Positions 1 to 64,000 of a DNA stretch of 64,000 nucleotides are shown here, piece after piece. Within the stretch, counting starts at the first letter, position 1, and the number at the start of each line of letters is the position of its first letter. The stretch is from contig NZ_FNVA01000007.1 of the NCBI RefSeq assembly GCF_900108185.1, positions 124,001 through 188,000 of the forward strand. The letters run 5' to 3'. The notes under the pieces are model-generated. The model saw nothing but the letters and a program-made list of their open reading frames with translations, was not told the origin of the DNA and did no database searches. The position numbers and the translations under genes were made by a program. This DNA comes from Bryocella elongata. GTDB taxonomy: Bacteria > Acidobacteriota > Terriglobia > Terriglobales > Acidobacteriaceae.

Positions 1-1179
1 GCCTATGAAGATGCAGGTATTCGGGTCGAGGCCTTGAGCGGTCGCCATGTGGCCAAATCGGAATCGGTCTCGCTCCGCCCCGAGAACACCGCAGGCGTCG
101 TCCGCGCGTACATCGAGCACAAGCTGGGCGAGACCGGCCAGCTGCAGAAGCTGTACTACATCGGCCCGCAGTTCCGCCGCGAGCGTCCGCAGAAGGGCCG
201 CTACCGGCAGTTCTGGCAGATCGGCGCCGAGGTCATCGGCCCGCAGTCGTCGGGCTCGGAGTCCGCGCTGCGCGACGCCGAGGTGCTGCAGATGCTCGCC
301 GCCCTCCTGGACGAACTCGGGATCCGAGGCTGGAGATTAGACCTGAACTCCGTAGGCTCCAGCGAAGATCGGGCCCGCTACAACGAAGCCCTGCGCGCCG
401 CTCTCGCACCGGTCAAAGACCAGCTCTGCCCTGACAACCAGCGCCGCGCCGAGACCAACCCCCTGCGCGTGCTCGACTCCAAGGACGAGAACGACCAGGC
501 CATCATCGAAGGCCTGCCCAAGATAGCCGACTACCTCGCCGAAGACTCGCGCGAGCACTTCCAGCAGGTGCTCGCCGCGCTCGATGCCTGCGGCGTGAAG
601 TACAACCTGAATCCGCGCCTCGTGCGCGGTCTGGACTACTACACCCGCACCACCTTCGAGTTCACCGTGACCACCGGCCTGGGCACGCAGAACGCCCTGC
701 TGGGCGGCGGGCGCTACGACGGCTTGAGCGAGATGCTCGGCGGCCCACGCGCGCCTGGCATCGGCTTCGCCATCGGCGAAGATCGCCTGATCCTCACCCT
801 GCAGGCCCAGGCCGAGGAAGACGCTCGCGTGGCCAGGGAATCGGGTGCCCTTGTTTCTGGAGCCAGTCTCGCTTCTGAGACCTGGGTTCCTGCATGGGCA
901 GCGAAGAAGCTCGACGCCTACATCGCCCCGCTGGGCATCGCCCAGAACCCTGCAGCCCTCGCCCTCGCGCACGAACTCCGCTCCGCCGGCCTCACCGTTG
1001 AAGTCGGCGATGGCGCCTTCAAACTCCGCAAGAGCTTCGACGTCGCCGACTCGCTGGCCCGCAACATCATCCTGCTCGGCGAAGACGAAGTCGCAACCCA
1101 GACCGCAACGGTGAAGAGCTTCGCGAGCGGGGAGCAGAAGAAGATTGCGCGTGCAGAGTTGATCGCCGTGTTGCGGTAA
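1..1179 (+). CDS. hisS: Histidyl-tRNA synthetase, 3' part (cut by window edge)
   Basis: This enzyme charges tRNA-His with histidine in the cytoplasm. The reading frame is open to base 1, so the 5' end lies outside the window; 392 codons are visible. Class II motif 2 appears as RRERPQKGRYRQFWQ near codons 58-72, the histidine-specific motif as LVRGLDYYTRT near codons 207-217, and motif 3 as GGGRYDGL near codon 236, followed by APGIGFAIGEDRL. The last 90 residues form the anticodon-binding domain. About 30 residues between the catalytic and anticodon domains look like a lineage-specific linker. The TTG at base 34 is not a credible start, because motif-2 flanking sequence continues upstream of it. 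Confidence 0.96.
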   Translation, partial: AYEDAGIRVEALSGRHVAKSESVSLRPENTAGVVRAYIEHKLGETGQLQKLYYIGPQFRRERPQKGRYRQFWQIGAEVIGPQSSGSESALRDAEVLQMLAALLDELGIRGWRLDLNSVGSSEDRARYNEALRAALAPVKDQLCPDNQRRAETNPLRVLDSKDENDQAIIEGLPKIADYLAEDSREHFQQVLAALDACGVKYNLNPRLVRGLDYYTRTTFEFTVTTGLGTQNALLGGGRYDGLSEMLGGPRAPGIGFAIGEDRLILTLQAQAEEDARVARESGALVSGASLASETWVPAWAAKKLDAYIAPLGIAQNPAALALAHELRSAGLTVEVGDGAFKLRKSFDVADSLARNIILLGEDEVATQTATVKSFASGEQKKIARAELIAVLR

Positions 1180-1202
1180 AGTGGACGCACGCGAGGTGTG
1201 GC

Positions 1203-1391
1203 ATGGACTTCAGCATTGAGATGGAACGCGAAGACGATGGCCGCTGGATCGCCGAGGTGCCCGAGCTTCCGGGCGTCATGGTCTATGGGGCAACTCAAGC
1301 CGAGGCCAAGTCGAAGGTCCAGTCACTCGCTTTGAGTGTCTTCGGATGCGTGAAATCTGTTGACTTGGGCCATGCAACTTCCCAGAATTGA
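1203..1391 (+). CDS. HicB-like antitoxin domain protein, short
   Basis: This 62-residue protein has the HicB fold signature: a beta strand, then EDGRWIAEVPELPGV and a Gly-x-x-x-x-Glu-Ala helix (GATQAEAKSKV). In HicAB systems HicB neutralises the HicA mRNA interferase, but no HicA-like gene lies beside it. The protein stops soon after the single domain and has no C-terminal DNA-binding part. A GAGGTGTGG ribosome site lies just before the ATG. It is followed 3 bp later by a second antitoxin-like gene, so the three genes to 2076 may form one transcript. The family call is from pattern; an orphan or decayed antitoxin is as likely as a working one. Confidence 0.75.
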   Translation: MDFSIEMEREDDGRWIAEVPELPGVMVYGATQAEAKSKVQSLALSVFGCVKSVDLGHATSQN

Positions 1392-1394
1392 TCC

Positions 1395-1688
1395 ATGGCG
1401 GGAACCTCCGGTGTCGTCAATCCGATCGATCTTCACGTGACCATGGAGCAGCTTATGCTCTTGCGCGAGGCTGCGGAGCGCGAGCGGAGCTCCCTGGAGG
1501 GTTTCGTACTGGACGCCGCATTGGACGCTGCTCGAGCTCATTCCTCCAGCAAGCGCCGCGTAACCCGTGACGAGGCTCTGGCGCTTTTGCGAGAGGCACG
1601 CGCCGCCGTTCGGCATGCGAATCCGCTGAATCGCGACCTGGCGGCGGAGTTGCTCGATGAACGCAGAGCCGAAGCGGACCGTGAATAA
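1395..1688 (+). CDS. Ribbon-helix-helix antitoxin paired with PIN toxin
   Basis: The 97-residue product starts with a strand and helix resembling DUF1778/RHH antitoxins (NPIDLHVTMEQLMLLREAA, then a Ser-Leu-Glu-Gly-Phe-Val helix). It ends with a charged helix (AAELLDERRAEADRE) of the kind that wraps around a PIN toxin. In VapBC-type systems the antitoxin occupies the toxin active site and represses the operon through its RHH domain. The stop codon lies 32 bp inside the downstream toxin gene, so translation of the two is probably coupled. The exact antitoxin family is uncertain. Confidence 0.7.
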   Translation: MAGTSGVVNPIDLHVTMEQLMLLREAAERERSSLEGFVLDAALDAARAHSSSKRRVTRDEALALLREARAAVRHANPLNRDLAAELLDERRAEADRE

Positions 1689-2076
1689 GGTCGTTCTTGA
1701 CGCCTCCGTCATACTGGCCCTCCTCAAGGAGGAGCGGATCGACGAACGAGCTCTTGATCTTGTCCAGGGCGGCTATATGAGCGCCGTCAATGTTGCAGAA
1801 GTGTTCAGTAAACTTAGCGACCTAGGACCGTCACCCTCCGAAGCCATGGAGAAGATATCCGCTCTCCTGGAACTACTCGAAGAGATCGTCCCGTTCACGA
1901 ATGGACAGGCTCGGACGGCCGGAGCCCTGCGGGAGTCGACCAGGCATCTGGGGCTTTCGCTCGGGGATAGAGCGTGCCTGGCTCTGGCAATTGCGCTCCA
2001 GGCTGATGTCTACACCGTGGACCTGAATTGGCTGTCGCTGGGGATCTCTGGGATCAACATCAAGGCCCTTCGATAG
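1657..2076 (+). CDS. vapC: PIN-domain toxin (VapC-like ribonuclease)
   Basis: PIN-domain toxins are Mg-dependent ribonucleases that cut tRNA or rRNA. The 139-residue product keeps the four acidic residues of the active site: Asp15 in VVLDASVILALL, Glu48 in NVAEVFSKL, Asp104 in LGLSLGDRACLALA, and Asp122 in VYTVDLNW. Length is normal for VapC. The ATG at 1657 has GGCGGAG upstream; a GTG at 1681 would give the more typical VapC N-terminus and is the alternative start. It overlaps the RHH antitoxin by 32 bp, the usual arrangement. The symbol reflects the fold and pairing, not a demonstrated target. Confidence 0.86.
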   Translation: MNAEPKRTVNKVVLDASVILALLKEERIDERALDLVQGGYMSAVNVAEVFSKLSDLGPSPSEAMEKISALLELLEEIVPFTNGQARTAGALRESTRHLGLSLGDRACLALAIALQADVYTVDLNWLSLGISGINIKALR

Positions 2077-2111
2077 ATGCTTTGCCCCTGACAACAAGAT
2101 CCCTACTATAG

Positions 2112-2966
2112 CTAATTGATCTTCTTCAACCAGACATTCCGCACGCTGATCGTCGTTGGCGTGCCTTCGAGCTCGATGCCGATGAGTCCCGCGATGTTGT
2201 TCGACGACTTCGGATCGTCGTCGATGAACACCGCCATCAGCTGGCCGTTGAGGATGTGCATCATCACCGGGCCTCGGGCGATGATCTCGTACTGGTTCCA
2301 GCCGTTGTCGCGCACATAGCCGCCCAGCGCGCTGCGGTCGCCGATGGTGCCAACGACGGCGTTGTTCGTGGTGTCCCCGCCCTGTGTCGTGGTCGATTGC
2401 GTGACCTGGCCGCGCCACGTGAGGATGCCCAGCGTGGTGTTCTCGGAGTAGAACTGGCCGCTGTACTGCTCGTGCTGTGGGTCGACCGGGAACCAGAAGT
2501 CCGCCTGCGGCCCGGTCATCAGCCATGCGGGTTTGGGCAGTGGCTGGCCGGGACGCGCGCGAATCCACGGCTGCCCCACCGTCCCGCGATACTGGATGCC
2601 CGTCCCGCCGCCATGCTCCACCTTCACCTCGAGCTTCAGGTCGAAGTCATGCGCGATCGCCGCCGGATCGTTGGGGCCGCTGCCGTGATAACTGATGTAG
2701 GTGTTCGGCGGGCGCACCGTCAGCGACGTCGACTCGCCGACAATGGCGCTGTTCTCCACGCGCCAGATCGCAGGATCGCCATCCCATCCCTTCAGCGATA
2801 CACCATCGAAGATCTGCGTGAAGCCTTCGTGATTGTCGAAGTCGAAGGCTCGCGGCTCGTGAAACTGCACGCTCACCGGAGGCTTCGCAGCGGGCTGCGC
2901 CGGCTGTTGCGCGGAGAGAGACGTAACGCAGAGGGCAAGTGCGAGAGCTGTGCGCATGATGTGCAT
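2112..2966 (-). CDS. Exported DUF1080 (3-keto-disaccharide hydrolase-like) protein
   Basis: DUF1080 proteins have a concanavalin-like beta-sandwich and are linked to breakdown of 3-keto sugars and other glycans, usually outside the cytoplasm. The chosen start gives a short basic N-terminus and a signal peptide (MRTALALALCVTSLSAQ). The family opening is seen in FTQIFDGVSLKGWDGDP, and the family end in GLIGIELEGTPTTISVRNV. The frame is open further upstream, but those residues are translated from the heptamer repeat at 3041-3117, so an upstream start is unlikely. No clear ribosome site precedes 2966 or the alternative ATG at 2957. The substrate cannot be read from sequence. Confidence 0.87.
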   Translation of the reverse strand: MHIMRTALALALCVTSLSAQQPAQPAAKPPVSVQFHEPRAFDFDNHEGFTQIFDGVSLKGWDGDPAIWRVENSAIVGESTSLTVRPPNTYISYHGSGPNDPAAIAHDFDLKLEVKVEHGGGTGIQYRGTVGQPWIRARPGQPLPKPAWLMTGPQADFWFPVDPQHEQYSGQFYSENTTLGILTWRGQVTQSTTTQGGDTTNNAVVGTIGDRSALGGYVRDNGWNQYEIIARGPVMMHILNGQLMAVFIDDDPKSSNNIAGLIGIELEGTPTTISVRNVWLKKIN

Positions 2967-3040
2967 GAGCGTATCGCAGCCGGATGAGAACTGGGAACGG
3001 CGTACGGCCGGCGTGCCGCATGGTGAAACCGTCTCATCGA

Positions 3041-3117
3041 GTTGCGAGTTGCGAGTTGCGAGTTGCGAGTTGCGAGTTGCGAGTTGCGAGTTGCGAGTTG
3101 CGAGTTGCGAGTTGCGA
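3041..3117. repeat. Perfect heptamer tandem array, 11 x GTTGCGA
   Basis: Eleven identical copies of GTTGCGA run without a single substitution between two minus-strand genes. A partial copy (CGA) precedes the first full one. The array belongs with the 7-nt-periodic spacers at 36883, 53248, 57284 and 62581. Perfect identity suggests recent expansion by slippage. Confidence 0.98.
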
Positions 3118-3133
3118 ACTAACAACCATCCCG

Positions 3134-4225
3134 CTACCTACCCGGCTGCGCCTTCATCAGCTCCACAAACAGCTTGTAGAACCGCGGTGCGTCGAGATCA
3201 TCCTGCACATGCACGACGGGCATGAAGCGCTCCGGCTTGTTCGCCTTCGTCCACGTCAGAGTGTCGCCGTAGTTGGGTCCGGGGTTCAGGTCCACGTCCA
3301 CGTAGAGCTCGCGCTCCTTCGTGATGATCTTCGGATCGAGCAGCGTCGCGGACTCTAGCTCATCCCACAGGTAGTAGAACTCGTGCGTGTATTTCGCGAG
3401 ATACTGCGCGCTCGGCGAGTTCGACTGCGCAATCTCCGCGAGCATCTCCTTCGTGAAGCGCGTCTTCACGCTGATGTCGACCGTGGTCAGGTCGATGCGC
3501 GGCCATGGCGCGCGCAGCGTGATGTGTACGGCCTCGGGATCGAACCAGAAGTTGAACTCATGCCGAGGGTGCGTCGCGAACTCCGGATCGTCCGTCACCG
3601 GTGCCAGCGCTCCACCCATGATGTAGATGCCCTGCGTCAGCTCCGCAAAGTGCGGATCGATCGTCAGCGCGAGCGCGATGTTCGTCAGCGGTCCCGCGGC
3701 ATAGATCGTCACCTGGTGCGGATGCGCATGCACCTGCCGGATAAGAAAGTGCGCAGCGTCCTCATCCAGCGGCTTCGTCGTGGGGTCGCCCTCTTCGAGC
3801 TTTGGCACCACGTAAGGTCCGTGATACGGCTGCGCGCTCGTGGACTGGGCTCCGGGAGTGCGGGCGAGATCGCCCCACGCGCCATACCAGGGCTGTGTGC
3901 CGTTGCGCGCCTTGTCGGCGAGGCTATCGGCTTCCGTGCGCAGGAGAGGAAAGATCGCGCCGGGCACGACGGGCACATCGGCGTGGTGGGTGATTTCCAG
4001 CATGCGCAGCGTGTGCGCGACCTCTTCGGGCTCCCACGCGTTGCCGCTCACCATCGTGATGCCGAGCACCTTCACCTGCGGTGACTGCAGCAGCACCATC
4101 ATCGCCATCTGGTTCGAGCCGCCGGGGCCGGAGCCATCCTGATCGATGAGGACAAGGCGTTGCGCGCGGGCGGCGGAGCACGCGAGAGCGAGCAGGCAGA
4201 GAAGACCGGAGAGAATGCGGGACAT
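3134..4225 (-). CDS. Exported nucleoside hydrolase-family protein
   Basis: The fold is that of inosine/uridine-preferring nucleoside hydrolases, which cleave the N-glycosidic bond of ribonucleosides. Seen features are the GITMVSGNAWEPEEV segment, the EFNFWFDPEAVHITL segment and a C-terminal WTKANKP region. A signal peptide (SGLLCLLALACSAARAQ) is present from the ATG at 4225; a GTG at 4258 is an alternative with a longer basic N-terminus. The usual Ca-binding DxDxxxDD signature is altered: Asp28 and Asp30 remain, but a Gly-Pro-Gly-Gly stretch follows and Asn38-Gln39 stand where the last two Asp are expected. It may be a divergent subfamily with another substrate or with no hydrolase activity. 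Confidence 0.84.
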   Translation of the reverse strand: MSRILSGLLCLLALACSAARAQRLVLIDQDGSGPGGSNQMAMMVLLQSPQVKVLGITMVSGNAWEPEEVAHTLRMLEITHHADVPVVPGAIFPLLRTEADSLADKARNGTQPWYGAWGDLARTPGAQSTSAQPYHGPYVVPKLEEGDPTTKPLDEDAAHFLIRQVHAHPHQVTIYAAGPLTNIALALTIDPHFAELTQGIYIMGGALAPVTDDPEFATHPRHEFNFWFDPEAVHITLRAPWPRIDLTTVDISVKTRFTKEMLAEIAQSNSPSAQYLAKYTHEFYYLWDELESATLLDPKIITKERELYVDVDLNPGPNYGDTLTWTKANKPERFMPVVHVQDDLDAPRFYKLFVELMKAQPGR

Positions 4226-4275
4226 ATCCGCAGGGTATCGCAGCTTGCGCATCTTCACTCGAACCGCCAGCTAAG

Positions 4276-4947
4276 TTACGCGGGATCGCTGCCCAGCCAG
4301 CGCTCGATGGACTCCACGGCAAAGCGGTCCTGCTCCTTGCGCGGCAGTCTCCGGCTCAGCGGGCCAGCTGCGCTCAGCACGATCATGCCGTGCAGGAACG
4401 ACCAGATGGAGACTGTGCGCTCCGACGCCTGCTCGCGCGTCAGGTCGGGCCTGTGCTCCGCGATGAGGTCGCGAATCAGATCGAAGCTGAGGTTGGCTGC
4501 CGATTTGAGCTCAGGCGAAGAAGCCGCAGAGACCTCGGGAAGAAACATCGCGGCGTAGTAGCCGCGCTCGCGTCGCGCGAAGCCCAGGTAGGCCAGCGTC
4601 AGCGACCTGATCCGGTCGGCGTACTGCTCGCTCTCCTGGGCAGCTTGCAGGAAGTCGTCATACAGCAGCTTGTAGCCATCGATCGCCAGAGCGACCAGAA
4701 GGGTCGTGCGGTCTTTGAAGTGGTGATACGGCGCGGCTGTCGTGACACCGAGCCTGCGAGCAAGGTCCCGGAACGATAGAAGATGCGCCTCGGGACCGGA
4801 GAGAACCTCCAGCGCGGCGAGCTTAAGCGTCTTGGGCAGGTCCCCATGGTGATACGCAGGGGCGCTGCGAGTCCTGGGCGCTGTGGACTTCGCGACGGTG
4901 GGCTTTGTCGGTGTGGATGTGCGTTTTTTCGCGGCTTGTGCGGACAC
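4276..4947 (-). CDS. TetR-family regulator with WHG-type C-terminal domain
   Basis: This 223-residue repressor-type regulator has a TetR helix-turn-helix at about residues 57-80 (SFRDLARRLGVTTAAPYHHF) and a C-terminal ligand domain resembling the WHG/TetR_C_13 group, ending in a helix with SIWSFLHGMIVLSAAGPL. The first 30 residues are a Lys/Thr/Pro-rich tail. The start is a GTG with AGGATCG upstream. A perfect 15-bp palindrome (4967-4981) lies about 20 bp upstream, over a divergent promoter, so it probably controls itself and the small ORF at 5035. The ligand is unknown. Confidence 0.88.
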   Translation of the reverse strand: MSAQAAKKRTSTPTKPTVAKSTAPRTRSAPAYHHGDLPKTLKLAALEVLSGPEAHLLSFRDLARRLGVTTAAPYHHFKDRTTLLVALAIDGYKLLYDDFLQAAQESEQYADRIRSLTLAYLGFARRERGYYAAMFLPEVSAASSPELKSAANLSFDLIRDLIAEHRPDLTREQASERTVSIWSFLHGMIVLSAAGPLSRRLPRKEQDRFAVESIERWLGSDPA

Positions 4948-4981
4948 AGGAACGATCCTATACTGTCTAAGCAGTGCTTAG
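4936..4981 (+). promoter_or_regulatory. Consensus promoter with TetR-type palindromic operator
   Basis: A plus-strand sigma-70 promoter is visible: TTGTGC at 4936-4941, a 17-bp spacer, and TATACT at 4959-4964. The expected transcription start falls inside the palindrome CTAAGCA-g-TGCTTAG (4967-4981). The -35 box overlaps the first codons of the divergent tetR gene. The arrangement predicts repression of the small ORF at 5035, and of tetR itself. The operator assignment is inferred from position and symmetry. Confidence 0.6.
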
Positions 4982-5034
4982 ATTGCTTGTCGGCGATTCC
5001 TGGCAGGCAGATTTCCGATTCAGGAGGGTGCCCT

Positions 5035-5190
5035 ATGACCGTTGACTGGCTCTTGTCCCCACTCACCATCGCCGTCGAGCTGGACTTCGGACTTCAGTTC
5101 GAGGACCTGCTCAACCGCAGGACGAAACAGATGCTCGGTCGGGCCGTCGCCGCACGGCAGCTGGATCTCCGCCCCGTCCGCGTCGCATAA
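5035..5190 (+). CDS. Small 51-residue protein divergent from tetR
   Basis: A short frame starts with ATG 9 bp after CAGGAGGG, a strong ribosome site, and lies about 65 bp downstream of the promoter/operator at 4936-4981. The peptide begins MTVDWLLSPLTIAVELDFG and ends in a basic, Arg-rich helix, so it could be amphipathic or membrane-touching. I recognise no family. The signals upstream are better than those of many certain genes in the window, but the coding region is too short for composition to decide. The alternative is an RNA or leader controlled by TetR. It is convergent with the hydrolase gene ending at 5225. Confidence 0.45.
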   Translation: MTVDWLLSPLTIAVELDFGLQFEDLLNRRTKQMLGRAVAARQLDLRPVRVA

Positions 5191-5224
5191 CGGACGACCC
5201 GCCGGCGCGCAGCCTGGCTGCGGT

Positions 5225-6385
5225 CTACTCGATCTCCGGCACCTGGCTGTGTACGTGGAAGTGCACCAGCACGGACGCGTGCCCGGTCGGGCAGCCGAAG
5301 ACACCCAGACCCCGGCCTTGTCCTTTGAAGGAGTACGCGATGTGCGCGATGCCGTTGGGGTCGATCTTTGTCACGGTTGGCCCGGTGATGTCGCGGACTT
5401 TCTCGGTATCGACAAGTTCGGCCTCGGCGGCTGTCACCTGTTCATGCTGTGCAGGGTTCAGCGCGATCGGCACCTGCAGATCAGTGCCGGAGTTCACCTT
5501 GTTGCAGGGAACGTTCAGGCCGGCGAGCTTGTTGTCGCGCACGGTGTCGACGACGTCGATGATGGGGTTGTTGTGATAGACCTTCGCGAAGAAGGTGTAG
5601 GCATCGGCGTTGCGATTGGCGGGCTTCACGATGTCGATGTGGTCGGCCATCACCTTTTGTGGAGGCGTGTCCACGTCACAGCCGAAGGTCGCGCTGTAGT
5701 AGCTCACCACGCGAGTGTGTGCGCGAAGATATTTGCCGACGCCGGCGCCGCTCGCGGTGTCCACGCCCTCGTAGGCGCAGTACCGATGGATGCGGGCTGC
5801 TGCGGGTGTGCCGCGCCAGCGCTGCTCGAGGTCGATGAGGAAGTTGTTGTCGTCGCCATCGCGCAGGTCCAGCAGCACCGGATCGCTGTCGTAGACCTTG
5901 GCGACACTGGCGACGAAGGAGCCCTGATGCGGCGTCGCGTAGGAGACGATGAACTGCACCCGGTTTGCGTCGGCGGGGTGATTCAGCAGCATCTGCTCGG
6001 TGACGAGGCCGCCGAGCGAGTGCGCGATGATGACGACCTCGCGGTGGTCCCAGACGCGCTGTTTCTTCAGGCCCTGGTAGAGGATCTCGGAGAGCTGCGT
6101 CGTCGAGTTGTGCCCATGCATGGAGGGCGTTGGGTACTCAGCCACCACGACATCGGAGTGCGAAAAGTGCGGGTCGGTGCGGACGAGGTCCGGCCAATAC
6201 GCTCCGTTGGCTGCGCGCCAGGTCTCCTTGTCGCCATGCAGGCCGTGGATGAAGACGATGACGCGCGGCTTCAGGTTGTCGGCGTGGGCTGAAGAGCACA
6301 CCGCACCAAACGCAACCAGACTCAGGATCAACGCCCGAACGAAAGCGACTGCACTCCGCAACCCAGACTCCTCTCGCGCACCCAT
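5225..6385 (-). CDS. Exported alpha/beta-hydrolase (lipase/PGAP1-like esterase)
   Basis: The 386-residue product has a signal peptide (about residues 1-35, ending SSAHA), an oxyanion-hole segment VIVFIHGLHGDKETW, and the nucleophile elbow AHSLGG with Ser123. The order and spacing resemble PGAP1-like lipases and serine esterases that act on acyl esters outside the cytoplasm. Several Cys residues in the second half could form disulphides, in keeping with export. The ATG at 6385 is preferred over upstream in-frame codons because it gives a clean signal peptide; its ribosome site is weak. It is downstream of, and codirectional with, the BrnT-like module, 68 bp away. Substrate unknown. Confidence 0.82.
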   Translation of the reverse strand: MGAREESGLRSAVAFVRALILSLVAFGAVCSSAHADNLKPRVIVFIHGLHGDKETWRAANGAYWPDLVRTDPHFSHSDVVVAEYPTPSMHGHNSTTQLSEILYQGLKKQRVWDHREVVIIAHSLGGLVTEQMLLNHPADANRVQFIVSYATPHQGSFVASVAKVYDSDPVLLDLRDGDDNNFLIDLEQRWRGTPAAARIHRYCAYEGVDTASGAGVGKYLRAHTRVVSYYSATFGCDVDTPPQKVMADHIDIVKPANRNADAYTFFAKVYHNNPIIDVVDTVRDNKLAGLNVPCNKVNSGTDLQVPIALNPAQHEQVTAAEAELVDTEKVRDITGPTVTKIDPNGIAHIAYSFKGQGRGLGVFGCPTGHASVLVHFHVHSQVPEIE

Positions 6386-6453
6386 GCTGATGCTTGGACG
6401 ACGCTGCTTTAAGAGTAGCTGACCGTTAAGCGAGCCAGGAAATGGGCGAATTC

Positions 6454-6918
6454 CTAGGCACTCTTGAGCTCGTTGAGCCTGTCGAAACCGTGGCCTCGCT
6501 CTTGGTGGTACAGCCAACGGTCACCACCGATGCGATCCAGTTCGCTGCCGGTAAAGCGGAGGGCCAGTTGCAGCGCCTGCACGCCATCGACGCCGTGGAT
6601 GTCGAAGTTGAGTTCCTTATCCGGTGCTGCGATCCGCACATGGCACGAGTAGTCCGCACCTTCATCCTTCAGTGGGCCGATCTCAACGTCCACGCTGGCG
6701 TTGGCCGGCGGCTGCAGGAGCGTCAACGTACGGCGAACGAGCGGCTGGGACTGTGAGGTGCCGGAACGCACCAGCGAGCGCAGGCGAATCGCGTGCTGCC
6801 ACTGAGCGTCGGTGGTCTTCGGGATATCGGAGAAGTCGATTTCGCTGTCGGGCCTATGGCGCAGGGTTTCAAGCTGCTGCAACGCCTCGGGAGAGAGCGG
6901 GTCTCCGGGCTTATACAT
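6454..6918 (-). CDS. BrnA-like antitoxin N-terminus fused to DUF6968-like domain
   Basis: The first 45 residues read like a BrnA antitoxin (YKPGDPLSPEALQQLE, then SEIDFSDIPKTTDAQW). A normal BrnA continues into a ribbon-helix-helix DNA-binding domain; here about 100 residues of another domain follow instead, with VEIGPLKDEGADYSCHVRI and GVDGVQALQLALRFTGSEL, which resembles DUF6968. I chose the ATG at 6918 because it overlaps the BrnT stop in ATGTATAA and gives the usual BrnA beginning; ATGs at 6990 and 7002 would run deep into brnT. Without the RHH domain it probably cannot repress the operon. The DUF6968 name is from memory of the family pattern and needs a profile search. Confidence 0.72.
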   Translation of the reverse strand: MYKPGDPLSPEALQQLETLRHRPDSEIDFSDIPKTTDAQWQHAIRLRSLVRSGTSQSQPLVRRTLTLLQPPANASVDVEIGPLKDEGADYSCHVRIAAPDKELNFDIHGVDGVQALQLALRFTGSELDRIGGDRWLYHQERGHGFDRLNELKSA

Positions 6919-7207
6919 CGAACGTACGATACCGTTCACGTTCGTTTCTGTCGGCGCGCCGGGCCGAGATGATTCGAATGATTTCTTCATCGCGTTCCCC
7001 ATCGAAAACGGTATGGGCTACCAGAAGAAGTATCTCGCCGGCGGCCATGCCGATTGCCTGCCAGCGAGGTTCGCCTTCCACCATCCTATCCTGCATTAGC
7101 ACCAGGCCGGGATCCTCAAAGACTGTTTGCGCCAGCTCGAAGCCGATGCCGTGCTTGCGGATGTTGATGCGTTCCTTCTGGGGGTCCCACTCGAAGTAGA
7201 TCGCCAT
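6911..7207 (-). CDS. brnT: BrnT-family ribonuclease toxin
   Basis: BrnT is a RelE-fold ribonuclease toxin that cuts mRNA. The 98-residue product shows the family features in order: FEWDPQKERINIRKHGIGFE at the N-terminus, a VFEDP turn, the central strands, and the C-terminal signature IRIISARRADRNERERY. The start at 7207 gives the standard BrnT N-terminus and length. It begins 5 bp after the ATP-grasp gene ends, so it probably shares that gene's transcript. Toxin before antitoxin is the usual order. The downstream partner is unusual (see 6454-6918). Confidence 0.87.
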   Translation of the reverse strand: MAIYFEWDPQKERINIRKHGIGFELAQTVFEDPGLVLMQDRMVEGEPRWQAIGMAAGEILLLVAHTVFDGERDEEIIRIISARRADRNERERYRTFDV

Positions 7208-7212
7208 TGGCG

Positions 7213-8697
7213 CTAGCTGAGGACCCAGGTGTCCTTCGACCCACCGCCCTGCGAGCTGTTCACGACCAGCGAGCCCTTCTTCAGGGCGACGCGGGTGAGG
7301 CCGCCGGGGACGATCGTCACCTTGTCGCCGTAGAGCACGTAGGGGCGGAGGTCGACGTGGCGAGGCTCCCAGGCGTCGCCGATGAGGCATGGGGCGCGGG
7401 AGAACTGGATCGTGGGCTGCGCGATGTAGTTGCGCGGGTTGGCCTTGATCTTCTCCGCGAAGACCTCGCGCTCTTTCGGTGTCGAGTGTGGGCCGACCAG
7501 CATGCCGTAGCCGCCGGACTCGCCGACGGCCTTGACCACCAGCTTGTCCAGGTTGGCGAGCACGTAGCCGCGCTCCTTGTCGTCCCGGCAGAGGAAGGTC
7601 TTGATGTTGGGGAGAATCTCGTCCTCGCCCAGGTAGTACTTGATGATCGACGGCACATACGCGTACAGCGCCTTATCGTCCGCGACGCCGGTGCCGAAGG
7701 CGTTCGCCAGCGTCACGTTGCCCGCGCGATAGGCGTTGAACAGGCCGGCGACGCCGAGCATGGAGTCTGGGCGGAAGGCGAGCGGGTCGATGAAGTCGTC
7801 GTCCACGCGGCGATAGATCACGTCGACGCGGCGCAGGCCGCTGGTCGTGCGCATGTAGCAGATGTTGTCGTGGCAGACGAGGTCGCGGCCCTCGACGAGC
7901 TCGATGCCCATCTGGCGAGCGAGATAAGCGTGCTCGAAGTACGCCGAGTTGAAGACGCCGGGCGAGAGCAGCACGATGTTCGGCTCTGGTCTGCCTTCGG
8001 GGGCGAGCGCGCGCAGGGTGCTGAGCAGCACCTGGGTGTAGTGTTCGATGGGGCGCACGTTGTAGTTGCGGAAGAGCTGCGGGAAGATGCGCTTCATCAC
8101 GCGGCGGTTGGTGAGCATGTAGCTCACGCCGGAGGGCACGCGGAGGTTGTCCTCGAGCACGGCGAAGGTGCCGTCCTGCAGGCGGATCAGGTCGGTACCG
8201 CAGATCGCGACGTACACATTGCGCGGCACCTGCAGCCCCTTCATCTGGCGGCGGAACTGCGGGCAGGCGTAGATCAGCTCCTTGGGGACGATGCCGTCCT
8301 TGAGGATGCGGCCCTCGTTGTAGATGTCCTTGAGGAAGAGGTTGAGCGCGGTGATGCGCTGCGTGAGGCCGCGCTCGACGCGCTCCCACTCCGCGCTGGT
8401 GATGATGCGCGGCAGCATGTCGTAGGGGAAGATCTTCTCGGTGCCTTCGTCGCGCCCGTAGACGGTGAAGGTGATGCCCTGGTTGAGGAAGCTGAGGTCG
8501 GCGGCCTGCTTGCGGCGCTGCACTTCCTCGGGGGGAAGGCCTGCATAATGCTCGAGCAGCGGCCCATAGTGCTCGTGGAGGGCGCCTTCGCCCTCGAACA
8601 TCTCGTCGTAGGCTTCGTCGAGATGGTAATCGCGAAGCGCGTCGAGCGAGAGAGGGTCCGTCGCTGAGGAAGTCACAGCCTGCTCGAGATTATCCAT
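7213..8697 (-). CDS. Circularly permuted type 2 ATP-grasp protein (DUF404/DUF407)
   Basis: This 494-residue protein belongs to the circularly permuted ATP-grasp group, predicted peptide-bond-forming enzymes that occur with alpha-E (DUF403), transglutaminase-like and proteasome-like proteins. Recognisable segments are [18 protein letters not shown] near the start, [18 protein letters not shown], the [20 protein letters not shown] segment, and [15 protein letters not shown] near the end. The ATG at 8697 is preferred to an upstream codon because the family starts close to it. The usual DUF403 partner is missing downstream; BrnT follows instead. The substrate is unknown. Confidence 0.92.
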
Positions 8698-8941
8698 GGG
8701 TTCGGACAGTATAGGGCACCGGCGGACGACTTCCGCCCCCCGCATTCACCGTGTCGTCACGAAACACCTGCCGGCGGCACGGGTGGGGTAAACTGGTACA
8801 GGCGCGCAGAATCAGTTTTCCTACGGCCCGGAACGGTCTATCGCAAGGCCGTTGGCGCGCAACCCGGCGCGCAATTCGCCGCTGGTCGATCGCCCAAAGC
8901 AGCGCCCCACAGACTTTTACAGAACAGGACACCTCTTCGCA

Positions 8942-10765
8942 GTGAGCAGCCCTTCGACCGTCATCCGCAATATCGCCATCATCGCCCACGTTGACCACGG
9001 TAAGACCACGCTGGTCGACGCCATGTTGCGCCAGTCCGGCACCTTCCGCACCAACGAGGCTGTCGTCGACCGAGTGATGGACTCCAACGACCTCGAAAAG
9101 GAACGCGGCATCACCATTCTGGCCAAGAACACGGCTATCCACTACAAGGACTCGAAGATCAACATCGTGGACACCCCCGGTCACGCCGACTTCGGCGGCG
9201 AGGTGGAGCGCGCGCTGAAGATGGTCGATGGCGTCGTCCTGCTGGTGGATGCCAGCGAAGGTCCGTTGCCGCAGACCCGCTACGTGCTGTCCAAGGCCCT
9301 CGAGGCCAAGCTGACCCCGATTCTCGTCATTAACAAGATCGATCGGCCCGACGCTCGCGTTGCCGAGGTCCTGAACGAGGTCTATGACCTGTTCATCGAT
9401 CTCGATGCCGACGAAGACATCCTCGACTTCCCGGTGATCTACACCAACGGCAAGGCCGGCACTGCCACCATGGATATGGCGACCCCGGGCACCGATCTGC
9501 AGCCGTTGTTCGAGCTGATCGTGAAGACGATTCCCGCAGCGCCCGGCACCGCAGACGGCGATCTGCAGGTCCTGGTGACGAACCTCGACTACTCGGATTA
9601 CCTCGGACGCCTCGCGATCGGCCGTGTCTTCAACGGCACGCTGCGCAACGGGCAGGAGGTCAACCTCTCCCGCGCCAATGGCAAGCTCGAGACGGTGAAG
9701 ATCACCAAGCTCTTCACCTACGACGGCCTCAAGCGCGTCGACACGGACGAGACTACCGTCGGTGACATCATCGCCATCGCGGGCATCGAGAACATCACCA
9801 TCGGTGAGAGCTTCTGCGCGCTGGAGAACCCCAAGCCGCTGCCCATCATCGCCATCGATGAGCCGACCATCGCCATCGTCTTCTCGGTCAACAACGGACC
9901 GTTCGCCGGCCGCGAAGGCAAGCTGGTCACCTCGCGCAACATCAAGGAGCGCCTGGAGCGCGAGCTGCTTACCAACGTCTCCATCCGCGTCGAGGACACC
10001 GGCACGCCCGATAACTTCAAGGTGCTCGGCCGTGGCGAGTTGCAGCTCTCCGTGCTCATCGAAATGATGCGCCGCGAAGGCTTCGAGCTCATGGTCTCGC
10101 GTCCGCAGATCATCACCAAGCGCATCGACGACAAGCTGATGGAGCCCTCCGAAGTCCTTACGATCGATATCCCGGAGAGCTTTGTGGGCACGGTGATCGA
10201 GCGTCTTGGGCCGCGGAAGGGCGAGATGACCAAGATGTCGAACCACGGGTCTGGACGCGTAAGGATGGAATTCAAAGTCCCATCAAGAGGCCTCATCGGC
10301 CTGCGCAACGAGATGCTGACGGAGACGCGGGGCACGATCGTGATGAACTCCATCGCGGGCGAGTACATCCCCTACACGGGCGAGATTCCGCAGCGTCCCA
10401 CGGGCGCGCTCATCTCCGACCGTCAGGGTACGACGACTCTCTACGCTCTCGATGGCATCCAGGAGCGCGGCGTTCTCTTCCTCGGCGACGGTGTGGAGAC
10501 CTACGAGGGCATGATCATCGGCGAAAATTCGCGCGATAACGACCTCGACGTCAACTGCGTTCGCGAAAAGAAGCTGACCAACATGCGCGCGTCCGGTTCG
10601 GACGATGCCGTCCGCCTCGTTCCGTTCAAGGTGCTCACGCTCGAGCAGTGCATCGAGTTCATCGCCGATGACGAACTGGTTGAGGTGACGCCGAAGTCGT
10701 TGCGCATGCGCAAGAAGGTGCTTCAGGTGAACCGCCGCCCCAAGAAGAACCAGCCGGTCGACTAG
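8942..10765 (+). CDS. typA: Ribosome-associated translational GTPase TypA/BipA
   Basis: TypA is an EF-G-like GTPase that binds ribosomes and helps assembly and translation under stress. All G motifs are visible near the N-terminus: [26 protein letters not shown] and NKIDR. EF-G-like domains and the BipA C-terminal domain follow, with [16 protein letters not shown] and the GERGVLFL-like segment [18 protein letters not shown]. The GTG at 8942 gives 607 residues, the usual length; an upstream in-frame TTG at 8852 adds residues unlike the family. It is divergent from the ATP-grasp gene across 244 bp in which I see no other gene. A strong terminator follows. Confidence 0.96.
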
Positions 10766-10784
10766 TTGATTCGCTTTACAGATC

Positions 10785-10818
10785 AAGGCCCGGAGCACAC
10801 ACTGCTCCGGGCCTTTTT
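10785..10818 (+). terminator. Intrinsic terminator of typA
   Basis: A perfect 13-bp stem (AAGGCCCGGAGCA at 10785-10797 with its complement at 10803-10815), a 5-nt loop and a following T run lie 20 bp after the typA stop. It also faces the 3' end of the convergent methyltransferase gene. Confidence 0.88.
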
Positions 10819-10842
10819 GCGTTTGCAGAACAAGGAATCGGG

Positions 10843-11256
10843 TCAGAACCAGGTCTTCTGCCTGTACCTCACGTACTCGTCTCCAAAGGCCTCGAGGAGT
10901 TCACGCTCTTCGCGCCGGATGCGCTGGAGCTGCAAGGGAAGCAGCACCACGACGCCCAGCATCATCCAGGGCTTGTGAATGAACATGGCGACGCCCGCGA
11001 TCACGAACATGCCGAAGGTATAGATTGGGTTTCGGAGCCTGGCATAGAGACCGGTGGTGACGAGCCTGGTGGGAGTCGAGGTGTCTCCCAGCGGTCGACG
11101 CAGCTGGAAGCGAGCGATCACCACGCCCGTGATGCCAACGAGGCCCACCACCGCGCCCGCACCGCGGAGGCCATCCCACGGCGCGTTCCTCGTCTCGCGC
11201 TCCAGAATGATCAGTGAGGCGATCAGAGCGGCAGTGCTGGCGATGTTGACCTTCAT
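10843..11256 (-). CDS. Membrane methyltransferase of the isoprenylcysteine type
   Basis: The 137-residue protein has three or four hydrophobic helices and the C-terminal signature of the ICMT/PEMT membrane methyltransferase family: LVTTGLYARLRNPIYTFGM, then REERELLEAFGDEYVRYRQKTW. Such enzymes use S-adenosylmethionine to methylate lipid-like or prenylated substrates at the inner membrane. Bacterial members are mostly uncharacterised, so no substrate is claimed. The ATG at 11256 has no clear ribosome site. It diverges from the MarR-GNAT gene, and the palindrome between them (11325-11351) may affect both. Confidence 0.82.
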   Translation of the reverse strand: MKVNIASTAALIASLIILERETRNAPWDGLRGAGAVVGLVGITGVVIARFQLRRPLGDTSTPTRLVTTGLYARLRNPIYTFGMFVIAGVAMFIHKPWMMLGVVVLLPLQLQRIRREERELLEAFGDEYVRYRQKTWF

Positions 11257-11324
11257 GCAGGGGAACCGGACGAAGGCTATCGGGCTTCAAGCGATCCGGC
11301 TGTGACGAGCGTCACGCTTCGTGT

Positions 11325-11351
11325 CGATTCGTTGACAGAGTCAACGAATCG
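11325..11351. promoter_or_regulatory. 12-bp inverted repeat over a -35 box (MarR operator)
   Basis: A perfect inverted repeat, CGATTCGTTGAC at 11325-11336 and its complement at 11340-11351, is separated by 3 bp. It contains the consensus -35 box TTGACA (11332-11337), 35 bp before the MarR-GNAT start. A smaller palindrome, GTGAC-N4-GTCAC, lies at 11302-11315. A MarR dimer bound here would block its own promoter. Confidence 0.7.
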
Positions 11352-11366
11352 GTTCGATGATGCGTC

Positions 11367-12344
11367 ATGAGCGAAGATTCAGCCCACGACTCCGTGCTAA
11401 GGACCGAGATCACCGCTTTTCGCGGCTTCAACCGTTTCTACACGCGCTTCATCGGCATCCTTGGGGAGAGCCTGCTGGAGACTGGCTTCAGCCTCACCGA
11501 GGCCCGCATCCTGTACGAACTCGCGACCCGGGGAACCTCGAATGCGAGCGAGATCGCGCAGACCCTTGGCGTCGACCCGGCCTACCTGAGCCGTGTGCTC
11601 ACGCGTTTTGAGACTGCGGATCTTCTGCGCCGGACAAGGTCGAAGCAGGATGCGCGCCGCGCAGAGCTCTCGCTCACGCGCCGCGGCAAGACGCTCTTCC
11701 GCAAGCTCAACAGTCTGTCCGAGGCCCAGGCGCTGCAGACCCTCGAACCTCTGAGTCTCGCAGAACGCCAACGGATGATTGCGGCGATGGGCACCATCGA
11801 GTCGCTGCTGTTATCTCGTCCGAAGCAGGACGGGGCTGTGGCGCAGGACAAAGCCGCACCACGCTTCATCCTGCGAGCGCCGCTTCCCGGTGACTATGGG
11901 CTGGTGGTCAGCCGCGAAGGCGCGCTCTATGCGCAGGAGTATGGCTTCGACGCCAGCTTCGAAGCGCTGGTCGCGCGCATCGTCGCGGACTTCGTGGATC
12001 ATCTGCAGCCGGCACGCGAGCGCTGCTGGATCGCCGAGAAAGACGGCCGCCACGCCGGACACATCTTCCTGGTGCAACATCCGAAGCAGAAGCACACCGC
12101 CAAGCTGCGGCTGCTACTGGTCGAGCCCGAAGCGCGCGGCTGCGGCGTAGGAGCTGCACTCGTGGCTGCGTGCATCGCCTTCGCGCGCGAAGCCGGCTAC
12201 CGGAAGGTCACGCTGTGGACGCAGAGCATTCTCGGTGCAGCGCGGCAGATTTATACGCGCTCAGGCTTCACGCTGGTCGCAGAGCAGGATAACTTCCAGT
12301 TCGGCAAGCAGCTTACTTCGCAGACCTGGGAGCTTGAGCTCTAG
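11367..12344 (+). CDS. MarR-type regulator fused to GNAT acetyltransferase
   Basis: The first 150 residues are a MarR winged helix-turn-helix (FSLTEARILYELATRG, then NASEIAQTLGVDPAYLSRVL and the wing with RSKQDARRAELSLTRRG). The last 150 are a GNAT acetyltransferase with the acetyl-CoA loop in LLVEPEARGCGVGAALVAAC and the ending IYTRSGFTLV. Such fusions are common in soil bacteria, but few have known ligands. The acetyltransferase could modify a small molecule sensed by the regulator half, which is inference. The ATG lies only about 30 bp after the -35 box, so the leader must be very short. The gene ends 8 bp from the convergent TolC-like gene. Confidence 0.9.
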   Translation: MSEDSAHDSVLRTEITAFRGFNRFYTRFIGILGESLLETGFSLTEARILYELATRGTSNASEIAQTLGVDPAYLSRVLTRFETADLLRRTRSKQDARRAELSLTRRGKTLFRKLNSLSEAQALQTLEPLSLAERQRMIAAMGTIESLLLSRPKQDGAVAQDKAAPRFILRAPLPGDYGLVVSREGALYAQEYGFDASFEALVARIVADFVDHLQPARERCWIAEKDGRHAGHIFLVQHPKQKHTAKLRLLLVEPEARGCGVGAALVAACIAFAREAGYRKVTLWTQSILGAARQIYTRSGFTLVAEQDNFQFGKQLTSQTWELEL

Positions 12345-12352
12345 CACTCGAG

Positions 12353-14416
12353 TTACGGGAGCTTGCCTGCGATGGCGTCGTCGAGCTGGATGTGGTTTTT
12401 GTCGAGCAGGTCACCCAGCGAGTGGTCTAGCTGCAGCCGCGCCTTCATCCAGTTGCTGCGCGCCGCGATCTCGGTCGAGCGCGCCTGGGCGAGATACGCC
12501 TGGCTCTGGATGACGAGGAGGTCCGTCGACTGGCCGACAGAGAGCTTGTCGCGTTCGGCCTCCAGCAGCTTCTCCTGGTAGGTGCGGCTCTCTGACGAGG
12601 CGCGGTACGCCTCTTCCGCGGTCTCGAGGGCCACGACGGCTGTCTCGATCTCTTCCCGCACCTGTGCGGAGAGCTTCTCCGTGCGGGCTTCCACCTTGCG
12701 GAGCTCGATCACGTCGCGAGCCGCATCGCTCTCGGCTACACGATTGCGCAGCGGCAGTGTGAGCTGGATGCCGCCCTGCACGATGGTGGATACGCGCTGC
12801 CCACCCGTGGCGAGAGCCTGCGGAGTCGTGGGCAGTCCCGTGCCCGTTGAGCCCAGCTGCTCATAAGGCTGCTCTGTGGCGCCGCGTGTTTCCACGTTGG
12901 CGTAGACGTTCAGCTGCGGTCGGGTGCTGTTCTGGCTCGCACTCACGCTGATGCGGCTGGTGTCGATCTGCATCATTGCCTGCGCGAGGTCGGGACGCTG
13001 CGCGAGGCCCTGCTGCACGAGCGCATTCACATCAAGCGGCTCGAGCTGATCCGGCACGGTGATGCGATCCGTCGGGACGATCTCGCTGAACTGCGCGGTG
13101 AAGGCGGGTGAGGCCGTGCGCAGCAAAAGGTTGCGAAGGATGATCTCTTCCTGGCGATACAAGCCCTGCGCCTGGATGAAGTCGAACTGGCTGGAGCGCT
13201 CGAGCGCCACGGCCTGTGCGAGGTCAATGGGCGCCAGTGTACCGAGCTGCTCCTGGGCCTGTTCGTCTTCGCGCTGCTTGCTGGCCGCGCGCAGCGCCTC
13301 CTGCTTTACGAGGACGTTTTCGCCCAGGGAGACGAGATCGAAGTACACGCGCGAGGTGCCGTAGATGGTGTCCATCACCTGCTGCTCGAAGAGCAGGCGG
13401 GAGATCTTCTCATTCGTGCGCGCAATCCGCAGGTAGCGAACATTCACCGCGCCACGACCTCGCAGCAGCGGCTGCGTGAGCGTGAGCGAGGTGCTTGGCG
13501 AATGGAAGGGATCGATCTGCGAGTTCGAACCGTAGAGTACCGCCGGAGCATTGTTCACGATGCCTTCCAGCTGTGCTCCAGTGGCGAACCCCTGCAGGTA
13601 GGAAGCGTTGAGCTCGGTAAATTGAGCCGGGCTGGTCGATGTGGTTGTCGTCGTCGTGCTCAGCAGAGCGGAGGTCCCGCGATGCAGGTATCCGGCCTCG
13701 GCGATGAACTGCGGATCGAAGAGCGGAACGTTGGGGCCGGCCGCGAAGGTGAAGCCCTGGCTGGTTTGTGCGAGTGCCAGACTGCTCTGTGCGGTCGAGT
13801 TCAGGCTGGTAAGGTCCGTGACCGCAGGCGTCGTCGGGTTGGAGTTCACCGTGGTTGCATTGAGCAGCGGCGAGCCCGGGCCACCAACGCCGTTGGGCGG
13901 CTCAGCGATGCTGAAGTCGAGGCCGCGAAGGCTGCCACCACCGGCGGCGCGAACCTCATCGGTGCGGGCCGCAGCGAGATCGTAGCGCTCGGTCTCGACG
14001 TCGAGATTGTTCTCGAGCGCAAGCGCGATCGCGTCCTGCAGCGTGAGGTACAGCTTGCCGTCACGCACCAGGGATTCGAGCCGCGTTTGCGAGCCTGGAA
14101 ACAGCGGCGGCACGATGGGCTTGCGATACGGCCCCAGGAATCCGAGATAGTTTGGCGTAAGCCCCGTCGCGCTGTTGCGTTGTGGCATGGAGCTTCCGTT
14201 CGCAATCTGTGTGATCTGCGGTGCGGGAGCATCGGGTGTCGCGACGTGGCCGTTGATGGCCGGAACGTCGGGCGGTGTCATCTGCTGCGTCGGACCACTG
14301 CCTGGTAGCTGTGGCGAAGAGGCGACCTGCGCCTGCACTGACGCAGCCAGAGTGCACGCCCACAATGAGGCTCGCGCGGCGCTTCGCAGGCTACGGTGCT
14401 GAAGGCGCGGACTCAT
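12353..14416 (-). CDS. TolC-family outer-membrane efflux channel
   Basis: This 687-residue protein is the exit duct of an RND efflux system. It has a signal peptide (ends near SVQAQV), then two outer-membrane efflux (OEP) repeats with long coiled-coil helices, seen in DAIALALENNLDVETERYDL and ARSTEIAARSNWMKARLQLD. It is longer than E. coli TolC because of a roughly 100-residue Pro/Gln-rich N-terminal region and Thr/Ser-rich loops. It is the last gene of the operon; its ATG overlaps the adaptor stop in ATGA. There is little room for a terminator in the 8 bp before the convergent MarR-GNAT gene. Confidence 0.93.
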   Translation of the reverse strand: MSPRLQHRSLRSAARASLWACTLAASVQAQVASSPQLPGSGPTQQMTPPDVPAINGHVATPDAPAPQITQIANGSSMPQRNSATGLTPNYLGFLGPYRKPIVPPLFPGSQTRLESLVRDGKLYLTLQDAIALALENNLDVETERYDLAAARTDEVRAAGGGSLRGLDFSIAEPPNGVGGPGSPLLNATTVNSNPTTPAVTDLTSLNSTAQSSLALAQTSQGFTFAAGPNVPLFDPQFIAEAGYLHRGTSALLSTTTTTTSTSPAQFTELNASYLQGFATGAQLEGIVNNAPAVLYGSNSQIDPFHSPSTSLTLTQPLLRGRGAVNVRYLRIARTNEKISRLLFEQQVMDTIYGTSRVYFDLVSLGENVLVKQEALRAASKQREDEQAQEQLGTLAPIDLAQAVALERSSQFDFIQAQGLYRQEEIILRNLLLRTASPAFTAQFSEIVPTDRITVPDQLEPLDVNALVQQGLAQRPDLAQAMMQIDTSRISVSASQNSTRPQLNVYANVETRGATEQPYEQLGSTGTGLPTTPQALATGGQRVSTIVQGGIQLTLPLRNRVAESDAARDVIELRKVEARTEKLSAQVREEIETAVVALETAEEAYRASSESRTYQEKLLEAERDKLSVGQSTDLLVIQSQAYLAQARSTEIAARSNWMKARLQLDHSLGDLLDKNHIQLDDAIAGKLP

Positions 14417-16008
14417 CGCTGGCCTCCGGATTGCTTCTCGCCGGAACCGTTGCTCTGCGCCTTTGGAGCGTTGCTGGCCTTCGGGCTGGTGGAGTTGTTG
14501 CCGCCCTCCGACTGGTTGGTGGCCGATTGAATGCGTGCCTCGACCTCGCGGCCTTCGGTGACGTCATCGGTCACGGAGATCACGATGATGTCGCCCTGCT
14601 GCAGTCCTGAGACGATCTCGACGACGTCGCCGAAGTCGCGGCCCAGGGTGACAGGGGTGAAGTGCACGCGGCCGTTGACGATCTTGGCCACGGTGGTGGT
14701 GTTCTGGCGCACGATGATGGCATCACCGAGGATCGTGAGCGGGCCCTGCACGCCAGCGGTTGGGGGGAACGTCACCGTGCTGTACATACCGGGCAGCAGC
14801 TTGCCATCCTTGTTGTCGACCTGCACTTCGGTCAGCAGCGTGCGGGTGTTGGGGTCGATGGAGTTGGACGTCCGTGTGATCACGCCGGTGAAGCTGGCGT
14901 TGGGATACTCCTGCACGGCGAGCTTCCCAACGGCACCGGGATGGATGGCGGTGGCGTAGCCTTCCGGCACGGAGATGAGGATGCGCAGGCGGCTCTGGTC
15001 GGCCATGCCGAAGAGCGGTCCGCCCTGTCCGGGAGACTGCGCTGGCGTCGCCGCCGTTCCGATGCTTCCGCTGGCGCCGGAGTTGTTGCTTTGGCCAGCC
15101 TGCTCGGAGCCTCCGGTGGTGGAGAACTGCCCAGTGGGAGCCGGGCCGCTGGCTGCGCCACTGCTGCCACCCGATGCGGAGATCAGAGCTCCGACGTCGA
15201 CGTTGCGCTGCGTGATGATTCCGGTGAACGGCGCGCGCACCTGCTCATACGCCTGCAGCGAGATGTTGCGATCGAGGTTCGCTTTGAAGGCCTGTACGTT
15301 GCGCTGGGCCGCAGCGACGTTGGCTACCTGGGTTGCGTAGTTGGTCTCCTGCTGGTCGCCGACCTGGCGGCTGAAGACCCCTTTGGTGACGAGAACGCGA
15401 TAACGATCCAGCGTGACCTTCTGCAGGTCGAGCTGAGACTTCTGGTTGTCCAGTTGCTGCTCTGCCTGACGCAGCTGCTGGCGCGCCTGGTCCACCTGGG
15501 CGTCGAGGTCAGGCGCTTCGATCACAGCCAGTAGCTGACCTTTCTTCACGTGATCGCCAATGTCGACGTAGCGGGTCTTCAGGTAGCCGTTGGAGCGGGC
15601 GTAGACGTAGGCCTCGGTGAGCGGGATGGTGGTACCGGGAAGTACCAGCGCTGCACCGGTGCGAGCTGCATCCACGCGCTCGGCGACCACCACGGGCTTG
15701 TCATGCTTCTCCGCGCTGGCGTCCTTCTGCAGCTCGCGGTCGCGCGCAAGCCGGGGCAGTCCGCCCAGCAGCAGAGCGCCGATGAAGATGACGACGGCTA
15801 CGGCGATGCCGATCCACAGGATGCGGCGGCTGCCCGGTTCCTGCGGATGCTCTTCGCGCGCATGCTTTGGCTTGCGGCTCGCGTTGGTCGCTTCAAAGCT
15901 CTTGCCCAGGCGAATGTCATCCTGCGCGTTGGGGTCCGCGAAGGACTCGCCTACCGTGCGTTCATCGCGATTGTCGCGATGGTCGTTGGGTTTCAGATCG
16001 TCTGGCAT
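14413..16008 (-). CDS. RND efflux periplasmic adaptor (membrane fusion protein)
   Basis: This HlyD/AcrA-type adaptor links the inner-membrane pump to the TolC-like channel. After a charged cytoplasmic tail comes a single membrane helix (about residues 45-65, ILWIGIAVAVVIFIGALLL), then a barrel-sandwich/lipoyl half-motif (VKKGQLLAVIEAPDLDAQV), an alpha-hairpin, the second half-motif (VRAPFTGIITQRNVDVGALI) and a beta-barrel domain (LAVQEYPNASFTGVITRTSN). About 55 Gly/Ser/Ala/Gln-rich residues (roughly 277-331) are inserted after the second half-motif, where most family members have a short turn. It overlaps both neighbours by ATGA, so the three genes are translationally coupled. Confidence 0.93.
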   Translation of the reverse strand: MPDDLKPNDHRDNRDERTVGESFADPNAQDDIRLGKSFEATNASRKPKHAREEHPQEPGSRRILWIGIAVAVVIFIGALLLGGLPRLARDRELQKDASAEKHDKPVVVAERVDAARTGAALVLPGTTIPLTEAYVYARSNGYLKTRYVDIGDHVKKGQLLAVIEAPDLDAQVDQARQQLRQAEQQLDNQKSQLDLQKVTLDRYRVLVTKGVFSRQVGDQQETNYATQVANVAAAQRNVQAFKANLDRNISLQAYEQVRAPFTGIITQRNVDVGALISASGGSSGAASGPAPTGQFSTTGGSEQAGQSNNSGASGSIGTAATPAQSPGQGGPLFGMADQSRLRILISVPEGYATAIHPGAVGKLAVQEYPNASFTGVITRTSNSIDPNTRTLLTEVQVDNKDGKLLPGMYSTVTFPPTAGVQGPLTILGDAIIVRQNTTTVAKIVNGRVHFTPVTLGRDFGDVVEIVSGLQQGDIIVISVTDDVTEGREVEARIQSATNQSEGGNNSTSPKASNAPKAQSNGSGEKQSGGQR

Positions 16009-19000
16009 CAGGCGTGCTGCTCCTGCGACCCATCCGGGCCGTGGGGATGATGTTTGGTCGGATAGAGCTCGGTGCCCGCTTCCTCCTCGATCTCCTGGGA
16101 GTAGTCAATGGGCGGGTGCTTCTTGAGCAGTGAGTAGATCGTCGGAACCAGGAACAATGTGCCGAGCGTCGCGAACAGCAGACCGCCGATGACGGCGCGG
16201 CCCAGCGGCGCGTTCTGCTCGCCGCCTTCACCGAAGGCCAGCGCCATGGGCAACATGCCGATGATCATGGCGAGTGCGGTCATCAGCACAGGGCGCAGGC
16301 GGGTGTGTCCGGCAAGCAGTGCGGCCTCGCGACGATCCTTGCCTTCGAGGCGCTGATCGTTGGCGAAGACCACGAGCAGGATCGAGTTGGCGGTGGCCAC
16401 GCCGATCGTCATAATCGCGCCCATCAGAGAAGGCACATTGAAGGTGGTCTGCGTGACGAACAGCATCCAGAGAATGCCGCAGAACGCACATGGGATCGCC
16501 ATCAGAATGATGACCGGGTCAAGCCAGCTCTGGAAGTTCACCGCCATCAGCAGGTACACCAGCATGATGGCGAAGATGATGCCGATGCCGAGACGAGTGA
16601 AGGAATCATTCATCGTCTTCACTTCGCCCACGACTTCGATGCGCGTCGTCGCCGGAAGACCCTTGCGGGCCTGTGCGACGATCTTGTCGATCTCGCCGGC
16701 GACGCCACCCAGGTCGCGGCGATCGACATCCGAGAAGACGTCATACACCGGCTGGATGTTGTAGTGATTGATGATCACTGGCGACTCATCGCGGCGGAAG
16801 CTCGCGACGTTGCCGAGCAGCTGCGTGGCGTTGCCCTGGTTGGAGGTCACCGGGGTGCGTGAGAGCGCGTCCAGCGTGTTGATTCGGTACTGCGGCGTCT
16901 GCGTCACCACCTGGTAGTTCACGCCGGTCAGCGGGTTCAGCCACTGGTTTGGCGCGGCCTGGGCGGTACCGGAGAGCGAGACAAGCGTGGCCTGCGACAC
17001 ATCCTGATCGGTGAGGCCGATCTGGCGGGCCTTGGTGCGGTCCACGTCGATGCGCATCGTCGGGTAGGTCACCTTCTGACGGATGTGCACGTCGACGGCG
17101 CCGGGGATGTCCTGGATCTGCCGTGCCAGCTTCGCTGCGATCTCGTAGTTATTCTTGCCGCGTCCGATCACCTGTACATCGATCGGCGCCGGGAGACCGA
17201 AGTCGAGGATCTGGTTGGTGATGTTTGCGGGTGCGAAGAAGAACTCGCCGTCGGGAAACTTCTGCCGCAGGTCGGAGCGCAGGGCGCGCATGTACTCCTG
17301 CGTCTTCTTTGCGCCGGGCTTCAGCGAGATGAGGATCTCGCCGTCGGAGTTTGAGAGTGTGGAGGAGTCGCCAAAGGCCAGGTTGATACCGCTGTTGGGC
17401 AGGCCGATGTTGTCGAGGATCAGGTCGAGACGATCCGTGGGAATGACGTTGCGGATCTCGTTTTCGATCGAAGCGAAGTACTGTTCGGACTGTTCGATGC
17501 GCAATCCCTGCGGAGGCGTGACGTGCAGGCGAAGCTGCCCGGAGTCCACGTAGGGGAAGAAGTCCTTGCCGATGAAGAGCGACAGCGGGAGCGAGATGAC
17601 CACCAGCAGGACGAAGAGCAGGATGGTGAGGCCGGCGTTTTCAAGGCACCACTCCAGCGCATGCTTGTACTGGTGCTGCATCTTCTCGAACTGGCGATCG
17701 AACTTGGAATGGATGCGCCAGATGAAGCTGCGGCGTTCTTCAGCTTCAGCCGCGGCTGGATCCTGGTAGAGCTTGATCTCCGCGCCGAGCAGGAAGTGCA
17801 TCATGGTGGGAACGAGCGTGCGCGAGAGGAAGTAGCTGGCCATCATCGCGAAGGCCACGGCCTCGGCGAGCGGCGTGAAGAGGAACTTTGCCGCGCCCGT
17901 GAGCAGCACCACCGGGATGAACACGATGCAGATGGAGAGTGTCGAAACGAAGGCGGGTGCTGCCACCTGCTGCGCAGAGTGCAGGATGGCCTGCGTGAGC
18001 GGACGCCGCTCCGCCATGTTGCGATGCGTGTTCTCGATCTCCACGGTAGCATCGTCGACGAGGATGCCGACGGCGAGCGCCATGCCGCCGAGCGTCATGA
18101 CGTTGATGGTCTCGCCCAGCGCGGTAAGGATGCAGATTGAAGCTGCGATCGAGAGCGGGATCGACACGCAGACGATCAGCGTCGAGCGCCACGAGCCGAG
18201 GAAGAGCAGGATCATCAGGCCGGTGAGGAGAGCCGCGATTACGGCCTCGCGCACCACCTCGTTGATCGACGTGCGAACGAAGAGCGACTGGTCGAACAGC
18301 GGCTTGATCGTGAGGTTGCCGAGGCCGGCCGTAAGCTGCGGAATCATCGCGATCGTGTTGCTTACGATGTCCAGTGTGGAGGTGTTGCCGTTCTTCAGCA
18401 CCGTCAGCAGGGCGGAGCGCTCGCCGTTCTCGCGCACGATGTTGGTCTGCACGGCGTAGCCCATGTGGACCTGGGCTACATCCTTCATGGTGACGACGGC
18501 GCCGTTGGCGGCGCGGATCGGCATCTCGTTGAACGAGGCGAGGATGTCTGGGCTCGAGTTGGTGCGGACGACGTACTCGCGGTTTCCGAGGCGCGCGGTA
18601 CCGGCCGGCAGGATCAGGTTCTGCTGGCCCAGCGCGGTCGAGACATCCGAGGCCGAGAGGTGATGTGCGTAGAGCAGGTTGGGGTCGGTATCGACCATCA
18701 CCTGCTTCACCTTGCCGCCATAGGGCAACGGCACGCTCGCGCCTTCGACGTTGGCGAGGCGCGGCCGCACGAACTGCAGGCCATCGTCGTAGAGGTCAGC
18801 CTCGGTCAGCCCCTGGCCTGAGAGTGCCAGCTGCACCACGGGAACGGACGAGGCGTCGTACTTGATGATGAGCGGAGGGAAGGCCCCGGGCGGAAGTACG
18901 CGCAGAATGGTCTGCACGATGGACGTGACCTGCGCCTGCGCAACGGCGATGTTCACACCCGGCTGGAAGTACACGCGGATGATGGCGACACCCTGGTAGC

Positions 19001-19253
19001 TGGTGCTTTCCGTGTGCTCCATGTTGTTCACGGTGGTGGTCAGCGCGCGTTCGCAGACCGTGACGATGCGACCTTCCATCTCCTGGGGTGTCAGACCGGT
19101 GTAGGTCCACACGATGGAGACGACTGGGATGTTGATGTAGGGGAAGATATCCTTGGGAGCTTCCACCGCGCAGCCAATGCCAAGCATGGCGATCAGCATC
19201 GAGAAGACGACAAACGTATAAGGGCGGCGCAGTGCCAGCCGGACGATCCACAT
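16008..19253 (-). CDS. RND efflux pump, inner-membrane transporter
   Basis: This 1,081-residue protein is a proton-driven RND transporter of the AcrB/HAE1 superfamily. It begins with the first membrane helix (RRPYTFVVFSMLIAMLGIG), and the porter segment MEGRIVTVCERALTTTVNN follows. The TM4 motif GGMALAVGILVDDATVEIEN carries the two proton-relay Asp near residues 398-399. A second porter domain and six more helices complete the usual duplicated plan; the end is hydrophilic and His-rich. It is the first gene of the pump-adaptor-channel operon. The 263 bp upstream, shared with the divergent TPR gene, contain the palindrome at 19305-19324. The substrate is not readable from sequence. Confidence 0.95.
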   Translation of the reverse strand: MWIVRLALRRPYTFVVFSMLIAMLGIGCAVEAPKDIFPYINIPVVSIVWTYTGLTPQEMEGRIVTVCERALTTTVNNMEHTESTSYQGVAIIRVYFQPGVNIAVAQAQVTSIVQTILRVLPPGAFPPLIIKYDASSVPVVQLALSGQGLTEADLYDDGLQFVRPRLANVEGASVPLPYGGKVKQVMVDTDPNLLYAHHLSASDVSTALGQQNLILPAGTARLGNREYVVRTNSSPDILASFNEMPIRAANGAVVTMKDVAQVHMGYAVQTNIVRENGERSALLTVLKNGNTSTLDIVSNTIAMIPQLTAGLGNLTIKPLFDQSLFVRTSINEVVREAVIAALLTGLMILLFLGSWRSTLIVCVSIPLSIAASICILTALGETINVMTLGGMALAVGILVDDATVEIENTHRNMAERRPLTQAILHSAQQVAAPAFVSTLSICIVFIPVVLLTGAAKFLFTPLAEAVAFAMMASYFLSRTLVPTMMHFLLGAEIKLYQDPAAAEAEERRSFIWRIHSKFDRQFEKMQHQYKHALEWCLENAGLTILLFVLLVVISLPLSLFIGKDFFPYVDSGQLRLHVTPPQGLRIEQSEQYFASIENEIRNVIPTDRLDLILDNIGLPNSGINLAFGDSSTLSNSDGEILISLKPGAKKTQEYMRALRSDLRQKFPDGEFFFAPANITNQILDFGLPAPIDVQVIGRGKNNYEIAAKLARQIQDIPGAVDVHIRQKVTYPTMRIDVDRTKARQIGLTDQDVSQATLVSLSGTAQAAPNQWLNPLTGVNYQVVTQTPQYRINTLDALSRTPVTSNQGNATQLLGNVASFRRDESPVIINHYNIQPVYDVFSDVDRRDLGGVAGEIDKIVAQARKGLPATTRIEVVGEVKTMNDSFTRLGIGIIFAIMLVYLLMAVNFQSWLDPVIILMAIPCAFCGILWMLFVTQTTFNVPSLMGAIMTIGVATANSILLVVFANDQRLEGKDRREAALLAGHTRLRPVLMTALAMIIGMLPMALAFGEGGEQNAPLGRAVIGGLLFATLGTLFLVPTIYSLLKKHPPIDYSQEIEEEAGTELYPTKHHPHGPDGSQEQHA

Positions 19254-19304
19254 GCGGCAGCCTCAGCTGTGGTTGGGGTTGGCTCTTACTCAGTCTGTGT
19301 AGAC

Positions 19305-19324
19305 TCTTCGAAGTGTATCGAAGA
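19305..19324. promoter_or_regulatory. TTCGA-N6-TCGAA palindrome upstream of the RND operon
   Basis: TCTTCGA (19305-19311) and TCGAAGA (19318-19324) form a perfect 7-bp inverted repeat around 6 bp, 52 bp before the RND start. The same core with the same spacing occurs twice before the SDR gene (29380-29448). It is probably a repressor site; the protein is unknown. Two direct copies of TGTTCGATGC (19361 and 19385) lie further upstream. Confidence 0.42.
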
Positions 19325-19516
19325 CTCGGTATCGGCGTTGTGGGCGATGTTCGGTTGGGGTGTTCGATGCCACAAGAGGGCGGATGTTCGATGCTGCAGA
19401 TGAGCCTCCGGATGCGCAATCGGGAGGGTCATGCGCTACTTTGGCGCGATATGCTCGCTAGCAGAGCAGAACATGAGGCGCAGGTCCGGCGCATCCACCT
19501 TTCGAGGAAGCTAACG

Positions 19517-21370
19517 ATGAGAAACACGATGTGTGCTGCGGCGATGCTGGCGGCGATGGGTTCCATGACGACGCTCGCAGCCGGCCATGCAGGGGCCCAG
19601 ATGACTGCTTGTCATGATATGGGATCGATGCAACCCGTCCCTCCTCCAGAGACGTTGCCCGCACCGTTGAAGATGTCTGGCATTGGCAACGGACATCTAA
19701 AGATCACAGCTTCGCCCGAAGCGCAGGCATGGTTCGACCAGGGTCTGAACCTGCTGCACGACTTCTGGGATTTCGAGTCGGCCAAGGCCTTTGAGCAGGC
19801 GATTCGCGTCGATCCGAAGTGCGCCATGTGCGAGTGGGGACTTTCGGAGGCGCTGGCAAATTCTCATAACCAAGGCGGGAGCTACTCCCAGATTGCGATC
19901 AACAAGGCGCAGGAGCTGAAGTCGCACGCAACGAAGCGAGAGCAGCTGATGATCGAGGCGACGGCGCTGGAGCTCGACGAGAGAGCCTCGCCCGCATCGC
20001 ACGGTAACGGAGCGACGAAGGAGTCCGCGGCGACAGCGAAGTGGCGCGAGGTGGTGAAGCTGGACCCGGCGGAGCCGCAGGGCAAGATCTTTCTCGCCGA
20101 GTCGCTGATGGATGGCTTTGACGACAAGGGCGAACCACACGCCGGCACGAAGCAGGGGATTGCGCAGCTCGAAGAGGTGATGAAGGCGTGGCCTGATGAC
20201 TCCGCGGTGAACCACTACTGGATCCACGCCATGGAGCCGAGCTCGCACCCGGAGCGTGCGATCGAGAGCGCAAAGAAGCTCGCGAGCCTCGCGCCGTCCT
20301 CGGGCCACATGGTGCACATGCCTGGCCACATCTTCTATCGTGTGGGCGATTACGCCCAGGCCGAGCATTGGTTCGTTGCGTCGACCGAGGTGGATGAGGC
20401 CTACATGCGCCGCTCGCACGTCTCCGTGGATGACGACTGGAACTACGTGCACAACCTGATGTACTCCATCGACAACTTCATGGAGGAAGGCAAGATCGGG
20501 CAGGCCACCACGCTCTCTGCGAAGCTTGCCGGGGCGCGCGGCACTCGGGCGGACACCCTCTACATCGGAGCTCCACGGGACGGCATGACGCGTATCAACA
20601 CGATGCTGCCCATTGCCCTTCGGCGGGGCGACTGGCGCGGCGTCGAGGCTTTGCTCGCGCAAAGCCAGCCCGATGCGAAGCTCGAGAACCTGCTCTTTCT
20701 CTCCGGCGAGCTGAAGACCTTCGCCCACGGCATGATCGCTCTCGAGAGCAACAACGTCGCGGCGGCGCAGCTGGATTCGAACGCGCTCGATGCCACGCTG
20801 TGGCGAAAGTCGCAGAGCTTGAAGGACGTTGTTGCCGAGCACAAGGACGATGCCAGCTCCGACAGCGCGAAGGATAATGCGGCAAAGAAGGCGGAGGCGA
20901 TGAAGCCCGTGATGACCACGATGTCGCCGGATGCGATGGCCGCGCCTCTGGTCTCGGTGCTCAGCATCATGTCGCTGGAGCTGCGGGCTTCGATCCTCGC
21001 AGAGCAGAAAGACCTGCCCGAAGCGAAGAAGCTCTTCGCCCAGGCCACGCATGAAGAGAAGCAGCTTGGCTATCGCGAGCCGCCGATGTATATCCGTCCC
21101 GTAGGCGAGACGGAGGGCTTCGCGCTGCTGCGTGCGGGCGACGCGGAAGGCGCTCATGCGGCGTTCGCCGCGGCGCTCGTCGAGCGGCCCAACGCTGGAT
21201 TTCCGCTGTACGGTATGGCTCTCGCGAGTGAGGCGGGCAAGAAGCCGGTGCAGGCTCGCGAGGAGTACGGCAGGTTTCTCGAAGCTTGGCGCGATGGGGA
21301 TCCGAGCGCGGAGATGGAGCATGCCCGGGCCTACGTGAAGGGCACGCCGGTCATGGCGGAGCTGCGATAG
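19517..21370 (+). CDS. Exported tetratricopeptide-repeat protein
   Basis: The 617-residue product has a signal peptide (first 28 residues, ending GHAGAQ) and TPR-like helix pairs from about residue 70 on, for example AQAWFDQGLNLLHDFWDFES followed by AFEQAIRVDPKCAMCEW. Conserved HMPGHIFYRVGDYAQAEHWF and DDDWNYVHNLMYSIDNFMEEG segments are shared by a group of exported TPR proteins of unknown role. A His/Met-rich start (MTACHDMGSM) could bind metal. The ATG at 19517 has GAGGAAG 7 bp upstream and is strongly preferred to in-frame upstream codons. It ends at a bidirectional terminator. I infer a periplasmic scaffold role only from the repeats. Confidence 0.86.
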   Translation: MRNTMCAAAMLAAMGSMTTLAAGHAGAQMTACHDMGSMQPVPPPETLPAPLKMSGIGNGHLKITASPEAQAWFDQGLNLLHDFWDFESAKAFEQAIRVDPKCAMCEWGLSEALANSHNQGGSYSQIAINKAQELKSHATKREQLMIEATALELDERASPASHGNGATKESAATAKWREVVKLDPAEPQGKIFLAESLMDGFDDKGEPHAGTKQGIAQLEEVMKAWPDDSAVNHYWIHAMEPSSHPERAIESAKKLASLAPSSGHMVHMPGHIFYRVGDYAQAEHWFVASTEVDEAYMRRSHVSVDDDWNYVHNLMYSIDNFMEEGKIGQATTLSAKLAGARGTRADTLYIGAPRDGMTRINTMLPIALRRGDWRGVEALLAQSQPDAKLENLLFLSGELKTFAHGMIALESNNVAAAQLDSNALDATLWRKSQSLKDVVAEHKDDASSDSAKDNAAKKAEAMKPVMTTMSPDAMAAPLVSVLSIMSLELRASILAEQKDLPEAKKLFAQATHEEKQLGYREPPMYIRPVGETEGFALLRAGDAEGAHAAFAAALVERPNAGFPLYGMALASEAGKKPVQAREEYGRFLEAWRDGDPSAEMEHARAYVKGTPVMAELR

Positions 21371-21390
21371 CAGGCGCACGCACCGTGCAC

Positions 21391-21420
21391 AACCAAGGCC
21401 GCCCGCAGGCGGCCTTGGTT
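21391..21420. terminator. Bidirectional hairpin between TPR gene and sod
   Basis: A perfect 13-bp stem, AACCAAGGCCGCC at 21391-21403 and its complement at 21408-21420 around a CGCA loop, separates two convergent genes. T runs are weak, but position and stem suit a shared terminator. Confidence 0.8.
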
Positions 21421-21439
21421 ATTGCAGGAGAAAACCGGC

Positions 21440-22051
21440 TTACGCCTTCGCCTTCTCGAAACGCTTATTGATCTCGTCCCAGTTCACGACGCTCCACCAG
21501 GCAGCGAGGTAGTCGGGGCGCTTGTTCTGGTACTTCAGGTAATACGCGTGCTCCCAGACGTCGTTGCCGAGAATCGGGTACAGGCCATCGGAGATGGGCG
21601 AATCCTGGTTGGGCTTGGTCACGATCTCGAGCTTGCCGCCCTTGAAGACCAGGAAGCCCCAGCCGGAGCCGAACTGCTTCGCGGTGGTCTCGTTGAACTT
21701 CTTCTTGAAGTCCTCGAAGGAGCCAAAATCGGCCTTGATCTGCTCGCCGATGGGGCCGGTGGGATCGCCGCCGCCGTTGGGCTTCATGATCTCCCAGAAC
21801 ATGGTGTGGTTCACGTGGCCGCCACCGTTGTTGCGGACCACAGGGCGCACGTCCTCAGGAACGCTGGCGAGGTCGGCGATCAGCTCCTCGGGGGTCTTCG
21901 TGCCCAGCTCAGGGTGCTTCTCCACCGCGCCGTTCAGGTTGGTCACGTAGGTCTGGTGGTGCTTGTCGTGGTGCAGCTTCATCGTCGCTTCGTCGATGGT
22001 CGGCTCGAGGGCGGCGTAGTCGTAGGGCAGGGGAGGCAGTTCAAAAGCCAC
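21440..22051 (-). CDS. sodA: Superoxide dismutase, Mn/Fe family (Mn-like)
   Basis: This 203-residue enzyme converts superoxide to hydrogen peroxide and oxygen. The metal ligands are visible in [13 protein letters not shown] (first His), [14 protein letters not shown] (second His) and [19 protein letters not shown] (Asp and last His). The [18 protein letters not shown] segment and the PNGGG after the second ligand resemble Mn enzymes more than Fe enzymes, so the symbol is tentative. It lacks a signal peptide, so it is cytoplasmic. The start is a GTG with AAGGAG 9 bp upstream. Two similar palindromes lie 40-93 bp upstream in the leader or promoter zone. Confidence 0.94.
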
Positions 22052-22090
22052 GGGAGTTGCTCCTTTTCCTGAATGATTCTCGGTTGAGCT

Positions 22091-22144
22091 GCGGAGGTCG
22101 ACTCCGCGCAAACTTTCTGGGGGTTTCCGCGGAGCCAACTCCGC
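22091..22144. promoter_or_regulatory. Two near-identical palindromes upstream of sod
   Basis: GCGGAG-N5-CTCCGC (22091-22107) and GCGGAG-N4-CTCCGC (22129-22144) repeat 37-38 bp apart, each followed on the plus strand by a GC(C)AAA tail. They lie 40-93 bp before the sod start, on the minus strand, in a 293-bp gap with no other gene. They could be paired operator sites or hairpins in the mRNA leader. No known regulator consensus is claimed. Confidence 0.45.
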
Positions 22145-22265
22145 GCCAAAGGGGTCTCGCCCGGTTGTGACAGTTTGGATGCGCGCTGGAGGGCGTGCGA
22201 CGCATCCCCGAGGTCGAGAATAGCGCAACGGGCATCAACAGGTCGCGAACGAGTCGCTTCGGGGA

Positions 22266-22300
22266 CAAAAGAAGGGCCGGGGAGGTGTCTCCCGGCCCTT
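22266..22300 (-). terminator. Intrinsic terminator of the Cys-rich protein gene
   Basis: AAGGGCCGGG (22272-22281) and its complement (22291-22300) form a 10-bp stem; on the minus strand it is followed by TTCTTTTG. It lies 45 bp after the stop of the gene at 22345 and separates it from sod. Confidence 0.8.
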
Positions 22301-22344
22301 GAGGTCCTGATGAGTTGCAAAGATTCAGCGGCCGCTGGGTGCGG

Positions 22345-22650
22345 CTAATTTTTTGCCGGAGCGCTGGGCGCCTTGTCGCCGTGCATCTGGGCACACATGC
22401 CGGCGCAGTCTTTAGCGTCCTTCGCGCCATCTTTCGTGGCGCTCATGCCTTCGCAGCAGCCTTTGGCGCAGGTCTTGCCGCAGCACTTCTTATCTTTGCA
22501 GCCTTCGTCGCAGTGGCCGGACCTGGTGCAGGTGGCGTTTTCGCCGCAACCGCAGTGGCCCATGCAGCAGCCTGTGCCCTGGGCAACACCGTAGACCGTC
22601 ATGACAGCGCCGAGAAAGAAAACGGCAAGGGAACCGAGAATACGTTGCAT
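22345..22650 (-). CDS. Exported Cys-rich small protein (possible metal binder)
   Basis: The 101-residue product starts with a signal peptide or membrane anchor (ILGSLAVFFLGAVMTVYGVA) and then carries 14 Cys in about 60 residues, arranged as CC and CxC/CxxC groups (GCCMGHCGCGE, CKDKKCCGKTCAKGCC), ending in a Lys/Ala-rich tail. The composition recalls metallothioneins, but the spacing fits no family I recognise. The ATG at 22650 has AGGAG about 9 bp upstream. It sits 73 bp after a second exported Cys-containing gene and upstream of sod on the same strand. A role in metal or redox defence outside the cytoplasm is inference. Confidence 0.75.
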   Translation of the reverse strand: MQRILGSLAVFFLGAVMTVYGVAQGTGCCMGHCGCGENATCTRSGHCDEGCKDKKCCGKTCAKGCCEGMSATKDGAKDAKDCAGMCAQMHGDKAPSAPAKN

Positions 22651-22688
22651 AAAAATGTCTCCTGAGGGTTGAAAACCGCACATCGCAG

Positions 22689-22721
22689 GCCACGACATCG
22701 GGTCGTGACGCCGGCGTGGCC
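22689..22721. promoter_or_regulatory. Nested inverted repeats between the two Cys-protein genes
   Basis: GGCCACG (22689-22695) pairs with CGTGGCC (22715-22721), and inside it CACGAC (22691-22696) pairs with GTCGTG (22702-22707). The two pairings share bases, so they are alternatives. The element lies in the 73-bp gap and may be an attenuator, an operator or a weak terminator. Confidence 0.4.
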
Positions 22722-22723
22722 GG

Positions 22724-23098
22724 CTAGAGTCTCAGGTCGCGGTACAGGACGTATCGAGCGGTGCGTTGCTGCGGCCCGGGCGGAGGGGGCGTCCGCACCG
22801 GGGCCGAGACGTAGACCAGACGATCCCATGGGCTCGCGGCCGTCCTTTGCAGCACGGCGGCAGGGGGGATGACCGCCAGCTGGGGTGCAGGGTCAGCGGG
22901 TTGGCTGCCTGCACAACACGGTCGCGAGCACACGTTGCTGCGCGTCGCCTGCATCTGCCCGCAATCCGTCTCCGCATGATGGCGGCAGCAGGGCATCGAA
23001 GCAGGTTCGGACGCAGCGCAAAGCACCTGAGCCAGTCCGGGCAGTGGCGTGAGCCAGAGGCAGATTGCCACCACTGCGAGTTGGAAGAGGCGCTTCAT
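22724..23098 (-). CDS. Exported protein with CC motifs, function unknown
   Basis: A 124-residue product with a clear signal peptide (LFQLAVVAICLWLTPLPGLAQ), then a Cys/His stretch (ASMPCCRHHAETDCG, NVCSRPCCAG) and a Pro-rich C-terminal half ending in RYVLYRDLRL. Paired Cys next to His outside the cytoplasm suggest metal or redox chemistry, but I do not recognise the family. The ATG at 23098 gives the best signal peptide; its ribosome site is weak. It is divergent from the glucoamylase gene and lies just upstream of the Cys-rich gene at 22345. Confidence 0.65.
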   Translation of the reverse strand: MKRLFQLAVVAICLWLTPLPGLAQVLCAASEPASMPCCRHHAETDCGQMQATRSNVCSRPCCAGSQPADPAPQLAVIPPAAVLQRTAASPWDRLVYVSAPVRTPPPPGPQQRTARYVLYRDLRL

Positions 23099-23196
23099 CG
23101 TCCACAATCAGCATCCGCCCCGGGGATTGCCAATACGGTGACGAGCATCACTTCCGTGTGTGCCGCGGAGCGAGCCTCTGTGGTCGAATAGGTGGC

Positions 23197-25665
23197 ATGA
23201 GTGTGTTCAGCGGAACGTATCAGTGGCTCGACGACGATGGAGCAGCCTTTGGAGCACCGGGACTCGAACCCCGCTGGACATCGAGCAAAAAGGACACCGT
23301 AGCGACGGCCTATGCCGCTTCCAGCCGCATCTGGTTCACCGCCTCGCACGGCACCCTGAACGAGGTGTATTACCCCACCATCGACCGTCCGCAGATCCGC
23401 GACATGGAGCTGCTGTTCACTGACGGCGAGACCTTCTTCCACGAAGAGAAGCGTGACTTCGAGTACGACTTCCATTACATTGATACGTCCGCGATGGCCG
23501 TACGCGTGGTCGCCAACGACCTCGGCGGCCGCTATACCGTCACCAAGGAGTTCATCACCGACCCGCATCATCCCGTGGTGTTGATGAACGTCAAGATCGA
23601 GGGTGAGGAAGAGGTTCTTTCCAAGCTCAAGTGCTACGCGCTGCTGGCGCCGCACCTCGATGGCGGCGGCGAAGGCAACAACGCCCGCTCGCTGGATATG
23701 GCCGGGCGTCGCTGCGTGCTCGCGTGGAAGAACGGCATCTCGCTGGCCTTCGGCGCAGACTGCGGCTTCACCCGCTCCAGCTGCGGGTACGTGGGGTCGA
23801 GCGATGGCTTCCAGGACCTCTCCACGCACATGCGCATGACCTGGAACTTCGGCCAGGCACTCAACGGCAACATTGCGGTCATGGGCGAGATCGATGTGGC
23901 CAGGACGCGGGAGTTCACCATCGCGATTGCCCTCGGCGACGGCCATCACTCCGCGCTCTCGGGCATGATGCAGACGCTCTCCACGCCCTACGAGCTGCAT
24001 CGCAAGCGCTTCATCGAGCAGTGGCGGCGTGCCGGCTCGCCGGAGCGCCTCGCGTCGGTCTCCGGTGATGACGGCCGCCTGATGCGCATCTCGCACAACG
24101 TCATCCTCACGCATGAGGACAAGACCTACCCCGGCGCCTTCATCGCCTCCGCATCCATTCCGTGGGGTGCGGCCAAGAGCGACGACGATCTCGGCGGGTA
24201 TCACCTGGTGTGGACGCGCGACATGTGCCACTCCGCCACGGCGCTGCTGGCCTGCGAGCGCGTGGATACCGCCCGCCGCGCCCTTGTCTATCTCGCCTGC
24301 ACGCAGCATCCTGATGGCGGCTTCTCCCAGAACTTCTGGATCGATGGAACGCCCTACTGGTCGGGCATCCAGCTCGATGAGGTTGCGTTCCCGATCATGC
24401 TCGCGTGGCGGCTCTGGAAGGTCGATGGCCTGGGCAGCTTCGACATCGTTCCCTTCGTCAAGAACGCCGCGTCGTTCCTCGTGCGGTACGCTCCGGTGAC
24501 GCAGCAGGAGCGCTGGGAGGAGAACGCGGGCTACTCCCCGTCGACCCTCGCCGCGGTCATCGCGGCGCTGATCTGCGCTGCAGACGTCCTGCGCAGGCAC
24601 GGCGACGAGGTCCTCGGCACGTTCCTCGAGGAGTACGCCGACTGGATCGAAGCGCATCTCGATGAGTGGACCACCACGTTCCGTGGTGTGCTGCTGCCGG
24701 AGATCGCGCGCCACTACATGCGCATCCGCCCGCCGGCCGAGGGCGAGCCCTTCCACAATCCGGGCATCGCTCCGGGCATGATCCACATCAACAACCGGGG
24801 TCCCGGTGAGAAGTTCGACTTCGAGGCGCGCGAGGTCATCGATGGCGGCTTCCTGGAGCTGGTGCGTTACGGCATCCGCCGCGCCGACGATCCGCTCATC
24901 ATCAACTCGCTGAAGGTCGTCGATCATGTGCTCAAGATCGACACGCCGTATGGCCCCTGCTGGCGTCGTTACAACCACGATGGCTACGGCCAGCGGAAGG
25001 ATGGCGGCCCGTTCATCCACTTCGGCCAGGGCCGCGCGTGGCCTATCCTCACCGGAGAGCGTGCGCACTACGAGCTTGCTGCGGGAGGCGATGTGCGCCC
25101 TTACATCAAGGCGATGGAGCGCTTCTCGAGCTTCGGCGGCATGCTGCCGGAGCAGGTGTGGGACTATGCCGACATGCCCTCCGAAGGCATGTACTTCGGC
25201 CGCTCGGCAGGCTCGGCGCAGCCGCTGGTCTGGGCGCATGCGGAGTACATCAAGCTGCTGCGCTCCGTCGCCGATGGCCGTGTCTTCGATCGCATCGATA
25301 TCGTCGAACAGCGCTACGCGGTGCCGAAGGAGAGCCGCACCTTCGAGAGTCGCATGGAGATCTTCCAGCTCGGCCGGCCCATCAGCGCGATGATGCAGGG
25401 TGGCACGCTGCGCATCGTCGACCACGAAGACTTCCACGTCGTCTGGTCGCCCGACAACTGGGCCACGACCAACACCACTGTGTCGCAGAACGTCGGAAAG
25501 CCGGGCAGCTTCGCCGACATCGAAAGTGCAAAGGATCACACCGGCAACATCACATTCACGCTATATTGGCCCAAAGATAACCGCTGGCTCGGGAAGAACT
25601 TCCAGGTGGAGATCCATACCGATGCGATCCCGCAGGAGGTCGCGGCGATGAAGCCGCGGTCATAG
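23197..25665 (+). CDS. Glucoamylase-type GH15 glycoside hydrolase
   Basis: This 822-residue enzyme probably releases glucose from alpha-glucans. The first roughly 270 residues are the beta-sandwich domain typical of bacterial and archaeal GH15 proteins (TLNEVYYPTIDRPQIRDMEL). The alpha/alpha barrel follows: LGGYHLVWTRDMCHSATAL, the proposed general acid Glu in ERWEENAGYSPSTLA (near residues 441-442), and the proposed general base Glu652 in MLPEQVWDYAD. A C-terminal beta domain ends it. No signal peptide is present, so it should act on internal glycogen or maltodextrin. The ATG at 23197 has AGGTGG upstream. The VIT-like gene follows after 21 bp. Confidence 0.94.
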   Translation: MSVFSGTYQWLDDDGAAFGAPGLEPRWTSSKKDTVATAYAASSRIWFTASHGTLNEVYYPTIDRPQIRDMELLFTDGETFFHEEKRDFEYDFHYIDTSAMAVRVVANDLGGRYTVTKEFITDPHHPVVLMNVKIEGEEEVLSKLKCYALLAPHLDGGGEGNNARSLDMAGRRCVLAWKNGISLAFGADCGFTRSSCGYVGSSDGFQDLSTHMRMTWNFGQALNGNIAVMGEIDVARTREFTIAIALGDGHHSALSGMMQTLSTPYELHRKRFIEQWRRAGSPERLASVSGDDGRLMRISHNVILTHEDKTYPGAFIASASIPWGAAKSDDDLGGYHLVWTRDMCHSATALLACERVDTARRALVYLACTQHPDGGFSQNFWIDGTPYWSGIQLDEVAFPIMLAWRLWKVDGLGSFDIVPFVKNAASFLVRYAPVTQQERWEENAGYSPSTLAAVIAALICAADVLRRHGDEVLGTFLEEYADWIEAHLDEWTTTFRGVLLPEIARHYMRIRPPAEGEPFHNPGIAPGMIHINNRGPGEKFDFEAREVIDGGFLELVRYGIRRADDPLIINSLKVVDHVLKIDTPYGPCWRRYNHDGYGQRKDGGPFIHFGQGRAWPILTGERAHYELAAGGDVRPYIKAMERFSSFGGMLPEQVWDYADMPSEGMYFGRSAGSAQPLVWAHAEYIKLLRSVADGRVFDRIDIVEQRYAVPKESRTFESRMEIFQLGRPISAMMQGGTLRIVDHEDFHVVWSPDNWATTNTTVSQNVGKPGSFADIESAKDHTGNITFTLYWPKDNRWLGKNFQVEIHTDAIPQEVAAMKPRS

Positions 25666-25686
25666 CGGTCAGCGAGCAGGAGACAG

Positions 25687-26223
25687 GTGAGGGCTACAGC
25701 CAAGCGCAAGGTAAAAGAGATCGCGAGCGCGCACGATCTGGTGGCTCTCGCAAATGACGACAAGGCATTCCTGCTGCGCGTCGTGCAGCCCGGGCTTGCG
25801 GGCCTCATGGATGGCTCGGTCTCGACACTGGCTCCCATCTTCGCCACGGCCTTCGCCACCCACAAGTCGCATACGGTCTTCCTGATTGGCGCGGCGGCTG
25901 CGGTGGGTGCAGGCATATCGATGGCTTTCAGTGAAGGCCTCTCCGACGATGGCGAGCTGACCGGCCGCGGCAGCCCTGTCGTCCGTGGGCTGATCACGGG
26001 CGCCATGACCTTCCTCGGCGGCTTCCTGCACACGCTGCCGTTTCTCATCCCCAACGTGCACACGGCCCTCATCTGGGCCTACTTCGTCGTAGGCGTGGAG
26101 CTGCTGCTCATCTCCTGGATCCGCTACAAGTACTTCAAGTCGAGCTTCGCGGTGTCGTGCCTGCAGGTCATCGTCGGCGGAGGTCTGGTCTTCGCCGCGG
26201 GGGTACTGATCGGGAGCTCTTAA
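25687..26223 (+). CDS. VIT/CCC1-like membrane protein
   Basis: The 178-residue protein resembles the vacuolar iron transporter family, which moves Fe or Mn across membranes. The first helix carries VVQPGLAGLMDGSVSTLAPI, matching the family's GLxDGxxs motif, and a second conserved region reads AGISMAFSEGLSDDGE. Three further hydrophobic helices end the protein (FLHTLPFLI, YFVVGVELLLISW, VGGGLVFAAGVLIG). The start is a GTG with AGGAGA upstream. It is a little short for the family, so the transport role is probable, not certain. It probably shares a transcript with the glucoamylase gene. Confidence 0.8.
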   Translation: MRATAKRKVKEIASAHDLVALANDDKAFLLRVVQPGLAGLMDGSVSTLAPIFATAFATHKSHTVFLIGAAAAVGAGISMAFSEGLSDDGELTGRGSPVVRGLITGAMTFLGGFLHTLPFLIPNVHTALIWAYFVVGVELLLISWIRYKYFKSSFAVSCLQVIVGGGLVFAAGVLIGSS

Positions 26224-26265
26224 GGCGCGAAGCTCGGCACGACTGCCGAGCTTCGTCCTCTGCGG

Positions 26266-26688
26266 CTAGGCTGTCGGCATCTCGGGTCCCGGCACGCTGA
26301 CCATCCAGTTCATGCCGAACTTATCCGAACACATACCGAAGAGCGGCGACCAAAACGTCGGCGCCAGCGGCATCACGATGCTGCCGCCTTCGCTCAGCGC
26401 AGCGTAGATGCGCTTCACTTCGGCTTCATCCGCATCGCTGACCGAGACCTGGAAGCCACCCATCGGGGCGCCACGGTCCGGCGGAGCGTCGCAGCCCATC
26501 AGCGTGATGCTGCCTACCGGCATTGAGGTATGCATCACCTTGCCGCTCCAGTCCTCGGGGACCGGCGCCGGTTGGGGCGCCTCGCCGTAGGTCATCGTGA
26601 TCAGGCGCTTCGTGCCGAAGACCGTCTCGTAGAACGAAAAGGCTTCGTCACAGTTGCCGGAAAAGTTCACATGCAGGTCGGTCTTCAT
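26266..26688 (-). CDS. VOC-family (PhnB/glyoxalase-like) protein
   Basis: The 140-residue product has the paired beta-alpha-beta-beta-beta pattern of vicinal-oxygen-chelate proteins of the PhnB group: FSGNCDEAFSFYETVFGTK, KVMHTSMPVGSITLMGCD, and the ending FGMCSDKFGMNWMVS. Members bind metals or small ligands; most have no known substrate. The ATG at 26688 has AGGAG 7 bp upstream. It lies 82 bp downstream of the tandem SRPBCC gene and completes the ArsR-SRPBCC-VOC group, a pairing seen often in bacteria. Confidence 0.85.
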   Translation of the reverse strand: MKTDLHVNFSGNCDEAFSFYETVFGTKRLITMTYGEAPQPAPVPEDWSGKVMHTSMPVGSITLMGCDAPPDRGAPMGGFQVSVSDADEAEVKRIYAALSEGGSIVMPLAPTFWSPLFGMCSDKFGMNWMVSVPGPEMPTA

Positions 26689-26770
26689 ACAGCGTCTCCT
26701 TTGACGGTCGTGCAAGAGTAGAAGCTTTGTAGCTCCAGGGCATTACCGGGCGGTGAAACGACCCACCGTG

Positions 26771-27757
26771 TCAGGCGATGGCCGCGAGGTACTCTTCCAG
26801 CTTGCCGAAGCTCATCGTCCAGCCTTCGCGCATGCCCTTGAGGTATTGCGGGGCCTGCGCGGTCTGGTTCATCACGTGGACGTCGAGCGTCACACGTGTA
26901 CCACCACCGACCTCCTCGAAGAACACAGAGTTCCAGTTGGTGAAGAGAGGGTTTCCCTCTGCATCCAGCGCCGACGCCGTGAAATGAAAGCGATGCGGCG
27001 GATAGAACTCGATTACTGTACCTGCCATGGGGTAGATGACGCCATCCGGTGAGCGCATGTCGATCTCGATGCGGCCGCCATTGCGCCGCTCGAACTCGCA
27101 GTGGGGGTTGGTAAAACCCTTTGGCCCCCACCACTGGGCCAGATGCGCCGGGTTGGTCCACACAGCGAAGACGGTCTCCATCGGCGCCTTGAACACGCGC
27201 TGCAGATGCAACTCTGTCGGGATGTCGCCCGCGGCCTCGGTGCGTCCTGGCTGTTGAGTGCTGAGGAGGTCCGTGAGCTTGTCGAAGGAGCTGTTCCAGC
27301 CGCCGGTGTGCCCGTTGCATTCGCTCGCAGAAGCAAAGGGCCCCTGCGTGAAGTGCATCACCGTCTTGTTGCCTTGTTCTTCGAGGCGCACGGTGACGGT
27401 GTTTTCCTGGTACGGGCTCGGCGGGAGTCCAACAGTGTTGCGGTCGTCCCAGGCAAAGGTGAAGACCAGCAGCTCCGGCGGACGCATCTCCAGCACTGTC
27501 CCGCTCTGGCCGAGATACGCCATCTTCTGCGTCGCGGGAGCGCAGCCCTCCATCTTGCGGGCCCATTGGCCGCCAGCTTCCGCGGGCCACGTCACGGAGG
27601 TGACGCCAAAACCCCGGGGTCCCATCCACTCCTGCATCATGTCCGCCTCGGTAAAGGCCTTCCATACGAGCTCGCGTGGTGCGTTGAAGATGCGGCTGAT
27701 CTTGAGTTCGTGGGCGGCGGGAGTTTGAATCTCGACGGGCATTGCGCTCGTGCTCAT
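26771..27757 (-). CDS. Tandem SRPBCC (AHSA1-like) two-domain protein
   Basis: Two START/SRPBCC domains are joined in one 328-residue chain. Domain 1 opens with ISRIFNAPRELVWKAFTEAD and GPRGFGVTSV (about residues 19-160). Domain 2 opens with LQRVFKAPMETVFAVWTNPA and WWGPKGFTNPH (about 190-325). These fit the AHSA1 group, which binds hydrophobic ligands or partner proteins. Single-domain versions are the rule in ArsR-linked operons, so fusion is the notable point. It overlaps the upstream single-domain gene by ATGA and is cytoplasmic. Ligands are unknown. Confidence 0.9.
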   Translation of the reverse strand: MSTSAMPVEIQTPAAHELKISRIFNAPRELVWKAFTEADMMQEWMGPRGFGVTSVTWPAEAGGQWARKMEGCAPATQKMAYLGQSGTVLEMRPPELLVFTFAWDDRNTVGLPPSPYQENTVTVRLEEQGNKTVMHFTQGPFASASECNGHTGGWNSSFDKLTDLLSTQQPGRTEAAGDIPTELHLQRVFKAPMETVFAVWTNPAHLAQWWGPKGFTNPHCEFERRNGGRIEIDMRSPDGVIYPMAGTVIEFYPPHRFHFTASALDAEGNPLFTNWNSVFFEEVGGGTRVTLDVHVMNQTAQAPQYLKGMREGWTMSFGKLEEYLAAIA

Positions 27758-28275
27758 GCGGTTACCTCTTCCTCGTTGCTGCAGGGGTTGGCTGCAGAGA
27801 GAAGACTCTCCAGCCGTTCAAAGAGATCGCGCAGCCCCTGCACCGAACCGTACTCGCGCACGTTGGCGTCGCGCTGCTCGCGGCTGGGGAAGTCGATGCG
27901 CCAGGTCATCAATGTACCCTCGGGCGCGTCCTCCCAGGTCAAGGTCTTGTTCAGCCGGATCGGCTCAGCACCTTCGCGGCAGCCAAACAACCCCAGGCGA
28001 ATACGGTTGTACGGGACCACCTCGATGAAGGTCATGGTGTTGGGATAGTTCGTGCCGTCGGGACCGTGCATCGTGAGTTTCCACTTGCCTCCCGTGCGGA
28101 CGTCCATCTCGTGGATCGTGGTGGTGAAGCCATGCGGCCCCCACCACTGCACCACCTGCCGGGGGTCAACAAAAGCCTCATAGACCAGCTCGCGAGGAGC
28201 GCGAAAGACGCGCGAACTAAAGATAGCGCTTTCGTCATACGCCAGTTCAGGAAGGCTTGCGAGATCGAGTTCCAT
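27754..28275 (-). CDS. SRPBCC (AHSA1-like) single-domain protein
   Basis: The 173-residue protein has the family opening SSRVFRAPRELVYEAFVDPR, then VVQWWGPHGFTTTIHEMDVR and GGKWKLTMHGPDGTNYPN, which resemble domain 2 of the next gene. The ending LRDLFERLESLLSA is the long C-terminal helix that closes the ligand cavity. The start at 28275 lies inside the end of arsR (29-bp overlap), and the stop overlaps the next start in ATGA, so the three are translated together. Confidence 0.9.
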   Translation of the reverse strand: MELDLASLPELAYDESAIFSSRVFRAPRELVYEAFVDPRQVVQWWGPHGFTTTIHEMDVRTGGKWKLTMHGPDGTNYPNTMTFIEVVPYNRIRLGLFGCREGAEPIRLNKTLTWEDAPEGTLMTWRIDFPSREQRDANVREYGSVQGLRDLFERLESLLSAANPCSNEEEVTA

Positions 28276-28708
28276 GACCGTTCTCCTTGTGTGGGACCTG
28301 GGACTTGCTGGTATTGCGGGTCTTATTTGTGGCGGTTTGCTTTGCCTTTGCAGGGGTTGGAGGCGATCCCGGTGGGGATGTAGCCGCCTGCTCGGCCTGG
28401 ATCCGCTGCAGGTAGGCGTCGAGCCGGTCGAAGCTCTGCTCCCAGAACTGGCGGTATTGCTCCAGCCACCCAACGGCCTGCTCCAGTGGTTGCGCACGCA
28501 GCCGGCAGGGCCGGAACTGCGCCTCTCGCCCGCGTTCTACGAGACCGGCTTTCTCCAGCACCCGCAGGTGCTTGGAGACGGCGGGCATACTCATCTCAAA
28601 CGGCGCGGCCAGCTCGGTGACGGAGGTCTCTCCCAGCGCCAGCCGGGCGAGGATCGCGCGACGCGTCGGGTCGGCCAGGGCGGCGAAGGTGTGGCTGATC
28701 GTGTCCAT
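28247..28708 (-). CDS. ArsR-family repressor of the SRPBCC operon
   Basis: The 153-residue protein has an ArsR winged helix: FAALADPTRRAILARLALGE, then VTELAAPFEMSMPAVSKHLR as recognition helix and VLEKAGLVERGREAQFRPC as the wing. No Cys metal-site pattern of the SmtB type is seen. A Lys/Thr/Pro-rich tail of about 50 residues follows the fold. The ATG at 28708 has GAGGAAC upstream; ATG 28720 is possible. Two palindromes just upstream, over the promoter, are good candidates for its operator. It heads an operon with two SRPBCC genes and a VOC gene. Confidence 0.9.
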   Translation of the reverse strand: MDTISHTFAALADPTRRAILARLALGETSVTELAAPFEMSMPAVSKHLRVLEKAGLVERGREAQFRPCRLRAQPLEQAVGWLEQYRQFWEQSFDRLDAYLQRIQAEQAATSPPGSPPTPAKAKQTATNKTRNTSKSQVPHKENGHGTRSRKPS

Positions 28709-28735
28709 CTCGTTCCTCATGGGTCGATTGCAGAT

Positions 28736-28794
28736 AACCAATAGGTTATGTAACCAATTGGTTCAATAGACACCGCGCGGGCGATCGTTGTCAA
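28736..28794 (-). promoter_or_regulatory. arsR promoter with two AACCAAT-type operators
   Basis: Read on the minus strand, TTGACA (28794-28789), an 18-bp spacer and TCTATT (28770-28765) form a promoter. Just after the -10 come two palindromes with the same layout: AACCAATTGGTT at 28752-28763 (perfect) and AACCAATAGGTT at 28736-28747, extended to ATAACC-N4-GGTTAT. Their centres are 16 bp apart. This is the expected layout for ArsR autorepression. Confidence 0.68.
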
Positions 28795-28900
28795 GAGTCA
28801 GCGCGAGGTTTTCAAGCTCCGCAAATGAAGCCCTCTTCCATCCGGGGCGTGGAGTCGCATCGTTTTGTGCCGCCGGATCATCTACCATGAGGGTGTCTGT

Positions 28901-29191
28901 ATGCCGGTCGCAAAGAAAAACCGCCTCACGCAGGAGCAGTTCGACGCCATCGCGCGAGCTGTGGCGGACCCGCGGCGGTTTGCGATCCTGAAACAGATTG
29001 CCGCCCAGCCGACGATGGGCTGTGGCTCGCTTGAAGAGCACAAGACCATCAGCCCGGCCACCATCTCCCACCACATCAAGGAGTTGACGGAGGCCGAACT
29101 GGTCGAAGTCGCCCGCGAAGGCCGCTGTGCGCACCTTACGCTGCGCCGCGACGTCTGGGATGCCTACCTTTCGCAGCTGAGTTCTCTGTAA
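28901..29191 (+). CDS. ArsR-type winged-helix regulator
   Basis: The 96-residue protein is a small winged helix: ARAVADPRRFAILKQIAAQP, then SPATISHHIKELTEAELVEV and the wing EGRCAHLTLRRDVWDAYL. It looks like the short ArsR/SmtB-like group often found next to oxidoreductases. The ATG at 28901 has GAGGGTG 6 bp upstream; earlier in-frame codons are weaker. It is divergent from the other arsR gene, and the next plus-strand gene is the SDR at 29500. It could be the protein that binds the TTCGA-N6-TCGAA sites between them. That is inference. Confidence 0.84.
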   Translation: MPVAKKNRLTQEQFDAIARAVADPRRFAILKQIAAQPTMGCGSLEEHKTISPATISHHIKELTEAELVEVAREGRCAHLTLRRDVWDAYLSQLSSL

Positions 29192-29272
29192 CCCTCCCCT
29201 CGCCCTGCACGCCGATGGGGGTGCTGTGTTTGCCTCCAAGCAGGCGGTCAAAACCACCCCTTTCGAAGGTTG

Positions 29273-29290
29273 CTGACAGCAGGCTGTCAG
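29273..29290. promoter_or_regulatory. Perfect 8-bp inverted repeat after the ArsR-type gene
   Basis: CTGACAGC (29273-29280) and GCTGTCAG (29283-29290) flank 2 bp. It lies 82 bp after the regulator stop, in the 308-bp gap before the SDR gene. No T run follows, so an operator is more likely than a terminator. Confidence 0.45.
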
Positions 29291-29379
29291 TAGACCCTGT
29301 CTAGGCTGCTTCTTGTCCGTGGCCATCGGCCGCGCCGGGAGTCGCATCCCCAGGGAATTCCAGACAACTTCGTCAACGT

Positions 29380-29448
29380 TTCGATGATCGTCGAAGATTT
29401 CTGAATCCTGTTCCTCTCCACCTCATCCATTTCGATGTGCGTCGAAAT
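29380..29448. promoter_or_regulatory. Two TTCGA-N6-TCGAA operators upstream of the SDR gene
   Basis: TTCGA-N6-TCGAA at 29380-29395 and ATTTCGA-N6-TCGAAAT at 29429-29448 are centred 51 bp apart, about five helical turns, so a bound protein could loop the DNA. The same core and spacing recurs at 19305-19324. The start codon of the SDR gene lies 52 bp downstream. Confidence 0.55.
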
Positions 29449-29499
29449 ATCCGGCGCGATGAAATCGGAAGCAAGACGGAAACACGAAAGGAAACAATC

Positions 29500-30249
29500 A
29501 TGAGCAAGCTTCAGGGCAAGGTAGCAGTGGTAACGGGTTCGTCCAAGGGTATCGGCGCAGCGATCGCGAAGCAGCTGGCGTCGGATGGCGCAAGCGTTGT
29601 GGTGAACTACGCATCGGACAAGGCCGGTGCAGAGAAGACCGTCGCTGAGATCGTCAAGGCCGGTGGCAAGGCCATCGCCGTAGGCGCCAGCGTCACCAAG
29701 CCGGAAGACGTCGAGAAGCTCTTCGCCGAGACTAAGAAGGCCTACGGCAAGGTGGACATCCTGGTGAACAACGCCGGTGTGTACTCCTTCGCGCCGATCG
29801 AGGCTTTCACGATCGAAGAGTACACCCGCATCTTCGATACCAATGTGCGTGGGCTCCTGTTGACCACCAAGGCCGCTGTTGAGCTGATCCCGGCTGAGGG
29901 CGGCAGCATCATCAACATTGGTTCGATCGTCTCCGAGACCACGCCCGCCGCGTCCTCGATCTACACCGCTTCCAAGGGTGCGGTGGACGCCATCACCCGC
30001 GTACTCGCTCGTGAGCTCGGCGCCAGGAAGATCCGCGTGAACGCCCTCAACCCCGGCATCACCGGGACGGAAGGCATTCAGTCTGCCGGCATCTCTGGAA
30101 GCGACTTCGAGAACGGTCTGGTCGCCCAGACTCCGCTTGGCCGTCTCGGCAAGCCGCAGGATCTCGCGACTGTCGCCTCGTTCCTCGCCTCCGACGATGC
30201 AGGCTGGGTCACCGGCGCTCTGCTCCAGGCTGGTGGCGGCCTCCGCTAA
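29500..30249 (+). CDS. Short-chain dehydrogenase/reductase (SDR)
   Basis: The 249-residue enzyme is a classical SDR that uses NAD(P)H to reduce or oxidise a carbonyl/alcohol substrate. The nucleotide-binding TGSSKGIGAAIAKQL, the NNAG motif (DILVNNAGVYSF), the catalytic Ser in INIGSIVSET, and Tyr-x-x-x-Lys in SIYTASKGAV are all present; the end GWVTGALLQAGGG is also typical. It resembles 3-oxoacyl-ACP reductase-like paralogues and may act on many substrates. The ATG has AAAGGA 8 bp upstream. Paired palindromes upstream suggest induction by a repressor ligand. A terminator follows. Confidence 0.93.
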   Translation: MSKLQGKVAVVTGSSKGIGAAIAKQLASDGASVVVNYASDKAGAEKTVAEIVKAGGKAIAVGASVTKPEDVEKLFAETKKAYGKVDILVNNAGVYSFAPIEAFTIEEYTRIFDTNVRGLLLTTKAAVELIPAEGGSIINIGSIVSETTPAASSIYTASKGAVDAITRVLARELGARKIRVNALNPGITGTEGIQSAGISGSDFENGLVAQTPLGRLGKPQDLATVASFLASDDAGWVTGALLQAGGGLR

Positions 30250-30256
30250 CAACCCC

Positions 30257-30297
30257 GAGACCTGTCCCGTCTCAAGATCTGAAATGGGACAGGTCTC
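30257..30297 (+). terminator. Hairpin terminator of the SDR gene
   Basis: GAGACCTGTCCC (30257-30268) pairs perfectly with GGGACAGGTCTC (30286-30297) around a 17-nt loop, 7 bp after the stop. A CACACTTCTTTCCT stretch follows, so termination is likely. Confidence 0.78.
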
Positions 30298-30375
30298 ACA
30301 CTTCTTTCCTCTGACGCCGAAATTCCCGGCGACGAACCCGTATCAATCAGCGCAAGACCGATAAAGGAGGCTCTT

Positions 30376-30501
30376 ATGGACGCCGCTATCTTCTTTCTCC
30401 CCATCGCACTCGTGGTCGCCCAGTACTTCACCTCCTACGGTCAGCGCCGTCAGGAGCTGGCTCGCGCTCCTCAGGAGTGCGGCGACCCCTGTAACTCGTA
30501 A
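30376..30501 (+). CDS. 41-residue membrane peptide with strong ribosome site
   Basis: A short gene with AAAGGAGG exactly placed before the ATG. The peptide starts with one hydrophobic segment (AAIFFLPIALVVAQYF), continues into a basic, Gln/Arg-rich stretch (SYGQRRQELARA) and ends with two Cys (ECGDPCNS). This suggests a single-pass inner-membrane peptide with a short cytoplasmic or periplasmic Cys tail. Independent hairpins lie before and after it, so it is its own unit. I recognise no family. The ribosome site, terminators and sensible topology make it a credible gene despite its size. Confidence 0.65.
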   Translation: MDAAIFFLPIALVVAQYFTSYGQRRQELARAPQECGDPCNS

Positions 30502-30545
30502 GCGACCGCGCCCGGCAGGCGCGCCGAAAACCGTGACAAAACAGT

Positions 30546-30587
30546 GAATGCCGCGCTCCGGGCAGGATGTCCCGGGGCGCGGCATTC
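30546..30587 (+). terminator. Hairpin after the 41-residue gene
   Basis: GAATGCCGCGC (30546-30556) pairs with GCGCGGCATTC (30577-30587), and an inner CCGGG/CCCGG pairing extends the stem. It lies 45 bp after the stop of the small gene. The T-rich tail is weak. Confidence 0.72.
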
Positions 30588-30633
30588 GTGTCTTCACGTC
30601 GATTTGCCCGCCAATCATGCGAAAATATAAGAG

Positions 30634-32289
30634 ATGATTTCTGTCTCGAATGTAACCATGCGCTACGGCTCGAAGCTGTTGTTCGAGGACGTCTCCGTGA
30701 CGTTCATCAACGGCCGCCGTTACGGATTGACCGGCCCCAACGGCGCCGGCAAGTCGACCTTCATGAAGGTTCTCACCGGCGAACTGGACGCCCAGAAGGG
30801 CGTCGTCGTGCGCCCGCGCAAGCTCGGCATCCTGCGCCAGGACCAGTACGCGTTTGACGCCTACCGCGTCATCGACACCGTCATCATGGGCAACAAGGGC
30901 CTGTGGGCCGCGCTGGAAGAGCGCGAAGAGATCTACAACAAGCCCGAGATGACGGACGACGACGGCATCCGTCTCGGCGAACTCGAAGGCATCGTTGGCG
31001 AGGAAGACGGCTACGAGGCTGAGTCCAACGCTGCGATCCTGCTGCAGGGCCTGGACATCCCGGACGAGGTGCACGAGCGCAAGATGAGCGAGCTGCAGGG
31101 CGGCCAGAAGGTCCGCGTGCTGCTGGCGCAGGCGCTCTTCGGCAACCCCGATGCGCTGCTCCTCGACGAGCCGACGAACTACCTCGATCTCGACTCGATC
31201 CACTGGCTCGAGACCTTCCTGAATCGCTACAACGGTCTCGTCATTACCATCTCGCATGATCGCCACTTCCTGAACTCGATCTGCACCCACATCGCCGACA
31301 TCGACTACGAGACGATCATCACGTACACCGGTGGCTACGACGACATGGTGCTGCAGAAGACGCAGGTCCGGTCGCGCATCGAGGGTCAGAACGAGCAGCG
31401 TGAGAAGAAGATCGCCCAGCTGAACGAGTTCATCGCGCGATTCTCCGCGGGCACACGTTCGTCGCAGGTGAACTCGCGTAAGAAGGAAGTCGAGCGCCTG
31501 GCGACCACGGAGCTGGCGCGCTCCAACATCCAGCGCCCGTTCATCGCCTTCAAGGTGGAAAAGCCCGGCGGCAAGCACGCGCTGGAGTTCGAGGCCGTCA
31601 ACAAGAGCTACGCGCAGCCGAATGGCAAGACCGAGCACGTGATCCAGGGCTTCAGCGCGTCGGTCATGCGCGGCGAGAAGGTCATCCTGATGGGCCGCAA
31701 CGGCCAGGGCAAGACCACGCTGCTGAAGGCGCTACTCGCCAATGCGCCCGGCTGGCAGACCGCGCGGCTCGAGGAGGCTAACCCGGCCGACATCGACTCA
31801 GGCACCGTGAAGTGGGGCCACGAGATCTCCATCGGCTACTTCGCGCAGGACCACAAGGGCTCCATTCCGCACGGCACCACCGCGGCGGAGTGGCTGCATT
31901 CCTTCGATCCGAAGGCAGCCAAGGAAGACATCCGCGGCCTGCTTGGCCAGATGCTCTTCAAGGGCGAAGAGGGCAACAAGAAGACCGAGGCCCTCTCGGG
32001 CGGCGAAGCGGCGCGGCTGCTCTTCTGCAAGATCATGTTGATGAAGCCCAACATGCTCATCCTGGACGAGCCGACGAACCATCTCGACCTCGAGAGCATC
32101 AACGCGCTCAACCAGGCGATCCAGAAGTACGAGGGCACTGTCTTCCTCGTCACGCATGACCAGGACCTCATCGAGGAATCGGGTACGCGCATCTGGCACT
32201 TCGACGGTGGACCGGCCGACTTCCGCATCACCGACTTCAAGGGCCCGTACGAGGAGTACGAGCAGAAGATGGCAGCGGCGGCGAAGTAG
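30634..32289 (+). CDS. ybiT: ABC-F family ATPase, YbiT-like
   Basis: ABC-F proteins are soluble twin ATPases that bind the ribosome E site and rescue or tune translation. The 551-residue chain has a first Walker A (GPNGAGKST), a first signature and Walker B (LQGGQKVRVLLAQALFGNPD, LLLDEPTNYLD), the linker between domains (about residues 240-310), and a second set (GRNGQGKTT, LSGGEAARLLFCKIM, LILDEPTNHLDLESI). The ending resembles YbiT, with IWHFDGGPADFRITDFKGPY. No membrane helices exist, so it is not a transporter. The symbol is assigned by resemblance. A terminator follows. Confidence 0.93.
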   Translation: MISVSNVTMRYGSKLLFEDVSVTFINGRRYGLTGPNGAGKSTFMKVLTGELDAQKGVVVRPRKLGILRQDQYAFDAYRVIDTVIMGNKGLWAALEEREEIYNKPEMTDDDGIRLGELEGIVGEEDGYEAESNAAILLQGLDIPDEVHERKMSELQGGQKVRVLLAQALFGNPDALLLDEPTNYLDLDSIHWLETFLNRYNGLVITISHDRHFLNSICTHIADIDYETIITYTGGYDDMVLQKTQVRSRIEGQNEQREKKIAQLNEFIARFSAGTRSSQVNSRKKEVERLATTELARSNIQRPFIAFKVEKPGGKHALEFEAVNKSYAQPNGKTEHVIQGFSASVMRGEKVILMGRNGQGKTTLLKALLANAPGWQTARLEEANPADIDSGTVKWGHEISIGYFAQDHKGSIPHGTTAAEWLHSFDPKAAKEDIRGLLGQMLFKGEEGNKKTEALSGGEAARLLFCKIMLMKPNMLILDEPTNHLDLESINALNQAIQKYEGTVFLVTHDQDLIEESGTRIWHFDGGPADFRITDFKGPYEEYEQKMAAAAK

Positions 32290-32311
32290 CTCTTCGTGCG
32301 GGAAAAAGTTG

Positions 32312-32345
32312 AGCGGCGCAGCCTCCGGGCTGCGCCGCTTCTTGC
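32312..32345 (+). terminator. Intrinsic terminator of the ABC-F gene
   Basis: AGCGGCGCAGC (32312-32322) pairs with GCTGCGCCGCT (32329-32339) around 6 nt, followed by TCTTG. It lies 23 bp after the stop. Confidence 0.82.
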
Positions 32346-32487
32346 TGCGGGAAACATCGCCGGCGGGGTACCTTGCAAGCGGGTCGAATCGGGAATTTGT
32401 CATGCGGATGTGTTCAAAAGGAGACAGACCTCTCTGCCCTGCAGACCGCAGCATCCAAAGCAACACCATAGAGTGAGGGGCCCGCGC

Positions 32488-33333
32488 ATGCTCGAATCCA
32501 CGAAGACACAGCTCCTTCTCGTCGACGACGATGACGAATTACGGGCAGCCGTCGGCGTCATGCTCGAGAGGAGCGGCTTTAAAGTACGAGCGGCTTCCAA
32601 CGTCAATGACGCGCTCAAGCTCATCGGCTCGGATCACTTCGACGTGCTGGTAAGCGATCTGCATATGCCTGGACAGGGCGATGGACTCACGGTTGTGAGT
32701 GCGATGCGCCACGCCAATCCGAGGGCAATCACCATCATCCTCAGCGCCCATCCTGAGATGAAGGCTGCAGCGGCGGCCATCCTGTCGCAGACGGACGACA
32801 TCCTCGTGAAACCGACAACGGCAGGCGCACTGGTCGCCTTGATTCGAGACAAAATGAAGGCTGTGCCGGCAACCCCTCGTATCACTGCGAGCCTTGCGAC
32901 GATCCTCGAGGAAGAGACGCTGAGAACCATCAGCGACTGGCTTGTTCGCGTCGATAACGATCGCCTGGTTCTTTCGGTGGATTTGGACGATAGCGCCCGC
33001 TGCGCTCATCTTCCTCAACTCTTCGCCGACCTGGTTCACCGCTTGAGACAGCCGCTGCCTTTAGGCAGCCGCGCTCTGGTCTCCCCCGCGGCGGTGGAAC
33101 ACGGATCGTCGCGAAGAAGGCAAGGCTACACTGCCGCCATGATGGTCGAAGAGTCCCGGATGCTGCAAGTGAGCATCTTCCAGACGCTGCAGAACAACCT
33201 GCACCGGGTCAATTTCAGCCTGCTGTTAGTGGGGGTGATGGCGATCGCCGATGAGGTGGACTCTCAGCTGGCCCAGGCCATGGCCGCCTATGTCAAAGAG
33301 GAAGAAGTGGACGCGCGGCCGCTCGTTGCGTAG
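32488..33333 (+). CDS. Response regulator with RsbRD-like output domain
   Basis: The 281-residue protein starts with a receiver domain: acidic DDDD near residue 12, phospho-acceptor Asp57 in VLVSDLHMPGQGDG, the Ser of IILSAHPE and the Lys of ILVKPTT. The C-terminal half (about residues 140-275) resembles the N-terminal globin-like domain of RsbRD co-antagonists (LATILEEETLRTISDWLVRV, then GYTAAMMVEESRMLQVSI). RsbR-type domains take part in stressosome signalling. No DNA-binding domain is present, so output is probably by protein contact. GAGGGG precedes the ATG. It is first in a four-gene signalling cluster. Confidence 0.85.
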   Translation: MLESTKTQLLLVDDDDELRAAVGVMLERSGFKVRAASNVNDALKLIGSDHFDVLVSDLHMPGQGDGLTVVSAMRHANPRAITIILSAHPEMKAAAAAILSQTDDILVKPTTAGALVALIRDKMKAVPATPRITASLATILEEETLRTISDWLVRVDNDRLVLSVDLDDSARCAHLPQLFADLVHRLRQPLPLGSRALVSPAAVEHGSSRRRQGYTAAMMVEESRMLQVSIFQTLQNNLHRVNFSLLLVGVMAIADEVDSQLAQAMAAYVKEEEVDARPLVA

Positions 33334-33447
33334 CGGCAGAACGCCGCGCCGGGCCACCGGGGTCAGCGCTGGCGGTATCTCTTCGTGGAAACCCATACAA
33401 CTCGAACAGCACTGTCGCCTTCTTACCTCAGTGGAGCTTCTGCTGCA

Positions 33448-34899
33448 ATGAGAACTGGTAAGTACCGCCTCGCCATGGCGGCGGCGATGTTGATTGTCGC
33501 GTTTAACGCCTGGCTGGCGATTCGCGCGCTGCATGCCTTCTTTGACGTGCAAAACTGGCGCGCCCACACCTTTGAGGTCCTGGTGCACACCAAGACGGTC
33601 GAAGCCGACGTGAGCAAATCGACCGCGGCCGTGCGGGCGTACCTCATCTCGGGCGACCCGCTGTATAAGAGCCGGTACAACGATGCGACGGCAGATATTG
33701 ACCGCGAGCTGGATGCCATCAAGACGCTCACCGTGGATAACAATACCCAGCAAGAGCGGCTCGCCTACACCCGTCAGCGGATCCTCGTGCGCATGAGCGC
33801 CCTGCAGACCGGGATTGCGATGCGCGATGCCACCCACGAGATGCTGGGGCCCGTCTCGCTGATGGCCGTCCTTACCGACTCGCCCGATCACGGTCCCACA
33901 GTTGCCTATTGCCTGCAGCAGATGGAAAACGAAGAGAACCGGCTCCTCAACGATCGAACGGCAGCGTCTCTGCGGGCGCGATCCGTCGTCGTCTGGACCT
34001 TTGTCGCCGCCTCTCTGCTCGCTATCCTTCTGCTCGGCGCCACGGCGGAGCTTGGCATTCGCGCAGTCCGTGATCGTCAGGCGCTGATCAACAGCGAAGC
34101 GGAGATCCGGGTGCTCAACGAAGAGCTCAGGATCACGAATACCTCCCTGGAAGAACGGGTGGAACAACGAACCAAGGAGCTTGCGAACACCAACCAGGAG
34201 CTCGAGGCCTTCAGCTACTCGGTCTCCCACGATCTGCGCGCGCCGCTGCGTACGATCGACGGCTTCTCGCTCGCGCTCTCCGAGGATTACGCCGACAAGC
34301 TCGACGAGACGGGGCGCGACTACATCACGCGCGTCCGTGGTGGCGTTCAGCGCATGGGCCTGCTCATCGATTCGCTGCTCCAGCTCAGCCGCGTGACGCG
34401 TATGGACCTGCAGAGCGAGCGCTTTGACATCTCCCAGGTGGCGTCGCTGGTCTTCGGCGAACTCGAAGCGCTGGACAAGGACCGCAGTGTTGAGCTGGTG
34501 GCGCAGCCCGGGGTGCTGGTGGTGGGAGATCCCCGCCTGATCCGCATCGCGCTGGAGAACCTGATGGGCAACGCCTGGAAGTTCACCTCCAAGACTCCCA
34601 ACGCCCTCATCCAGTTCGGCAGCATGCCGGGTACGGGCGAATACGAAGGAACCACCGTATACTTTGTGCGGGACAACGGTGCAGGCTTCGACATGCAGTA
34701 CGTCGACCGCCTGTTCACGGCGTTCCAGCGGCTGCACGGCGACCGCGACTTCAAGGGCTCGGGCATTGGCCTGGCCACTGTCTCACGTATCATTCGCCGC
34801 CATCATGGATCGATCTGGGCAGAAGGCCAGATCGGCCAGGGCGCTACCTTCTACTTCACACTTGGTGGCCCAGGCGCGGATGTCAACGCACGGGCCTGA
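33448..34899 (+). CDS. Membrane sensor histidine kinase with CHASE3 domain
   Basis: The 483-residue kinase has an N-terminal helix ([19 protein letters not shown]), a CHASE3 sensor domain outside the membrane ([20 protein letters not shown]), a second helix ([20 protein letters not shown]), a coiled coil, HisKA with His261 in [15 protein letters not shown], and a HATPase domain ([41 protein letters not shown]). This layout matches phytochrome-like kinases without the photosensor. The ATG at 33448 is chosen; a GTG at 33385 is possible. The single-domain regulator starts 14 bp later and is a likely partner. Confidence 0.92.
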
Positions 34900-34913
34900 C
34901 CGGAAAGATCCTG

Positions 34914-35342
34914 ATGCCAACGACCCCAGTCATTCTGCTTGTAGAAGATGATCCCGATCACGAGGCGTTAGCCATCCGCGCGCTGCGCAAGGCCAACGTC
35001 GTCAACGAAATCCAGGTAGCCCGCGATGGCGCAGAAGCCATCGACTTCCTGAAGAGCATCGGCGAGAACAATCCGCTTCCCCAACTCGTGCTGCTGGATC
35101 TCAAGCTGCCGAAGGTCGACGGGCTCGAGGTGCTTCGCTTTATCCGCGCCCTGGACCGCACATCGATCCTTCCGGTCGTGGTGCTCACCTCCAGCGATGA
35201 AGAGCGGGACATCGTCGCGAGCTATCGCCTGGGCGTGAACAGCTACATCCGCAAGCCCGTCAACTTCACCGATTTCGCCGAAGCGACTCGTCAGCTCGGC
35301 ATGTACTGGTTGCTGCTGAATCAATGTCCTCCGGCCTCTTAA
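34914..35342 (+). CDS. Single-domain response regulator (Rcp1-like)
   Basis: The 142-residue protein is a stand-alone receiver: acidic pair in LLVEDDPDHEALA, phospho-acceptor Asp62 in LVLLDLKLPKVDGLEVL, Thr/Ser in VVVLTSSDEERD and Lys in SYIRKPVNF. Length and the HEALAIRALRKANVVNEI segment match Rcp1-like regulators, partners of CHASE3 or phytochrome-type kinases. It has no output domain and probably passes phosphate on or acts by contact. It overlaps the next gene by 19 bp, so the two are coupled. Confidence 0.93.
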   Translation: MPTTPVILLVEDDPDHEALAIRALRKANVVNEIQVARDGAEAIDFLKSIGENNPLPQLVLLDLKLPKVDGLEVLRFIRALDRTSILPVVVLTSSDEERDIVASYRLGVNSYIRKPVNFTDFAEATRQLGMYWLLLNQCPPAS

Positions 35343-36874
35343 ACACGGCTCCCCGGCCACTTCGGGTCCTCATGATCGAGGACTACGAAGAGGACGCACT
35401 GCTGCTCCAGCGACACCTGGGGCGCAGCGGCTTTCGCGTGGACGCGCTGCGCATCGAGACTGCAGAGGCTCTGGGGCACGCGTTGTCCGGCGACCGGGAA
35501 TGGGACCTCATCATCGCCGACTACACGCTGCCGGGATTCGGCGCCCGCGAGGCGCTGGAGCTCATGCAGCAGCGCGGCATCGACGTGCCCTTCATCATCG
35601 TGTCGGGCACCATCGACGAGGTGTCGGCGGTGAACGCGATGCGCGCCGGGGCGCATGATTACGTCCTCAAGGGGCATCTCGAGCGGCTCATTCCGGCGAT
35701 CGAGCGCGAGCTGCACGATGCCGAAAAGCGCCGCGAACGTCTGCGTACCGAGCGAGAGCTGCAGCTTCTGCAGCAACGCTTCTCGGCGACGTTCAATCAG
35801 GCCGCCGTGGGCATGGCACACACGACCACGGACGGACGCTTTGTTCTGGTGAATCAGCGCCTCAGCGAGCTGCTGGGGGTGCCGGTCGATCGTATGCTGG
35901 CGCTCAATCTCAAGGACTTCATCCTGCCCAGCGAACGCGATGCCGACAAGGAGCTTTACGCGGAGCTTGTGGAGGGAAGGCGAACCGGCTACCGCTCTGA
36001 GCGGAACCTGATGCGCCACGATGGCTCGGTATTTCCGGCGCAGCTCACCGTCTCGCTTCTCCTGCACGGCAGCGTCGGGCACGATGTCACCGAGTCCAGC
36101 GTCCTTTGGGTCGTGGAAGATATCTCCGCCCGCAAGGCAGCGGAGCGCGAGACCTCCGAGCTGATGCAGCGCCTCATCAACAGCGAGCGGCTGGCGGCGG
36201 CGGGCCGCATGGCCAACACGCTGGCGCATGAGATCAACAATCCTCTCGAGGCGCTCACCAACATCTTCTATCTGCTCGACAAGGAATCGCTCACGCTGGC
36301 GGGCCAGGAGCTGATTGCCATCGCTGCGCGCGAACTCGACCGCGTCGGCCACATCACTCGCTCGACGCTGAGCTTCTACCGCAAGATGCCGGGCCGAACC
36401 CTCGACCTGCAGACCCTGCTCACGGAGGTCGTGCAGCTCTTCCAATCGAGGGCCACGCAACACCAGATCCACATGGATAGCTTCTACGGCCCGGGTATCG
36501 ACCAGACGGGCTACGATCCGGCGCTACGACAGGTCTTTGCCAACCTGGTCGGCAATGCGCTGGAAGCCATGGAGACGAGCGGCGGCCGCATCCGGATCCG
36601 TGCCCGCATCCGCGATGGCCACGCCGTTGTGACTGTGTCGGACACCGGCCACGGTATCGATGGAGCCAACTTGCAGACCGTCTTCGAGCCCTTCTTCACC
36701 ACCAAGGGGGAGCGGGGCACGGGACTCGGACTATGGGTCACGCGCGGCATCGTGGAAGAGCAGGGCGGAACGCTGCAGTTGCGTTCCGCGACGCGTGGCA
36801 AGTACCGCGGCACCATCGTCCGCATCACGCTACCGGCCGCGGGAGTCCGCGAGCCAGCTGTGCTGGTGAACTGA
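35324..36874 (+). CDS. REC-PAS sensor histidine kinase
   Basis: The 516-residue soluble protein has, in order, a receiver domain (Asp66 in LIIADYTLPGFGAREALEL), a linker helix, a PAS domain (about 150-265; FSATFNQAAVGMAHTTTDGR), and a kinase core with His302 in ANTLAHEINNPLEALT, then the ATP domain (FANLVGNALEAME, DTGHGIDGANLQ, GTGLGLWV). A receiver at the N-terminus makes it likely to take its input from the upstream kinase and regulator, a relay from membrane to cytoplasm. No DNA-binding output exists in the cluster. A heptad-repeat hairpin lies just after the stop. Confidence 0.93.
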   Translation: MSSGLLNTAPRPLRVLMIEDYEEDALLLQRHLGRSGFRVDALRIETAEALGHALSGDREWDLIIADYTLPGFGAREALELMQQRGIDVPFIIVSGTIDEVSAVNAMRAGAHDYVLKGHLERLIPAIERELHDAEKRRERLRTERELQLLQQRFSATFNQAAVGMAHTTTDGRFVLVNQRLSELLGVPVDRMLALNLKDFILPSERDADKELYAELVEGRRTGYRSERNLMRHDGSVFPAQLTVSLLLHGSVGHDVTESSVLWVVEDISARKAAERETSELMQRLINSERLAAAGRMANTLAHEINNPLEALTNIFYLLDKESLTLAGQELIAIAARELDRVGHITRSTLSFYRKMPGRTLDLQTLLTEVVQLFQSRATQHQIHMDSFYGPGIDQTGYDPALRQVFANLVGNALEAMETSGGRIRIRARIRDGHAVVTVSDTGHGIDGANLQTVFEPFFTTKGERGTGLGLWVTRGIVEEQGGTLQLRSATRGKYRGTIVRITLPAAGVREPAVLVN

Positions 36875-36882
36875 AAGAGAAC

Positions 36883-36959
36883 GTGAGTAGAGGACAGTGA
36901 GTAGTGAGTCGAACGCTACGCTCTGTTCTCTACTCGCTGTCCTCTGCCCACTGCTTAGC
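36883..36959. repeat. Heptad-periodic inverted repeat between convergent genes
   Basis: Eleven 7-nt units fill the gap. The left part is AG/GTG-rich (GTGAGTA, GAGGACA, GTGAGTA, GTGAGTC) and the right part is its CT-rich near-complement (GTTCTCT, ACTCGCT, GTCCTCT, GCCCACT). Arms 36883-36904 and 36930-36951 pair at 19 of 22 positions, so the RNA of either strand would fold. It may serve as terminator for both neighbours. A 19-mer here recurs at 57372-57390. Confidence 0.85.
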
Positions 36960-36960
36960 C

Positions 36961-38082
36961 TTACTTCGTCTTGCTGCCCGCTGAATTCGGCGCCGGCGGA
37001 GGATAGTTCGGCTTCCGCTTCGGAGCCTTTTCGATCGCGGGTGCTGGCTTGTCCGGGTGCGTCAGGTTCACCGTGCGGTGCTTGGCGACAAAGTCGGCAA
37101 TCGCAAACTTCAGCTTCTCGATGCCCTCGCCGCTGACGGCACTGATGAGGTAGAGCGGCAGCTTCTTGCGCTTGGCGAAGGTGGTCAGCTTCTTCAGCTT
37201 ATCGGGATTCGCTACGTCGGCCTTGGTGGCGACCAGTAGCGTGGGCTTCTTCGGCAGCTCGGGGTCGAAGCTCTTCAGCTCCGCCGTGATGACCTTGTAG
37301 TCCTCGGTGGGGTCCTCGCGGCCGCTGCCATCCGAGACATCGATGAGGTGCACCAGCACGCTGGTCCGCTCGATGTGCCGCAGGAACTGGATCCCGAGCC
37401 CGTGGCCTTCGCTTGCGCCCTCAATCAGCCCTGGAAGATCCGCGATGGTGAACGAGAGCGTGTGCGGGAAGTCGCCTACCTGCACGACGCCGAGGTTCGG
37501 CTCGAGCGTGGTGAACGGGTAGTTCGCGATCTTCGGCTTTGCGGCCGAGATGCGGGAGATGAGGGTCGATTTGCCCACGTTGGGGTAGCCGACTAGACCG
37601 GCGTCGGCAAGCAGGCGCAGCTCCAGGCGGAAGTTGCGTGCCTCGCCCGGGCGGCCCAGCTCGTGCTCGCGCGGCGCCTGGTGCGTTGACGTGGCAAAGT
37701 GCTGGTTGCCACGCCCACCGCGACCGCCCTTACAGATCACGATCTCTTCGTCGACCCGGGTAAAGTCGTGGATCAGCTCGCCCGTCTCGTCGTCGTACAG
37801 CACGGTACCGACGGGGACCTTCAATACTGTGTGCTCGCCCGAGGCGCCGGACATGTTGGAACCCAGGCCATGCTCGCCGCGCTCGGACTTATGCTCGGGG
37901 TTGAAACGGAAATGAATCAACGTGTTATGCGACAACGACGAGCGCATGACGATATCTCCGCCATGGCCGCCGTCGCCCCCGGAAGGGCCGCCTTTGGGCA
38001 CGAACTTTTCGCGGCGGAACGCCATGCAGCCATTGCCGCCATCGCCGGCCTTTACACGGATGCGTGCTTCATCAATAAACAT
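36961..38082 (-). CDS. obg: GTPase Obg/CgtA
   Basis: Obg is an essential GTPase involved in 50S ribosome assembly and stress control. The 373-residue protein opens with the Gly-rich Obg fold ([35 protein letters not shown]). The G domain follows with [12 protein letters not shown], the switch [29 protein letters not shown] and ATKADV. The C-terminal tail of about 35 residues is Lys/Pro-rich and unlike the variable ends of other Obg proteins. GAAGGAAC precedes the ATG. It is convergent with the kinase gene and divergent from the TonB receptor gene. Confidence 0.96.
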
Positions 38083-38406
38083 CTTGTTCCTTCGATATCT
38101 CTAGAACTTAGCGAAATGCGGGGCAGTCTGACCGGTTTTCGACCAGAATTTGGCCGATTATCGTCGTTAAGGCCTCGTGAAAACTCGAGGGCCTGCATTT
38201 TTCGCTTGCAGCCCACAGTCTAGAATCGCACTATTGAGTCTTTCATGGAAGATCTGACGCGGCACAGCAACCTGTGCTGCCTGTGAACCCCGCTCGAAGG
38301 GGTCGCAGAGCTTTTTGGAGGAACCAGGCTCTTCTGGTTCACCAAACGCGTTGGTCCCGATAACCATTGCAGCTAGTTTTCTGCTGTCTTCTTTTAAGGA
38401 GTGCTG
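38083..38406. other. 324-bp gap between obg and TonB receptor gene
   Basis: No gene is visible. It contains a stem near 38170-38196 (AGGCCTCG paired with CTCGAGGGCCT, one bulge) and, further on, the hairpin leader described at 38261-38340. I see no tRNA or convincing small ORF. GGAGG at 38317-38321 is not followed by a start codon at a useful distance. Confidence 0.6.
38261..38340 (+). promoter_or_regulatory. Structured leader of the TonB receptor gene
   Basis: Three small hairpins follow one another: GCACAG/CTGTGC around 38262-38278, CCCC-N7-GGGG at 38288-38302, and the perfect 7-bp GAACCAG-N6-CTGGTTC at 38321-38340. They end 66 bp before the start codon. The leader may control stability or translation of this long message. 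No riboswitch class is recognised. Confidence 0.45.
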
Positions 38407-41400
38407 ATGAAGAACCGCTTTCTGCTTCGCTGCCTGCCCCTCGGGCTGGCCGCGATCCTAGCCGCCCCGGCTGCTTTTGCGCAGTCGACGACCGAGGGTG
38501 CCATCTCAGGAACGATCGAGGACCCGACCGGGGCCGTCGTTCCGCAGGCGAAGATCACCATCCACAACGACGGTACCAATGCCGAGAAGATGCTGACCTC
38601 TGACGGCAGCGGCTTCTACAGCGCTCCACTGCTCGACCCTGGCACCTACACCGTGACGGTGAGTGCGACCGGCTTCGGGAATAAGGTTACCCACGTCATC
38701 GTGCAGGTCGGCCAGGTCACCAACGTTTCCCCGAAGCTTTCGGCTGGCTCCGACAGCACGTCGGTCGATGTGACGGCCGAAGTTCCGGTGCTGAACTTCG
38801 AGAGCCCTGACATGTCGACGGTCATCGACCAGAAGGCCCTCGTCAACATTCCTGAGAACAACCGCCGCTGGTCGTCTCTTGCGATGCTCACCCCCGGCGT
38901 GGTCTCGGACTCCAACGGCTTCGGCCTGGTCAGCGTTCGCGGTATCAGCACACTGCTGAACAACGTCGAGATCGACGGTGCCGATGACAACCAGGCGTAC
39001 TTCTCCGAAGAGCGCGGACGTACGCGTGAAGCGTACTCGACCTCGGAAGACGCGGTGCGAGAGTTCGCCGTCAACACGGGCGTGTACTCGGCTGAGTATG
39101 GCCGCGCGGCTGGCGCCGTCATCAACTCGGTGACCAAGAGCGGCTCCAATGATCTCCATGGCGAGGTTTACTTCTACGATCGCGAGAGCAACTGGGCAGC
39201 CTACACGCCGCTGGTGACCAATACCACTGCAACGCCCAACGGCACCGGTGGCTACAACTTCACGACTGCTCCGCTAAAGCCCAAGGACGAGCGCAAGATC
39301 TACGGATTCTCGGCCGGCGGCGCGCTGATCAAGAACAAACTGTTCTGGTACTACACCTACGATCAGCACTCGCATATCACCCCCGGTATCGGCAAGCCGC
39401 AAAATCCTGCGACCTTCTTCGCTCTGCCGGACAGCACGCTCCCCGGAGCTTCTACCTGCAACCTGGCGACTGGATACTTCAACGCCAACGGGACGACCGG
39501 TACCCTGGCGAACGATCCGTCGGCTTGCACCCTGGCTGCTCGCGAAGGCTTGACCAGCTATGCGGCTGGCGCAAGCGCGTATTCCGCCGGTCTCGCAGCC
39601 CTGCTTCCTGACCTCGGCTACACGCCGCGTATCGGCTTCCAGGAGATCAACACCCCGAAGCTGGACTACCAGATCACCCCCAAGGAGCACGTCAGCTTCC
39701 TGTACCACCGCCTCCGTTGGGACTCCCCGGGCGGCGTGCAGACCCAGGCCACCGTGCCCTACGCGATCGATACCTTCGGCAACGACTTCGTCAAGTTGGA
39801 CTATGGCGTCGCTAAGCTGGAGAGCCAGATCACTAACTCGATCACCAACGAGCTCGGCTACCAGTACGGTCGCGAGCTGGACGATGAGACGCAGCAGCCC
39901 TACAGTGCATACACCAAGGCCAACCTGCTGGGTACTGGCAGCTCCGCTGGCAACGTGCCCGAGGTCAACCTGGCCGAGTCGACGAGTGGTGTCTATCTCG
40001 GTTCGCCCTACTACTCTTATCGCTTTGCTTATCCTGATGAGCGCAAGTGGCAGGTCTACGACACGGCGTACTGGTCGCACGGCAACCACAATGTTAAGTT
40101 TGGCGTGGACATCCTGCACAACCACGACCTGATCAACAACCTGTACGAAGCCAACGGCGTGTACACCTACACCTACATCGGCAACTATCTTGCCGACCTG
40201 AACAGCCGCAACACCGGCGGCACCAGCGACAAGTGCAACAGCACTGCAGCTCAGTCGGGAACGGCAACTGTTTCAGCGCTCGGCACCCTTCCGTGCTACT
40301 CGTCCTACGTGCAGGGCTTCGGTCTCACCCCGCAGTATGCGATCGATACGACGGATTACGGCTTCTACGCTCAGGACAATTGGAAGATTACGCCGCGCCT
40401 GACGCTGGAGCTTGGTCTGCGTTACGACTACGAGTCGCTGCCCCAGCCTAGCGCTACCCTGGATGCTCCGCTCACCGTGGCCAACGCCGCGGGATCGACG
40501 CTCTATACCTTCACCCCGTACGCTGGTCTCACCAATCGCCCCAGCGACAAGAACAACCTTGGCCCGCGCGTCGGCTTCGCGTATGACGTGTTCGGTGGAG
40601 GCAAGACCGTTCTTCGCGGTGGCTTCGGCATGTACTACGGCCGCATCATCAATGCGACGATCCTGAACGCCTACCTGAATACCGGCAGCGCGCTTGGTCA
40701 GTACACCGCCTCCCTGAAGAACACGCAGGGTGGACCTCTGCTCGCCAACATCCTGCCCAACGTTACCGCTGGTACCTCGGGTTCAGTTACGCAGCCGGCT
40801 GGCGCCTTCGCCACCCCGAGCTCGTACTACTTCGATTCGCACTTCCAGAATCCGGAAGTCAACGAGTTCGACTTGATCCTGCAGCAGCAGCTGACGAGCA
40901 GCACGGTACTCGCAGTCAGCTACCTGGGTGGTTTCGGTCGCGAGCTGCCTAACTTCCTCAATGTCAATCTGAATCCTGCCACCGAGCAGACCGCGACGAT
41001 CACCGTTGCCGACACCACTGGCAAGGGACCGATCGCCAACGGCACGGTCTTCACCGTCCCCACCTACACGGGCTACCTCAATTCCAACTTCGTGGGTATC
41101 ACCAAGATCACCAGCAACATCAATTCGAGCTACAACGCGCTGGTGTTTGAAGTGAAGACGACCAACTACCATGGTCTGACCACGGACTTCAGCTACACGT
41201 TCTCGCACGCGCTGGACTACAACCAGAATGCGGGGACCACGGCGAGCACCAACAACTGGTATGACCCGTACGGCAACCCGCGCGTCAACTATGGCAACTC
41301 CAGCTTCAACGTTCCCAACCGCGTGACCGGATACGCTTTGTACAGCCTGCCCAAGCTGCACACCGAGAGCTGGGTCAAGTGGATCACCAACGGCTGGGGT

Positions 41401-41829
41401 ATCAACGACAGCTTCCAGGGCCAGAGTGGCTTGCCCTACTCCTACGGCACCAGCAGCTACAACTCTTACGCTGCGGTGGGGACGGGATGGAACGGTGCCG
41501 GTGGTATCTCGTACGTACCGGCGCTGGGCCGCAACACCCTCAAGCTGAAGCGCGACCTCGTCGACGACGTTCGTCTCGTCAAGGGCTTCGCATTCACCGA
41601 CCGCTACAACCTCGAGCTGCGTGCTGAGCTGTTCAACGTAGCCAACCACGAGAACGTGACCTCGGCAGGAACCACAGCCTATGTGCTTTCCAGCGCCGGT
41701 TCGTCCACGCCGCTGGTGGGTACCGCGACCTTCCAGCCGACCACGTTCGGCGTTCCGACCAGCATCAATTCGAGCGGCTTCCTGTATCGTCCGCGCGAAC
41801 TGCAGCTTTCGGCCCGCTTCTCGTTCTAA
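38407..41829 (+). CDS. Oar-like TonB-dependent outer-membrane receptor
   Basis: This 1,140-residue protein has a signal peptide (about 26 residues, ending PAAFAQ), a carboxypeptidase-regulatory-like domain (TEGAISGTIEDPTGAVVPQA), a plug (about 125-250; GLVSVRGISTLLNNVEIDGA and YGRAAGAVINSVTKSGSND), and a large beta barrel ending in the aromatic LQLSARFSF needed for outer-membrane insertion. Such receptors take up large substrates with TonB energy; Oar relatives are numerous in Acidobacteriota and often polysaccharide-linked. AAGGAG lies 7 bp before the ATG at 38407. The substrate is unknown. A long leader lies upstream and a terminator downstream. Confidence 0.94.
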   Translation: MKNRFLLRCLPLGLAAILAAPAAFAQSTTEGAISGTIEDPTGAVVPQAKITIHNDGTNAEKMLTSDGSGFYSAPLLDPGTYTVTVSATGFGNKVTHVIVQVGQVTNVSPKLSAGSDSTSVDVTAEVPVLNFESPDMSTVIDQKALVNIPENNRRWSSLAMLTPGVVSDSNGFGLVSVRGISTLLNNVEIDGADDNQAYFSEERGRTREAYSTSEDAVREFAVNTGVYSAEYGRAAGAVINSVTKSGSNDLHGEVYFYDRESNWAAYTPLVTNTTATPNGTGGYNFTTAPLKPKDERKIYGFSAGGALIKNKLFWYYTYDQHSHITPGIGKPQNPATFFALPDSTLPGASTCNLATGYFNANGTTGTLANDPSACTLAAREGLTSYAAGASAYSAGLAALLPDLGYTPRIGFQEINTPKLDYQITPKEHVSFLYHRLRWDSPGGVQTQATVPYAIDTFGNDFVKLDYGVAKLESQITNSITNELGYQYGRELDDETQQPYSAYTKANLLGTGSSAGNVPEVNLAESTSGVYLGSPYYSYRFAYPDERKWQVYDTAYWSHGNHNVKFGVDILHNHDLINNLYEANGVYTYTYIGNYLADLNSRNTGGTSDKCNSTAAQSGTATVSALGTLPCYSSYVQGFGLTPQYAIDTTDYGFYAQDNWKITPRLTLELGLRYDYESLPQPSATLDAPLTVANAAGSTLYTFTPYAGLTNRPSDKNNLGPRVGFAYDVFGGGKTVLRGGFGMYYGRIINATILNAYLNTGSALGQYTASLKNTQGGPLLANILPNVTAGTSGSVTQPAGAFATPSSYYFDSHFQNPEVNEFDLILQQQLTSSTVLAVSYLGGFGRELPNFLNVNLNPATEQTATITVADTTGKGPIANGTVFTVPTYTGYLNSNFVGITKITSNINSSYNALVFEVKTTNYHGLTTDFSYTFSHALDYNQNAGTTASTNNWYDPYGNPRVNYGNSSFNVPNRVTGYALYSLPKLHTESWVKWITNGWGINDSFQGQSGLPYSYGTSSYNSYAAVGTGWNGAGGISYVPALGRNTLKLKRDLVDDVRLVKGFAFTDRYNLELRAELFNVANHENVTSAGTTAYVLSSAGSSTPLVGTATFQPTTFGVPTSINSSGFLYRPRELQLSARFSF

Positions 41830-41849
41830 CTCTGGATCAACCCAACACG

Positions 41850-41882
41850 AAACGCGGTGGCCTCGGCCATCGCGTTTTGCTT
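41850..41882 (+). terminator. Terminator of the first TonB receptor gene
   Basis: AAACGCG-g-TGGCC (41850-41862) pairs with GGCCA-t-CGCGTTT (41865-41877), then TGCTTTT. It lies 20 bp after the stop. Confidence 0.85.
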
Positions 41883-42058
41883 TTAAATCGCACTGAGCCC
41901 TGCAGGAAACACTTCCCAAACGAGGAGAACTCATCTAGCCTTCGGCTACGCTTTCTGTTTGTTCGTGGCCGTGGTTCTTGCGTGCGGCTTACGATGTTCG
42001 ATTCTCCAGCTGAGTAGAGGGTGCTCCGGCCCATGTTCCCCGGAGCGGAGATACGCGG

Positions 42059-45000
42059 TTGCGAAAGATATGTGGTCTCATCATGCGGCGTGGCCGCATG
42101 GCGTTGTTGTGTGCGTTGGGCCTCGCTGTCGCAGTGAGCGCGCGGGCGCAGGGTCCCATGGATGCGGCGCTGCGGGGACGCGTCGTTGGCACTGGCGGTC
42201 GATTCGCGGACACCGATCTCACGCTGCAATCTACTGCTGGGGTGGCCAACAGCTTCCATACAGCGCGCGACGGCACGTTCTTCCTTCTGCGTCTGCAACC
42301 CGGCGCATACACTCTCACCGGTACCTTCGCGGGCCATCGCGCCTCGGCGACCATCCTCCTGGAGCCCGGAGAGATTGCGGAGATCACCCTGGATCTTTCG
42401 CGCGACTCCGGCGCTGGTGTTTTCGATCAGAGTGGGGGCGTAGAGACGTTGGCGCAGGTGGCCCATGCCAGTGACGAGCTCTCGCTGCTGCCGGTCTCCT
42501 CGCGGACCTTTGCGGCGCTTGATGAGCTCTCCCCGCTGTCCGTCGACGCAACCTCCGCCGCGCCGGAAGGCAGCGGAGCCGCCGATCTGGAGACCGATCC
42601 GCAGCCGGACGGAGCTGCGCGCGCGACGAGCGATGAAGGACTTGCAGCCTCCGGGCTGAGCGAAGCGGGCCTCGCCATCACGGCGAGCGGACAGAGCCTC
42701 GATGGCCTGAGCGCGATGCAGTACTTCCGCTCCGGCCCGCGAGGCAGCGCTGCGGGTGGGGCTGCGTCCACTGCAAGCTTCGCCCAGGGAGCTGTGCAGC
42801 GGTTCAGCGCGCGGTCGCTCGACTACTCCGCCGAGTCGTCCGGCTCCGGAGGCGCCTCAACCTCGATCCGCACGATACGCGGCGGGCCTGCGCTCCACGG
42901 CAGCGCCTTCGCGCTGCTGCGGGATGGCGCCTGGTCGGCGACGAACCCCTTCGCCATGGTCACGCACTACAGCAATGGCATCGTGAGCAACAGCCTCGCG
43001 CGGCCCGGCGGCGAGGCCTGGATCTTCGGTGGCAGTGCGGGAGCTCCGCTCCAACTTGCGCGAGCGCACCACCATGCTGCCCCGCCGCACGCCTGGATCT
43101 TTGGTTCTCTCGAAGCGCAGCTCCACCACGATCAGCTCACCTCGACGCCACAGCTCGCAAACTTCTATCAGCTCACGTCCACGCAGAGCACGCTGCTCGC
43201 GGTGCGTGGTGTCAGCGGCATGCAGGTGCAGCAGGCGCTCAACTATCTCGACAGCCTCACTGGAGTCATTCACCGCTCAGCCCGCCGTCTGAACGGGTTC
43301 CTGCGTGTGGATCTCAGTGCAGGTCCTCGAGACCAGCTGGCGCTCACGTACGCCGCGCATCGGCTCAACTCGCCGGCGGGCGCGGCCTTTGGGCAGAGCT
43401 CCGATGCTGTTGTGGCGCGCGGCATGGGCAGCGTCGGAGATCGCACCGTGAGCGTGGATGCCGTTGCGGCGCATTGGCTGCACCGCTTCACTTCAGCGAT
43501 GGACAACGAGGCAAGCGTGCAATGGTCGCATGAGCTCAACCAGGAATCTCCACGCGCACCGCTCGCGCAGGAGCCTGCCATCGGTCCCGGAGGCTACGCT
43601 CCGCAGGTCAGCATCGCGCCTGAGGGCTTCGCGTATGGCACGCCGCCAAACCTGGGCCGCAACGCTTATCCCGAAGAGACACGCATCGAAGTGCACGAAG
43701 CCTTCGAGCTTCGCCTGCACACGCACCTCCTTCGTGCAGGCGCGAGCTGGAGCCGCATCGACGATCGCACCGACTCCATCAACAACGCCGATGGAAGCTT
43801 CAGCTATAACAGCGCGACGACCAACGGCTACGCCGGTGGCCTGGTCGATTGGATCACCGACTACGCCTACAACGTGCATGCCTATCCCAACGGCGGCTGC
43901 CCGAGTGTGTATGCCTCGCCGCACTACTTTTGCTTTCACACCTTCACGCAGAGCTTCGGGGAGCAGCAGCTGGAGCTTGCGGTGCACCAGGTGAGTGGCT
44001 TCGCGCAGGACTCCTGGCGCGTGCGCGACGGCCTCGTGCTGAACTTCGGCGCGCGCTACGAGTACACGCTGTTGCCGCTGCCGCAGGCTCCGAACTTTGC
44101 GCTCGATGCCGCTCTTGCCACGCTGGGCCGCAGCGATGCGGGCGCGACCGCCACCATGCCCGAGGACCGCAACAACGTAGGTCCCCGCGTGAGCGTAGCG
44201 TGGTCACCGCGTCCGCGAACCTCTTCGAGGTCCGCTGGGCGACCATGGTTCACTGCGCGCGTGGGCTATGGGGTCTTCTATGGGCGTACGCCGGGAGCCA
44301 CCATCGCGGCGGCGCTCACAGACACAGCACTGCCCAGCTCGATCGAGCGTGTGCGAATTCGGCCGACCACCATCACGCAATGCCCGCAGGTCACCACCGT
44401 GAGCCAGGGCTTCGGCTATCCCTGCGACTACACCGGCGCGCCACCGGCGGCGGTGGTTCAGACGACCTCGGCGCTCGTGATCTCCAGCCACTTCCGCGAG
44501 CCTGCCATCCAGCGCGCTTCGCTTACAGTCGAGCACTCGTTTGGCGGCCACCTCTGGCTGCGTATGGGCTATGCCATGGCGAACGCGACGCAGCTCGCGA
44601 CCACCTCCGACATCAACATCGCGCCGTCGACCACTACAAAGACATTCCAGCTGCAGGGTGGTGATGGCCGCATCGGTGTTCGCAACGGCGAGATCTTCAG
44701 CCTGCCCCTTTACACCACACGGCCCATCACGCAGTACGGCGCTGTATCGCTGCTCTCCTCGCACGCCAACGAGACCTTTCATGCGGGCACGCTGGAGGCA
44801 GGCGTGCGCGCTTGGCACGGGCTCACAGCGCATGGCAGCTTTGCCTTCTCGCGTGCTATCGACTACAACCCGCAGCAGGGCGCGACGCCGCGACTCAACT
44901 CACAGCTCGATCCCTTCCGCATCGGCTACGACAAGGGCCTCTCGAGCCTAAGCCTCCCGGTGCATGTCTCCGGTGCTCTGGAGTACCGCACGGGCCGTGC

Positions 45001-45493
45001 GAATGGAGCCGGCCCGCTGCGGGCGATTCTCGCCGACTGGACGATCGGCGCCATCGCCATCGCAGGTTCAGGAGCACCCTTCAGCTATGGCATCTATGGC
45101 GGCTCCTACCTGTCCGGCGGCGGCGACTCCATCAACGGCTCGGGCGGGGCTGTGTATCTTCCCACCGTCGGGCGCAACACGCTGCGGCTTTCCGCGAAGA
45201 GCCGCGTGGACCTCCGCGTTACGAAGGAGTTCCATCTCCACAAGATGCACTTTGAAGCCTTTGCGCAGGCCTTCAATCTTGCCAACTCGGTCAGCCTGTC
45301 GCGGGTGGAGACGCGGGCGTTCCTCGTGGGCACGCCCGCGACCGCCGGTGCGCCCACACCGCTGATCTTCCAGGACGCAGCCACGGTCGCCAGCGAAGGT
45401 GTGCAGACTCCGGCCTTCGGCACGCCTCTTTCGTCCACCACCGGGCTCAGCCGCGAGCGGCAGATCGAGATCGGCGTGCGAATACAGTTCTAG
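42059..45493 (+). CDS. Second Oar-like TonB-dependent receptor, divergent plug
   Basis: The 1,144-residue protein follows the same plan: signal peptide (MALLCALGLAVAVSARAQ), a shortened carboxypeptidase-regulatory domain (ALRGRVVGTGGRFADTD), a plug-like region, and a barrel with FGARYEYTLLPLPQAP, RNNVGPRVSVAW and a final aromatic (IEIGVRIQF). The plug is poorly conserved and carries a long Ala/Ser/Gly-rich stretch (about residues 150-260) where the first receptor has the tidy VRGI-type motif. The TTG at 42059 has a well-spaced GGAG; an ATG at 42083 is an alternative. It follows the first receptor by 229 bp, but a terminator stands between them. It may be a paralogue with changed gating. Confidence 0.88.
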   Translation: MRKICGLIMRRGRMALLCALGLAVAVSARAQGPMDAALRGRVVGTGGRFADTDLTLQSTAGVANSFHTARDGTFFLLRLQPGAYTLTGTFAGHRASATILLEPGEIAEITLDLSRDSGAGVFDQSGGVETLAQVAHASDELSLLPVSSRTFAALDELSPLSVDATSAAPEGSGAADLETDPQPDGAARATSDEGLAASGLSEAGLAITASGQSLDGLSAMQYFRSGPRGSAAGGAASTASFAQGAVQRFSARSLDYSAESSGSGGASTSIRTIRGGPALHGSAFALLRDGAWSATNPFAMVTHYSNGIVSNSLARPGGEAWIFGGSAGAPLQLARAHHHAAPPHAWIFGSLEAQLHHDQLTSTPQLANFYQLTSTQSTLLAVRGVSGMQVQQALNYLDSLTGVIHRSARRLNGFLRVDLSAGPRDQLALTYAAHRLNSPAGAAFGQSSDAVVARGMGSVGDRTVSVDAVAAHWLHRFTSAMDNEASVQWSHELNQESPRAPLAQEPAIGPGGYAPQVSIAPEGFAYGTPPNLGRNAYPEETRIEVHEAFELRLHTHLLRAGASWSRIDDRTDSINNADGSFSYNSATTNGYAGGLVDWITDYAYNVHAYPNGGCPSVYASPHYFCFHTFTQSFGEQQLELAVHQVSGFAQDSWRVRDGLVLNFGARYEYTLLPLPQAPNFALDAALATLGRSDAGATATMPEDRNNVGPRVSVAWSPRPRTSSRSAGRPWFTARVGYGVFYGRTPGATIAAALTDTALPSSIERVRIRPTTITQCPQVTTVSQGFGYPCDYTGAPPAAVVQTTSALVISSHFREPAIQRASLTVEHSFGGHLWLRMGYAMANATQLATTSDINIAPSTTTKTFQLQGGDGRIGVRNGEIFSLPLYTTRPITQYGAVSLLSSHANETFHAGTLEAGVRAWHGLTAHGSFAFSRAIDYNPQQGATPRLNSQLDPFRIGYDKGLSSLSLPVHVSGALEYRTGRANGAGPLRAILADWTIGAIAIAGSGAPFSYGIYGGSYLSGGGDSINGSGGAVYLPTVGRNTLRLSAKSRVDLRVTKEFHLHKMHFEAFAQAFNLANSVSLSRVETRAFLVGTPATAGAPTPLIFQDAATVASEGVQTPAFGTPLSSTTGLSRERQIEIGVRIQF

Positions 45494-45635
45494 CCAGCAG
45501 GTATTCCCAATACAGCGCAATCCGGCGGGTGCCGGCGTGCGTCTGAAAGATACCGTAAGACACAGGAACATCTCATCGGTCTTGTGCATCTGAGCCTATA
45601 GATTCGCGACCCGAGCCCGGAGTATTTGCACGACC

Positions 45636-46619
45636 ATGAACCTCACTGCGACAGTGCAGCACCACGGATATGCCGCAATTGTGATCGTGCTGCTGCTATC
45701 CTCCTGCGGCCTGCCGCTTCCGCTCTCGGTTGTGCTGCTGGCGGCCGGCGCCGCGGCTCACGGTGGCGTGCTTTCGTTCCCGCTCATCCTGCTCTTTGGT
45801 TGTGGGGCGGCGTTGCTCGGCGACACCATGATGTTCTTCGGCGGCCGCACCACGGGCTGGTGGCTGCTGGCCGGCATCTGCCGGTTCTCCATCAACCCGG
45901 AGGCCTGCATCCATAGCTCGGCGAAGAACTTCTACCGGCGCGGCGCGAAGACGCTGCTGTTCTCGAAGTTTGTCCCGGGGCTCGCGACCATCGCGGCGCC
46001 TCTCGCGGGCAGTCTTAACATGCGGCTGTGGCGTTTCCTGCGCAACGATGCGATCGGCCTCATCCTTTACGTCTCCGCGTGGTCGGGGCTGGGATACATC
46101 TTCGCCCCGGCGCTGCACCATCTCATCGCGCTCGTGGAGCATCTGGGCCAGGCCACCGCGGGCACGATGATGTTCATCTTCACCATCTATGCCGTGTGGC
46201 TGACGATCGGCTACCTGCGCGATACCAAGTTCACCACCGTCCAGCGTGTCGCGGCGCGGGAGCTCTTCGAAAAGCTGAATGCCCCAAGTAACGACCGCCT
46301 TGTCGTCATCGCCGACGTGCGCTCCCACGGCTACTATGACCCCGGCATGCAGCGCATCAAGAACTCCATCCGCGTGGAGCCCGCACGCCTGCGCGACGAG
46401 CTGGTGGCGCTGCGCGAGTTCATGCAGCCGGAGTGCGAGATCTACCTCTACTGCTCCTGCGCGCACGAGGCCACCAGCGTCCGTGTCGCGAAGATGCTGG
46501 AGCGCGAGTCCTGCCACACCAAGGTCATCCAGGGCGGCCTGAAGGCGTGGATCAAGGCCGGCGGACCGCTCGAGCCCGTACCGGCGTGCGACGTGGAACA
46601 CCTGCCGCGCTTCGATTAA
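45636..46619 (+). CDS. DedA-family membrane protein fused to rhodanese domain
   Basis: The first 200 residues are a DedA/SNARE-associated membrane protein with several helices (VIVLLLSSCGLPLPLSVVLL, GCGAALLGDTMMFFGGR, KFVPGLATIAAPLAGSL). The last 110 residues are a rhodanese domain with the candidate Cys loop LYCSCAHEATSVRVAKML and a GGLKAWIKAG ending. DedA proteins act as lipid flippases or in membrane homeostasis; the rhodanese part transfers sulfur or senses redox. Fusions of the two are known in bacteria. The ATG at 45636 has only a distant GGAG. Confidence 0.9.
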   Translation: MNLTATVQHHGYAAIVIVLLLSSCGLPLPLSVVLLAAGAAAHGGVLSFPLILLFGCGAALLGDTMMFFGGRTTGWWLLAGICRFSINPEACIHSSAKNFYRRGAKTLLFSKFVPGLATIAAPLAGSLNMRLWRFLRNDAIGLILYVSAWSGLGYIFAPALHHLIALVEHLGQATAGTMMFIFTIYAVWLTIGYLRDTKFTTVQRVAARELFEKLNAPSNDRLVVIADVRSHGYYDPGMQRIKNSIRVEPARLRDELVALREFMQPECEIYLYCSCAHEATSVRVAKMLERESCHTKVIQGGLKAWIKAGGPLEPVPACDVEHLPRFD

Positions 46620-46649
46620 GCGAGTCAGGCGAGTCGATCGGCCCCCTGC

Positions 46650-47900
46650 CTACTTCGAGCGCCATGCCGCGAGCCGCACCATTGGCCGCAGGAATCTCAC
46701 CGGTAGCCCGTCTGTGTACGTCTTGAGCGCAAGCCACCCCACCATCGGAGTTCGCATTACGCGGAACCCGCGTTCGGGCTCGCGATAGAAGCTGCGCGCC
46801 GCTCGTTCGCTGAAGGCCAGCGTCTCCTGCAGCGGCGTCAGCTTCTTCGCATAGCTCTCCGCGATGCCTGCAAAACCCTGCGCGCGCGTACTCAGGACAG
46901 CCGCAGCCGCAGCCTGCCCGCTGACCACCGCCGAGTGGATCCCTTCGCCGGTCAGCGGATCGACCAGCCCGGCTGCATCGCCCACCAGCAGGACACGTCC
47001 CCTTGGCGCATACGCATGGCCACCCATGCCGAGATATTGCCCCGTGACTGGTCCGCCTGCCTGCACGAGGTCCACGCCCAGCTTGCGCTGCGTGTAGTCC
47101 GCCAGCAGCTTGCGCGTCACCTGCTTCAGCGCAGCATCCTTGGAGGCAGCAACGCCATCTCCCGGAGCAAAGGCGCCCACGCCGATGTTGATGTGATCGC
47201 CCTTGGGAAACAGCCATCCATAGCCTCCCGGCAGCGGACTGAAGTCGAAGAGCAGATCCTTTGGGCCATCGCCTTCGGGAAGCGCCGCTGGCAGCACGGC
47301 ATAGGGCGCGGTCGCTTCGAGCGCGAATCCCCGCTCGTACCAGGCAGCCTCGGACGGCTGCGTCACCACGGCTTCTGTGCGCCCAGCCTCAAGCTGCGCC
47401 GCGAGCCGCCGCGTCTGCCCGTTCGAGCCATCCGCGCCGATCAGCACGCCTGCGCGGAGAGTCTCACGGTCATCACCCGTCAGCACGTCCAGCTCGATCC
47501 CATCGCCCGTCTCGCGCAGCGCCGCGATGCTGTCGATCCGGCGGAAGGTCACGCCGCCACCGTTCTTCCCGGCCGCGAGCGTCTGCTCCAGGCAGAAGGC
47601 ATCGAAGCGCTCGCGAACAGCCATGGCCGCGATGGGCTTGCTGTCGCGCAGCCGCAGCTTCGCCGAGTCGCCCGCCGCAGCCTCCAGCACGATCTCTTCG
47701 CACGCATGCTCGACGATGGGATCGACCGAATACCGCAGCGCCTTCAGCGTCTTGCGAGTCAGCCCGCACGCACACGCCTTGTGCCGGGGAAAGCTGCGTC
47801 GGTCGAGCAACAACACCTGCACGCCCGCCTCGGCCAGGTCATACGCCGCGGCACAACCGGCAGGCCCGGCGCCAACAATGAGAATGTCGATGGGGGACAT
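46650..47900 (-). CDS. FAD-dependent oxidoreductase, geranylgeranyl-reductase family
   Basis: The 416-residue flavoprotein begins with the FAD-binding fold (ILIVGAGPAGCAAAYDLAEA and LLLDRRSFPRHKACACGLT, the latter typical of geranylgeranyl reductases). A central ADGSN motif and the late GRVLLVGDAAGLVDPLTGEG complete the flavin site. Family members reduce isoprenoid double bonds or act on quinone and chlorophyll side chains; here the substrate is unknown. It is soluble, with no membrane helix. It is convergent with DedA-rhodanese across a 30-bp gap, and the unknown exported gene on the same strand ends 18 bp upstream of its start. Confidence 0.9.
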   Translation of the reverse strand: MSPIDILIVGAGPAGCAAAYDLAEAGVQVLLLDRRSFPRHKACACGLTRKTLKALRYSVDPIVEHACEEIVLEAAAGDSAKLRLRDSKPIAAMAVRERFDAFCLEQTLAAGKNGGGVTFRRIDSIAALRETGDGIELDVLTGDDRETLRAGVLIGADGSNGQTRRLAAQLEAGRTEAVVTQPSEAAWYERGFALEATAPYAVLPAALPEGDGPKDLLFDFSPLPGGYGWLFPKGDHINIGVGAFAPGDGVAASKDAALKQVTRKLLADYTQRKLGVDLVQAGGPVTGQYLGMGGHAYAPRGRVLLVGDAAGLVDPLTGEGIHSAVVSGQAAAAAVLSTRAQGFAGIAESYAKKLTPLQETLAFSERAARSFYREPERGFRVMRTPMVGWLALKTYTDGLPVRFLRPMVRLAAWRSK

Positions 47901-47918
47901 CGACTCTAGTGTACGAAG

Positions 47919-48425
47919 TTAGCGCGTTGGATGTGTAGATCGCAGAAGCGCCAATACACGACGCTCATTCGCGAGGGTGTCTTCCAAGACTCCGCATCTG
48001 GTCAGACCGATCGTGTCTATGGGTTCATGGCGGGCGAATCCGAGCGAAAAGGGATACACGACCAGATAGCTATATCCGGGCTTCAGCATCTCTGGAGGAA
48101 ACGTCGAATCGCCCGGATAGGGATGGATCGTGAATGTTCTTGTCTTGCCAATCCGTTCCGGGCTGAAGAGCACCGCCTCAAGTCGAACTCTGACGAACTC
48201 GCCCTGTCCCCGGCCGAAATCGGTATACGTTCCGTCCGTGGGTGCCACAGAAATCGCCACAACCCGAAGTAGGTGCATCACGCTGCCTGGTGGGGCTTTC
48301 GGTAAAGAACATACGTCAGAACCCTCCATTGAAGGAGGTGCCTGCTGCGCGCGGCACCACCCAGCACTGTTGACTCCAGCGAGCACTACAACAGCTGCAA
48401 TGGCCATACGAAACGATCGACGCAT
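47919..48425 (-). CDS. Exported protein of unknown function
   Basis: A 168-residue product with a signal peptide (FRMAIAAVVVLAGVNSAGWCRAQ) and a mostly beta-strand body. Seen segments include GSVMHLLRVVAISVAPTDGT, GEFVRVRLEAVLFSPERIGK and KPGYSYLVVYPFSLGFARHE; this spacing of strands suggests a small immunoglobulin-like or beta-barrel domain. Two Cys in the mature part could pair. Codon use is like its neighbours, so it looks native. I do not recognise a family. It sits between the flavoprotein and the luciferase-like gene on the same strand. Confidence 0.7.
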   Translation of the reverse strand: MRRSFRMAIAAVVVLAGVNSAGWCRAQQAPPSMEGSDVCSLPKAPPGSVMHLLRVVAISVAPTDGTYTDFGRGQGEFVRVRLEAVLFSPERIGKTRTFTIHPYPGDSTFPPEMLKPGYSYLVVYPFSLGFARHEPIDTIGLTRCGVLEDTLANERRVLALLRSTHPTR

Positions 48426-48452
48426 GCGAGCAGCATAACGCGATATCTCCAG

Positions 48453-49520
48453 CTACAGCCCGAACGCCTCCGCCAGCAACGAATAGCTCTTCAACCGCGC
48501 CTCGTGCGAATGGATCACCGTGTTCACGATCAGCTCGTCCAGCTCCAGCTCGCGAGCGATGCGCAGCAGCTGGTCTCGCACCTTCTCCGGCGTGCCCACG
48601 ACGTAACGCGGGAACTCGCCATCCGGTTCGTCCAGCGGGCCGGAGAGGAATGGCACCAGTGTGTCCGGCGAGGACGGCACCTGCGCCAGCTCGCGAATGG
48701 CGTGCTCCGGCGTCGCGACGGGGCGGCGGTCGTTCATGCGGATGCGCCGCATCAGCAGGCGCGTCGACGAGTAATGCCAGTCGGCTTCCTCCTGCGTCGA
48801 CGCAACGATGGTGCCAATCGCAATGCTCGCCTTGGGAGCATCGCCATCCGGTCCCGGCGTGAACCGGCTCCGGTAGTGCTCAATCGCATGGCGTGTCTGC
48901 GAGCTGGAGAAGAAGTGCGCGTATGCGTACGGCAATCCCTCCACCGCAGCCGTCATCGACGACCACATCGACGAGCCGAGCAGCCACACCGCGGGCGCAC
49001 CTTCAGCGCTTGGCATCACCCGGATGTTGGCGAAGGGATGATCCCTGGGAAAGCGCTCTGGATGCAGGAACGCACGCAGCTCCGCGAGCTGCTGGGGGAA
49101 GTCATCGGGCGCTGGCCCCTGCCGAACGCGGCGCAGCGCATGGGCTTCCAGCTGGCCACCACCCGGCGCGCGGCCAATGCCCAGGTCGACGCGCCCCGGA
49201 AACATCGCATGCAGCGTCCGAAAGACCTCCGCGACCTTCAGCGGAGAGTAATGCGGCAACATGATGCCGCCCGACCCTACGCGGATACGCTCGGTAGCCG
49301 CTGCGGCGCGGCCCACCAGGATCTCCGGTGCCGTGCAGGCCAGCAGGTCCATCGCATGGTGCTCGGAGTACCAGAGCCGCGTAAAGCCCAGCTTGTCCAC
49401 GTGCTGCGCGAGCTCCAGCGAGTTCGCCAGCGCGTCGGAGGCTGTGAAGCCCTCGGGGACAGGGGATTGATCGAGAACCGACAGACGAAGCAGCGGGGCC
49501 GGGTTGTTGGAGGCACTCAC
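48453..49520 (-). CDS. Luciferase-like (LLM) flavin-dependent oxidoreductase
   Basis: The 355-residue protein is a TIM-barrel monooxygenase of the bacterial luciferase-like family, using reduced FMN or F420. Conserved parts are LSVLDQSPVPEG at the start, FTRLWYSEHHAMDLLACTAP, RIRVGSGGIMLPHYSPLKVA, PGRVDLGIGRAPGGG, and APAVWLLGSS. It matches the short-chain MsnO8-like LLM subgroup. The start is a GTG, adjacent to the divergent unknown gene whose ATG is at 49699. The substrate is not known. Confidence 0.92.
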   Translation of the reverse strand: MSASNNPAPLLRLSVLDQSPVPEGFTASDALANSLELAQHVDKLGFTRLWYSEHHAMDLLACTAPEILVGRAAAATERIRVGSGGIMLPHYSPLKVAEVFRTLHAMFPGRVDLGIGRAPGGGQLEAHALRRVRQGPAPDDFPQQLAELRAFLHPERFPRDHPFANIRVMPSAEGAPAVWLLGSSMWSSMTAAVEGLPYAYAHFFSSSQTRHAIEHYRSRFTPGPDGDAPKASIAIGTIVASTQEEADWHYSSTRLLMRRIRMNDRRPVATPEHAIRELAQVPSSPDTLVPFLSGPLDEPDGEFPRYVVGTPEKVRDQLLRIARELELDELIVNTVIHSHEARLKSYSLLAEAFGL

Positions 49521-49698
49521 AGGGGATTGGATTCAGGCGCGGAGCAATGGACTCTGGCTCGTGTTCTGTTGCGTTTGCAGAGTGGGAAGGAGAGAGGGAA
49601 TAAATCTTCGACTGGCGAGACTCCGCGCAGGGTCGCGCGTCCAAGCCATTACACTGCATCGCAATAGTGGCTTTCGACGTGGTCCCTCCGGAGCTCCC

Positions 49699-51330
49699 AT
49701 GATTTCCAGTCGAGTTGGGCGGTTGGTTGTGTTGGCTCTCCTGGGTGCGTCTGGCGTGGCCGGGGAAGGCCAGCTGCGCACGCCGCAGCGCCATCCTGAC
49801 CCGCCCAGTCCATGGGACCGCGAGCGCGGGCGCGTCACCGCATGGGCTCCGCTGTGCGACGCGCGCGGCTATCCCACCGGCGATTCGGCCTCGCCCGTCA
49901 CGCTGGCCGATCAGCGCCTGCAAGCCCAGGCGGGGCCACAGCCCGCGACCCAGACGGCGCCAAAGGGCACGCTCCCTTCCACCATCACCAGCACGCCGGC
50001 GAGCAGCTATGGCAAGGCCGCGGGGAGCTTCGGCGACTCCCTCAGCTCGATCTCCCAAAAAGCTGCGCCGCCGGCGACGCAGGCCGATGCGCAGGGCGAT
50101 GTGCCTGCGCCGTCCGCACCTTCTCCAAAGCGGGACCTTGCGTCTTTCAACGGGAGCTCTCACGAGCAGACCACGCCGGACCTGATCCGGCTGCGCGACT
50201 GGCTTCGAATCGGTCCACGTCGCGTTGCGGTCAGCTTCGTCACCCTGCCCTGCGACCAGCTGGCGGATCGGCTGGAGGCTGCGAAGGGCAGCGACGACTT
50301 CCCGGATCTTCTTGTGGGCCATCTGCCCGCGGAGTGGCCTTACACCGGCAGGCGCGCCCACCTCCTTCCCCGGGAGGTCGCTCCCGATCCTCCGCAAGGC
50401 GACCTGCCAACCGCTGCCGACGATGGTCGCCCAATCCTCAATCTGCTCAAGGATGCGCCGCACGCGCGTGCAGCGCGCGCCCTCTTCGTCGAAGCGTATG
50501 AACCATGGCACGGAGGCATCCCGCCCATCCTTCCGCCGAACCCTCTCTCTCCCGACGAAGCGAACCCGACGCTCCTCGCGAAGTTCGAGCGCGCCCAGGC
50601 TGAATATGTCATGCGCACGGAGGTAGCGAAGGCCGCGGAGGCCGCGCTCTTCACAATGGTGCGTGGCGAGTCGCTGGGCCGCAACGCCGATCCGGCAATG
50701 GCTGAGTTCTATGCCCCGCTCGGCATGCTGATGGGCGTGCTGGACGTCACCTCCGGTACTCCACACCTGCTGGACCCGAACCACCTGCGTGTCGATATCC
50801 TCGACGTGGGCGTCACTGGATCGCTGGCTCTAGTGCGGGCGCGCGTGGTCACGGACGGGGACAACGCGTTCGGCCTCACGCATCCGCTGCTGGTGCTGCG
50901 CCGGGCGGACGACGGCCGCTGGCTCGTGCTGCACGTCACGCTCACGCCGTCGGTGGAGTCGCAGGCGAACGCCGCCAGCTCGCTGTTGGTGACAGGCCCT
51001 CCCAGCAGCAAGGAGGCGGCCGAGGGGCTTCGTGGTGTGCGGCTCGCTTCGCCACCGGATGGCGACTCGCGTGCTCCCCAGCCCGAATTATGGTGGGACA
51101 ACCTCGGCGGCGCCGGCTTGCAGGTGGTGGAGTGGCAGACCCAGCTGCCGAACGGCTGGATGAATCCGCGCCTGTTTCTGGTTGGCGACCGGGGCACGCG
51201 CGTGCAGACCCGTGTGGTCGCCCAGTTCGCTTCGTCGGCAGGGAAGTATCGTTGGCGGGTCTGGAGCTGCGGCGCTGCCGGCGAGCTGCTCATCACGCCG
51301 TGGCGCAGCTTCGTGGTCGTTCCCCGATGA
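49699..51330 (+). CDS. Exported protein with NTF2-like and Fn3-like parts, unknown
   Basis: A 543-residue product with a signal peptide (VGRLVVLALLGASGVAGEG), a low-complexity Pro/Ala/Gln-rich region to about residue 145, and three later pieces: a conserved-looking RIGPRRVAVSFVTLPCDQLA segment, a possible NTF2/SnoaL-like stretch (DPNHLRVDILDVGVTGSLAL, VLRRADDGRWLVLHV), and a C-terminal beta domain (ELWWDNLGGAGLQVVEWQTQ) like a fibronectin type III fold. CGGAG sits 6 bp before the ATG. I do not recognise the whole protein. The Opp-type ATPase gene starts 43 bp later on the same strand, so a shared transcript is possible. Confidence 0.65.
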   Translation: MISSRVGRLVVLALLGASGVAGEGQLRTPQRHPDPPSPWDRERGRVTAWAPLCDARGYPTGDSASPVTLADQRLQAQAGPQPATQTAPKGTLPSTITSTPASSYGKAAGSFGDSLSSISQKAAPPATQADAQGDVPAPSAPSPKRDLASFNGSSHEQTTPDLIRLRDWLRIGPRRVAVSFVTLPCDQLADRLEAAKGSDDFPDLLVGHLPAEWPYTGRRAHLLPREVAPDPPQGDLPTAADDGRPILNLLKDAPHARAARALFVEAYEPWHGGIPPILPPNPLSPDEANPTLLAKFERAQAEYVMRTEVAKAAEAALFTMVRGESLGRNADPAMAEFYAPLGMLMGVLDVTSGTPHLLDPNHLRVDILDVGVTGSLALVRARVVTDGDNAFGLTHPLLVLRRADDGRWLVLHVTLTPSVESQANAASSLLVTGPPSSKEAAEGLRGVRLASPPDGDSRAPQPELWWDNLGGAGLQVVEWQTQLPNGWMNPRLFLVGDRGTRVQTRVVAQFASSAGKYRWRVWSCGAAGELLITPWRSFVVVPR

Positions 51331-51373
51331 CGGGTGCCCCTTTCGCTCCTGCGCCTCCGCTATCCTGATCTGT

Positions 51374-52423
51374 GTGAGCTCCAACGCACCTGCGCCGCCG
51401 AACCCGCTCCTCGAGGTCACAGATCTTCGCGTCGCCTTTGGCAAGAGCGAGGCCGTGCGCGGCATCTCCTTTTCGCTGAACTCTGGCGAGACGCTGGGGC
51501 TGGTCGGCGAGTCGGGCTCCGGCAAGAGCGCCACCTCACTGGCGCTGATGCGGCTGTTGCCCTCGACGGCGCATGTCAGCGGCAGCGTAAAGCTGTATTC
51601 CGCTGCGAGCGGAGGAGCTCAGGAGGCCCTGGGCTATCGCCGGACGGGAGCGTCGGCGCACTGGGTTCGCACCGAAGCCGGGCTGGTAGACGTCGGCCTG
51701 CCGGAGTGGGAGGATGCACATCCGGAACGTAGTCACCCGCGCGCGACCATCGGGTACAGCGTGTACGGCGACCTGCTGACGACGTCCGAGCGCGACATGC
51801 GCCGGAGCCGTGGCCGCGAGATCGCGATGATCTTTCAGGAGCCCATGACGGCGCTCAATCCTGTGATGACCATCGGCCGCCAGATCGCCGAATGCGTGCT
51901 GGCGCATGCGCCGAAGACGGCGCGCGCTGAGGTGCGAGAGCGTGTGCTCGCCGCGATGCGCGAGGTGGCTCTGCCGGAGCCCGAGCGCCGCATCGACGAC
52001 TACCCGCACCAGTTCTCGGGAGGCCAGCGGCAGCGCATCGTCATCGCCATGGCGCTGGTGAACAAGCCCCGGCTGGTCATCGCGGACGAGCCCACCACGG
52101 CCCTCGATGTTACGGTGCAGGCGGAGATCCTCGCCCTGCTCCGCCGCCTCCGGAAGGAGCATGGACTGTCCATGCTCTTCATCTCGCACGACCTTGCGGT
52201 GGTCGGCCAGATCGCCGACCGCATCGCCGTCATGCGGCGCGGCGAGATCGTGGAGATGGGCAGCTCGCGCGATGTGCTCCGGAACCCGCAGCATGAGTAC
52301 ACGCAGTCCCTGCTGGCGGCGGTGCCCACCATGGCCACCGACCGCAACCGTCCGCTGGGCCGGGTTGCGCGCCAGGCGGAACGTGAGCGCCACGAAGGCC
52401 CAGGAACGGACCACCGGTCCTAG
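51374..52423 (+). CDS. Opp/Dpp-type ABC transporter ATPase with internal insertion
   Basis: The 349-residue ATPase fits the OppD/DppD group that powers peptide import: Walker A GESGSGKSA (45-53), Q-loop FQEPMTALNP (154 on), signature QFSGGQRQRIVIAMAL and Walker B LVIADEPTTALDVTVQAE, then the HEYTQSLLAAVPT end. About 54 residues (77-130; YRRTGASAHWVRTEAGLVD and EDAHPERSHPRATIGY) are inserted between Walker A and the Q-loop, where family members have a short GxI-like strand. No permease or binding protein is nearby. The GTG at 51374 is chosen from the family start. It might serve a distant transporter. Confidence 0.86.
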   Translation: MSSNAPAPPNPLLEVTDLRVAFGKSEAVRGISFSLNSGETLGLVGESGSGKSATSLALMRLLPSTAHVSGSVKLYSAASGGAQEALGYRRTGASAHWVRTEAGLVDVGLPEWEDAHPERSHPRATIGYSVYGDLLTTSERDMRRSRGREIAMIFQEPMTALNPVMTIGRQIAECVLAHAPKTARAEVRERVLAAMREVALPEPERRIDDYPHQFSGGQRQRIVIAMALVNKPRLVIADEPTTALDVTVQAEILALLRRLRKEHGLSMLFISHDLAVVGQIADRIAVMRRGEIVEMGSSRDVLRNPQHEYTQSLLAAVPTMATDRNRPLGRVARQAERERHEGPGTDHRS

Positions 52424-52491
52424 CGACGGAGATCCGCCCTGCGAAACTCGCCGCGCCGCCGCCCGCGCACGGTACACTAGCGCTTTCCGAC

Positions 52492-53241
52492 ATGCGCTCC
52501 CTCATCCTCTCTGACATTCACGGCAACGTTCACGCGCTCGAGGCAGTTCTTGCCGCAGCTACAGACGTCGATCAGCTCTGGGATCTCGGCGACGTCGTCG
52601 GATATGGCGCGACACCTAACGAGGTCGTAGCGCTGATGCGTGAGCGTGCCGCCCTCAATGTGCGTGGCAATCACGATCGCGTGTGCTGCGGACTTTCGAG
52701 CGCTGCAGGCTTCAATCCGGTCGCTGCCGAAGCCGCCATGTGGACGCATCGCACCCTGACCGAAGAAAACCTCGCCTGGCTGCGGGAGATGCCACAGGGC
52801 CCCGTCCGTGCCAGCGAAACCGTGCTCCTCGCCCACGGCTCTCCGCTGCACGAAGACCACTACATCCTCTCCATGCGTGACGCCTGGGCGCCCCTGCAGC
52901 GCATGGAGTCCGAGATCACCTTCTTTGGCCACACCCATGTGCAGGGAGGCTTCTCCCAGCGCCAGGAAGAGTGGGAAGAAAGCCGGCCCGTCTTCCAGCA
53001 GACTGGCGGCATGGAGAGCTTTCTGCTTGAGGTCGCTGCAGGCGCAAGGTATCTGATCAATCCCGGGTCCGTCGGCCAGCCCCGCGACGGAGATCCCCGC
53101 GCCTCTTTCGCCATCTTCGATGACGCCGCCGCGACGGTGACCTTCTACCGCGTGCCCTACGACATCGCAGCGGCGCAGGCAGCCATCCGCGAAGCAGGCC
53201 TTCCCGAGCGGCTCGCCGCAAGGTTGAGCGGGGGCAAGTAG
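52492..53241 (+). CDS. Metallophosphoesterase
   Basis: The 249-residue enzyme has the calcineurin-like metal site in order: ILSDIHGNVHALEA, LWDLGDVVGYG, NVRGNHDRV, LLAHGSPLHE and FFGHTHVQGGF. It is close to the YfcE/MJ0936-like group, which acts on phosphodiesters or dinucleoside polyphosphates. GSVGQPRDGDPRASFAIFD near the end is typical of this group. The ATG is 68 bp after the ATPase stop. It ends at a heptad spacer shared with the convergent patatin gene. Substrate not known. Confidence 0.92.
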   Translation: MRSLILSDIHGNVHALEAVLAAATDVDQLWDLGDVVGYGATPNEVVALMRERAALNVRGNHDRVCCGLSSAAGFNPVAAEAAMWTHRTLTEENLAWLREMPQGPVRASETVLLAHGSPLHEDHYILSMRDAWAPLQRMESEITFFGHTHVQGGFSQRQEEWEESRPVFQQTGGMESFLLEVAAGARYLINPGSVGQPRDGDPRASFAIFDDAAATVTFYRVPYDIAAAQAAIREAGLPERLAARLSGGK

Positions 53242-53247
53242 AAGAGC

Positions 53248-53275
53248 AGCTTCTAGCCGCTAGGAGCTAGGCTTT
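53248..53275. repeat. Short heptad-periodic spacer between convergent genes
   Basis: Four 7-nt units of the form AGnnnnT run in phase: AGCTTCT, AGCCGCT, AGGAGCT, AGGCTTT. CTAG recurs every 7 bp at three positions. CTTCTAG and CTAGAAG at the ends can pair, the second reaching into the patatin stop codon. It resembles the other heptad spacers. Confidence 0.65.
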
Positions 53276-55675
53276 CTAGAAGAATCTTCCCAGCGTGAAC
53301 GTCAGCTTGTGCTCCCCGTTGCTGCCGAACGCCGGGGCTACCGTAATGACTCCGAGTGGCGTCTCGGCGACCACGCCAAAGTAGAAGTCCTGGCGGAAGA
53401 TGTTCGCCTGGTCGGGCGCGCGCACCTGCCCTGCCTCGTAGGTCCCTCCCACGTAGATCGACTGCCCCAGCGGTGCTGGCAGCCTGGCGATGCGCCGCAG
53501 GTATCCCGGCGTGACGAGGAAGTAGTCCGTCCCGCGGTATTGGTCGATCGCACTGGCGGAGAGCCGCAGCGGTCCGCCCAGCGTGTAGCGGAAGGGCTGC
53601 GGCACATTGCGATTCAGCATCGTGCCGCCCTCGGCGTTCATCAGGAAGAGGTTCTTCGCCCCAAAGGTGTGGGCCAGCTCGATCTGGTTGAAGAGCTGCG
53701 GCGCGTTGACACTGCCATCGGTCGCAAACATGTAGCCCAGGTCTGAGGTAAAGCGCACGCCATACCGGGGGATCAGCCCGCGATCCTGGTTGTCGAAGAC
53801 GTAGCGCACACGCGCCTTCTGCGAGTTGCCGCTGTAGTCGGGGAGGAAGTCATTTCCCGTCGTCTGCGTCCACTGCACGTTGTGGAACTGCCAGCCCACA
53901 CGCAGCTCCTGGTCCTGGTGGTCGGTCCAACCCAGGTCGCCGCCCAGCCCCGCGGTTTGCGACTGCCGCTCGGCGAGCCGGTAGTCGTTCTGGTACGTGT
54001 AGTACGGCGTGCGGTCGAAGTCGATGCGCGGCGCGGCGAAGAGCCCATGGATGCCGAGCAGGCGGTAGTACTCCGCCTCGGCATGGGTGACGAAGCCGAA
54101 GCTCACCTTGGCGCGGAACTCGTTGCCAAAGCCGCCCACATCCTGCCACAGGAAGCGTGTCTCCACGGTGGCTCGTGTGACCCCCGCCGTCTGCGCCGCA
54201 AGGTTGAACCCGGCAGCCAGGAAGGGTGGCCCGTTCTTCTTGTGGTTCACGCTCACCAGGATGATGGGTTGCGTGGAGTTGGCATCTTCGTAGCCCACCG
54301 TATAGTCCGCGTCGTACGCTCCGTCGGAGCGAACCTCCGCCAGCAGCGACTCGATCTGATCCGTGTTCACCGGCTTGCCGACGATCGGCGCAAACGTACG
54401 CTCCACCGCAGCCGTCGCGGATGCGTTCGGGGCTGTCACCTTGACGCGCAGGATGTTGCCGGCCGGCGCGCGCTCCTTGGAGCGCCGCTTCGCGATGTAC
54501 ATGCTCCACTGGTCGTCGCTGATGGCGTACTTCAGCAGCTCCGCCTTGTGGGCTTCGGCGGCCTGGTAGCCGCGGTCGGCCAGGTCGTTGATCTTCAGGT
54601 AGTCGGCGCCGGTGTAGCCGGTGACGTCCGGCATGATGACCACATCGGCCAGCTTGCGCTCGCGGTCCTCGTTGGCTTCGATACCCACCGCAAAGGCGCG
54701 TTGCAGCACGCCCACGATCGAGTCCAGGTCACCCTTGCCGATGGGCTGCAGCGGAAGGCTCACCGCAAGGATCACGTCGGCCTTCATGGCCTTCACGTCC
54801 TCGGTAGGCAGGTTCGCCAGGATCGCTCCATCGACAAACTGATGGCCACCCAGCTCGAAGGGGCGGAAGACTCCCGGCAGCGACGCCGAAGCGCGCACCG
54901 CATCCTGCAGCGACCCGCGGGAGAACGTCACCGTCTTCGCCGCGGTGAGGTCCGTGGCCTGGCAGCGGAAGGGGATCGGCAAGTCGTTGAAGTTCAGCTG
55001 GTCGTTGTATCGGAGGAACTCCTTGTCCAGCAGCTCATTCAGGCCGGTATCGGTCAGCAGTGAGTTGCGAAAGCTCACGCCATGCCGTAGCCCTGCGGCG
55101 ATGGCGTTGGGCGTGTCGCGCGTGTCCTCACGGCGCCGGAAGTTCTTGGCCGAGTAGGAGGGCTGGATGCGGAAGACACGGTCCACCGAGTCGTCGGTCA
55201 TGATCTGCCGCATCTCCTTCGGGCTCTGGCCCGTGGAGTAGAGCGCGCCAACGATGGAGCCCATGCTGGTGCCGGCGATGACGTCCACCGGGATGTGGTG
55301 CTCGTCCAGCCACTGCAGAACGCCGATCTCCGTCATCGCCTCGGCGCCGCCGCCGCCCAGCGCAACGCCGATCACCGGCCGCCCCGTGGGCAGGTCGGTT
55401 GGCGCCGTGTTGGGATCGAGCGGGCCGTGGTTCAGCTTCGTCGTGGAAGCGGCTTCCTCGCTGGCCGAGGCCGGCTTGGACGCCGAGTCCTGCGGCTTCC
55501 CGGGCTGGCTGCCTGCCGGGGCACCCTTTTCCCCCATCGAGCCCACGCCGCCCCCGAGCTGTTGGGCCGCCTGCTGCGCGGCTCCCGAGGAGCTTTGCGC
55601 GGTCATGTTCGAGGTCGCGAAGATTGCAGCTGCAAGAAGAAAAACGTACGGCGTCGAGCGGAAAGGTTCGTTCAT
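53276..55675 (-). CDS. Patatin-like phospholipase with BamA-type barrel (type Vd-like)
   Basis: The 799-residue protein has a signal peptide, a Ser/Ala/Gln-rich linker to about residue 95, a patatin domain, a POTRA-like region (about 410-480) and a BamA/surface-antigen beta barrel ending in KLTFTLGRFF. Patatin signatures are GVALGGGGAEAMTEIGVL (oxyanion hole), GTSMG with Ser137, and VDGAILANLP with Asp282; Ser and Asp form the lipase dyad. The plan matches type Vd autotransporters such as PlpD, which hold or release a phospholipase at the outer membrane. GGAAGA precedes the ATG. Confidence 0.93.
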   Translation of the reverse strand: MNEPFRSTPYVFLLAAAIFATSNMTAQSSSGAAQQAAQQLGGGVGSMGEKGAPAGSQPGKPQDSASKPASASEEAASTTKLNHGPLDPNTAPTDLPTGRPVIGVALGGGGAEAMTEIGVLQWLDEHHIPVDVIAGTSMGSIVGALYSTGQSPKEMRQIMTDDSVDRVFRIQPSYSAKNFRRREDTRDTPNAIAAGLRHGVSFRNSLLTDTGLNELLDKEFLRYNDQLNFNDLPIPFRCQATDLTAAKTVTFSRGSLQDAVRASASLPGVFRPFELGGHQFVDGAILANLPTEDVKAMKADVILAVSLPLQPIGKGDLDSIVGVLQRAFAVGIEANEDRERKLADVVIMPDVTGYTGADYLKINDLADRGYQAAEAHKAELLKYAISDDQWSMYIAKRRSKERAPAGNILRVKVTAPNASATAAVERTFAPIVGKPVNTDQIESLLAEVRSDGAYDADYTVGYEDANSTQPIILVSVNHKKNGPPFLAAGFNLAAQTAGVTRATVETRFLWQDVGGFGNEFRAKVSFGFVTHAEAEYYRLLGIHGLFAAPRIDFDRTPYYTYQNDYRLAERQSQTAGLGGDLGWTDHQDQELRVGWQFHNVQWTQTTGNDFLPDYSGNSQKARVRYVFDNQDRGLIPRYGVRFTSDLGYMFATDGSVNAPQLFNQIELAHTFGAKNLFLMNAEGGTMLNRNVPQPFRYTLGGPLRLSASAIDQYRGTDYFLVTPGYLRRIARLPAPLGQSIYVGGTYEAGQVRAPDQANIFRQDFYFGVVAETPLGVITVAPAFGSNGEHKLTFTLGRFF

Positions 55676-55801
55676 GGTCTTCCAGGGCGCGGGGAAGTGC
55701 TGGCCATTGTGCGCGTTACCTGTTAGACGCCATCTTTCCGGACGTGGATGGTTGGGGGTGGCGCTTCGCGTCAGTCCACGCTCCGGTCAGCGGTTCCGAG
55801 C

Positions 55802-55845
55802 AAAAAGAAAGTGCCCCGAATCCGCAAAGGGATCTGGGGCACTCT
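55802..55845 (-). terminator. Terminator of msrA
   Basis: On the minus strand AGTGCCCC (55843-55836) pairs with GGGGCACT (55817-55810), followed by TTCTTTTTG. It lies 37 bp after the msrA stop. Confidence 0.85.
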
Positions 55846-55879
55846 ATCGAACAGGCAACAATCCGCCAGAATCTGGCAG

Positions 55880-56506
55880 CTAGAGTCGAAAATCCTGAAA
55901 CAACGCAGGAAACTGCCGCTCCAGCTCGCCGATCTTCGGGATATCGCAGACCTGGATGTACGGGTTGTGCGGGTTCTTCAGGGCATAGTTCTGGTGGTAG
56001 TCCTCACCCGCGTAGAAGACCTCGAGCGGGGCCACCTGCGTGACGATCGGCTTCGGAAACAGGTGTGCCGCATCGAGCTGGCGGATGTAGTCCAGGGCGA
56101 CCTGGCGCTGCTCCTCGCTGGTGAAGAAGATCGCCGAGCGATAGCTGGGACCGATGTCGGCGCCCTGCCGGTTGAGTTGTGTCGGGTCATGCACCACGCT
56201 GAAGAAGATGCGCAGCAGCGTGCCGTAGCTCACCTTGGCGGGATCGTAGATTACCTCGATCGCCTCGGCGTGGCCGGTTTCGTGGGTGCAGACGTCGCGG
56301 TAGTTGGCGGTCTGCGCGGTGCCGCCGGTGTAGCCGACGGTGGTGTGCACGACGCCCTTCACGCGCTGGAAGACAGATTGAACGCCCCAGAAACAGCCGC
56401 CCGCGAAGATCGCAGTGTCGGTCTGCCCGGCGTCCCAGCCGGACTCAGGAGCAACGATGTCCCGCACAGGAGCGGGAATGGGTTCATGACGGGTCGCGAA
56501 TGCCAT
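55880..56506 (-). CDS. msrA: Peptide methionine sulfoxide reductase MsrA
   Basis: MsrA repairs oxidised methionine (S-form) in proteins. The 208-residue protein has the catalytic motif AGGCFWGVQSVF with Cys38, the GYTGGTAQTANYRDVCTHET segment, and the metal-free YDPAKVSYGTLLRIFF and EDYHQNYALKNPHNPY segments; a second Cys (VCDIPKI) near the end could resolve the disulphide. No signal peptide exists, so it is cytoplasmic. The ATG at 56506 matches the usual length; its ribosome site is weak. The gap upstream (56507-56944) has no certain gene. Confidence 0.95.
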   Translation of the reverse strand: MAFATRHEPIPAPVRDIVAPESGWDAGQTDTAIFAGGCFWGVQSVFQRVKGVVHTTVGYTGGTAQTANYRDVCTHETGHAEAIEVIYDPAKVSYGTLLRIFFSVVHDPTQLNRQGADIGPSYRSAIFFTSEEQRQVALDYIRQLDAAHLFPKPIVTQVAPLEVFYAGEDYHQNYALKNPHNPYIQVCDIPKIGELERQFPALFQDFRL

Positions 56507-56944
56507 AGGCCTATTGGACGCTGAAGAGGGCAGGGAAGATGCGAGGGGGACAGCGCTTCGGGGTGGCCGCTGGAGCGCTTCGCGATAGCGTCCTGCGGAT
56601 GGTAGCGGCTTCGCCGTTGGCGTGCTTCGCACGTCAGGGAGGAACTGGGCTCCCGTCCTGCCGTCGTTTCCGCTGCCTCCCGTCGTTGCTGTTGCTTTTC
56701 CGGTTGGCCTCCCCGGAGAGGATCTGCCTTCCCCCACACGGTTGCACCATTCCGAGTGCAGGCTCGCGCTAACCGCGAAGCGGCTCACGGCGCAGCCGCT
56801 ACCCCGCGAAGCGAGCTAACTGGCTGCAGGCCAGCCGCTTACGATGAACCACCAGAGTTACCCCCAGCTCGTGCGCTACTTGAAGTGTTGCGAGTTGGTA
56901 AACAGCCGCCAGCAGATACCAGCCCGTCACCAGATCGACGCGTT
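56507..56944. other. 438-bp gap, no certain gene
   Basis: This gap lies between two minus-strand genes. It holds GC-rich inverted repeats around 56778-56803 (AAGCGGCT ... AGCCGCT) and two copies of CCGCGAAGCG 30-35 bp apart. At 56890-56904 two units, GTTGCGA and GTTGGTA, recall the heptamer array at 3041. Frames of 34 (plus strand) and about 45 codons (minus strand) exist, without ribosome sites. Confidence 0.55.
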
Positions 56945-57283
56945 CTAGCCCGGAGGCCAGTGCATCGGCCGGCCGCCCAGCAGGTGGACGTGCAGGTGTC
57001 CCACCGTCTGCCCGCCGTCCGCGCCCGTGTTGATCACCATGCGGTAGCCGTTGTCGAGCCCCTGCGCCTTCGCGACCTCGCCGGCCGCAGCCAGCAATTC
57101 TCCGTAGACGGCAGCGTCCTCCGCTGTGCCATGAGCATGGCTGGCCAGGTGCTTCTTTGGAATGACGAGCACGTGCACCGGCGCCTGCGGGCTGATGTCC
57201 GGAAACGCCAGCACGTGGTCGTTCTCATACAGCCGCGTCACGGGAATCGTGCCGGCAGCGATCTTGCAGAAGAGGCAATCCAT
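56945..57283 (-). CDS. HIT-family nucleotide hydrolase/transferase
   Basis: The 112-residue protein is a small HINT-like HIT-domain enzyme acting on nucleoside phosphoramidates or dinucleotides. It begins CLFCKIAAGTIPVTRLYEND, includes PQAPVHVLVIPKKHLAS, and ends with the catalytic histidine triad in VGHLHVHLLGG. Length is normal. The ATG at 57283 is followed upstream directly by the heptad spacer at 57284, which contains no good ribosome site, so translation may be inefficient or controlled in an unusual way. Confidence 0.93.
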   Translation of the reverse strand: MDCLFCKIAAGTIPVTRLYENDHVLAFPDISPQAPVHVLVIPKKHLASHAHGTAEDAAVYGELLAAAGEVAKAQGLDNGYRMVINTGADGGQTVGHLHVHLLGGRPMHWPPG

Positions 57284-57390
57284 AGGGAGAAGATACGAGA
57301 TTCGAGAGGCGAGAGGCGAGTGAGTGGAGGTCAGAGAGTAGACGGGAACTGCGGAGCAACTCTGCTCACTGCTCACTGTCCTCTACTCAC
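57284..57390. repeat. Spacer made entirely of heptad-periodic units
   Basis: Units of 7 nt fill the whole gap from the HIT start codon to the M48 stop. Counting from 57284 they read AGGGAGA, AGATACG, AGATTCG, AGAGGCG, AGAGGCG, AGTGAGT, GGAGGTC, AGAGAGT, AGACGGG, AACTGCG, GAGCAAC, TCTGCTC, ACTGCTC, ACTGTCC, TCTACTC. The first two thirds are AG-rich and the last third CT-rich. Arms 57320-57338 and 57372-57390 pair at 16 of 19 positions. The last unit contains the M48 stop codon. Confidence 0.85.
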
Positions 57391-58727
57391 TTCTTCTTGA
57401 AGTACTTCGGCTCCATCCCCCGCGCCCACGGATCGTAGGCCTTGCCGAACGCCGCGCGGTAGCCCGTAGGAGGATGGTCATAGCTCCACCACACGTACAG
57501 CGGATTTGGGTTGGGGTCCGAGTATGAGGTCTCGCCCAGCAGCTGGAAGCTGCCCTGCGCGGCGCCCTGCGGGTCGGCCACGATCCCATGCACCAGCTCC
57601 TGCCCGTAGATATCCGCGGCATGCTCGTGCTGCCGGATCATGTGGCTCTCCAGTGGCTCGGAGACGATCGTCAGCAGTGTTGCGATCAGCATGAAGACAG
57701 CAAACGCCCCCCAGTCGCTCATGGAGGCGATGCGCCACCGCGCCCCGTGCCGCTTCAGCAGCCACTGCGTTCCCACAAAGAGCGCCATCAGCAGCGCCAG
57801 CGATCCGGCCACGCTCCACCAGAAAGCCTGCTCGATGTGGCCCAGCGCATAGTGCCCGCTCTCGTGCCCGAAGATCACGAGGATCTCGTCCGGTGTGGCC
57901 TTCGCAATCGTGTTATCCCACACGACGACCCGCTTCGAGCTGCCGAAGCCCTCGACATCGGCGTTCAGGGTCGTCACCTTCTCGCTGGCCTTCTCGAGGA
58001 ACATCCGCTCGGGCGGGATATCCATGTGCCCCTTGGCGCAGAGCTCCTCGAGCTTCGCCACCAGCGCGGGATTGGTCTTCTGCAGCGGCTCGTAGTGGTT
58101 CATCACCTTGTTGGCATACGGCGTCCCATAAAACGCCGCTGCGATCAGCGGAATCGACAGTACCCAGCACACCAGCCAGCAGCTCCGGGGAAAGCGGCGG
58201 ACCAGGAAGAAGAGAAGCAAGAGGAGGAGTGCATAGATCGGATAGCTCAGCGTTAGCACCTTCGCCTGCAGGCCGAACCAGCTGCCCCAGCTCTGCACGG
58301 AGAGCCCGAAGTGCACCGCCTCATGATGCGAAAACACGCTCAGCGGAAGGTCGATCAACGTGATCAGAAGCATCCACGCGAAGGTGAAGAGAAATGCCTG
58401 CGCCCAACGATTGCGGAAGGCCACGGCGCGGTCGCGCACCCAGGCGATGACGCCCAGCTGCAGCAGCGCCCAGAGGCTCAGCAGGTCCCAGGCCTCGCGC
58501 ACAAAGTGCAGCGGCGTGAAGATCTCCGACAGCGTGCGTGCTTTGGCGAGGCTCGCCGGGGGCAGGGAGTAGTCGGGCAGATTGCTGTGCAGTGGCGTTG
58601 CGGCGATCTTCGCGCGCGCGTAGGCGTCCGCAACGCTTTCGGCCCGGGTTGGCGCGGCGTGGGCGAAGGATGCAAGGGACAGCAGTACGGTGAGCAGGCT
58701 GAGTGCCAGCAACGAGCGAAGGCGCAT
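57387..58727 (-). CDS. M48-family membrane metalloprotease (Ste24-like)
   Basis: The 446-residue protease has a signal-like first helix, several membrane helices (RNRWAQAFLFTFAWMLLITL, YPIYALLLLLLFFLV), and the zinc motif in IFGHESGHYALGH (His288, Glu289, His292), with the third ligand region later (EHAADIYGQELVHG). The plan and the GYGSSKR-like segment EGFGSSKRVVVWDNT match CAAX protease 1/Ste24 relatives, which cleave membrane or prenylated proteins. The ATG at 58727 gives the best N-terminus. It is divergent from the exported TldD-like gene. Its stop lies inside the heptad spacer. Confidence 0.92.
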   Translation of the reverse strand: MRLRSLLALSLLTVLLSLASFAHAAPTRAESVADAYARAKIAATPLHSNLPDYSLPPASLAKARTLSEIFTPLHFVREAWDLLSLWALLQLGVIAWVRDRAVAFRNRWAQAFLFTFAWMLLITLIDLPLSVFSHHEAVHFGLSVQSWGSWFGLQAKVLTLSYPIYALLLLLLFFLVRRFPRSCWLVCWVLSIPLIAAAFYGTPYANKVMNHYEPLQKTNPALVAKLEELCAKGHMDIPPERMFLEKASEKVTTLNADVEGFGSSKRVVVWDNTIAKATPDEILVIFGHESGHYALGHIEQAFWWSVAGSLALLMALFVGTQWLLKRHGARWRIASMSDWGAFAVFMLIATLLTIVSEPLESHMIRQHEHAADIYGQELVHGIVADPQGAAQGSFQLLGETSYSDPNPNPLYVWWSYDHPPTGYRAAFGKAYDPWARGMEPKYFKKK

Positions 58728-58968
58728 GGTCGGACTGCGTCGAGTGTGCAGCACCCGGCGACTCCGCGGCAAATCCGTCGGCGTGCTGGCCCGCGAAACG
58801 AAACCGTCCATTTCGGGGTCTATAGGAATGGAGCCAGTTTCGGAGTGCTGTGCGTGCCGTGCCCGACCGGTGTGGCTGCCGTCTCCGGGTACACTGGGAA
58901 CCAATCTTCCACCCCTTGAAAGCGGGCCTGCCGTGAGCCACCCTCCTCTCCCTGAGAACACGATTGCC

Positions 58969-60867
58969 ATGAACCGCAGCGCTCGCCGCATGCGCCTCCG
59001 CGAGCGGTCACGCTTCGCGCGTCCGGGAGCCACTGCACTCTTCCTGGCCGCTGCCATGGCAACGGGTAGCCAATCAGCATCCGCCCAGAACGCTGCGGTC
59101 GCGTCGGTTTCGAGCGCGGCCCTCGCCAGCCCTGCACCTTCCGCTCCGTTCGCAGGCCCCGTTGCCGGAGATCCCGTTCTCATGCAGGCGATGGAAGCGG
59201 AGCTTCACCGCGCCCAGACCGAACTCGGAGCCACCGCCACGCAGGCGATGCCAGCCGCAGGCAAGGCCTCCGCGAAGGTGACAGCGCAGCCGAAGCCCTA
59301 CTTCCTCAGCTACTCCGTCGCGGACTTCGAGCGCGTGAACATCACGTCCTCCTACGGCGCGATCTCAGGCTCCAATGACACGCACGCCCGCGTTGCGGAT
59401 GTGCAGGTGCGCATCGGCGCGCCCGCCATGGACAACACCCACGGCGACCACCGCACCAGCGCTCTGACCACCATGCAGCTCCCACTCACCGACGACGAGC
59501 CGTCCATCGAGCGCACGCTCTGGTTCGCCACCAATCGCGGCTACGGCAAGGCGCTCGACGCCTTCGAGAAGGTGAAGACCGAGCAGCAGGTCCGCGCCAA
59601 GGAAGAAGACGCTTCGGCTGATTTCTCCAGGCAGCAACCCGAGTCGGAACTGCTCAGGCCCGCGTCCAAGCTCAGCATCGACCAGGCAGTCTGGGAGTCG
59701 CGCCTGCGCGAGATCACTGCGGTCTTCCGCCGTTACCCCAACATCTATTACGACACTGCGATCCTCAGCGCAGCGCATGAGACCGACTACTTCGTCTCCA
59801 GCGAAGGCACGCGCGTGGCTGCGCCCAGCACGGTCGCGAGGCTCGTCATCGTTGCGCGCACGCGTGCCGCCGATGGCATGGACCTCTTCCGCGTCGAGAC
59901 CTTCGAGGCCGACACCGACGGTCATCTGCCCGCACAGTCTGAGGTGCTCGCGAAGACCGAAGCGCTCGCCAGGAATCTCGACGAGCTGCGCGTCGCGCCC
60001 ATCACCGAGCCTTACAACGGGCCTGCGATCCTCAGCGGCCGCGCGGCTGCGGTCTTCTTCCACGAGGTCCTCGGCCACCGCCTCGAAGGCCAGCGCCAGC
60101 GCGGCGATGAAGAGGGCCAGACCTTCACCAAGCTGCTCAACCACCAGATCCTGCCGACGTTCCTCTCCGTCACCGACGACCCCACGATCAGCGCCTTCGA
60201 CGGCCATCCGCTTAGCGGCCACTACATCTTCGACGACGAAGGCCAGCCTGCACAGAAGGTCGATCTCATCAAGGATGGCGTGCTGAAGACCTTCCTCATG
60301 TCGCGCCTGCCTGTGGCAAGCTTCTCGGAGTCGAACGGCCACGGCCGGGCGGAAACAGGAAAGATGCCGACAGGCCGTCAAGGCAACCTCATCGTCAGCT
60401 CCACCAAGACCGTCAGCGATGCCGAGCTGCGCGAGATGCTGAAGGCCGAAGCGAAGAAGCAGGGCAAGGCGTACGGCCTCTTCTTTGAGGACATCAGCTC
60501 GGGCTTTGCGGTCACCACGCGCCGCTCACCACAGGCGTTTCAGGTGATGCCGCTGGTCGTGTATCGCGTGTACGTCGACGGCCGTCCCGATGAGCTGGTG
60601 CGCGGTGTGAGCATCGTGGGCACACCGCAGGCCGCGCTCAATCGCATCGTTGCCACAGGCGATCATCAGGACATCTTCAACGGCGAGTGCGGCGCCGAAA
60701 GTGGCACCGTGCCAGTGAGCGCCGTCGCTCCAGCGATGCTTGTCTCGGAGATCGAGACGCAGCGCCAGTCGCAGGGCACCGCACGGCCTCCCATCGTGGA
60801 GCCACCGCCACTCAAGCAGTCGCAGGCCGCAACGACCACCGACAGCGCGGCGAAGGGTGGTCAGTAG
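58969..60867 (+). CDS. Exported TldD-like metalloprotease (active-site subunit)
   Basis: TldD/TldE form a heterodimeric protease that trims unfolded peptides and matures some modified peptides. This 632-residue protein keeps the TldD zinc motif HEVLGHRLE (residues 365-373) and the surrounding GRAAAVFFHEV and SFSESNGHGRAETG segments. Unlike cytoplasmic TldD it has an N-terminal signal region (FARPGATALFLAAAMATGSQ, then SASAQ) and about 100 extra residues. The ATG at 58969 is chosen; a GTG at 58933 is possible. Its stop abuts the start of the second subunit with no gap, so they are co-translated. Confidence 0.88.
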   Translation: MNRSARRMRLRERSRFARPGATALFLAAAMATGSQSASAQNAAVASVSSAALASPAPSAPFAGPVAGDPVLMQAMEAELHRAQTELGATATQAMPAAGKASAKVTAQPKPYFLSYSVADFERVNITSSYGAISGSNDTHARVADVQVRIGAPAMDNTHGDHRTSALTTMQLPLTDDEPSIERTLWFATNRGYGKALDAFEKVKTEQQVRAKEEDASADFSRQQPESELLRPASKLSIDQAVWESRLREITAVFRRYPNIYYDTAILSAAHETDYFVSSEGTRVAAPSTVARLVIVARTRAADGMDLFRVETFEADTDGHLPAQSEVLAKTEALARNLDELRVAPITEPYNGPAILSGRAAAVFFHEVLGHRLEGQRQRGDEEGQTFTKLLNHQILPTFLSVTDDPTISAFDGHPLSGHYIFDDEGQPAQKVDLIKDGVLKTFLMSRLPVASFSESNGHGRAETGKMPTGRQGNLIVSSTKTVSDAELREMLKAEAKKQGKAYGLFFEDISSGFAVTTRRSPQAFQVMPLVVYRVYVDGRPDELVRGVSIVGTPQAALNRIVATGDHQDIFNGECGAESGTVPVSAVAPAMLVSEIETQRQSQGTARPPIVEPPPLKQSQAATTTDSAAKGGQ

Positions 60868-62583
60868 ATGAAGTTTGCTAGCTCGCTTGCCGCAACGTTG
60901 ATCGTCTTTGGAGCTTACGGAGCCGTTGCACAGAAGAAGGCGGCCACGCCATTTCAGTGCGATGACTGCGATGGGGCGCAGGTCGCCCATGTTCTCAAAG
61001 GGCCGCAAATCAAGCCGCTCACCGATCCCATCCTGGCCGCCATGCAGGACGAGCTGGAGCGGGAGAAGACCGAACTCGTGCTCCCTGGCATGCAGAGGCC
61101 CTACTTCATCGCCTATCGTCTCGAAGACATCCAGAGCTACGACGCCACCGCGAGCTATGGAGCGCTTACCGGAGAGAACGAACGTCGGCAGCGCGTTGTG
61201 CGTGTCGAGCTGCGCATTGGCGACTACGTCTCCGATTCCAGCTCCGCCCGTGGCGATGGCACGCTCGAGCTGGCTCCTGGCGACGATGATGCCGCAGCGC
61301 TCAAGTTCGCGCTTTGGACTGCAACCGACGATGCCTACAAGGCCGCGCTGCGTGCCTATGCGGCCAAGCAGGCCGCGCTGAAGAACTTCCAGACCCCACC
61401 CACAGCCAACGACTTCACGCCCGCCAAACCCATCACGCACATCGAGCCGCTGCACACGCTCGTGCTCGATCGCGCCGAGTGGAAGAAGCGCATCATCGAG
61501 GCCAGCGGCTTGTACGCGACGGCGCCCGAGGTGAAGAGCTTCGCCGATCAGGTCCAGTATTCCAACGCCAACGTGCACGCCATCGTCGTGAACCGCTATA
61601 CGGTGGACACCGATGGCGCCGCGATGCGCACCGGCTACTCCAGCTACTCCGACCAGATCGCCGTCGGTGGCCAGGCTCCTGACGGCATGGAGCTGGGCCG
61701 AGCCAATGGCTCCAGCGCGGCGACTGCCTCAGGCCTCGAGAGCGCCGCCTCGCTGCACAAGCGCGCCATTGACAACCTCAGGAGCTTCAATGAGCTTCGT
61801 CTCGCGCCGGTCGTCGACTCCGAGGATTATCACGGCCCTGTGCTCTTCTCCGGGGATGCCGCTGCCGATGTCTTCAACCGCCTCTTCATCCCCAACGTCG
61901 AGGCCGATCGCCCCGATATGGGCACTACCGCCCGCACGCAGGGTGCGTACCAGTCGAGCTGGAAGAGCCCCGTGCTGCCAACCTTCCTCAGCGTCGTCGA
62001 CGACCCCACGATGAAGACCTTCGAAGGCAAGACCCTCGTCGGCAGCTATGAGGTCGATGACGAAGGCCAGCCTGTCGCTCCCGTGGACGTCGTCGAGCAT
62101 GGCAAGCTCATCAACTACCTCGTCGGCCGCGAGCCGGTGAAGGACTTCCCGGTCTCCAACGGTCACGGCCGCGCAGCGCTGGGACAGGGGGCCCACTCCA
62201 AGGCCGGCATCATCGTCGTGAAGAGCGCGCAGCCGCTCACCGCGGAGCAGATGCACGCGAAGCTGCTCGCACTCGCGAAGGACCAGCAGCGTGATGTGTA
62301 CGAGGTCGAGACGCTGGTGGGCGACCTGGTCCCCCGGTTGCTCTATCGTGTCTCTCCCAGCGGCAAACGCACGCTGGTGCGCGGGGCAGTCTTTGACGAG
62401 CTCGACCAGCGCGCCCTGCGCTCCGAGGTCATCGCCGCGGGCGGAAAGCCTTACGTCGCGCAGACCGCAACCCCCGTGCCGGAGACGACAATCGTGCCCG
62501 AGCTGCTCTTCGCAGATATCGCGGTAAAGCGCGCCACGCAGGAGCAGGCGAAGCTGCCGTATTATGCTCCGCCGGGGAATTGA
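60868..62583 (+). CDS. Exported TldE/PmbA-like partner lacking the zinc motif
   Basis: The 571-residue protein is homologous to the preceding TldD-like protein (shared LPTFLSVVDDPTM, GSYEVDDEGQPVAPVDVVEH, FPVSNGHGRAALGQG) but where the zinc motif should stand it has GDAAADVFNRLFIPNVEADR, so it cannot bind catalytic zinc. This mirrors TldE in the TldD/TldE dimer. It too has a signal peptide (ASSLAATLIVFGAYGAVAQ), so the pair probably works in the periplasm. A short Cys motif (FQCDDCDGA) follows the signal. Its end touches the heptad spacer at 62581. Confidence 0.86.
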   Translation: MKFASSLAATLIVFGAYGAVAQKKAATPFQCDDCDGAQVAHVLKGPQIKPLTDPILAAMQDELEREKTELVLPGMQRPYFIAYRLEDIQSYDATASYGALTGENERRQRVVRVELRIGDYVSDSSSARGDGTLELAPGDDDAAALKFALWTATDDAYKAALRAYAAKQAALKNFQTPPTANDFTPAKPITHIEPLHTLVLDRAEWKKRIIEASGLYATAPEVKSFADQVQYSNANVHAIVVNRYTVDTDGAAMRTGYSSYSDQIAVGGQAPDGMELGRANGSSAATASGLESAASLHKRAIDNLRSFNELRLAPVVDSEDYHGPVLFSGDAAADVFNRLFIPNVEADRPDMGTTARTQGAYQSSWKSPVLPTFLSVVDDPTMKTFEGKTLVGSYEVDDEGQPVAPVDVVEHGKLINYLVGREPVKDFPVSNGHGRAALGQGAHSKAGIIVVKSAQPLTAEQMHAKLLALAKDQQRDVYEVETLVGDLVPRLLYRVSPSGKRTLVRGAVFDELDQRALRSEVIAAGGKPYVAQTATPVPETTIVPELLFADIAVKRATQEQAKLPYYAPPGN

Positions 62584-62657
62584 GTGAGTGTTGTTCTACG
62601 TTGTGAGTGGTACGTTCTACGTGTTCGTACAACGTAGAACGCACAACATACAACGGA
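62581..62657. repeat. Heptad-periodic hairpin spacer between convergent genes
   Basis: Eleven 7-nt units in phase: TGAGTGA, GTGTTGT, TCTACGT, TGTGAGT, GGTACGT, TCTACGT, GTTCGTA, CAACGTA, GAACGCA, CAACATA, CAACGGA. The left half has the core TACGT and the right half its complement. GTTCTACGTTGT (62593-62604) and ACAACGTAGAAC (62629-62640) pair perfectly over 12 bp. It could end both convergent transcripts. The first unit contains the stop of the TldE-like gene. Confidence 0.85.
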
Positions 62658-62691
62658 GCCTTCCACATCGAACTCGCCTGCCGGCCGGTTC

Positions 62692-63471
62692 CTAGTCCGT
62701 CCGCACCAGGTACGCTTGCGAGAACTTGTCGGGCGAGCCGATCCAGCGTTCCATCGCCATCGCCGTCTGCTTGTCCCGGTGGATCGGGTCGATGCGCACC
62801 CAGAACCCATCGGGCCCGGCGAACTCGATCACCTGCGACCCCGGGTAGCGCTTCTGCAGCGCGGCCTTCAGATCGATGGCGTCTCCGCGATCCTTGAACA
62901 CGCCGGTCTGCACGCACCAGTGTCCCTCGATGTCGGCGGTGTGGTGGGCGTAGGCCTCAATGCGGACGTTGGTCACCCCGGCGCGATAGAGCCCGATCGC
63001 CTTGGCGGCGCCTTCGGAAAGATCCACGACGCGGCCCTGCACAAACGGTCCGCGATCCGTGATGCGCACCAGCACCTGCTGGCCGGTGCTCAGGTTGGTC
63101 ACACGCGCGGTTGAGCCTAGGGGAAGCGTGCGGTGGGCTGCCGTCATCGCGCCCTGCGTGCCCATCGTGCCGTCAGCCATCGCCCGGCCGCGATAGTTGG
63201 TCACATACCAGCTCGCGATGCCTTCCTCGCTGGAGATGGGGCCGGCGGAGATGTCGTCGAAGTACCCCGGAGGGGCGCTTGCAATCTCGGAGTCGATGCT
63301 GTGCGCGTCGAACTCGGCTGGCTGCGTGGGGCGAGGCTCAGCCGGAGGATGACCCTTGTGGGCGGGCGGGGGAGGCGGCTGGTAGGCGACCTTCTGCTTG
63401 TGGTGGCAGCCCGTGGCCAGGAGGCAAAGCACCGTGGAACTCAGGGCCAGGGCCCGTTTCAGACTTCGCAT
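62692..63471 (-). CDS. rlpA: RlpA-like lipoprotein with SPOR domain
   Basis: RlpA is an outer-membrane septal lytic transglycosylase acting on denuded glycan strands. The 259-residue protein has a lipobox LLATGC with Cys22, a Pro-rich linker, the double-psi barrel (EGIASWYVTNYRGRAMADG, AAHRTLPLGSTARVTNL, VRITDRGPFVQGRVVDLS), and a C-terminal SPOR domain (HWCVQTGVFKDRGDAIDLKA) that binds septal peptidoglycan. GGAG lies just before the ATG at 63471. Codon use and layout are normal. It is probably active because the conserved His and Asp are present. Confidence 0.92.
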   Translation of the reverse strand: MRSLKRALALSSTVLCLLATGCHHKQKVAYQPPPPPAHKGHPPAEPRPTQPAEFDAHSIDSEIASAPPGYFDDISAGPISSEEGIASWYVTNYRGRAMADGTMGTQGAMTAAHRTLPLGSTARVTNLSTGQQVLVRITDRGPFVQGRVVDLSEGAAKAIGLYRAGVTNVRIEAYAHHTADIEGHWCVQTGVFKDRGDAIDLKAALQKRYPGSQVIEFAGPDGFWVRIDPIHRDKQTAMAMERWIGSPDKFSQAYLVRTD

Positions 63472-63550
63472 GCACTCCAATGAAAAAAGCGCACGCACCG
63501 GCATTGGCTGCCGGCGCGTGGCGTGGTGCTGGGGCCCTGCGGCCGCCATG

Positions 63551-63787
63551 TTACTTCTGGCCCTTGTCGGCGTCCGCACTGGCTTTATCGTCCAGGTGCT
63601 GCGCGAGTTGAGCGAGTCTTTCTGCTGCGGCACGCAGCGCTGCCGAACTGGAACGCCGCACATCGGGGAGCACCTCGTCGTCGACATACTTCACGACACG
63701 GCTTACCTCTTCCTCAATGCGGCTGGTGGCCTCGTGAAGCTTCTCTTCCCATGGGCGGCGCGGAGGCTGGTTCGTATCGAAGGGCAT
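63551..63787 (-). CDS. Small coiled-coil protein, unknown
   Basis: The 78-residue acidic/basic protein has no signal peptide and is predicted helical: WEEKLHEATSRIEEEVSRVV, then YVDDEVLPDVRRSSSAALRA and AERLAQLAQHLDDKAS. Repeated hydrophobic spacing suggests a short amphipathic coiled coil. AGGACGGG lies upstream of the ATG. It is 79 bp upstream of rlpA on the same strand and could share its transcript. I do not recognise a family, but small helical proteins of this sort are conserved in Acidobacteriota as I recall. Confidence 0.72.
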   Translation of the reverse strand: MPFDTNQPPRRPWEEKLHEATSRIEEEVSRVVKYVDDEVLPDVRRSSSAALRAAAERLAQLAQHLDDKASADADKGQK

Positions 63788-64000
63788 AGGGTCTGTTCCC
63801 GTCCTGTTGCCGCATGGCGTCGCCCTGTGGGCGAAACACGCGGCACTTCATCATGATCCGCAGCGAGGCATTGCTCCGTCAATGCAACCCAGGTCGCAGA
63901 CCCGGGGCTGTGCCAAGCTGGTTATGTGTGCCCGGGTGCCCCTCGCAAAATAGTCCCGAAGCCGGGGCAACCCTTTGAAAGGACAACTCCGGGTGTTTGT
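63788..64000. other. Window end, upstream region of the small gene
   Basis: No gene is visible on either strand. The region is GC-rich, with a GCCCGGGTGC-type stem near 63929-63940. The last 60 bp (AAGCCGGGGCAACC, then TTTGAAAGGACAACTCCGGG) may be a structured RNA that continues past the edge; too little is visible to say. Confidence 0.35.

What the first reader, a model, noticed from the sequence alone, without database searches (positions are those of the whole stretch)
57284..57390. A family of 7-nt-periodic spacers at gene ends
The whole spacer from the HIT start codon to the M48 stop can be written as in-phase heptads, most starting AG, with a switch from AG-rich to CT-rich units. Four other gaps (3041-3117, 36883-36959, 53248-53275, 62581-62657) show the same 7-nt period with other unit sequences. 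Three lie between convergent genes and several include a stop codon. The unit sequence differs by locus while the period is kept, as if a copying process with a 7-nt step builds and diverges the arrays. I know of short heptamer repeats in cyanobacteria, but no described family that matches this.
Basis: partly seen in the sequence, partly recalled or inferred. Interest (0 to 1): 0.72.

Follow-up and report, generated by a model that had tools for sequence, protein, structure and literature searches.

The report
Gene-end heptad repeats and hairpins
This soil bacterium carries, in the short gaps between many of its genes, small tandem repeats built from 7-letter (sometimes 8-letter) words, often in mirror-image pairs; repeats of this kind are known in other bacteria, but how they spread and what they do is still unknown.

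Summary
In a 1.64 Mb sample (29% of the genome), noncoding DNA holds 89 strong lag-7 segments against 3-7 at lags 4-6 and 9-13; lag 8 gives 25. Of the five named loci, four are the window's only lag-7 peaks over my threshold; 53248-53275 did not pass. The middle of the flagged spacer is not lag-7 periodic.

The AG-to-CT switch is often an inverted repeat. Units are not locus-private: identical units recur at distant loci far above chance. One family is octameric and matched none of 60 relatives. The G/purine-rich strand tends to read from the gene boundary into the gap.

It is a variant of a known kind: heptanucleotide SSRs, Xanthomonas GGGAATC repeats (same positional rule) and paired 7/8-nt tandem sites of Geobacter metallireducens.

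Best explanation: lineage-specific units spread between gene boundaries, grow and diverge by slippage and template switching, and are tolerated or selected as long gene-end stem-loops. They are not classical terminators (mostly long loops, few T after the stem). Dispersal and function are inferred. At the flagged locus the sense-strand stem is no better than shuffled sequence (z -0.6 to -0.7).

The parts
57284..57322 (+). AG-rich heptad arm (AGGGAGA AGATACG AGATTCG AGAGGCG AGAGGCG AGTG...), starting at the base next to the HIT start codon
   Evidence: lag-7 segment score 18.4 (one search carries the merged lag-7/lag-14 segment to 57344); sequence
57323..57359 (.). middle of the gap, no lag-7 segment (mostly the loop of the inverted repeat)
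   Evidence: between the two lag-7 segments
57360..57389 (-). AG-rich arm on the - strand (TGAGTAG AGGACAG TGAGCAG TGAGCAG); first unit contains the M48 stop codon 57387-57389
   Evidence: lag-7 score 11.2; listed as a periodic hairpin arm
56945..57283 (-). HIT-domain protein gene, downstream neighbour
   Evidence: Pfam PF01230 E 6.8e-25
57387..58727 (-). M48 peptidase gene, upstream neighbour
   Evidence: Pfam PF01435 E 3.4e-16, PF16491 E 1.3e-13
36883..36959 (.). two-armed GTGAGTA/GAGGACA heptad hairpin filling a convergent gap
   Evidence: 36873-36965 folds at z -4.94 (+) and -5.08 (-) against dinucleotide shuffles
62593..62654 (.). two-armed heptad hairpin (GTTCTAC, GTTGTGA and related units) in a convergent gap
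   Evidence: 62575-62665 fold z -1.94 (+) and -4.22 (-)
3038..3117 (+). one-armed perfect array, 11.4 copies of CGAGTTG, tandem gap
   Evidence: TRF 100% matches, score 160
53242..53275 (.). 34-nt convergent gap with CTAGNNN units in a small hairpin; weak member
   Evidence: 53235-53285 fold z -1.55; below threshold

Best explanation
The spacers belong to a population of short tandem arrays in an Acidobacteriaceae genome. Many arrays come from a handful of unit families, mostly 7 nt, one 8 nt. Step 1 (inferred): a unit arises in a lineage and is spread to many gene boundaries without flanking DNA. Step 2 (inferred, in line with the array forms): arrays lengthen, shorten and diverge by unit-length slippage. 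Step 3 (inferred): template switching or insertion of a second copy in inverted orientation makes two-armed arrays. Step 4 (inferred): two-armed arrays are kept mostly where transcripts end, where they can form long stem-loops in the 3' part of the mRNA. Shown here: the arrays, the recurrent units, the inverted arms, the concentration of two-armed arrays at gene ends, the inward strand bias and the lineage-specific octamer. A benefit to the cell from the stem-loop is not shown.
For: Excess at lag 7 and 8. Identical units at distant loci, 119 pairs against 9.35 by chance. The CAGCNGAA octamer pattern has 76 hits in this genome and 0 in 60 relatives. For its 41 clusters in the sample (many of them single 12-nt matches), 80-nt flanks gave 19 blastn matches; after masking the repeat itself, none is left between loci more than 1 kb apart. 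CGAGNTN x4 occurs in 9 of 61 genomes. Two-armed arrays: convergent 14 of 181, tandem 17 of 625, divergent 1 of 222 gaps; one-armed 14, 52 and 14. Arm-to-arm identity 0.86 against 0.71 with unit order permuted; natural order single best in 15 of 32 against 8.1 expected. 5' arm G>C in 25, C>G in 4, tie in 3 of 32, against 31 and 32 of 78 other hairpins. At the orthologous M48-HIT gap, 6 of 17 genomes carry clear AG/CT arrays with different units, 1 is partial and 10 have none.
Against: At the flagged locus the sense-strand fold is ordinary (z -0.7, -0.6). Periodic hairpins have fewer T after the stem (mean 1.9 in 8 nt, against 2.8 for other hairpins) and loops of 4-79 nt. They do not replace compact hairpins in convergent gaps: 8 of 30 array gaps and 50 of 148 others have one, p 0.53. 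The inward strand bias also holds at gene starts, which a pure 3'-end role would not predict. One-armed arrays outnumber two-armed (80 to 32), so hairpins are not obligatory, and the contrast of two-armed with one-armed arrays between gene-end and divergent gaps has p 0.06. An array-free relative, G005, also folds well at the M48-HIT gap (z -3.6). No RNA data.
Confidence: 0.55

Rival explanations
1. Pure mutational by-product: polymerase slippage with a preferred 7-nt step makes heptad arrays wherever selection does not remove them; positions and hairpins need no function.
For: Published proposal for heptanucleotide SSRs (Mrazek 2007 as described in PMC4679880). Arrays are rare in ORFs called coding (35, against 89 in noncoding DNA at lag 7, although coding DNA is 6.5 times larger). 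One-armed arrays are common.
Against: Slippage alone should give locus-private units, but units recur at distant loci. One 8-nt unit expanded in this genome only. Mismatches fall at fixed unit positions within some families (AGGG family: 0.09-0.18 in the core, 0.38-0.56 outside; partly circular, because phase was set with the core). The strand bias.
Confidence: 0.25
2. Binding-site arrays for a DNA- or RNA-binding protein that contacts one unit per 7-8 nt, like the paired sites proposed to bind IHF/HU-type regulators in Geobacter metallireducens.
For: Similar anatomy in PMC2700814. Steadier core and more variable positions in some unit families. PMC4679880 notes that B. subtilis CspB can bind heptamer direct repeats, one protein per heptamer.
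Against: At least six different cores in one genome would need as many specificities. Units mostly 7 nt in one species are 8 nt at the same gap in another. I see no shared theme among the neighbouring genes examined (ten proteins).
Confidence: 0.15
3. Classical intrinsic terminators that happen to have repetitive stems.
For: Bias of two-armed arrays to convergent gaps and strong folds on both strands at 36873-36965.
Against: Mostly long loops and few T after the 3' arm. A separate set of compact hairpins, mostly with 3-6 nt loops, exists in the same genome. No exclusivity between the two.
Confidence: 0.05

Closest known systems
Heptanucleotide long simple sequence repeats of prokaryotes (Mrazek and colleagues 2007; not seen itself, only as described in PMC4679880, section 3 read)
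   Same: 7-nt tandem units as the dominant class; slippage with a 7-nt polymerase contact already proposed
   Different: Here several unit families in one genome, one of them 8 nt, often imperfect and often in inverted pairs at gene boundaries
GGGAATC repeats of Xanthomonas and GGGGA(C/T)T repeats of Nostoc (PMC4692102: sections 10 and 15 read, passages elsewhere)
   Different: One G-quadruplex unit type there; here the family patterns CGAG, AGTG, AGCT and CGTT and the octamer CAGCNGAA have no run of three G, so a quadruplex cannot be the common property (AGGG and TGTTGGG units do have one)
Multicopy tandem 7/8-nt elements of Geobacter metallireducens, classes 1-3 and H4 (PMC2700814: passages and supplement legends seen, alignments not held)
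   Same: Several families of 7- and 8-nt tandem repeats, classes 1-3 mostly in pairs on opposite strands at variable distance and described as unique to that genome
   Different: Units differ (GTTGCTYN, TCTCCGTS[Y], MTYCTGA, GGACCGG); three to five repeats per site there, about 2 to over 20 here; read there as regulator sites
TAACTGA repeats of Beggiatoaceae (PMC4679880, section 3 read, passages elsewhere)
   Same: Heptad direct repeats in gaps, patchy distribution
   Different: Single unit, mostly upstream of start codons, one inverted case among 170 sets

Membership tests
Intergenic heptanucleotide SSR (LSSR class) | tandem unit of 7 nt above chance, mainly outside genes | tested here: met
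Intergenic heptanucleotide SSR (LSSR class) | copy number changes by whole units between strains | not testable with these tools
   no closely related strain was found; same-genus relatives share 47-55% protein identity at M48
Xanthomonas-type GGGAATC repeats | G-rich strand sense after stops, antisense before starts | tested here: met
   G>C inward in 56, outward in 27 of 86 lag-7 arrays (p 0.002) and 18 against 6 of 24 lag-8 arrays; a bias, not a strict rule
Xanthomonas-type GGGAATC repeats | quadruplex-forming G-tracts in the unit | tested here: inconclusive
   the family patterns of 34 of 68 assigned arrays (CGAG, AGTG, AGCT, CGTT) have no run of three G; AGGG (22) and many TGTT (12) units do; not examined array by array, no biophysics
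Geobacter metallireducens paired tandem sites | 7/8-nt tandem arrays in pairs on opposite strands, lineage-specific | tested here: met
   32 two-armed periodic gaps; octamer pattern found in this genome alone among 61
Geobacter metallireducens paired tandem sites | same unit sequences | not tested
   the Geobacter alignments were not held; consensus units named differ by eye
Intrinsic terminator | compact GC-rich hairpin followed by a T-tract | tested here: not met
   loops 4-79 nt (4 nt in three) and mean 1.9 T in the next 8 nt for 32 periodic hairpins
REP/RAYT palindromes | conserved palindrome copies mobilised by a Y1 transposase in the genome | tested here: not met
   for the octamer family, no flank match between loci once the repeat is masked; Y1_Tnp present in G000 (3 matches) but without a match in G037, which has arrays
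Templated addition by a reverse transcriptase | a reverse transcriptase gene in the genome | tested here: not met
   no RVT_1 (PF00078) match at E 0.001 or better in G000; other RT families not searched
Cyanobacterial STRR | STRR heptamer unit sequences | not tested
   unit letters are recalled only; not searched

The most novel reading that the evidence does not exclude
A trans-acting dispersal process, not an insertion element with flanks, copies short tandem units of 7-8 nt to gene boundaries across a genome and sets their strand, so that whole lineages acquire and replace their own 'punctuation' of gene ends; Xanthomonas, Geobacter and this Acidobacteriaceae lineage would be independent cases of one mechanism.
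Probability: 0.2. Interest if true: 0.85.

Novelty: new variant of a known kind. Interest (0 to 1): 0.5.

Why it matters
Heptad repeats have mostly been described one unit at a time in unrelated bacteria. Here many units share one size range, one kind of location and one strand bias in a single genome, and the same bias was reported for Xanthomonas. That points to a common mechanism rather than a function of any one sequence. The octamer found in one genome of 61, with no shared flanks detected, makes the open question 'how do short tandem units spread in bacterial genomes' directly testable.

Tried and rejected
Fixed 7-nt enzyme step: weakened by the 8-nt family and by 8-nt and mostly 7-nt units at the same gap in G007 and G015.

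All-frame stop-codon cassette (7 and 8 are not multiples of 3): considered by eye only and dropped, because units such as CGAGTTG hold no stop on either strand; not computed.

RAYT/Y1 transposase as the agent: Y1_Tnp matched in 52 of 61 genomes, not in G037, which has arrays, while G002 has six matches and one lag-7 segment in 200 kb. Reverse transcriptase: no RVT_1 match in the own genome.

Replacement of classical terminators: not significant.

GAGTAGT pattern as a presence/absence mark: it matched 26 of 61 genomes at up to two mismatches, but the reversed control matched 27 of 61 (my count's table), so only high counts mean anything: eight genomes (G000, G007, G015, G016, G017, G019, G026, G030) have 11-56 hits and more than their control (0-8).

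Single-linkage clustering of units did not separate families (136 of 139 in one component); families were then taken from 4-mer cores, leaving 56 of 124 arrays unassigned. 27 of the 139 arrays lie in ORFs called coding.

I infer family level only.

Limits of the counts: the gene caller is my own dicodon model and extends some starts into arrays (it put HIT's start at 57376). Gaps with under 20 nt or a stretch over 800 nt were dropped, and gaps with a stretch under 30 nt. Among the 32 periodic hairpins a few (e.g. C6 371907, C15 215180) look like ordinary hairpins. The stem search favours natural unit order, so the test is biased upward. The two arms of a gap are not independent, and the core motifs were chosen after seeing the families.

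Full report
THE OBSERVATION. The flagged gap (57284-57386) lies between the start of a HIT-domain gene and the stop of an M48 peptidase gene, both on the minus strand. The fifth, 53248-53275, is a short CTAGNNN hairpin that did not pass. At the flagged gap two stretches are lag-7 periodic, about 57284-57322 and 57360-57384, merging lag-7 and lag-14 segments, carries the first to 57344. The M48 stop codon is part of the first unit.

GENOME-WIDE. With an own gene caller (1,299 genes), noncoding DNA (217,906 nt) held 89 lag-7 segments at score 14 or more. Lags 4, 5, 6, 9, 10, 11, 12 and 13 gave 3, 3, 7, 7, 4, 4, 7 and 3; lag 8 gave 25, lag 14 gave 59 and lag 16 gave 19. ORFs called coding held 35 lag-7 segments in 1,424,649 nt. 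In the first 0.44 Mb, gaps held 18 lag-7 segments against 0.67 in dinucleotide shuffles. An independent count of 4-mers repeated three times at fixed spacing gave 152 strand-counted gap segments at spacing 7, 46 at 8, 92 at 14 and 8-28 at 4-6 and 9-13. By plain extrapolation the genome has about 300 such arrays.

UNIT FAMILIES. The commonest spacing-7 cores are AGGG, CGAG, AGCT, TGTT, AGTG/TGAG, CGTT/AACG and CCAG; the commonest spacing-8 cores are all pieces of one unit, CAGCRGAA. Among 139 arrays at 109 loci more than 1 kb apart, 119 pairs at different loci have identical consensus units, against 9.35 on average and 19 at most in 100 composition shuffles; twelve units recur at three to eight loci (first count). 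Within some families certain unit positions are steady and others vary (68 arrays assigned, 56 not). The phase was set with the core, which inflates this, and the CGAG family shows little contrast.

LINEAGE DISTRIBUTION. A GAGTAGT-type 17-mer at up to two mismatches matched 26 of 61 genomes, but its reversed control matched 27; the sturdy result is that eight genomes, the own one among them, have 11-56 hits and more than their control of 0-8 (my count). CGAGNTN x4 matched 9 of 61, its control 1. GAGTGAY arrays are mostly in two class-level relatives, G056 and G059 (43 of 47 hits). The octamer CAGCNGAACAGCNGAACAG has 76 hits in the window's genome and none in the other 60; the control has none anywhere. 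Samples of relatives vary widely in lag-7 noncoding segments: G007 19, G016 5, G002 1, G006 0 in 200 kb each, and G037, in another family of the same order, 5 in 80 kb with other units. The best named hits of a window protein are titled Acidobacteriaceae or Granulicella at 69-73% identity, with one at 73% titled Verrucomicrobia; the family-level name is my inference from that.

HAIRPINS. In 1,012 gaps, 79 have an inverted repeat of score 14 or more, against 0 in mononucleotide-shuffled gaps. Arms of the 107 with score 13 or more match at lag 7 in 0.40-0.42 and at lag 14 in 0.43-0.44 of positions, against about 0.29-0.30 shuffled. I selected 32 gaps with periodic arms, 27 at 7 nt and 5 at 8 nt. 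Their arms agree at 0.86, or 0.71 when units are permuted; natural order is the single best in 15 of 32 against 8.1 expected, a test biased upward by the stem search. The 5' arm has more G than C in 25, fewer in 4, tie in 3; other hairpins show 31 and 32 of 78. Two-armed gaps are 14 of 181 convergent, 17 of 625 tandem and 1 of 222 divergent; one-armed 14, 52 and 14. The contrast of gene-end gaps against divergent gaps for two-armed against one-armed arrays has p 0.06, so the trend is suggestive in this sample. Loops are mostly long (4-79 nt) and T is scarce after the stem. Compact hairpins are not significantly rarer in array gaps (8 of 30 against 50 of 148, p 0.53).

STRAND BIAS. For arrays within 40 nt of a gene boundary, reading from the nearer boundary into the gap, G exceeds C in 56 and C exceeds G in 27 of 86 lag-7 arrays (p 0.002), and 18 against 6 of 24 lag-8 arrays. 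By family cores, chosen after seeing the families, 54 point inward and 23 outward, and 15 against 1. Counted by motif, the octamer is inward at 17, outward at 2 and ambiguous at 2 of 21 clusters. The direction is the same at stops and at starts. PMC4692102 reports the same rule for G-rich heptads (abstract passage). Paired arms are not independent in this count.

THE SAME GAP IN RELATIVES. HIT follows M48 directly in 17 of 19 genomes (own plus 18). Six (own, G015, G007, G010, G018, G014) have AG-rich arrays at the stop codon and CT-rich sequence before the HIT start, with different units; G016 is partial; ten have no array. Fold z-scores against mononucleotide shuffles are -6.0, -7.9, -8.0, -2.6 and -4.5 in G015, G007, G010, G018 and G014, but only -0.6 in the own genome, and the array-free G005 has -3.6. 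In G007 and G015 the CT arm is nearly identical by eye, while the AG arm is 8-nt periodic in one and mostly 7-nt in the other. The CT arm of these two includes TTGACC and TACTCT; TTGACC followed by a similar box (TACTGT, TACCCT) also stands before HIT in G002 and G013, which have no array, so it may be the HIT promoter (sequences; my reading by eye; the own genome has CTGACC). For the gap at 36875-36960 the array was found only in the own genome among 12 loci, whose downstream neighbour may differ.

DISPERSAL. The 41 octamer clusters in the sample (many single 12-nt matches) gave 19 flank matches at E 1e-4 in 80-nt flanks. After masking the repeat, one is left, within one locus, and none between loci more than 1 kb apart. 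So no carrier element was seen. A Y1 transposase is not required (no match in G037) and no RVT_1 reverse transcriptase was found in the genome.

RELATION TO PRINT. Heptads as the dominant long SSR class and a 7-nt slippage proposal are in print (Mrazek 2007, known to me here through PMC4679880 section 3). Xanthomonas and Nostoc heptads: PMC4692102 (sections 10 and 15 and passages). Geobacter metallireducens paired 7/8-nt sites: PMC2700814 passages and supplement legends. PMC4060949 (passages) surveys SSRs and inverted repeats; its one main-text mention of Acidobacteria is a table key. PMC3174227 (passages) counts short repeats in Solibacter without naming heptads in the passages seen. Searches holding all of heptanucleotide, tandem repeat, intergenic and Acidobacteria, or heptameric, Acidobacteria, repeats and intergenic, gave no paper; Granulicella with tandem repeats gave two, seen as listings, one of them PMC3174227. 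I therefore call it a new variant of a known kind.

VERDICT. Real, genome-wide and lineage-variable; ordinary in kind, unusual in the number of units, the two-armed form and the shared strand bias. The dispersal step and any function are inference.

Noticed in passing
own genome C14 359694-359801, C15 204265-204414, C7 447323-447464: Three gap hairpins share a CTGTAGAG-type stem; possibly a dispersed REP-like palindrome.
   Followed up: no
own genome C4 261662-261691 and C6 485259-485279: Homopolymer C tracts of 30 and 21 bases in gaps; possible phase-variable tracts or assembly artefacts. They also count among the lag-7 segments.
   Followed up: no
G056 and G059 (class-level relatives): The reversed control pattern turned out to be another abundant heptad family, GAGTGAY, in these genomes.
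   Followed up: partly
G055:C4:78885-78993, G055:C7:95395-95447 and 105880-105974: Long perfect CGAGTTT arrays in a class-level relative.
   Followed up: no
window 57284-57386 and L090, L096, L091, L092, L100: In relatives the CT-rich sequence before HIT overlaps what looks like a TTGACC...TAC(T/C)(C/G)T promoter; the array may have been seeded by promoter sequence.
   Followed up: partly
G037:C14:100001-180000 (L189-L192): Heptads AGAACTG, AACTGAA and TGATCGC in a relative of another family; AACTGAA resembles the TAACTGA repeats of Beggiatoaceae.
   Followed up: no
own genome C4:148151-148239 and others called coding: 35 lag-7 segments fall in ORFs called coding; some may be wrong gene calls, some may be arrays inside real genes.
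   Followed up: no
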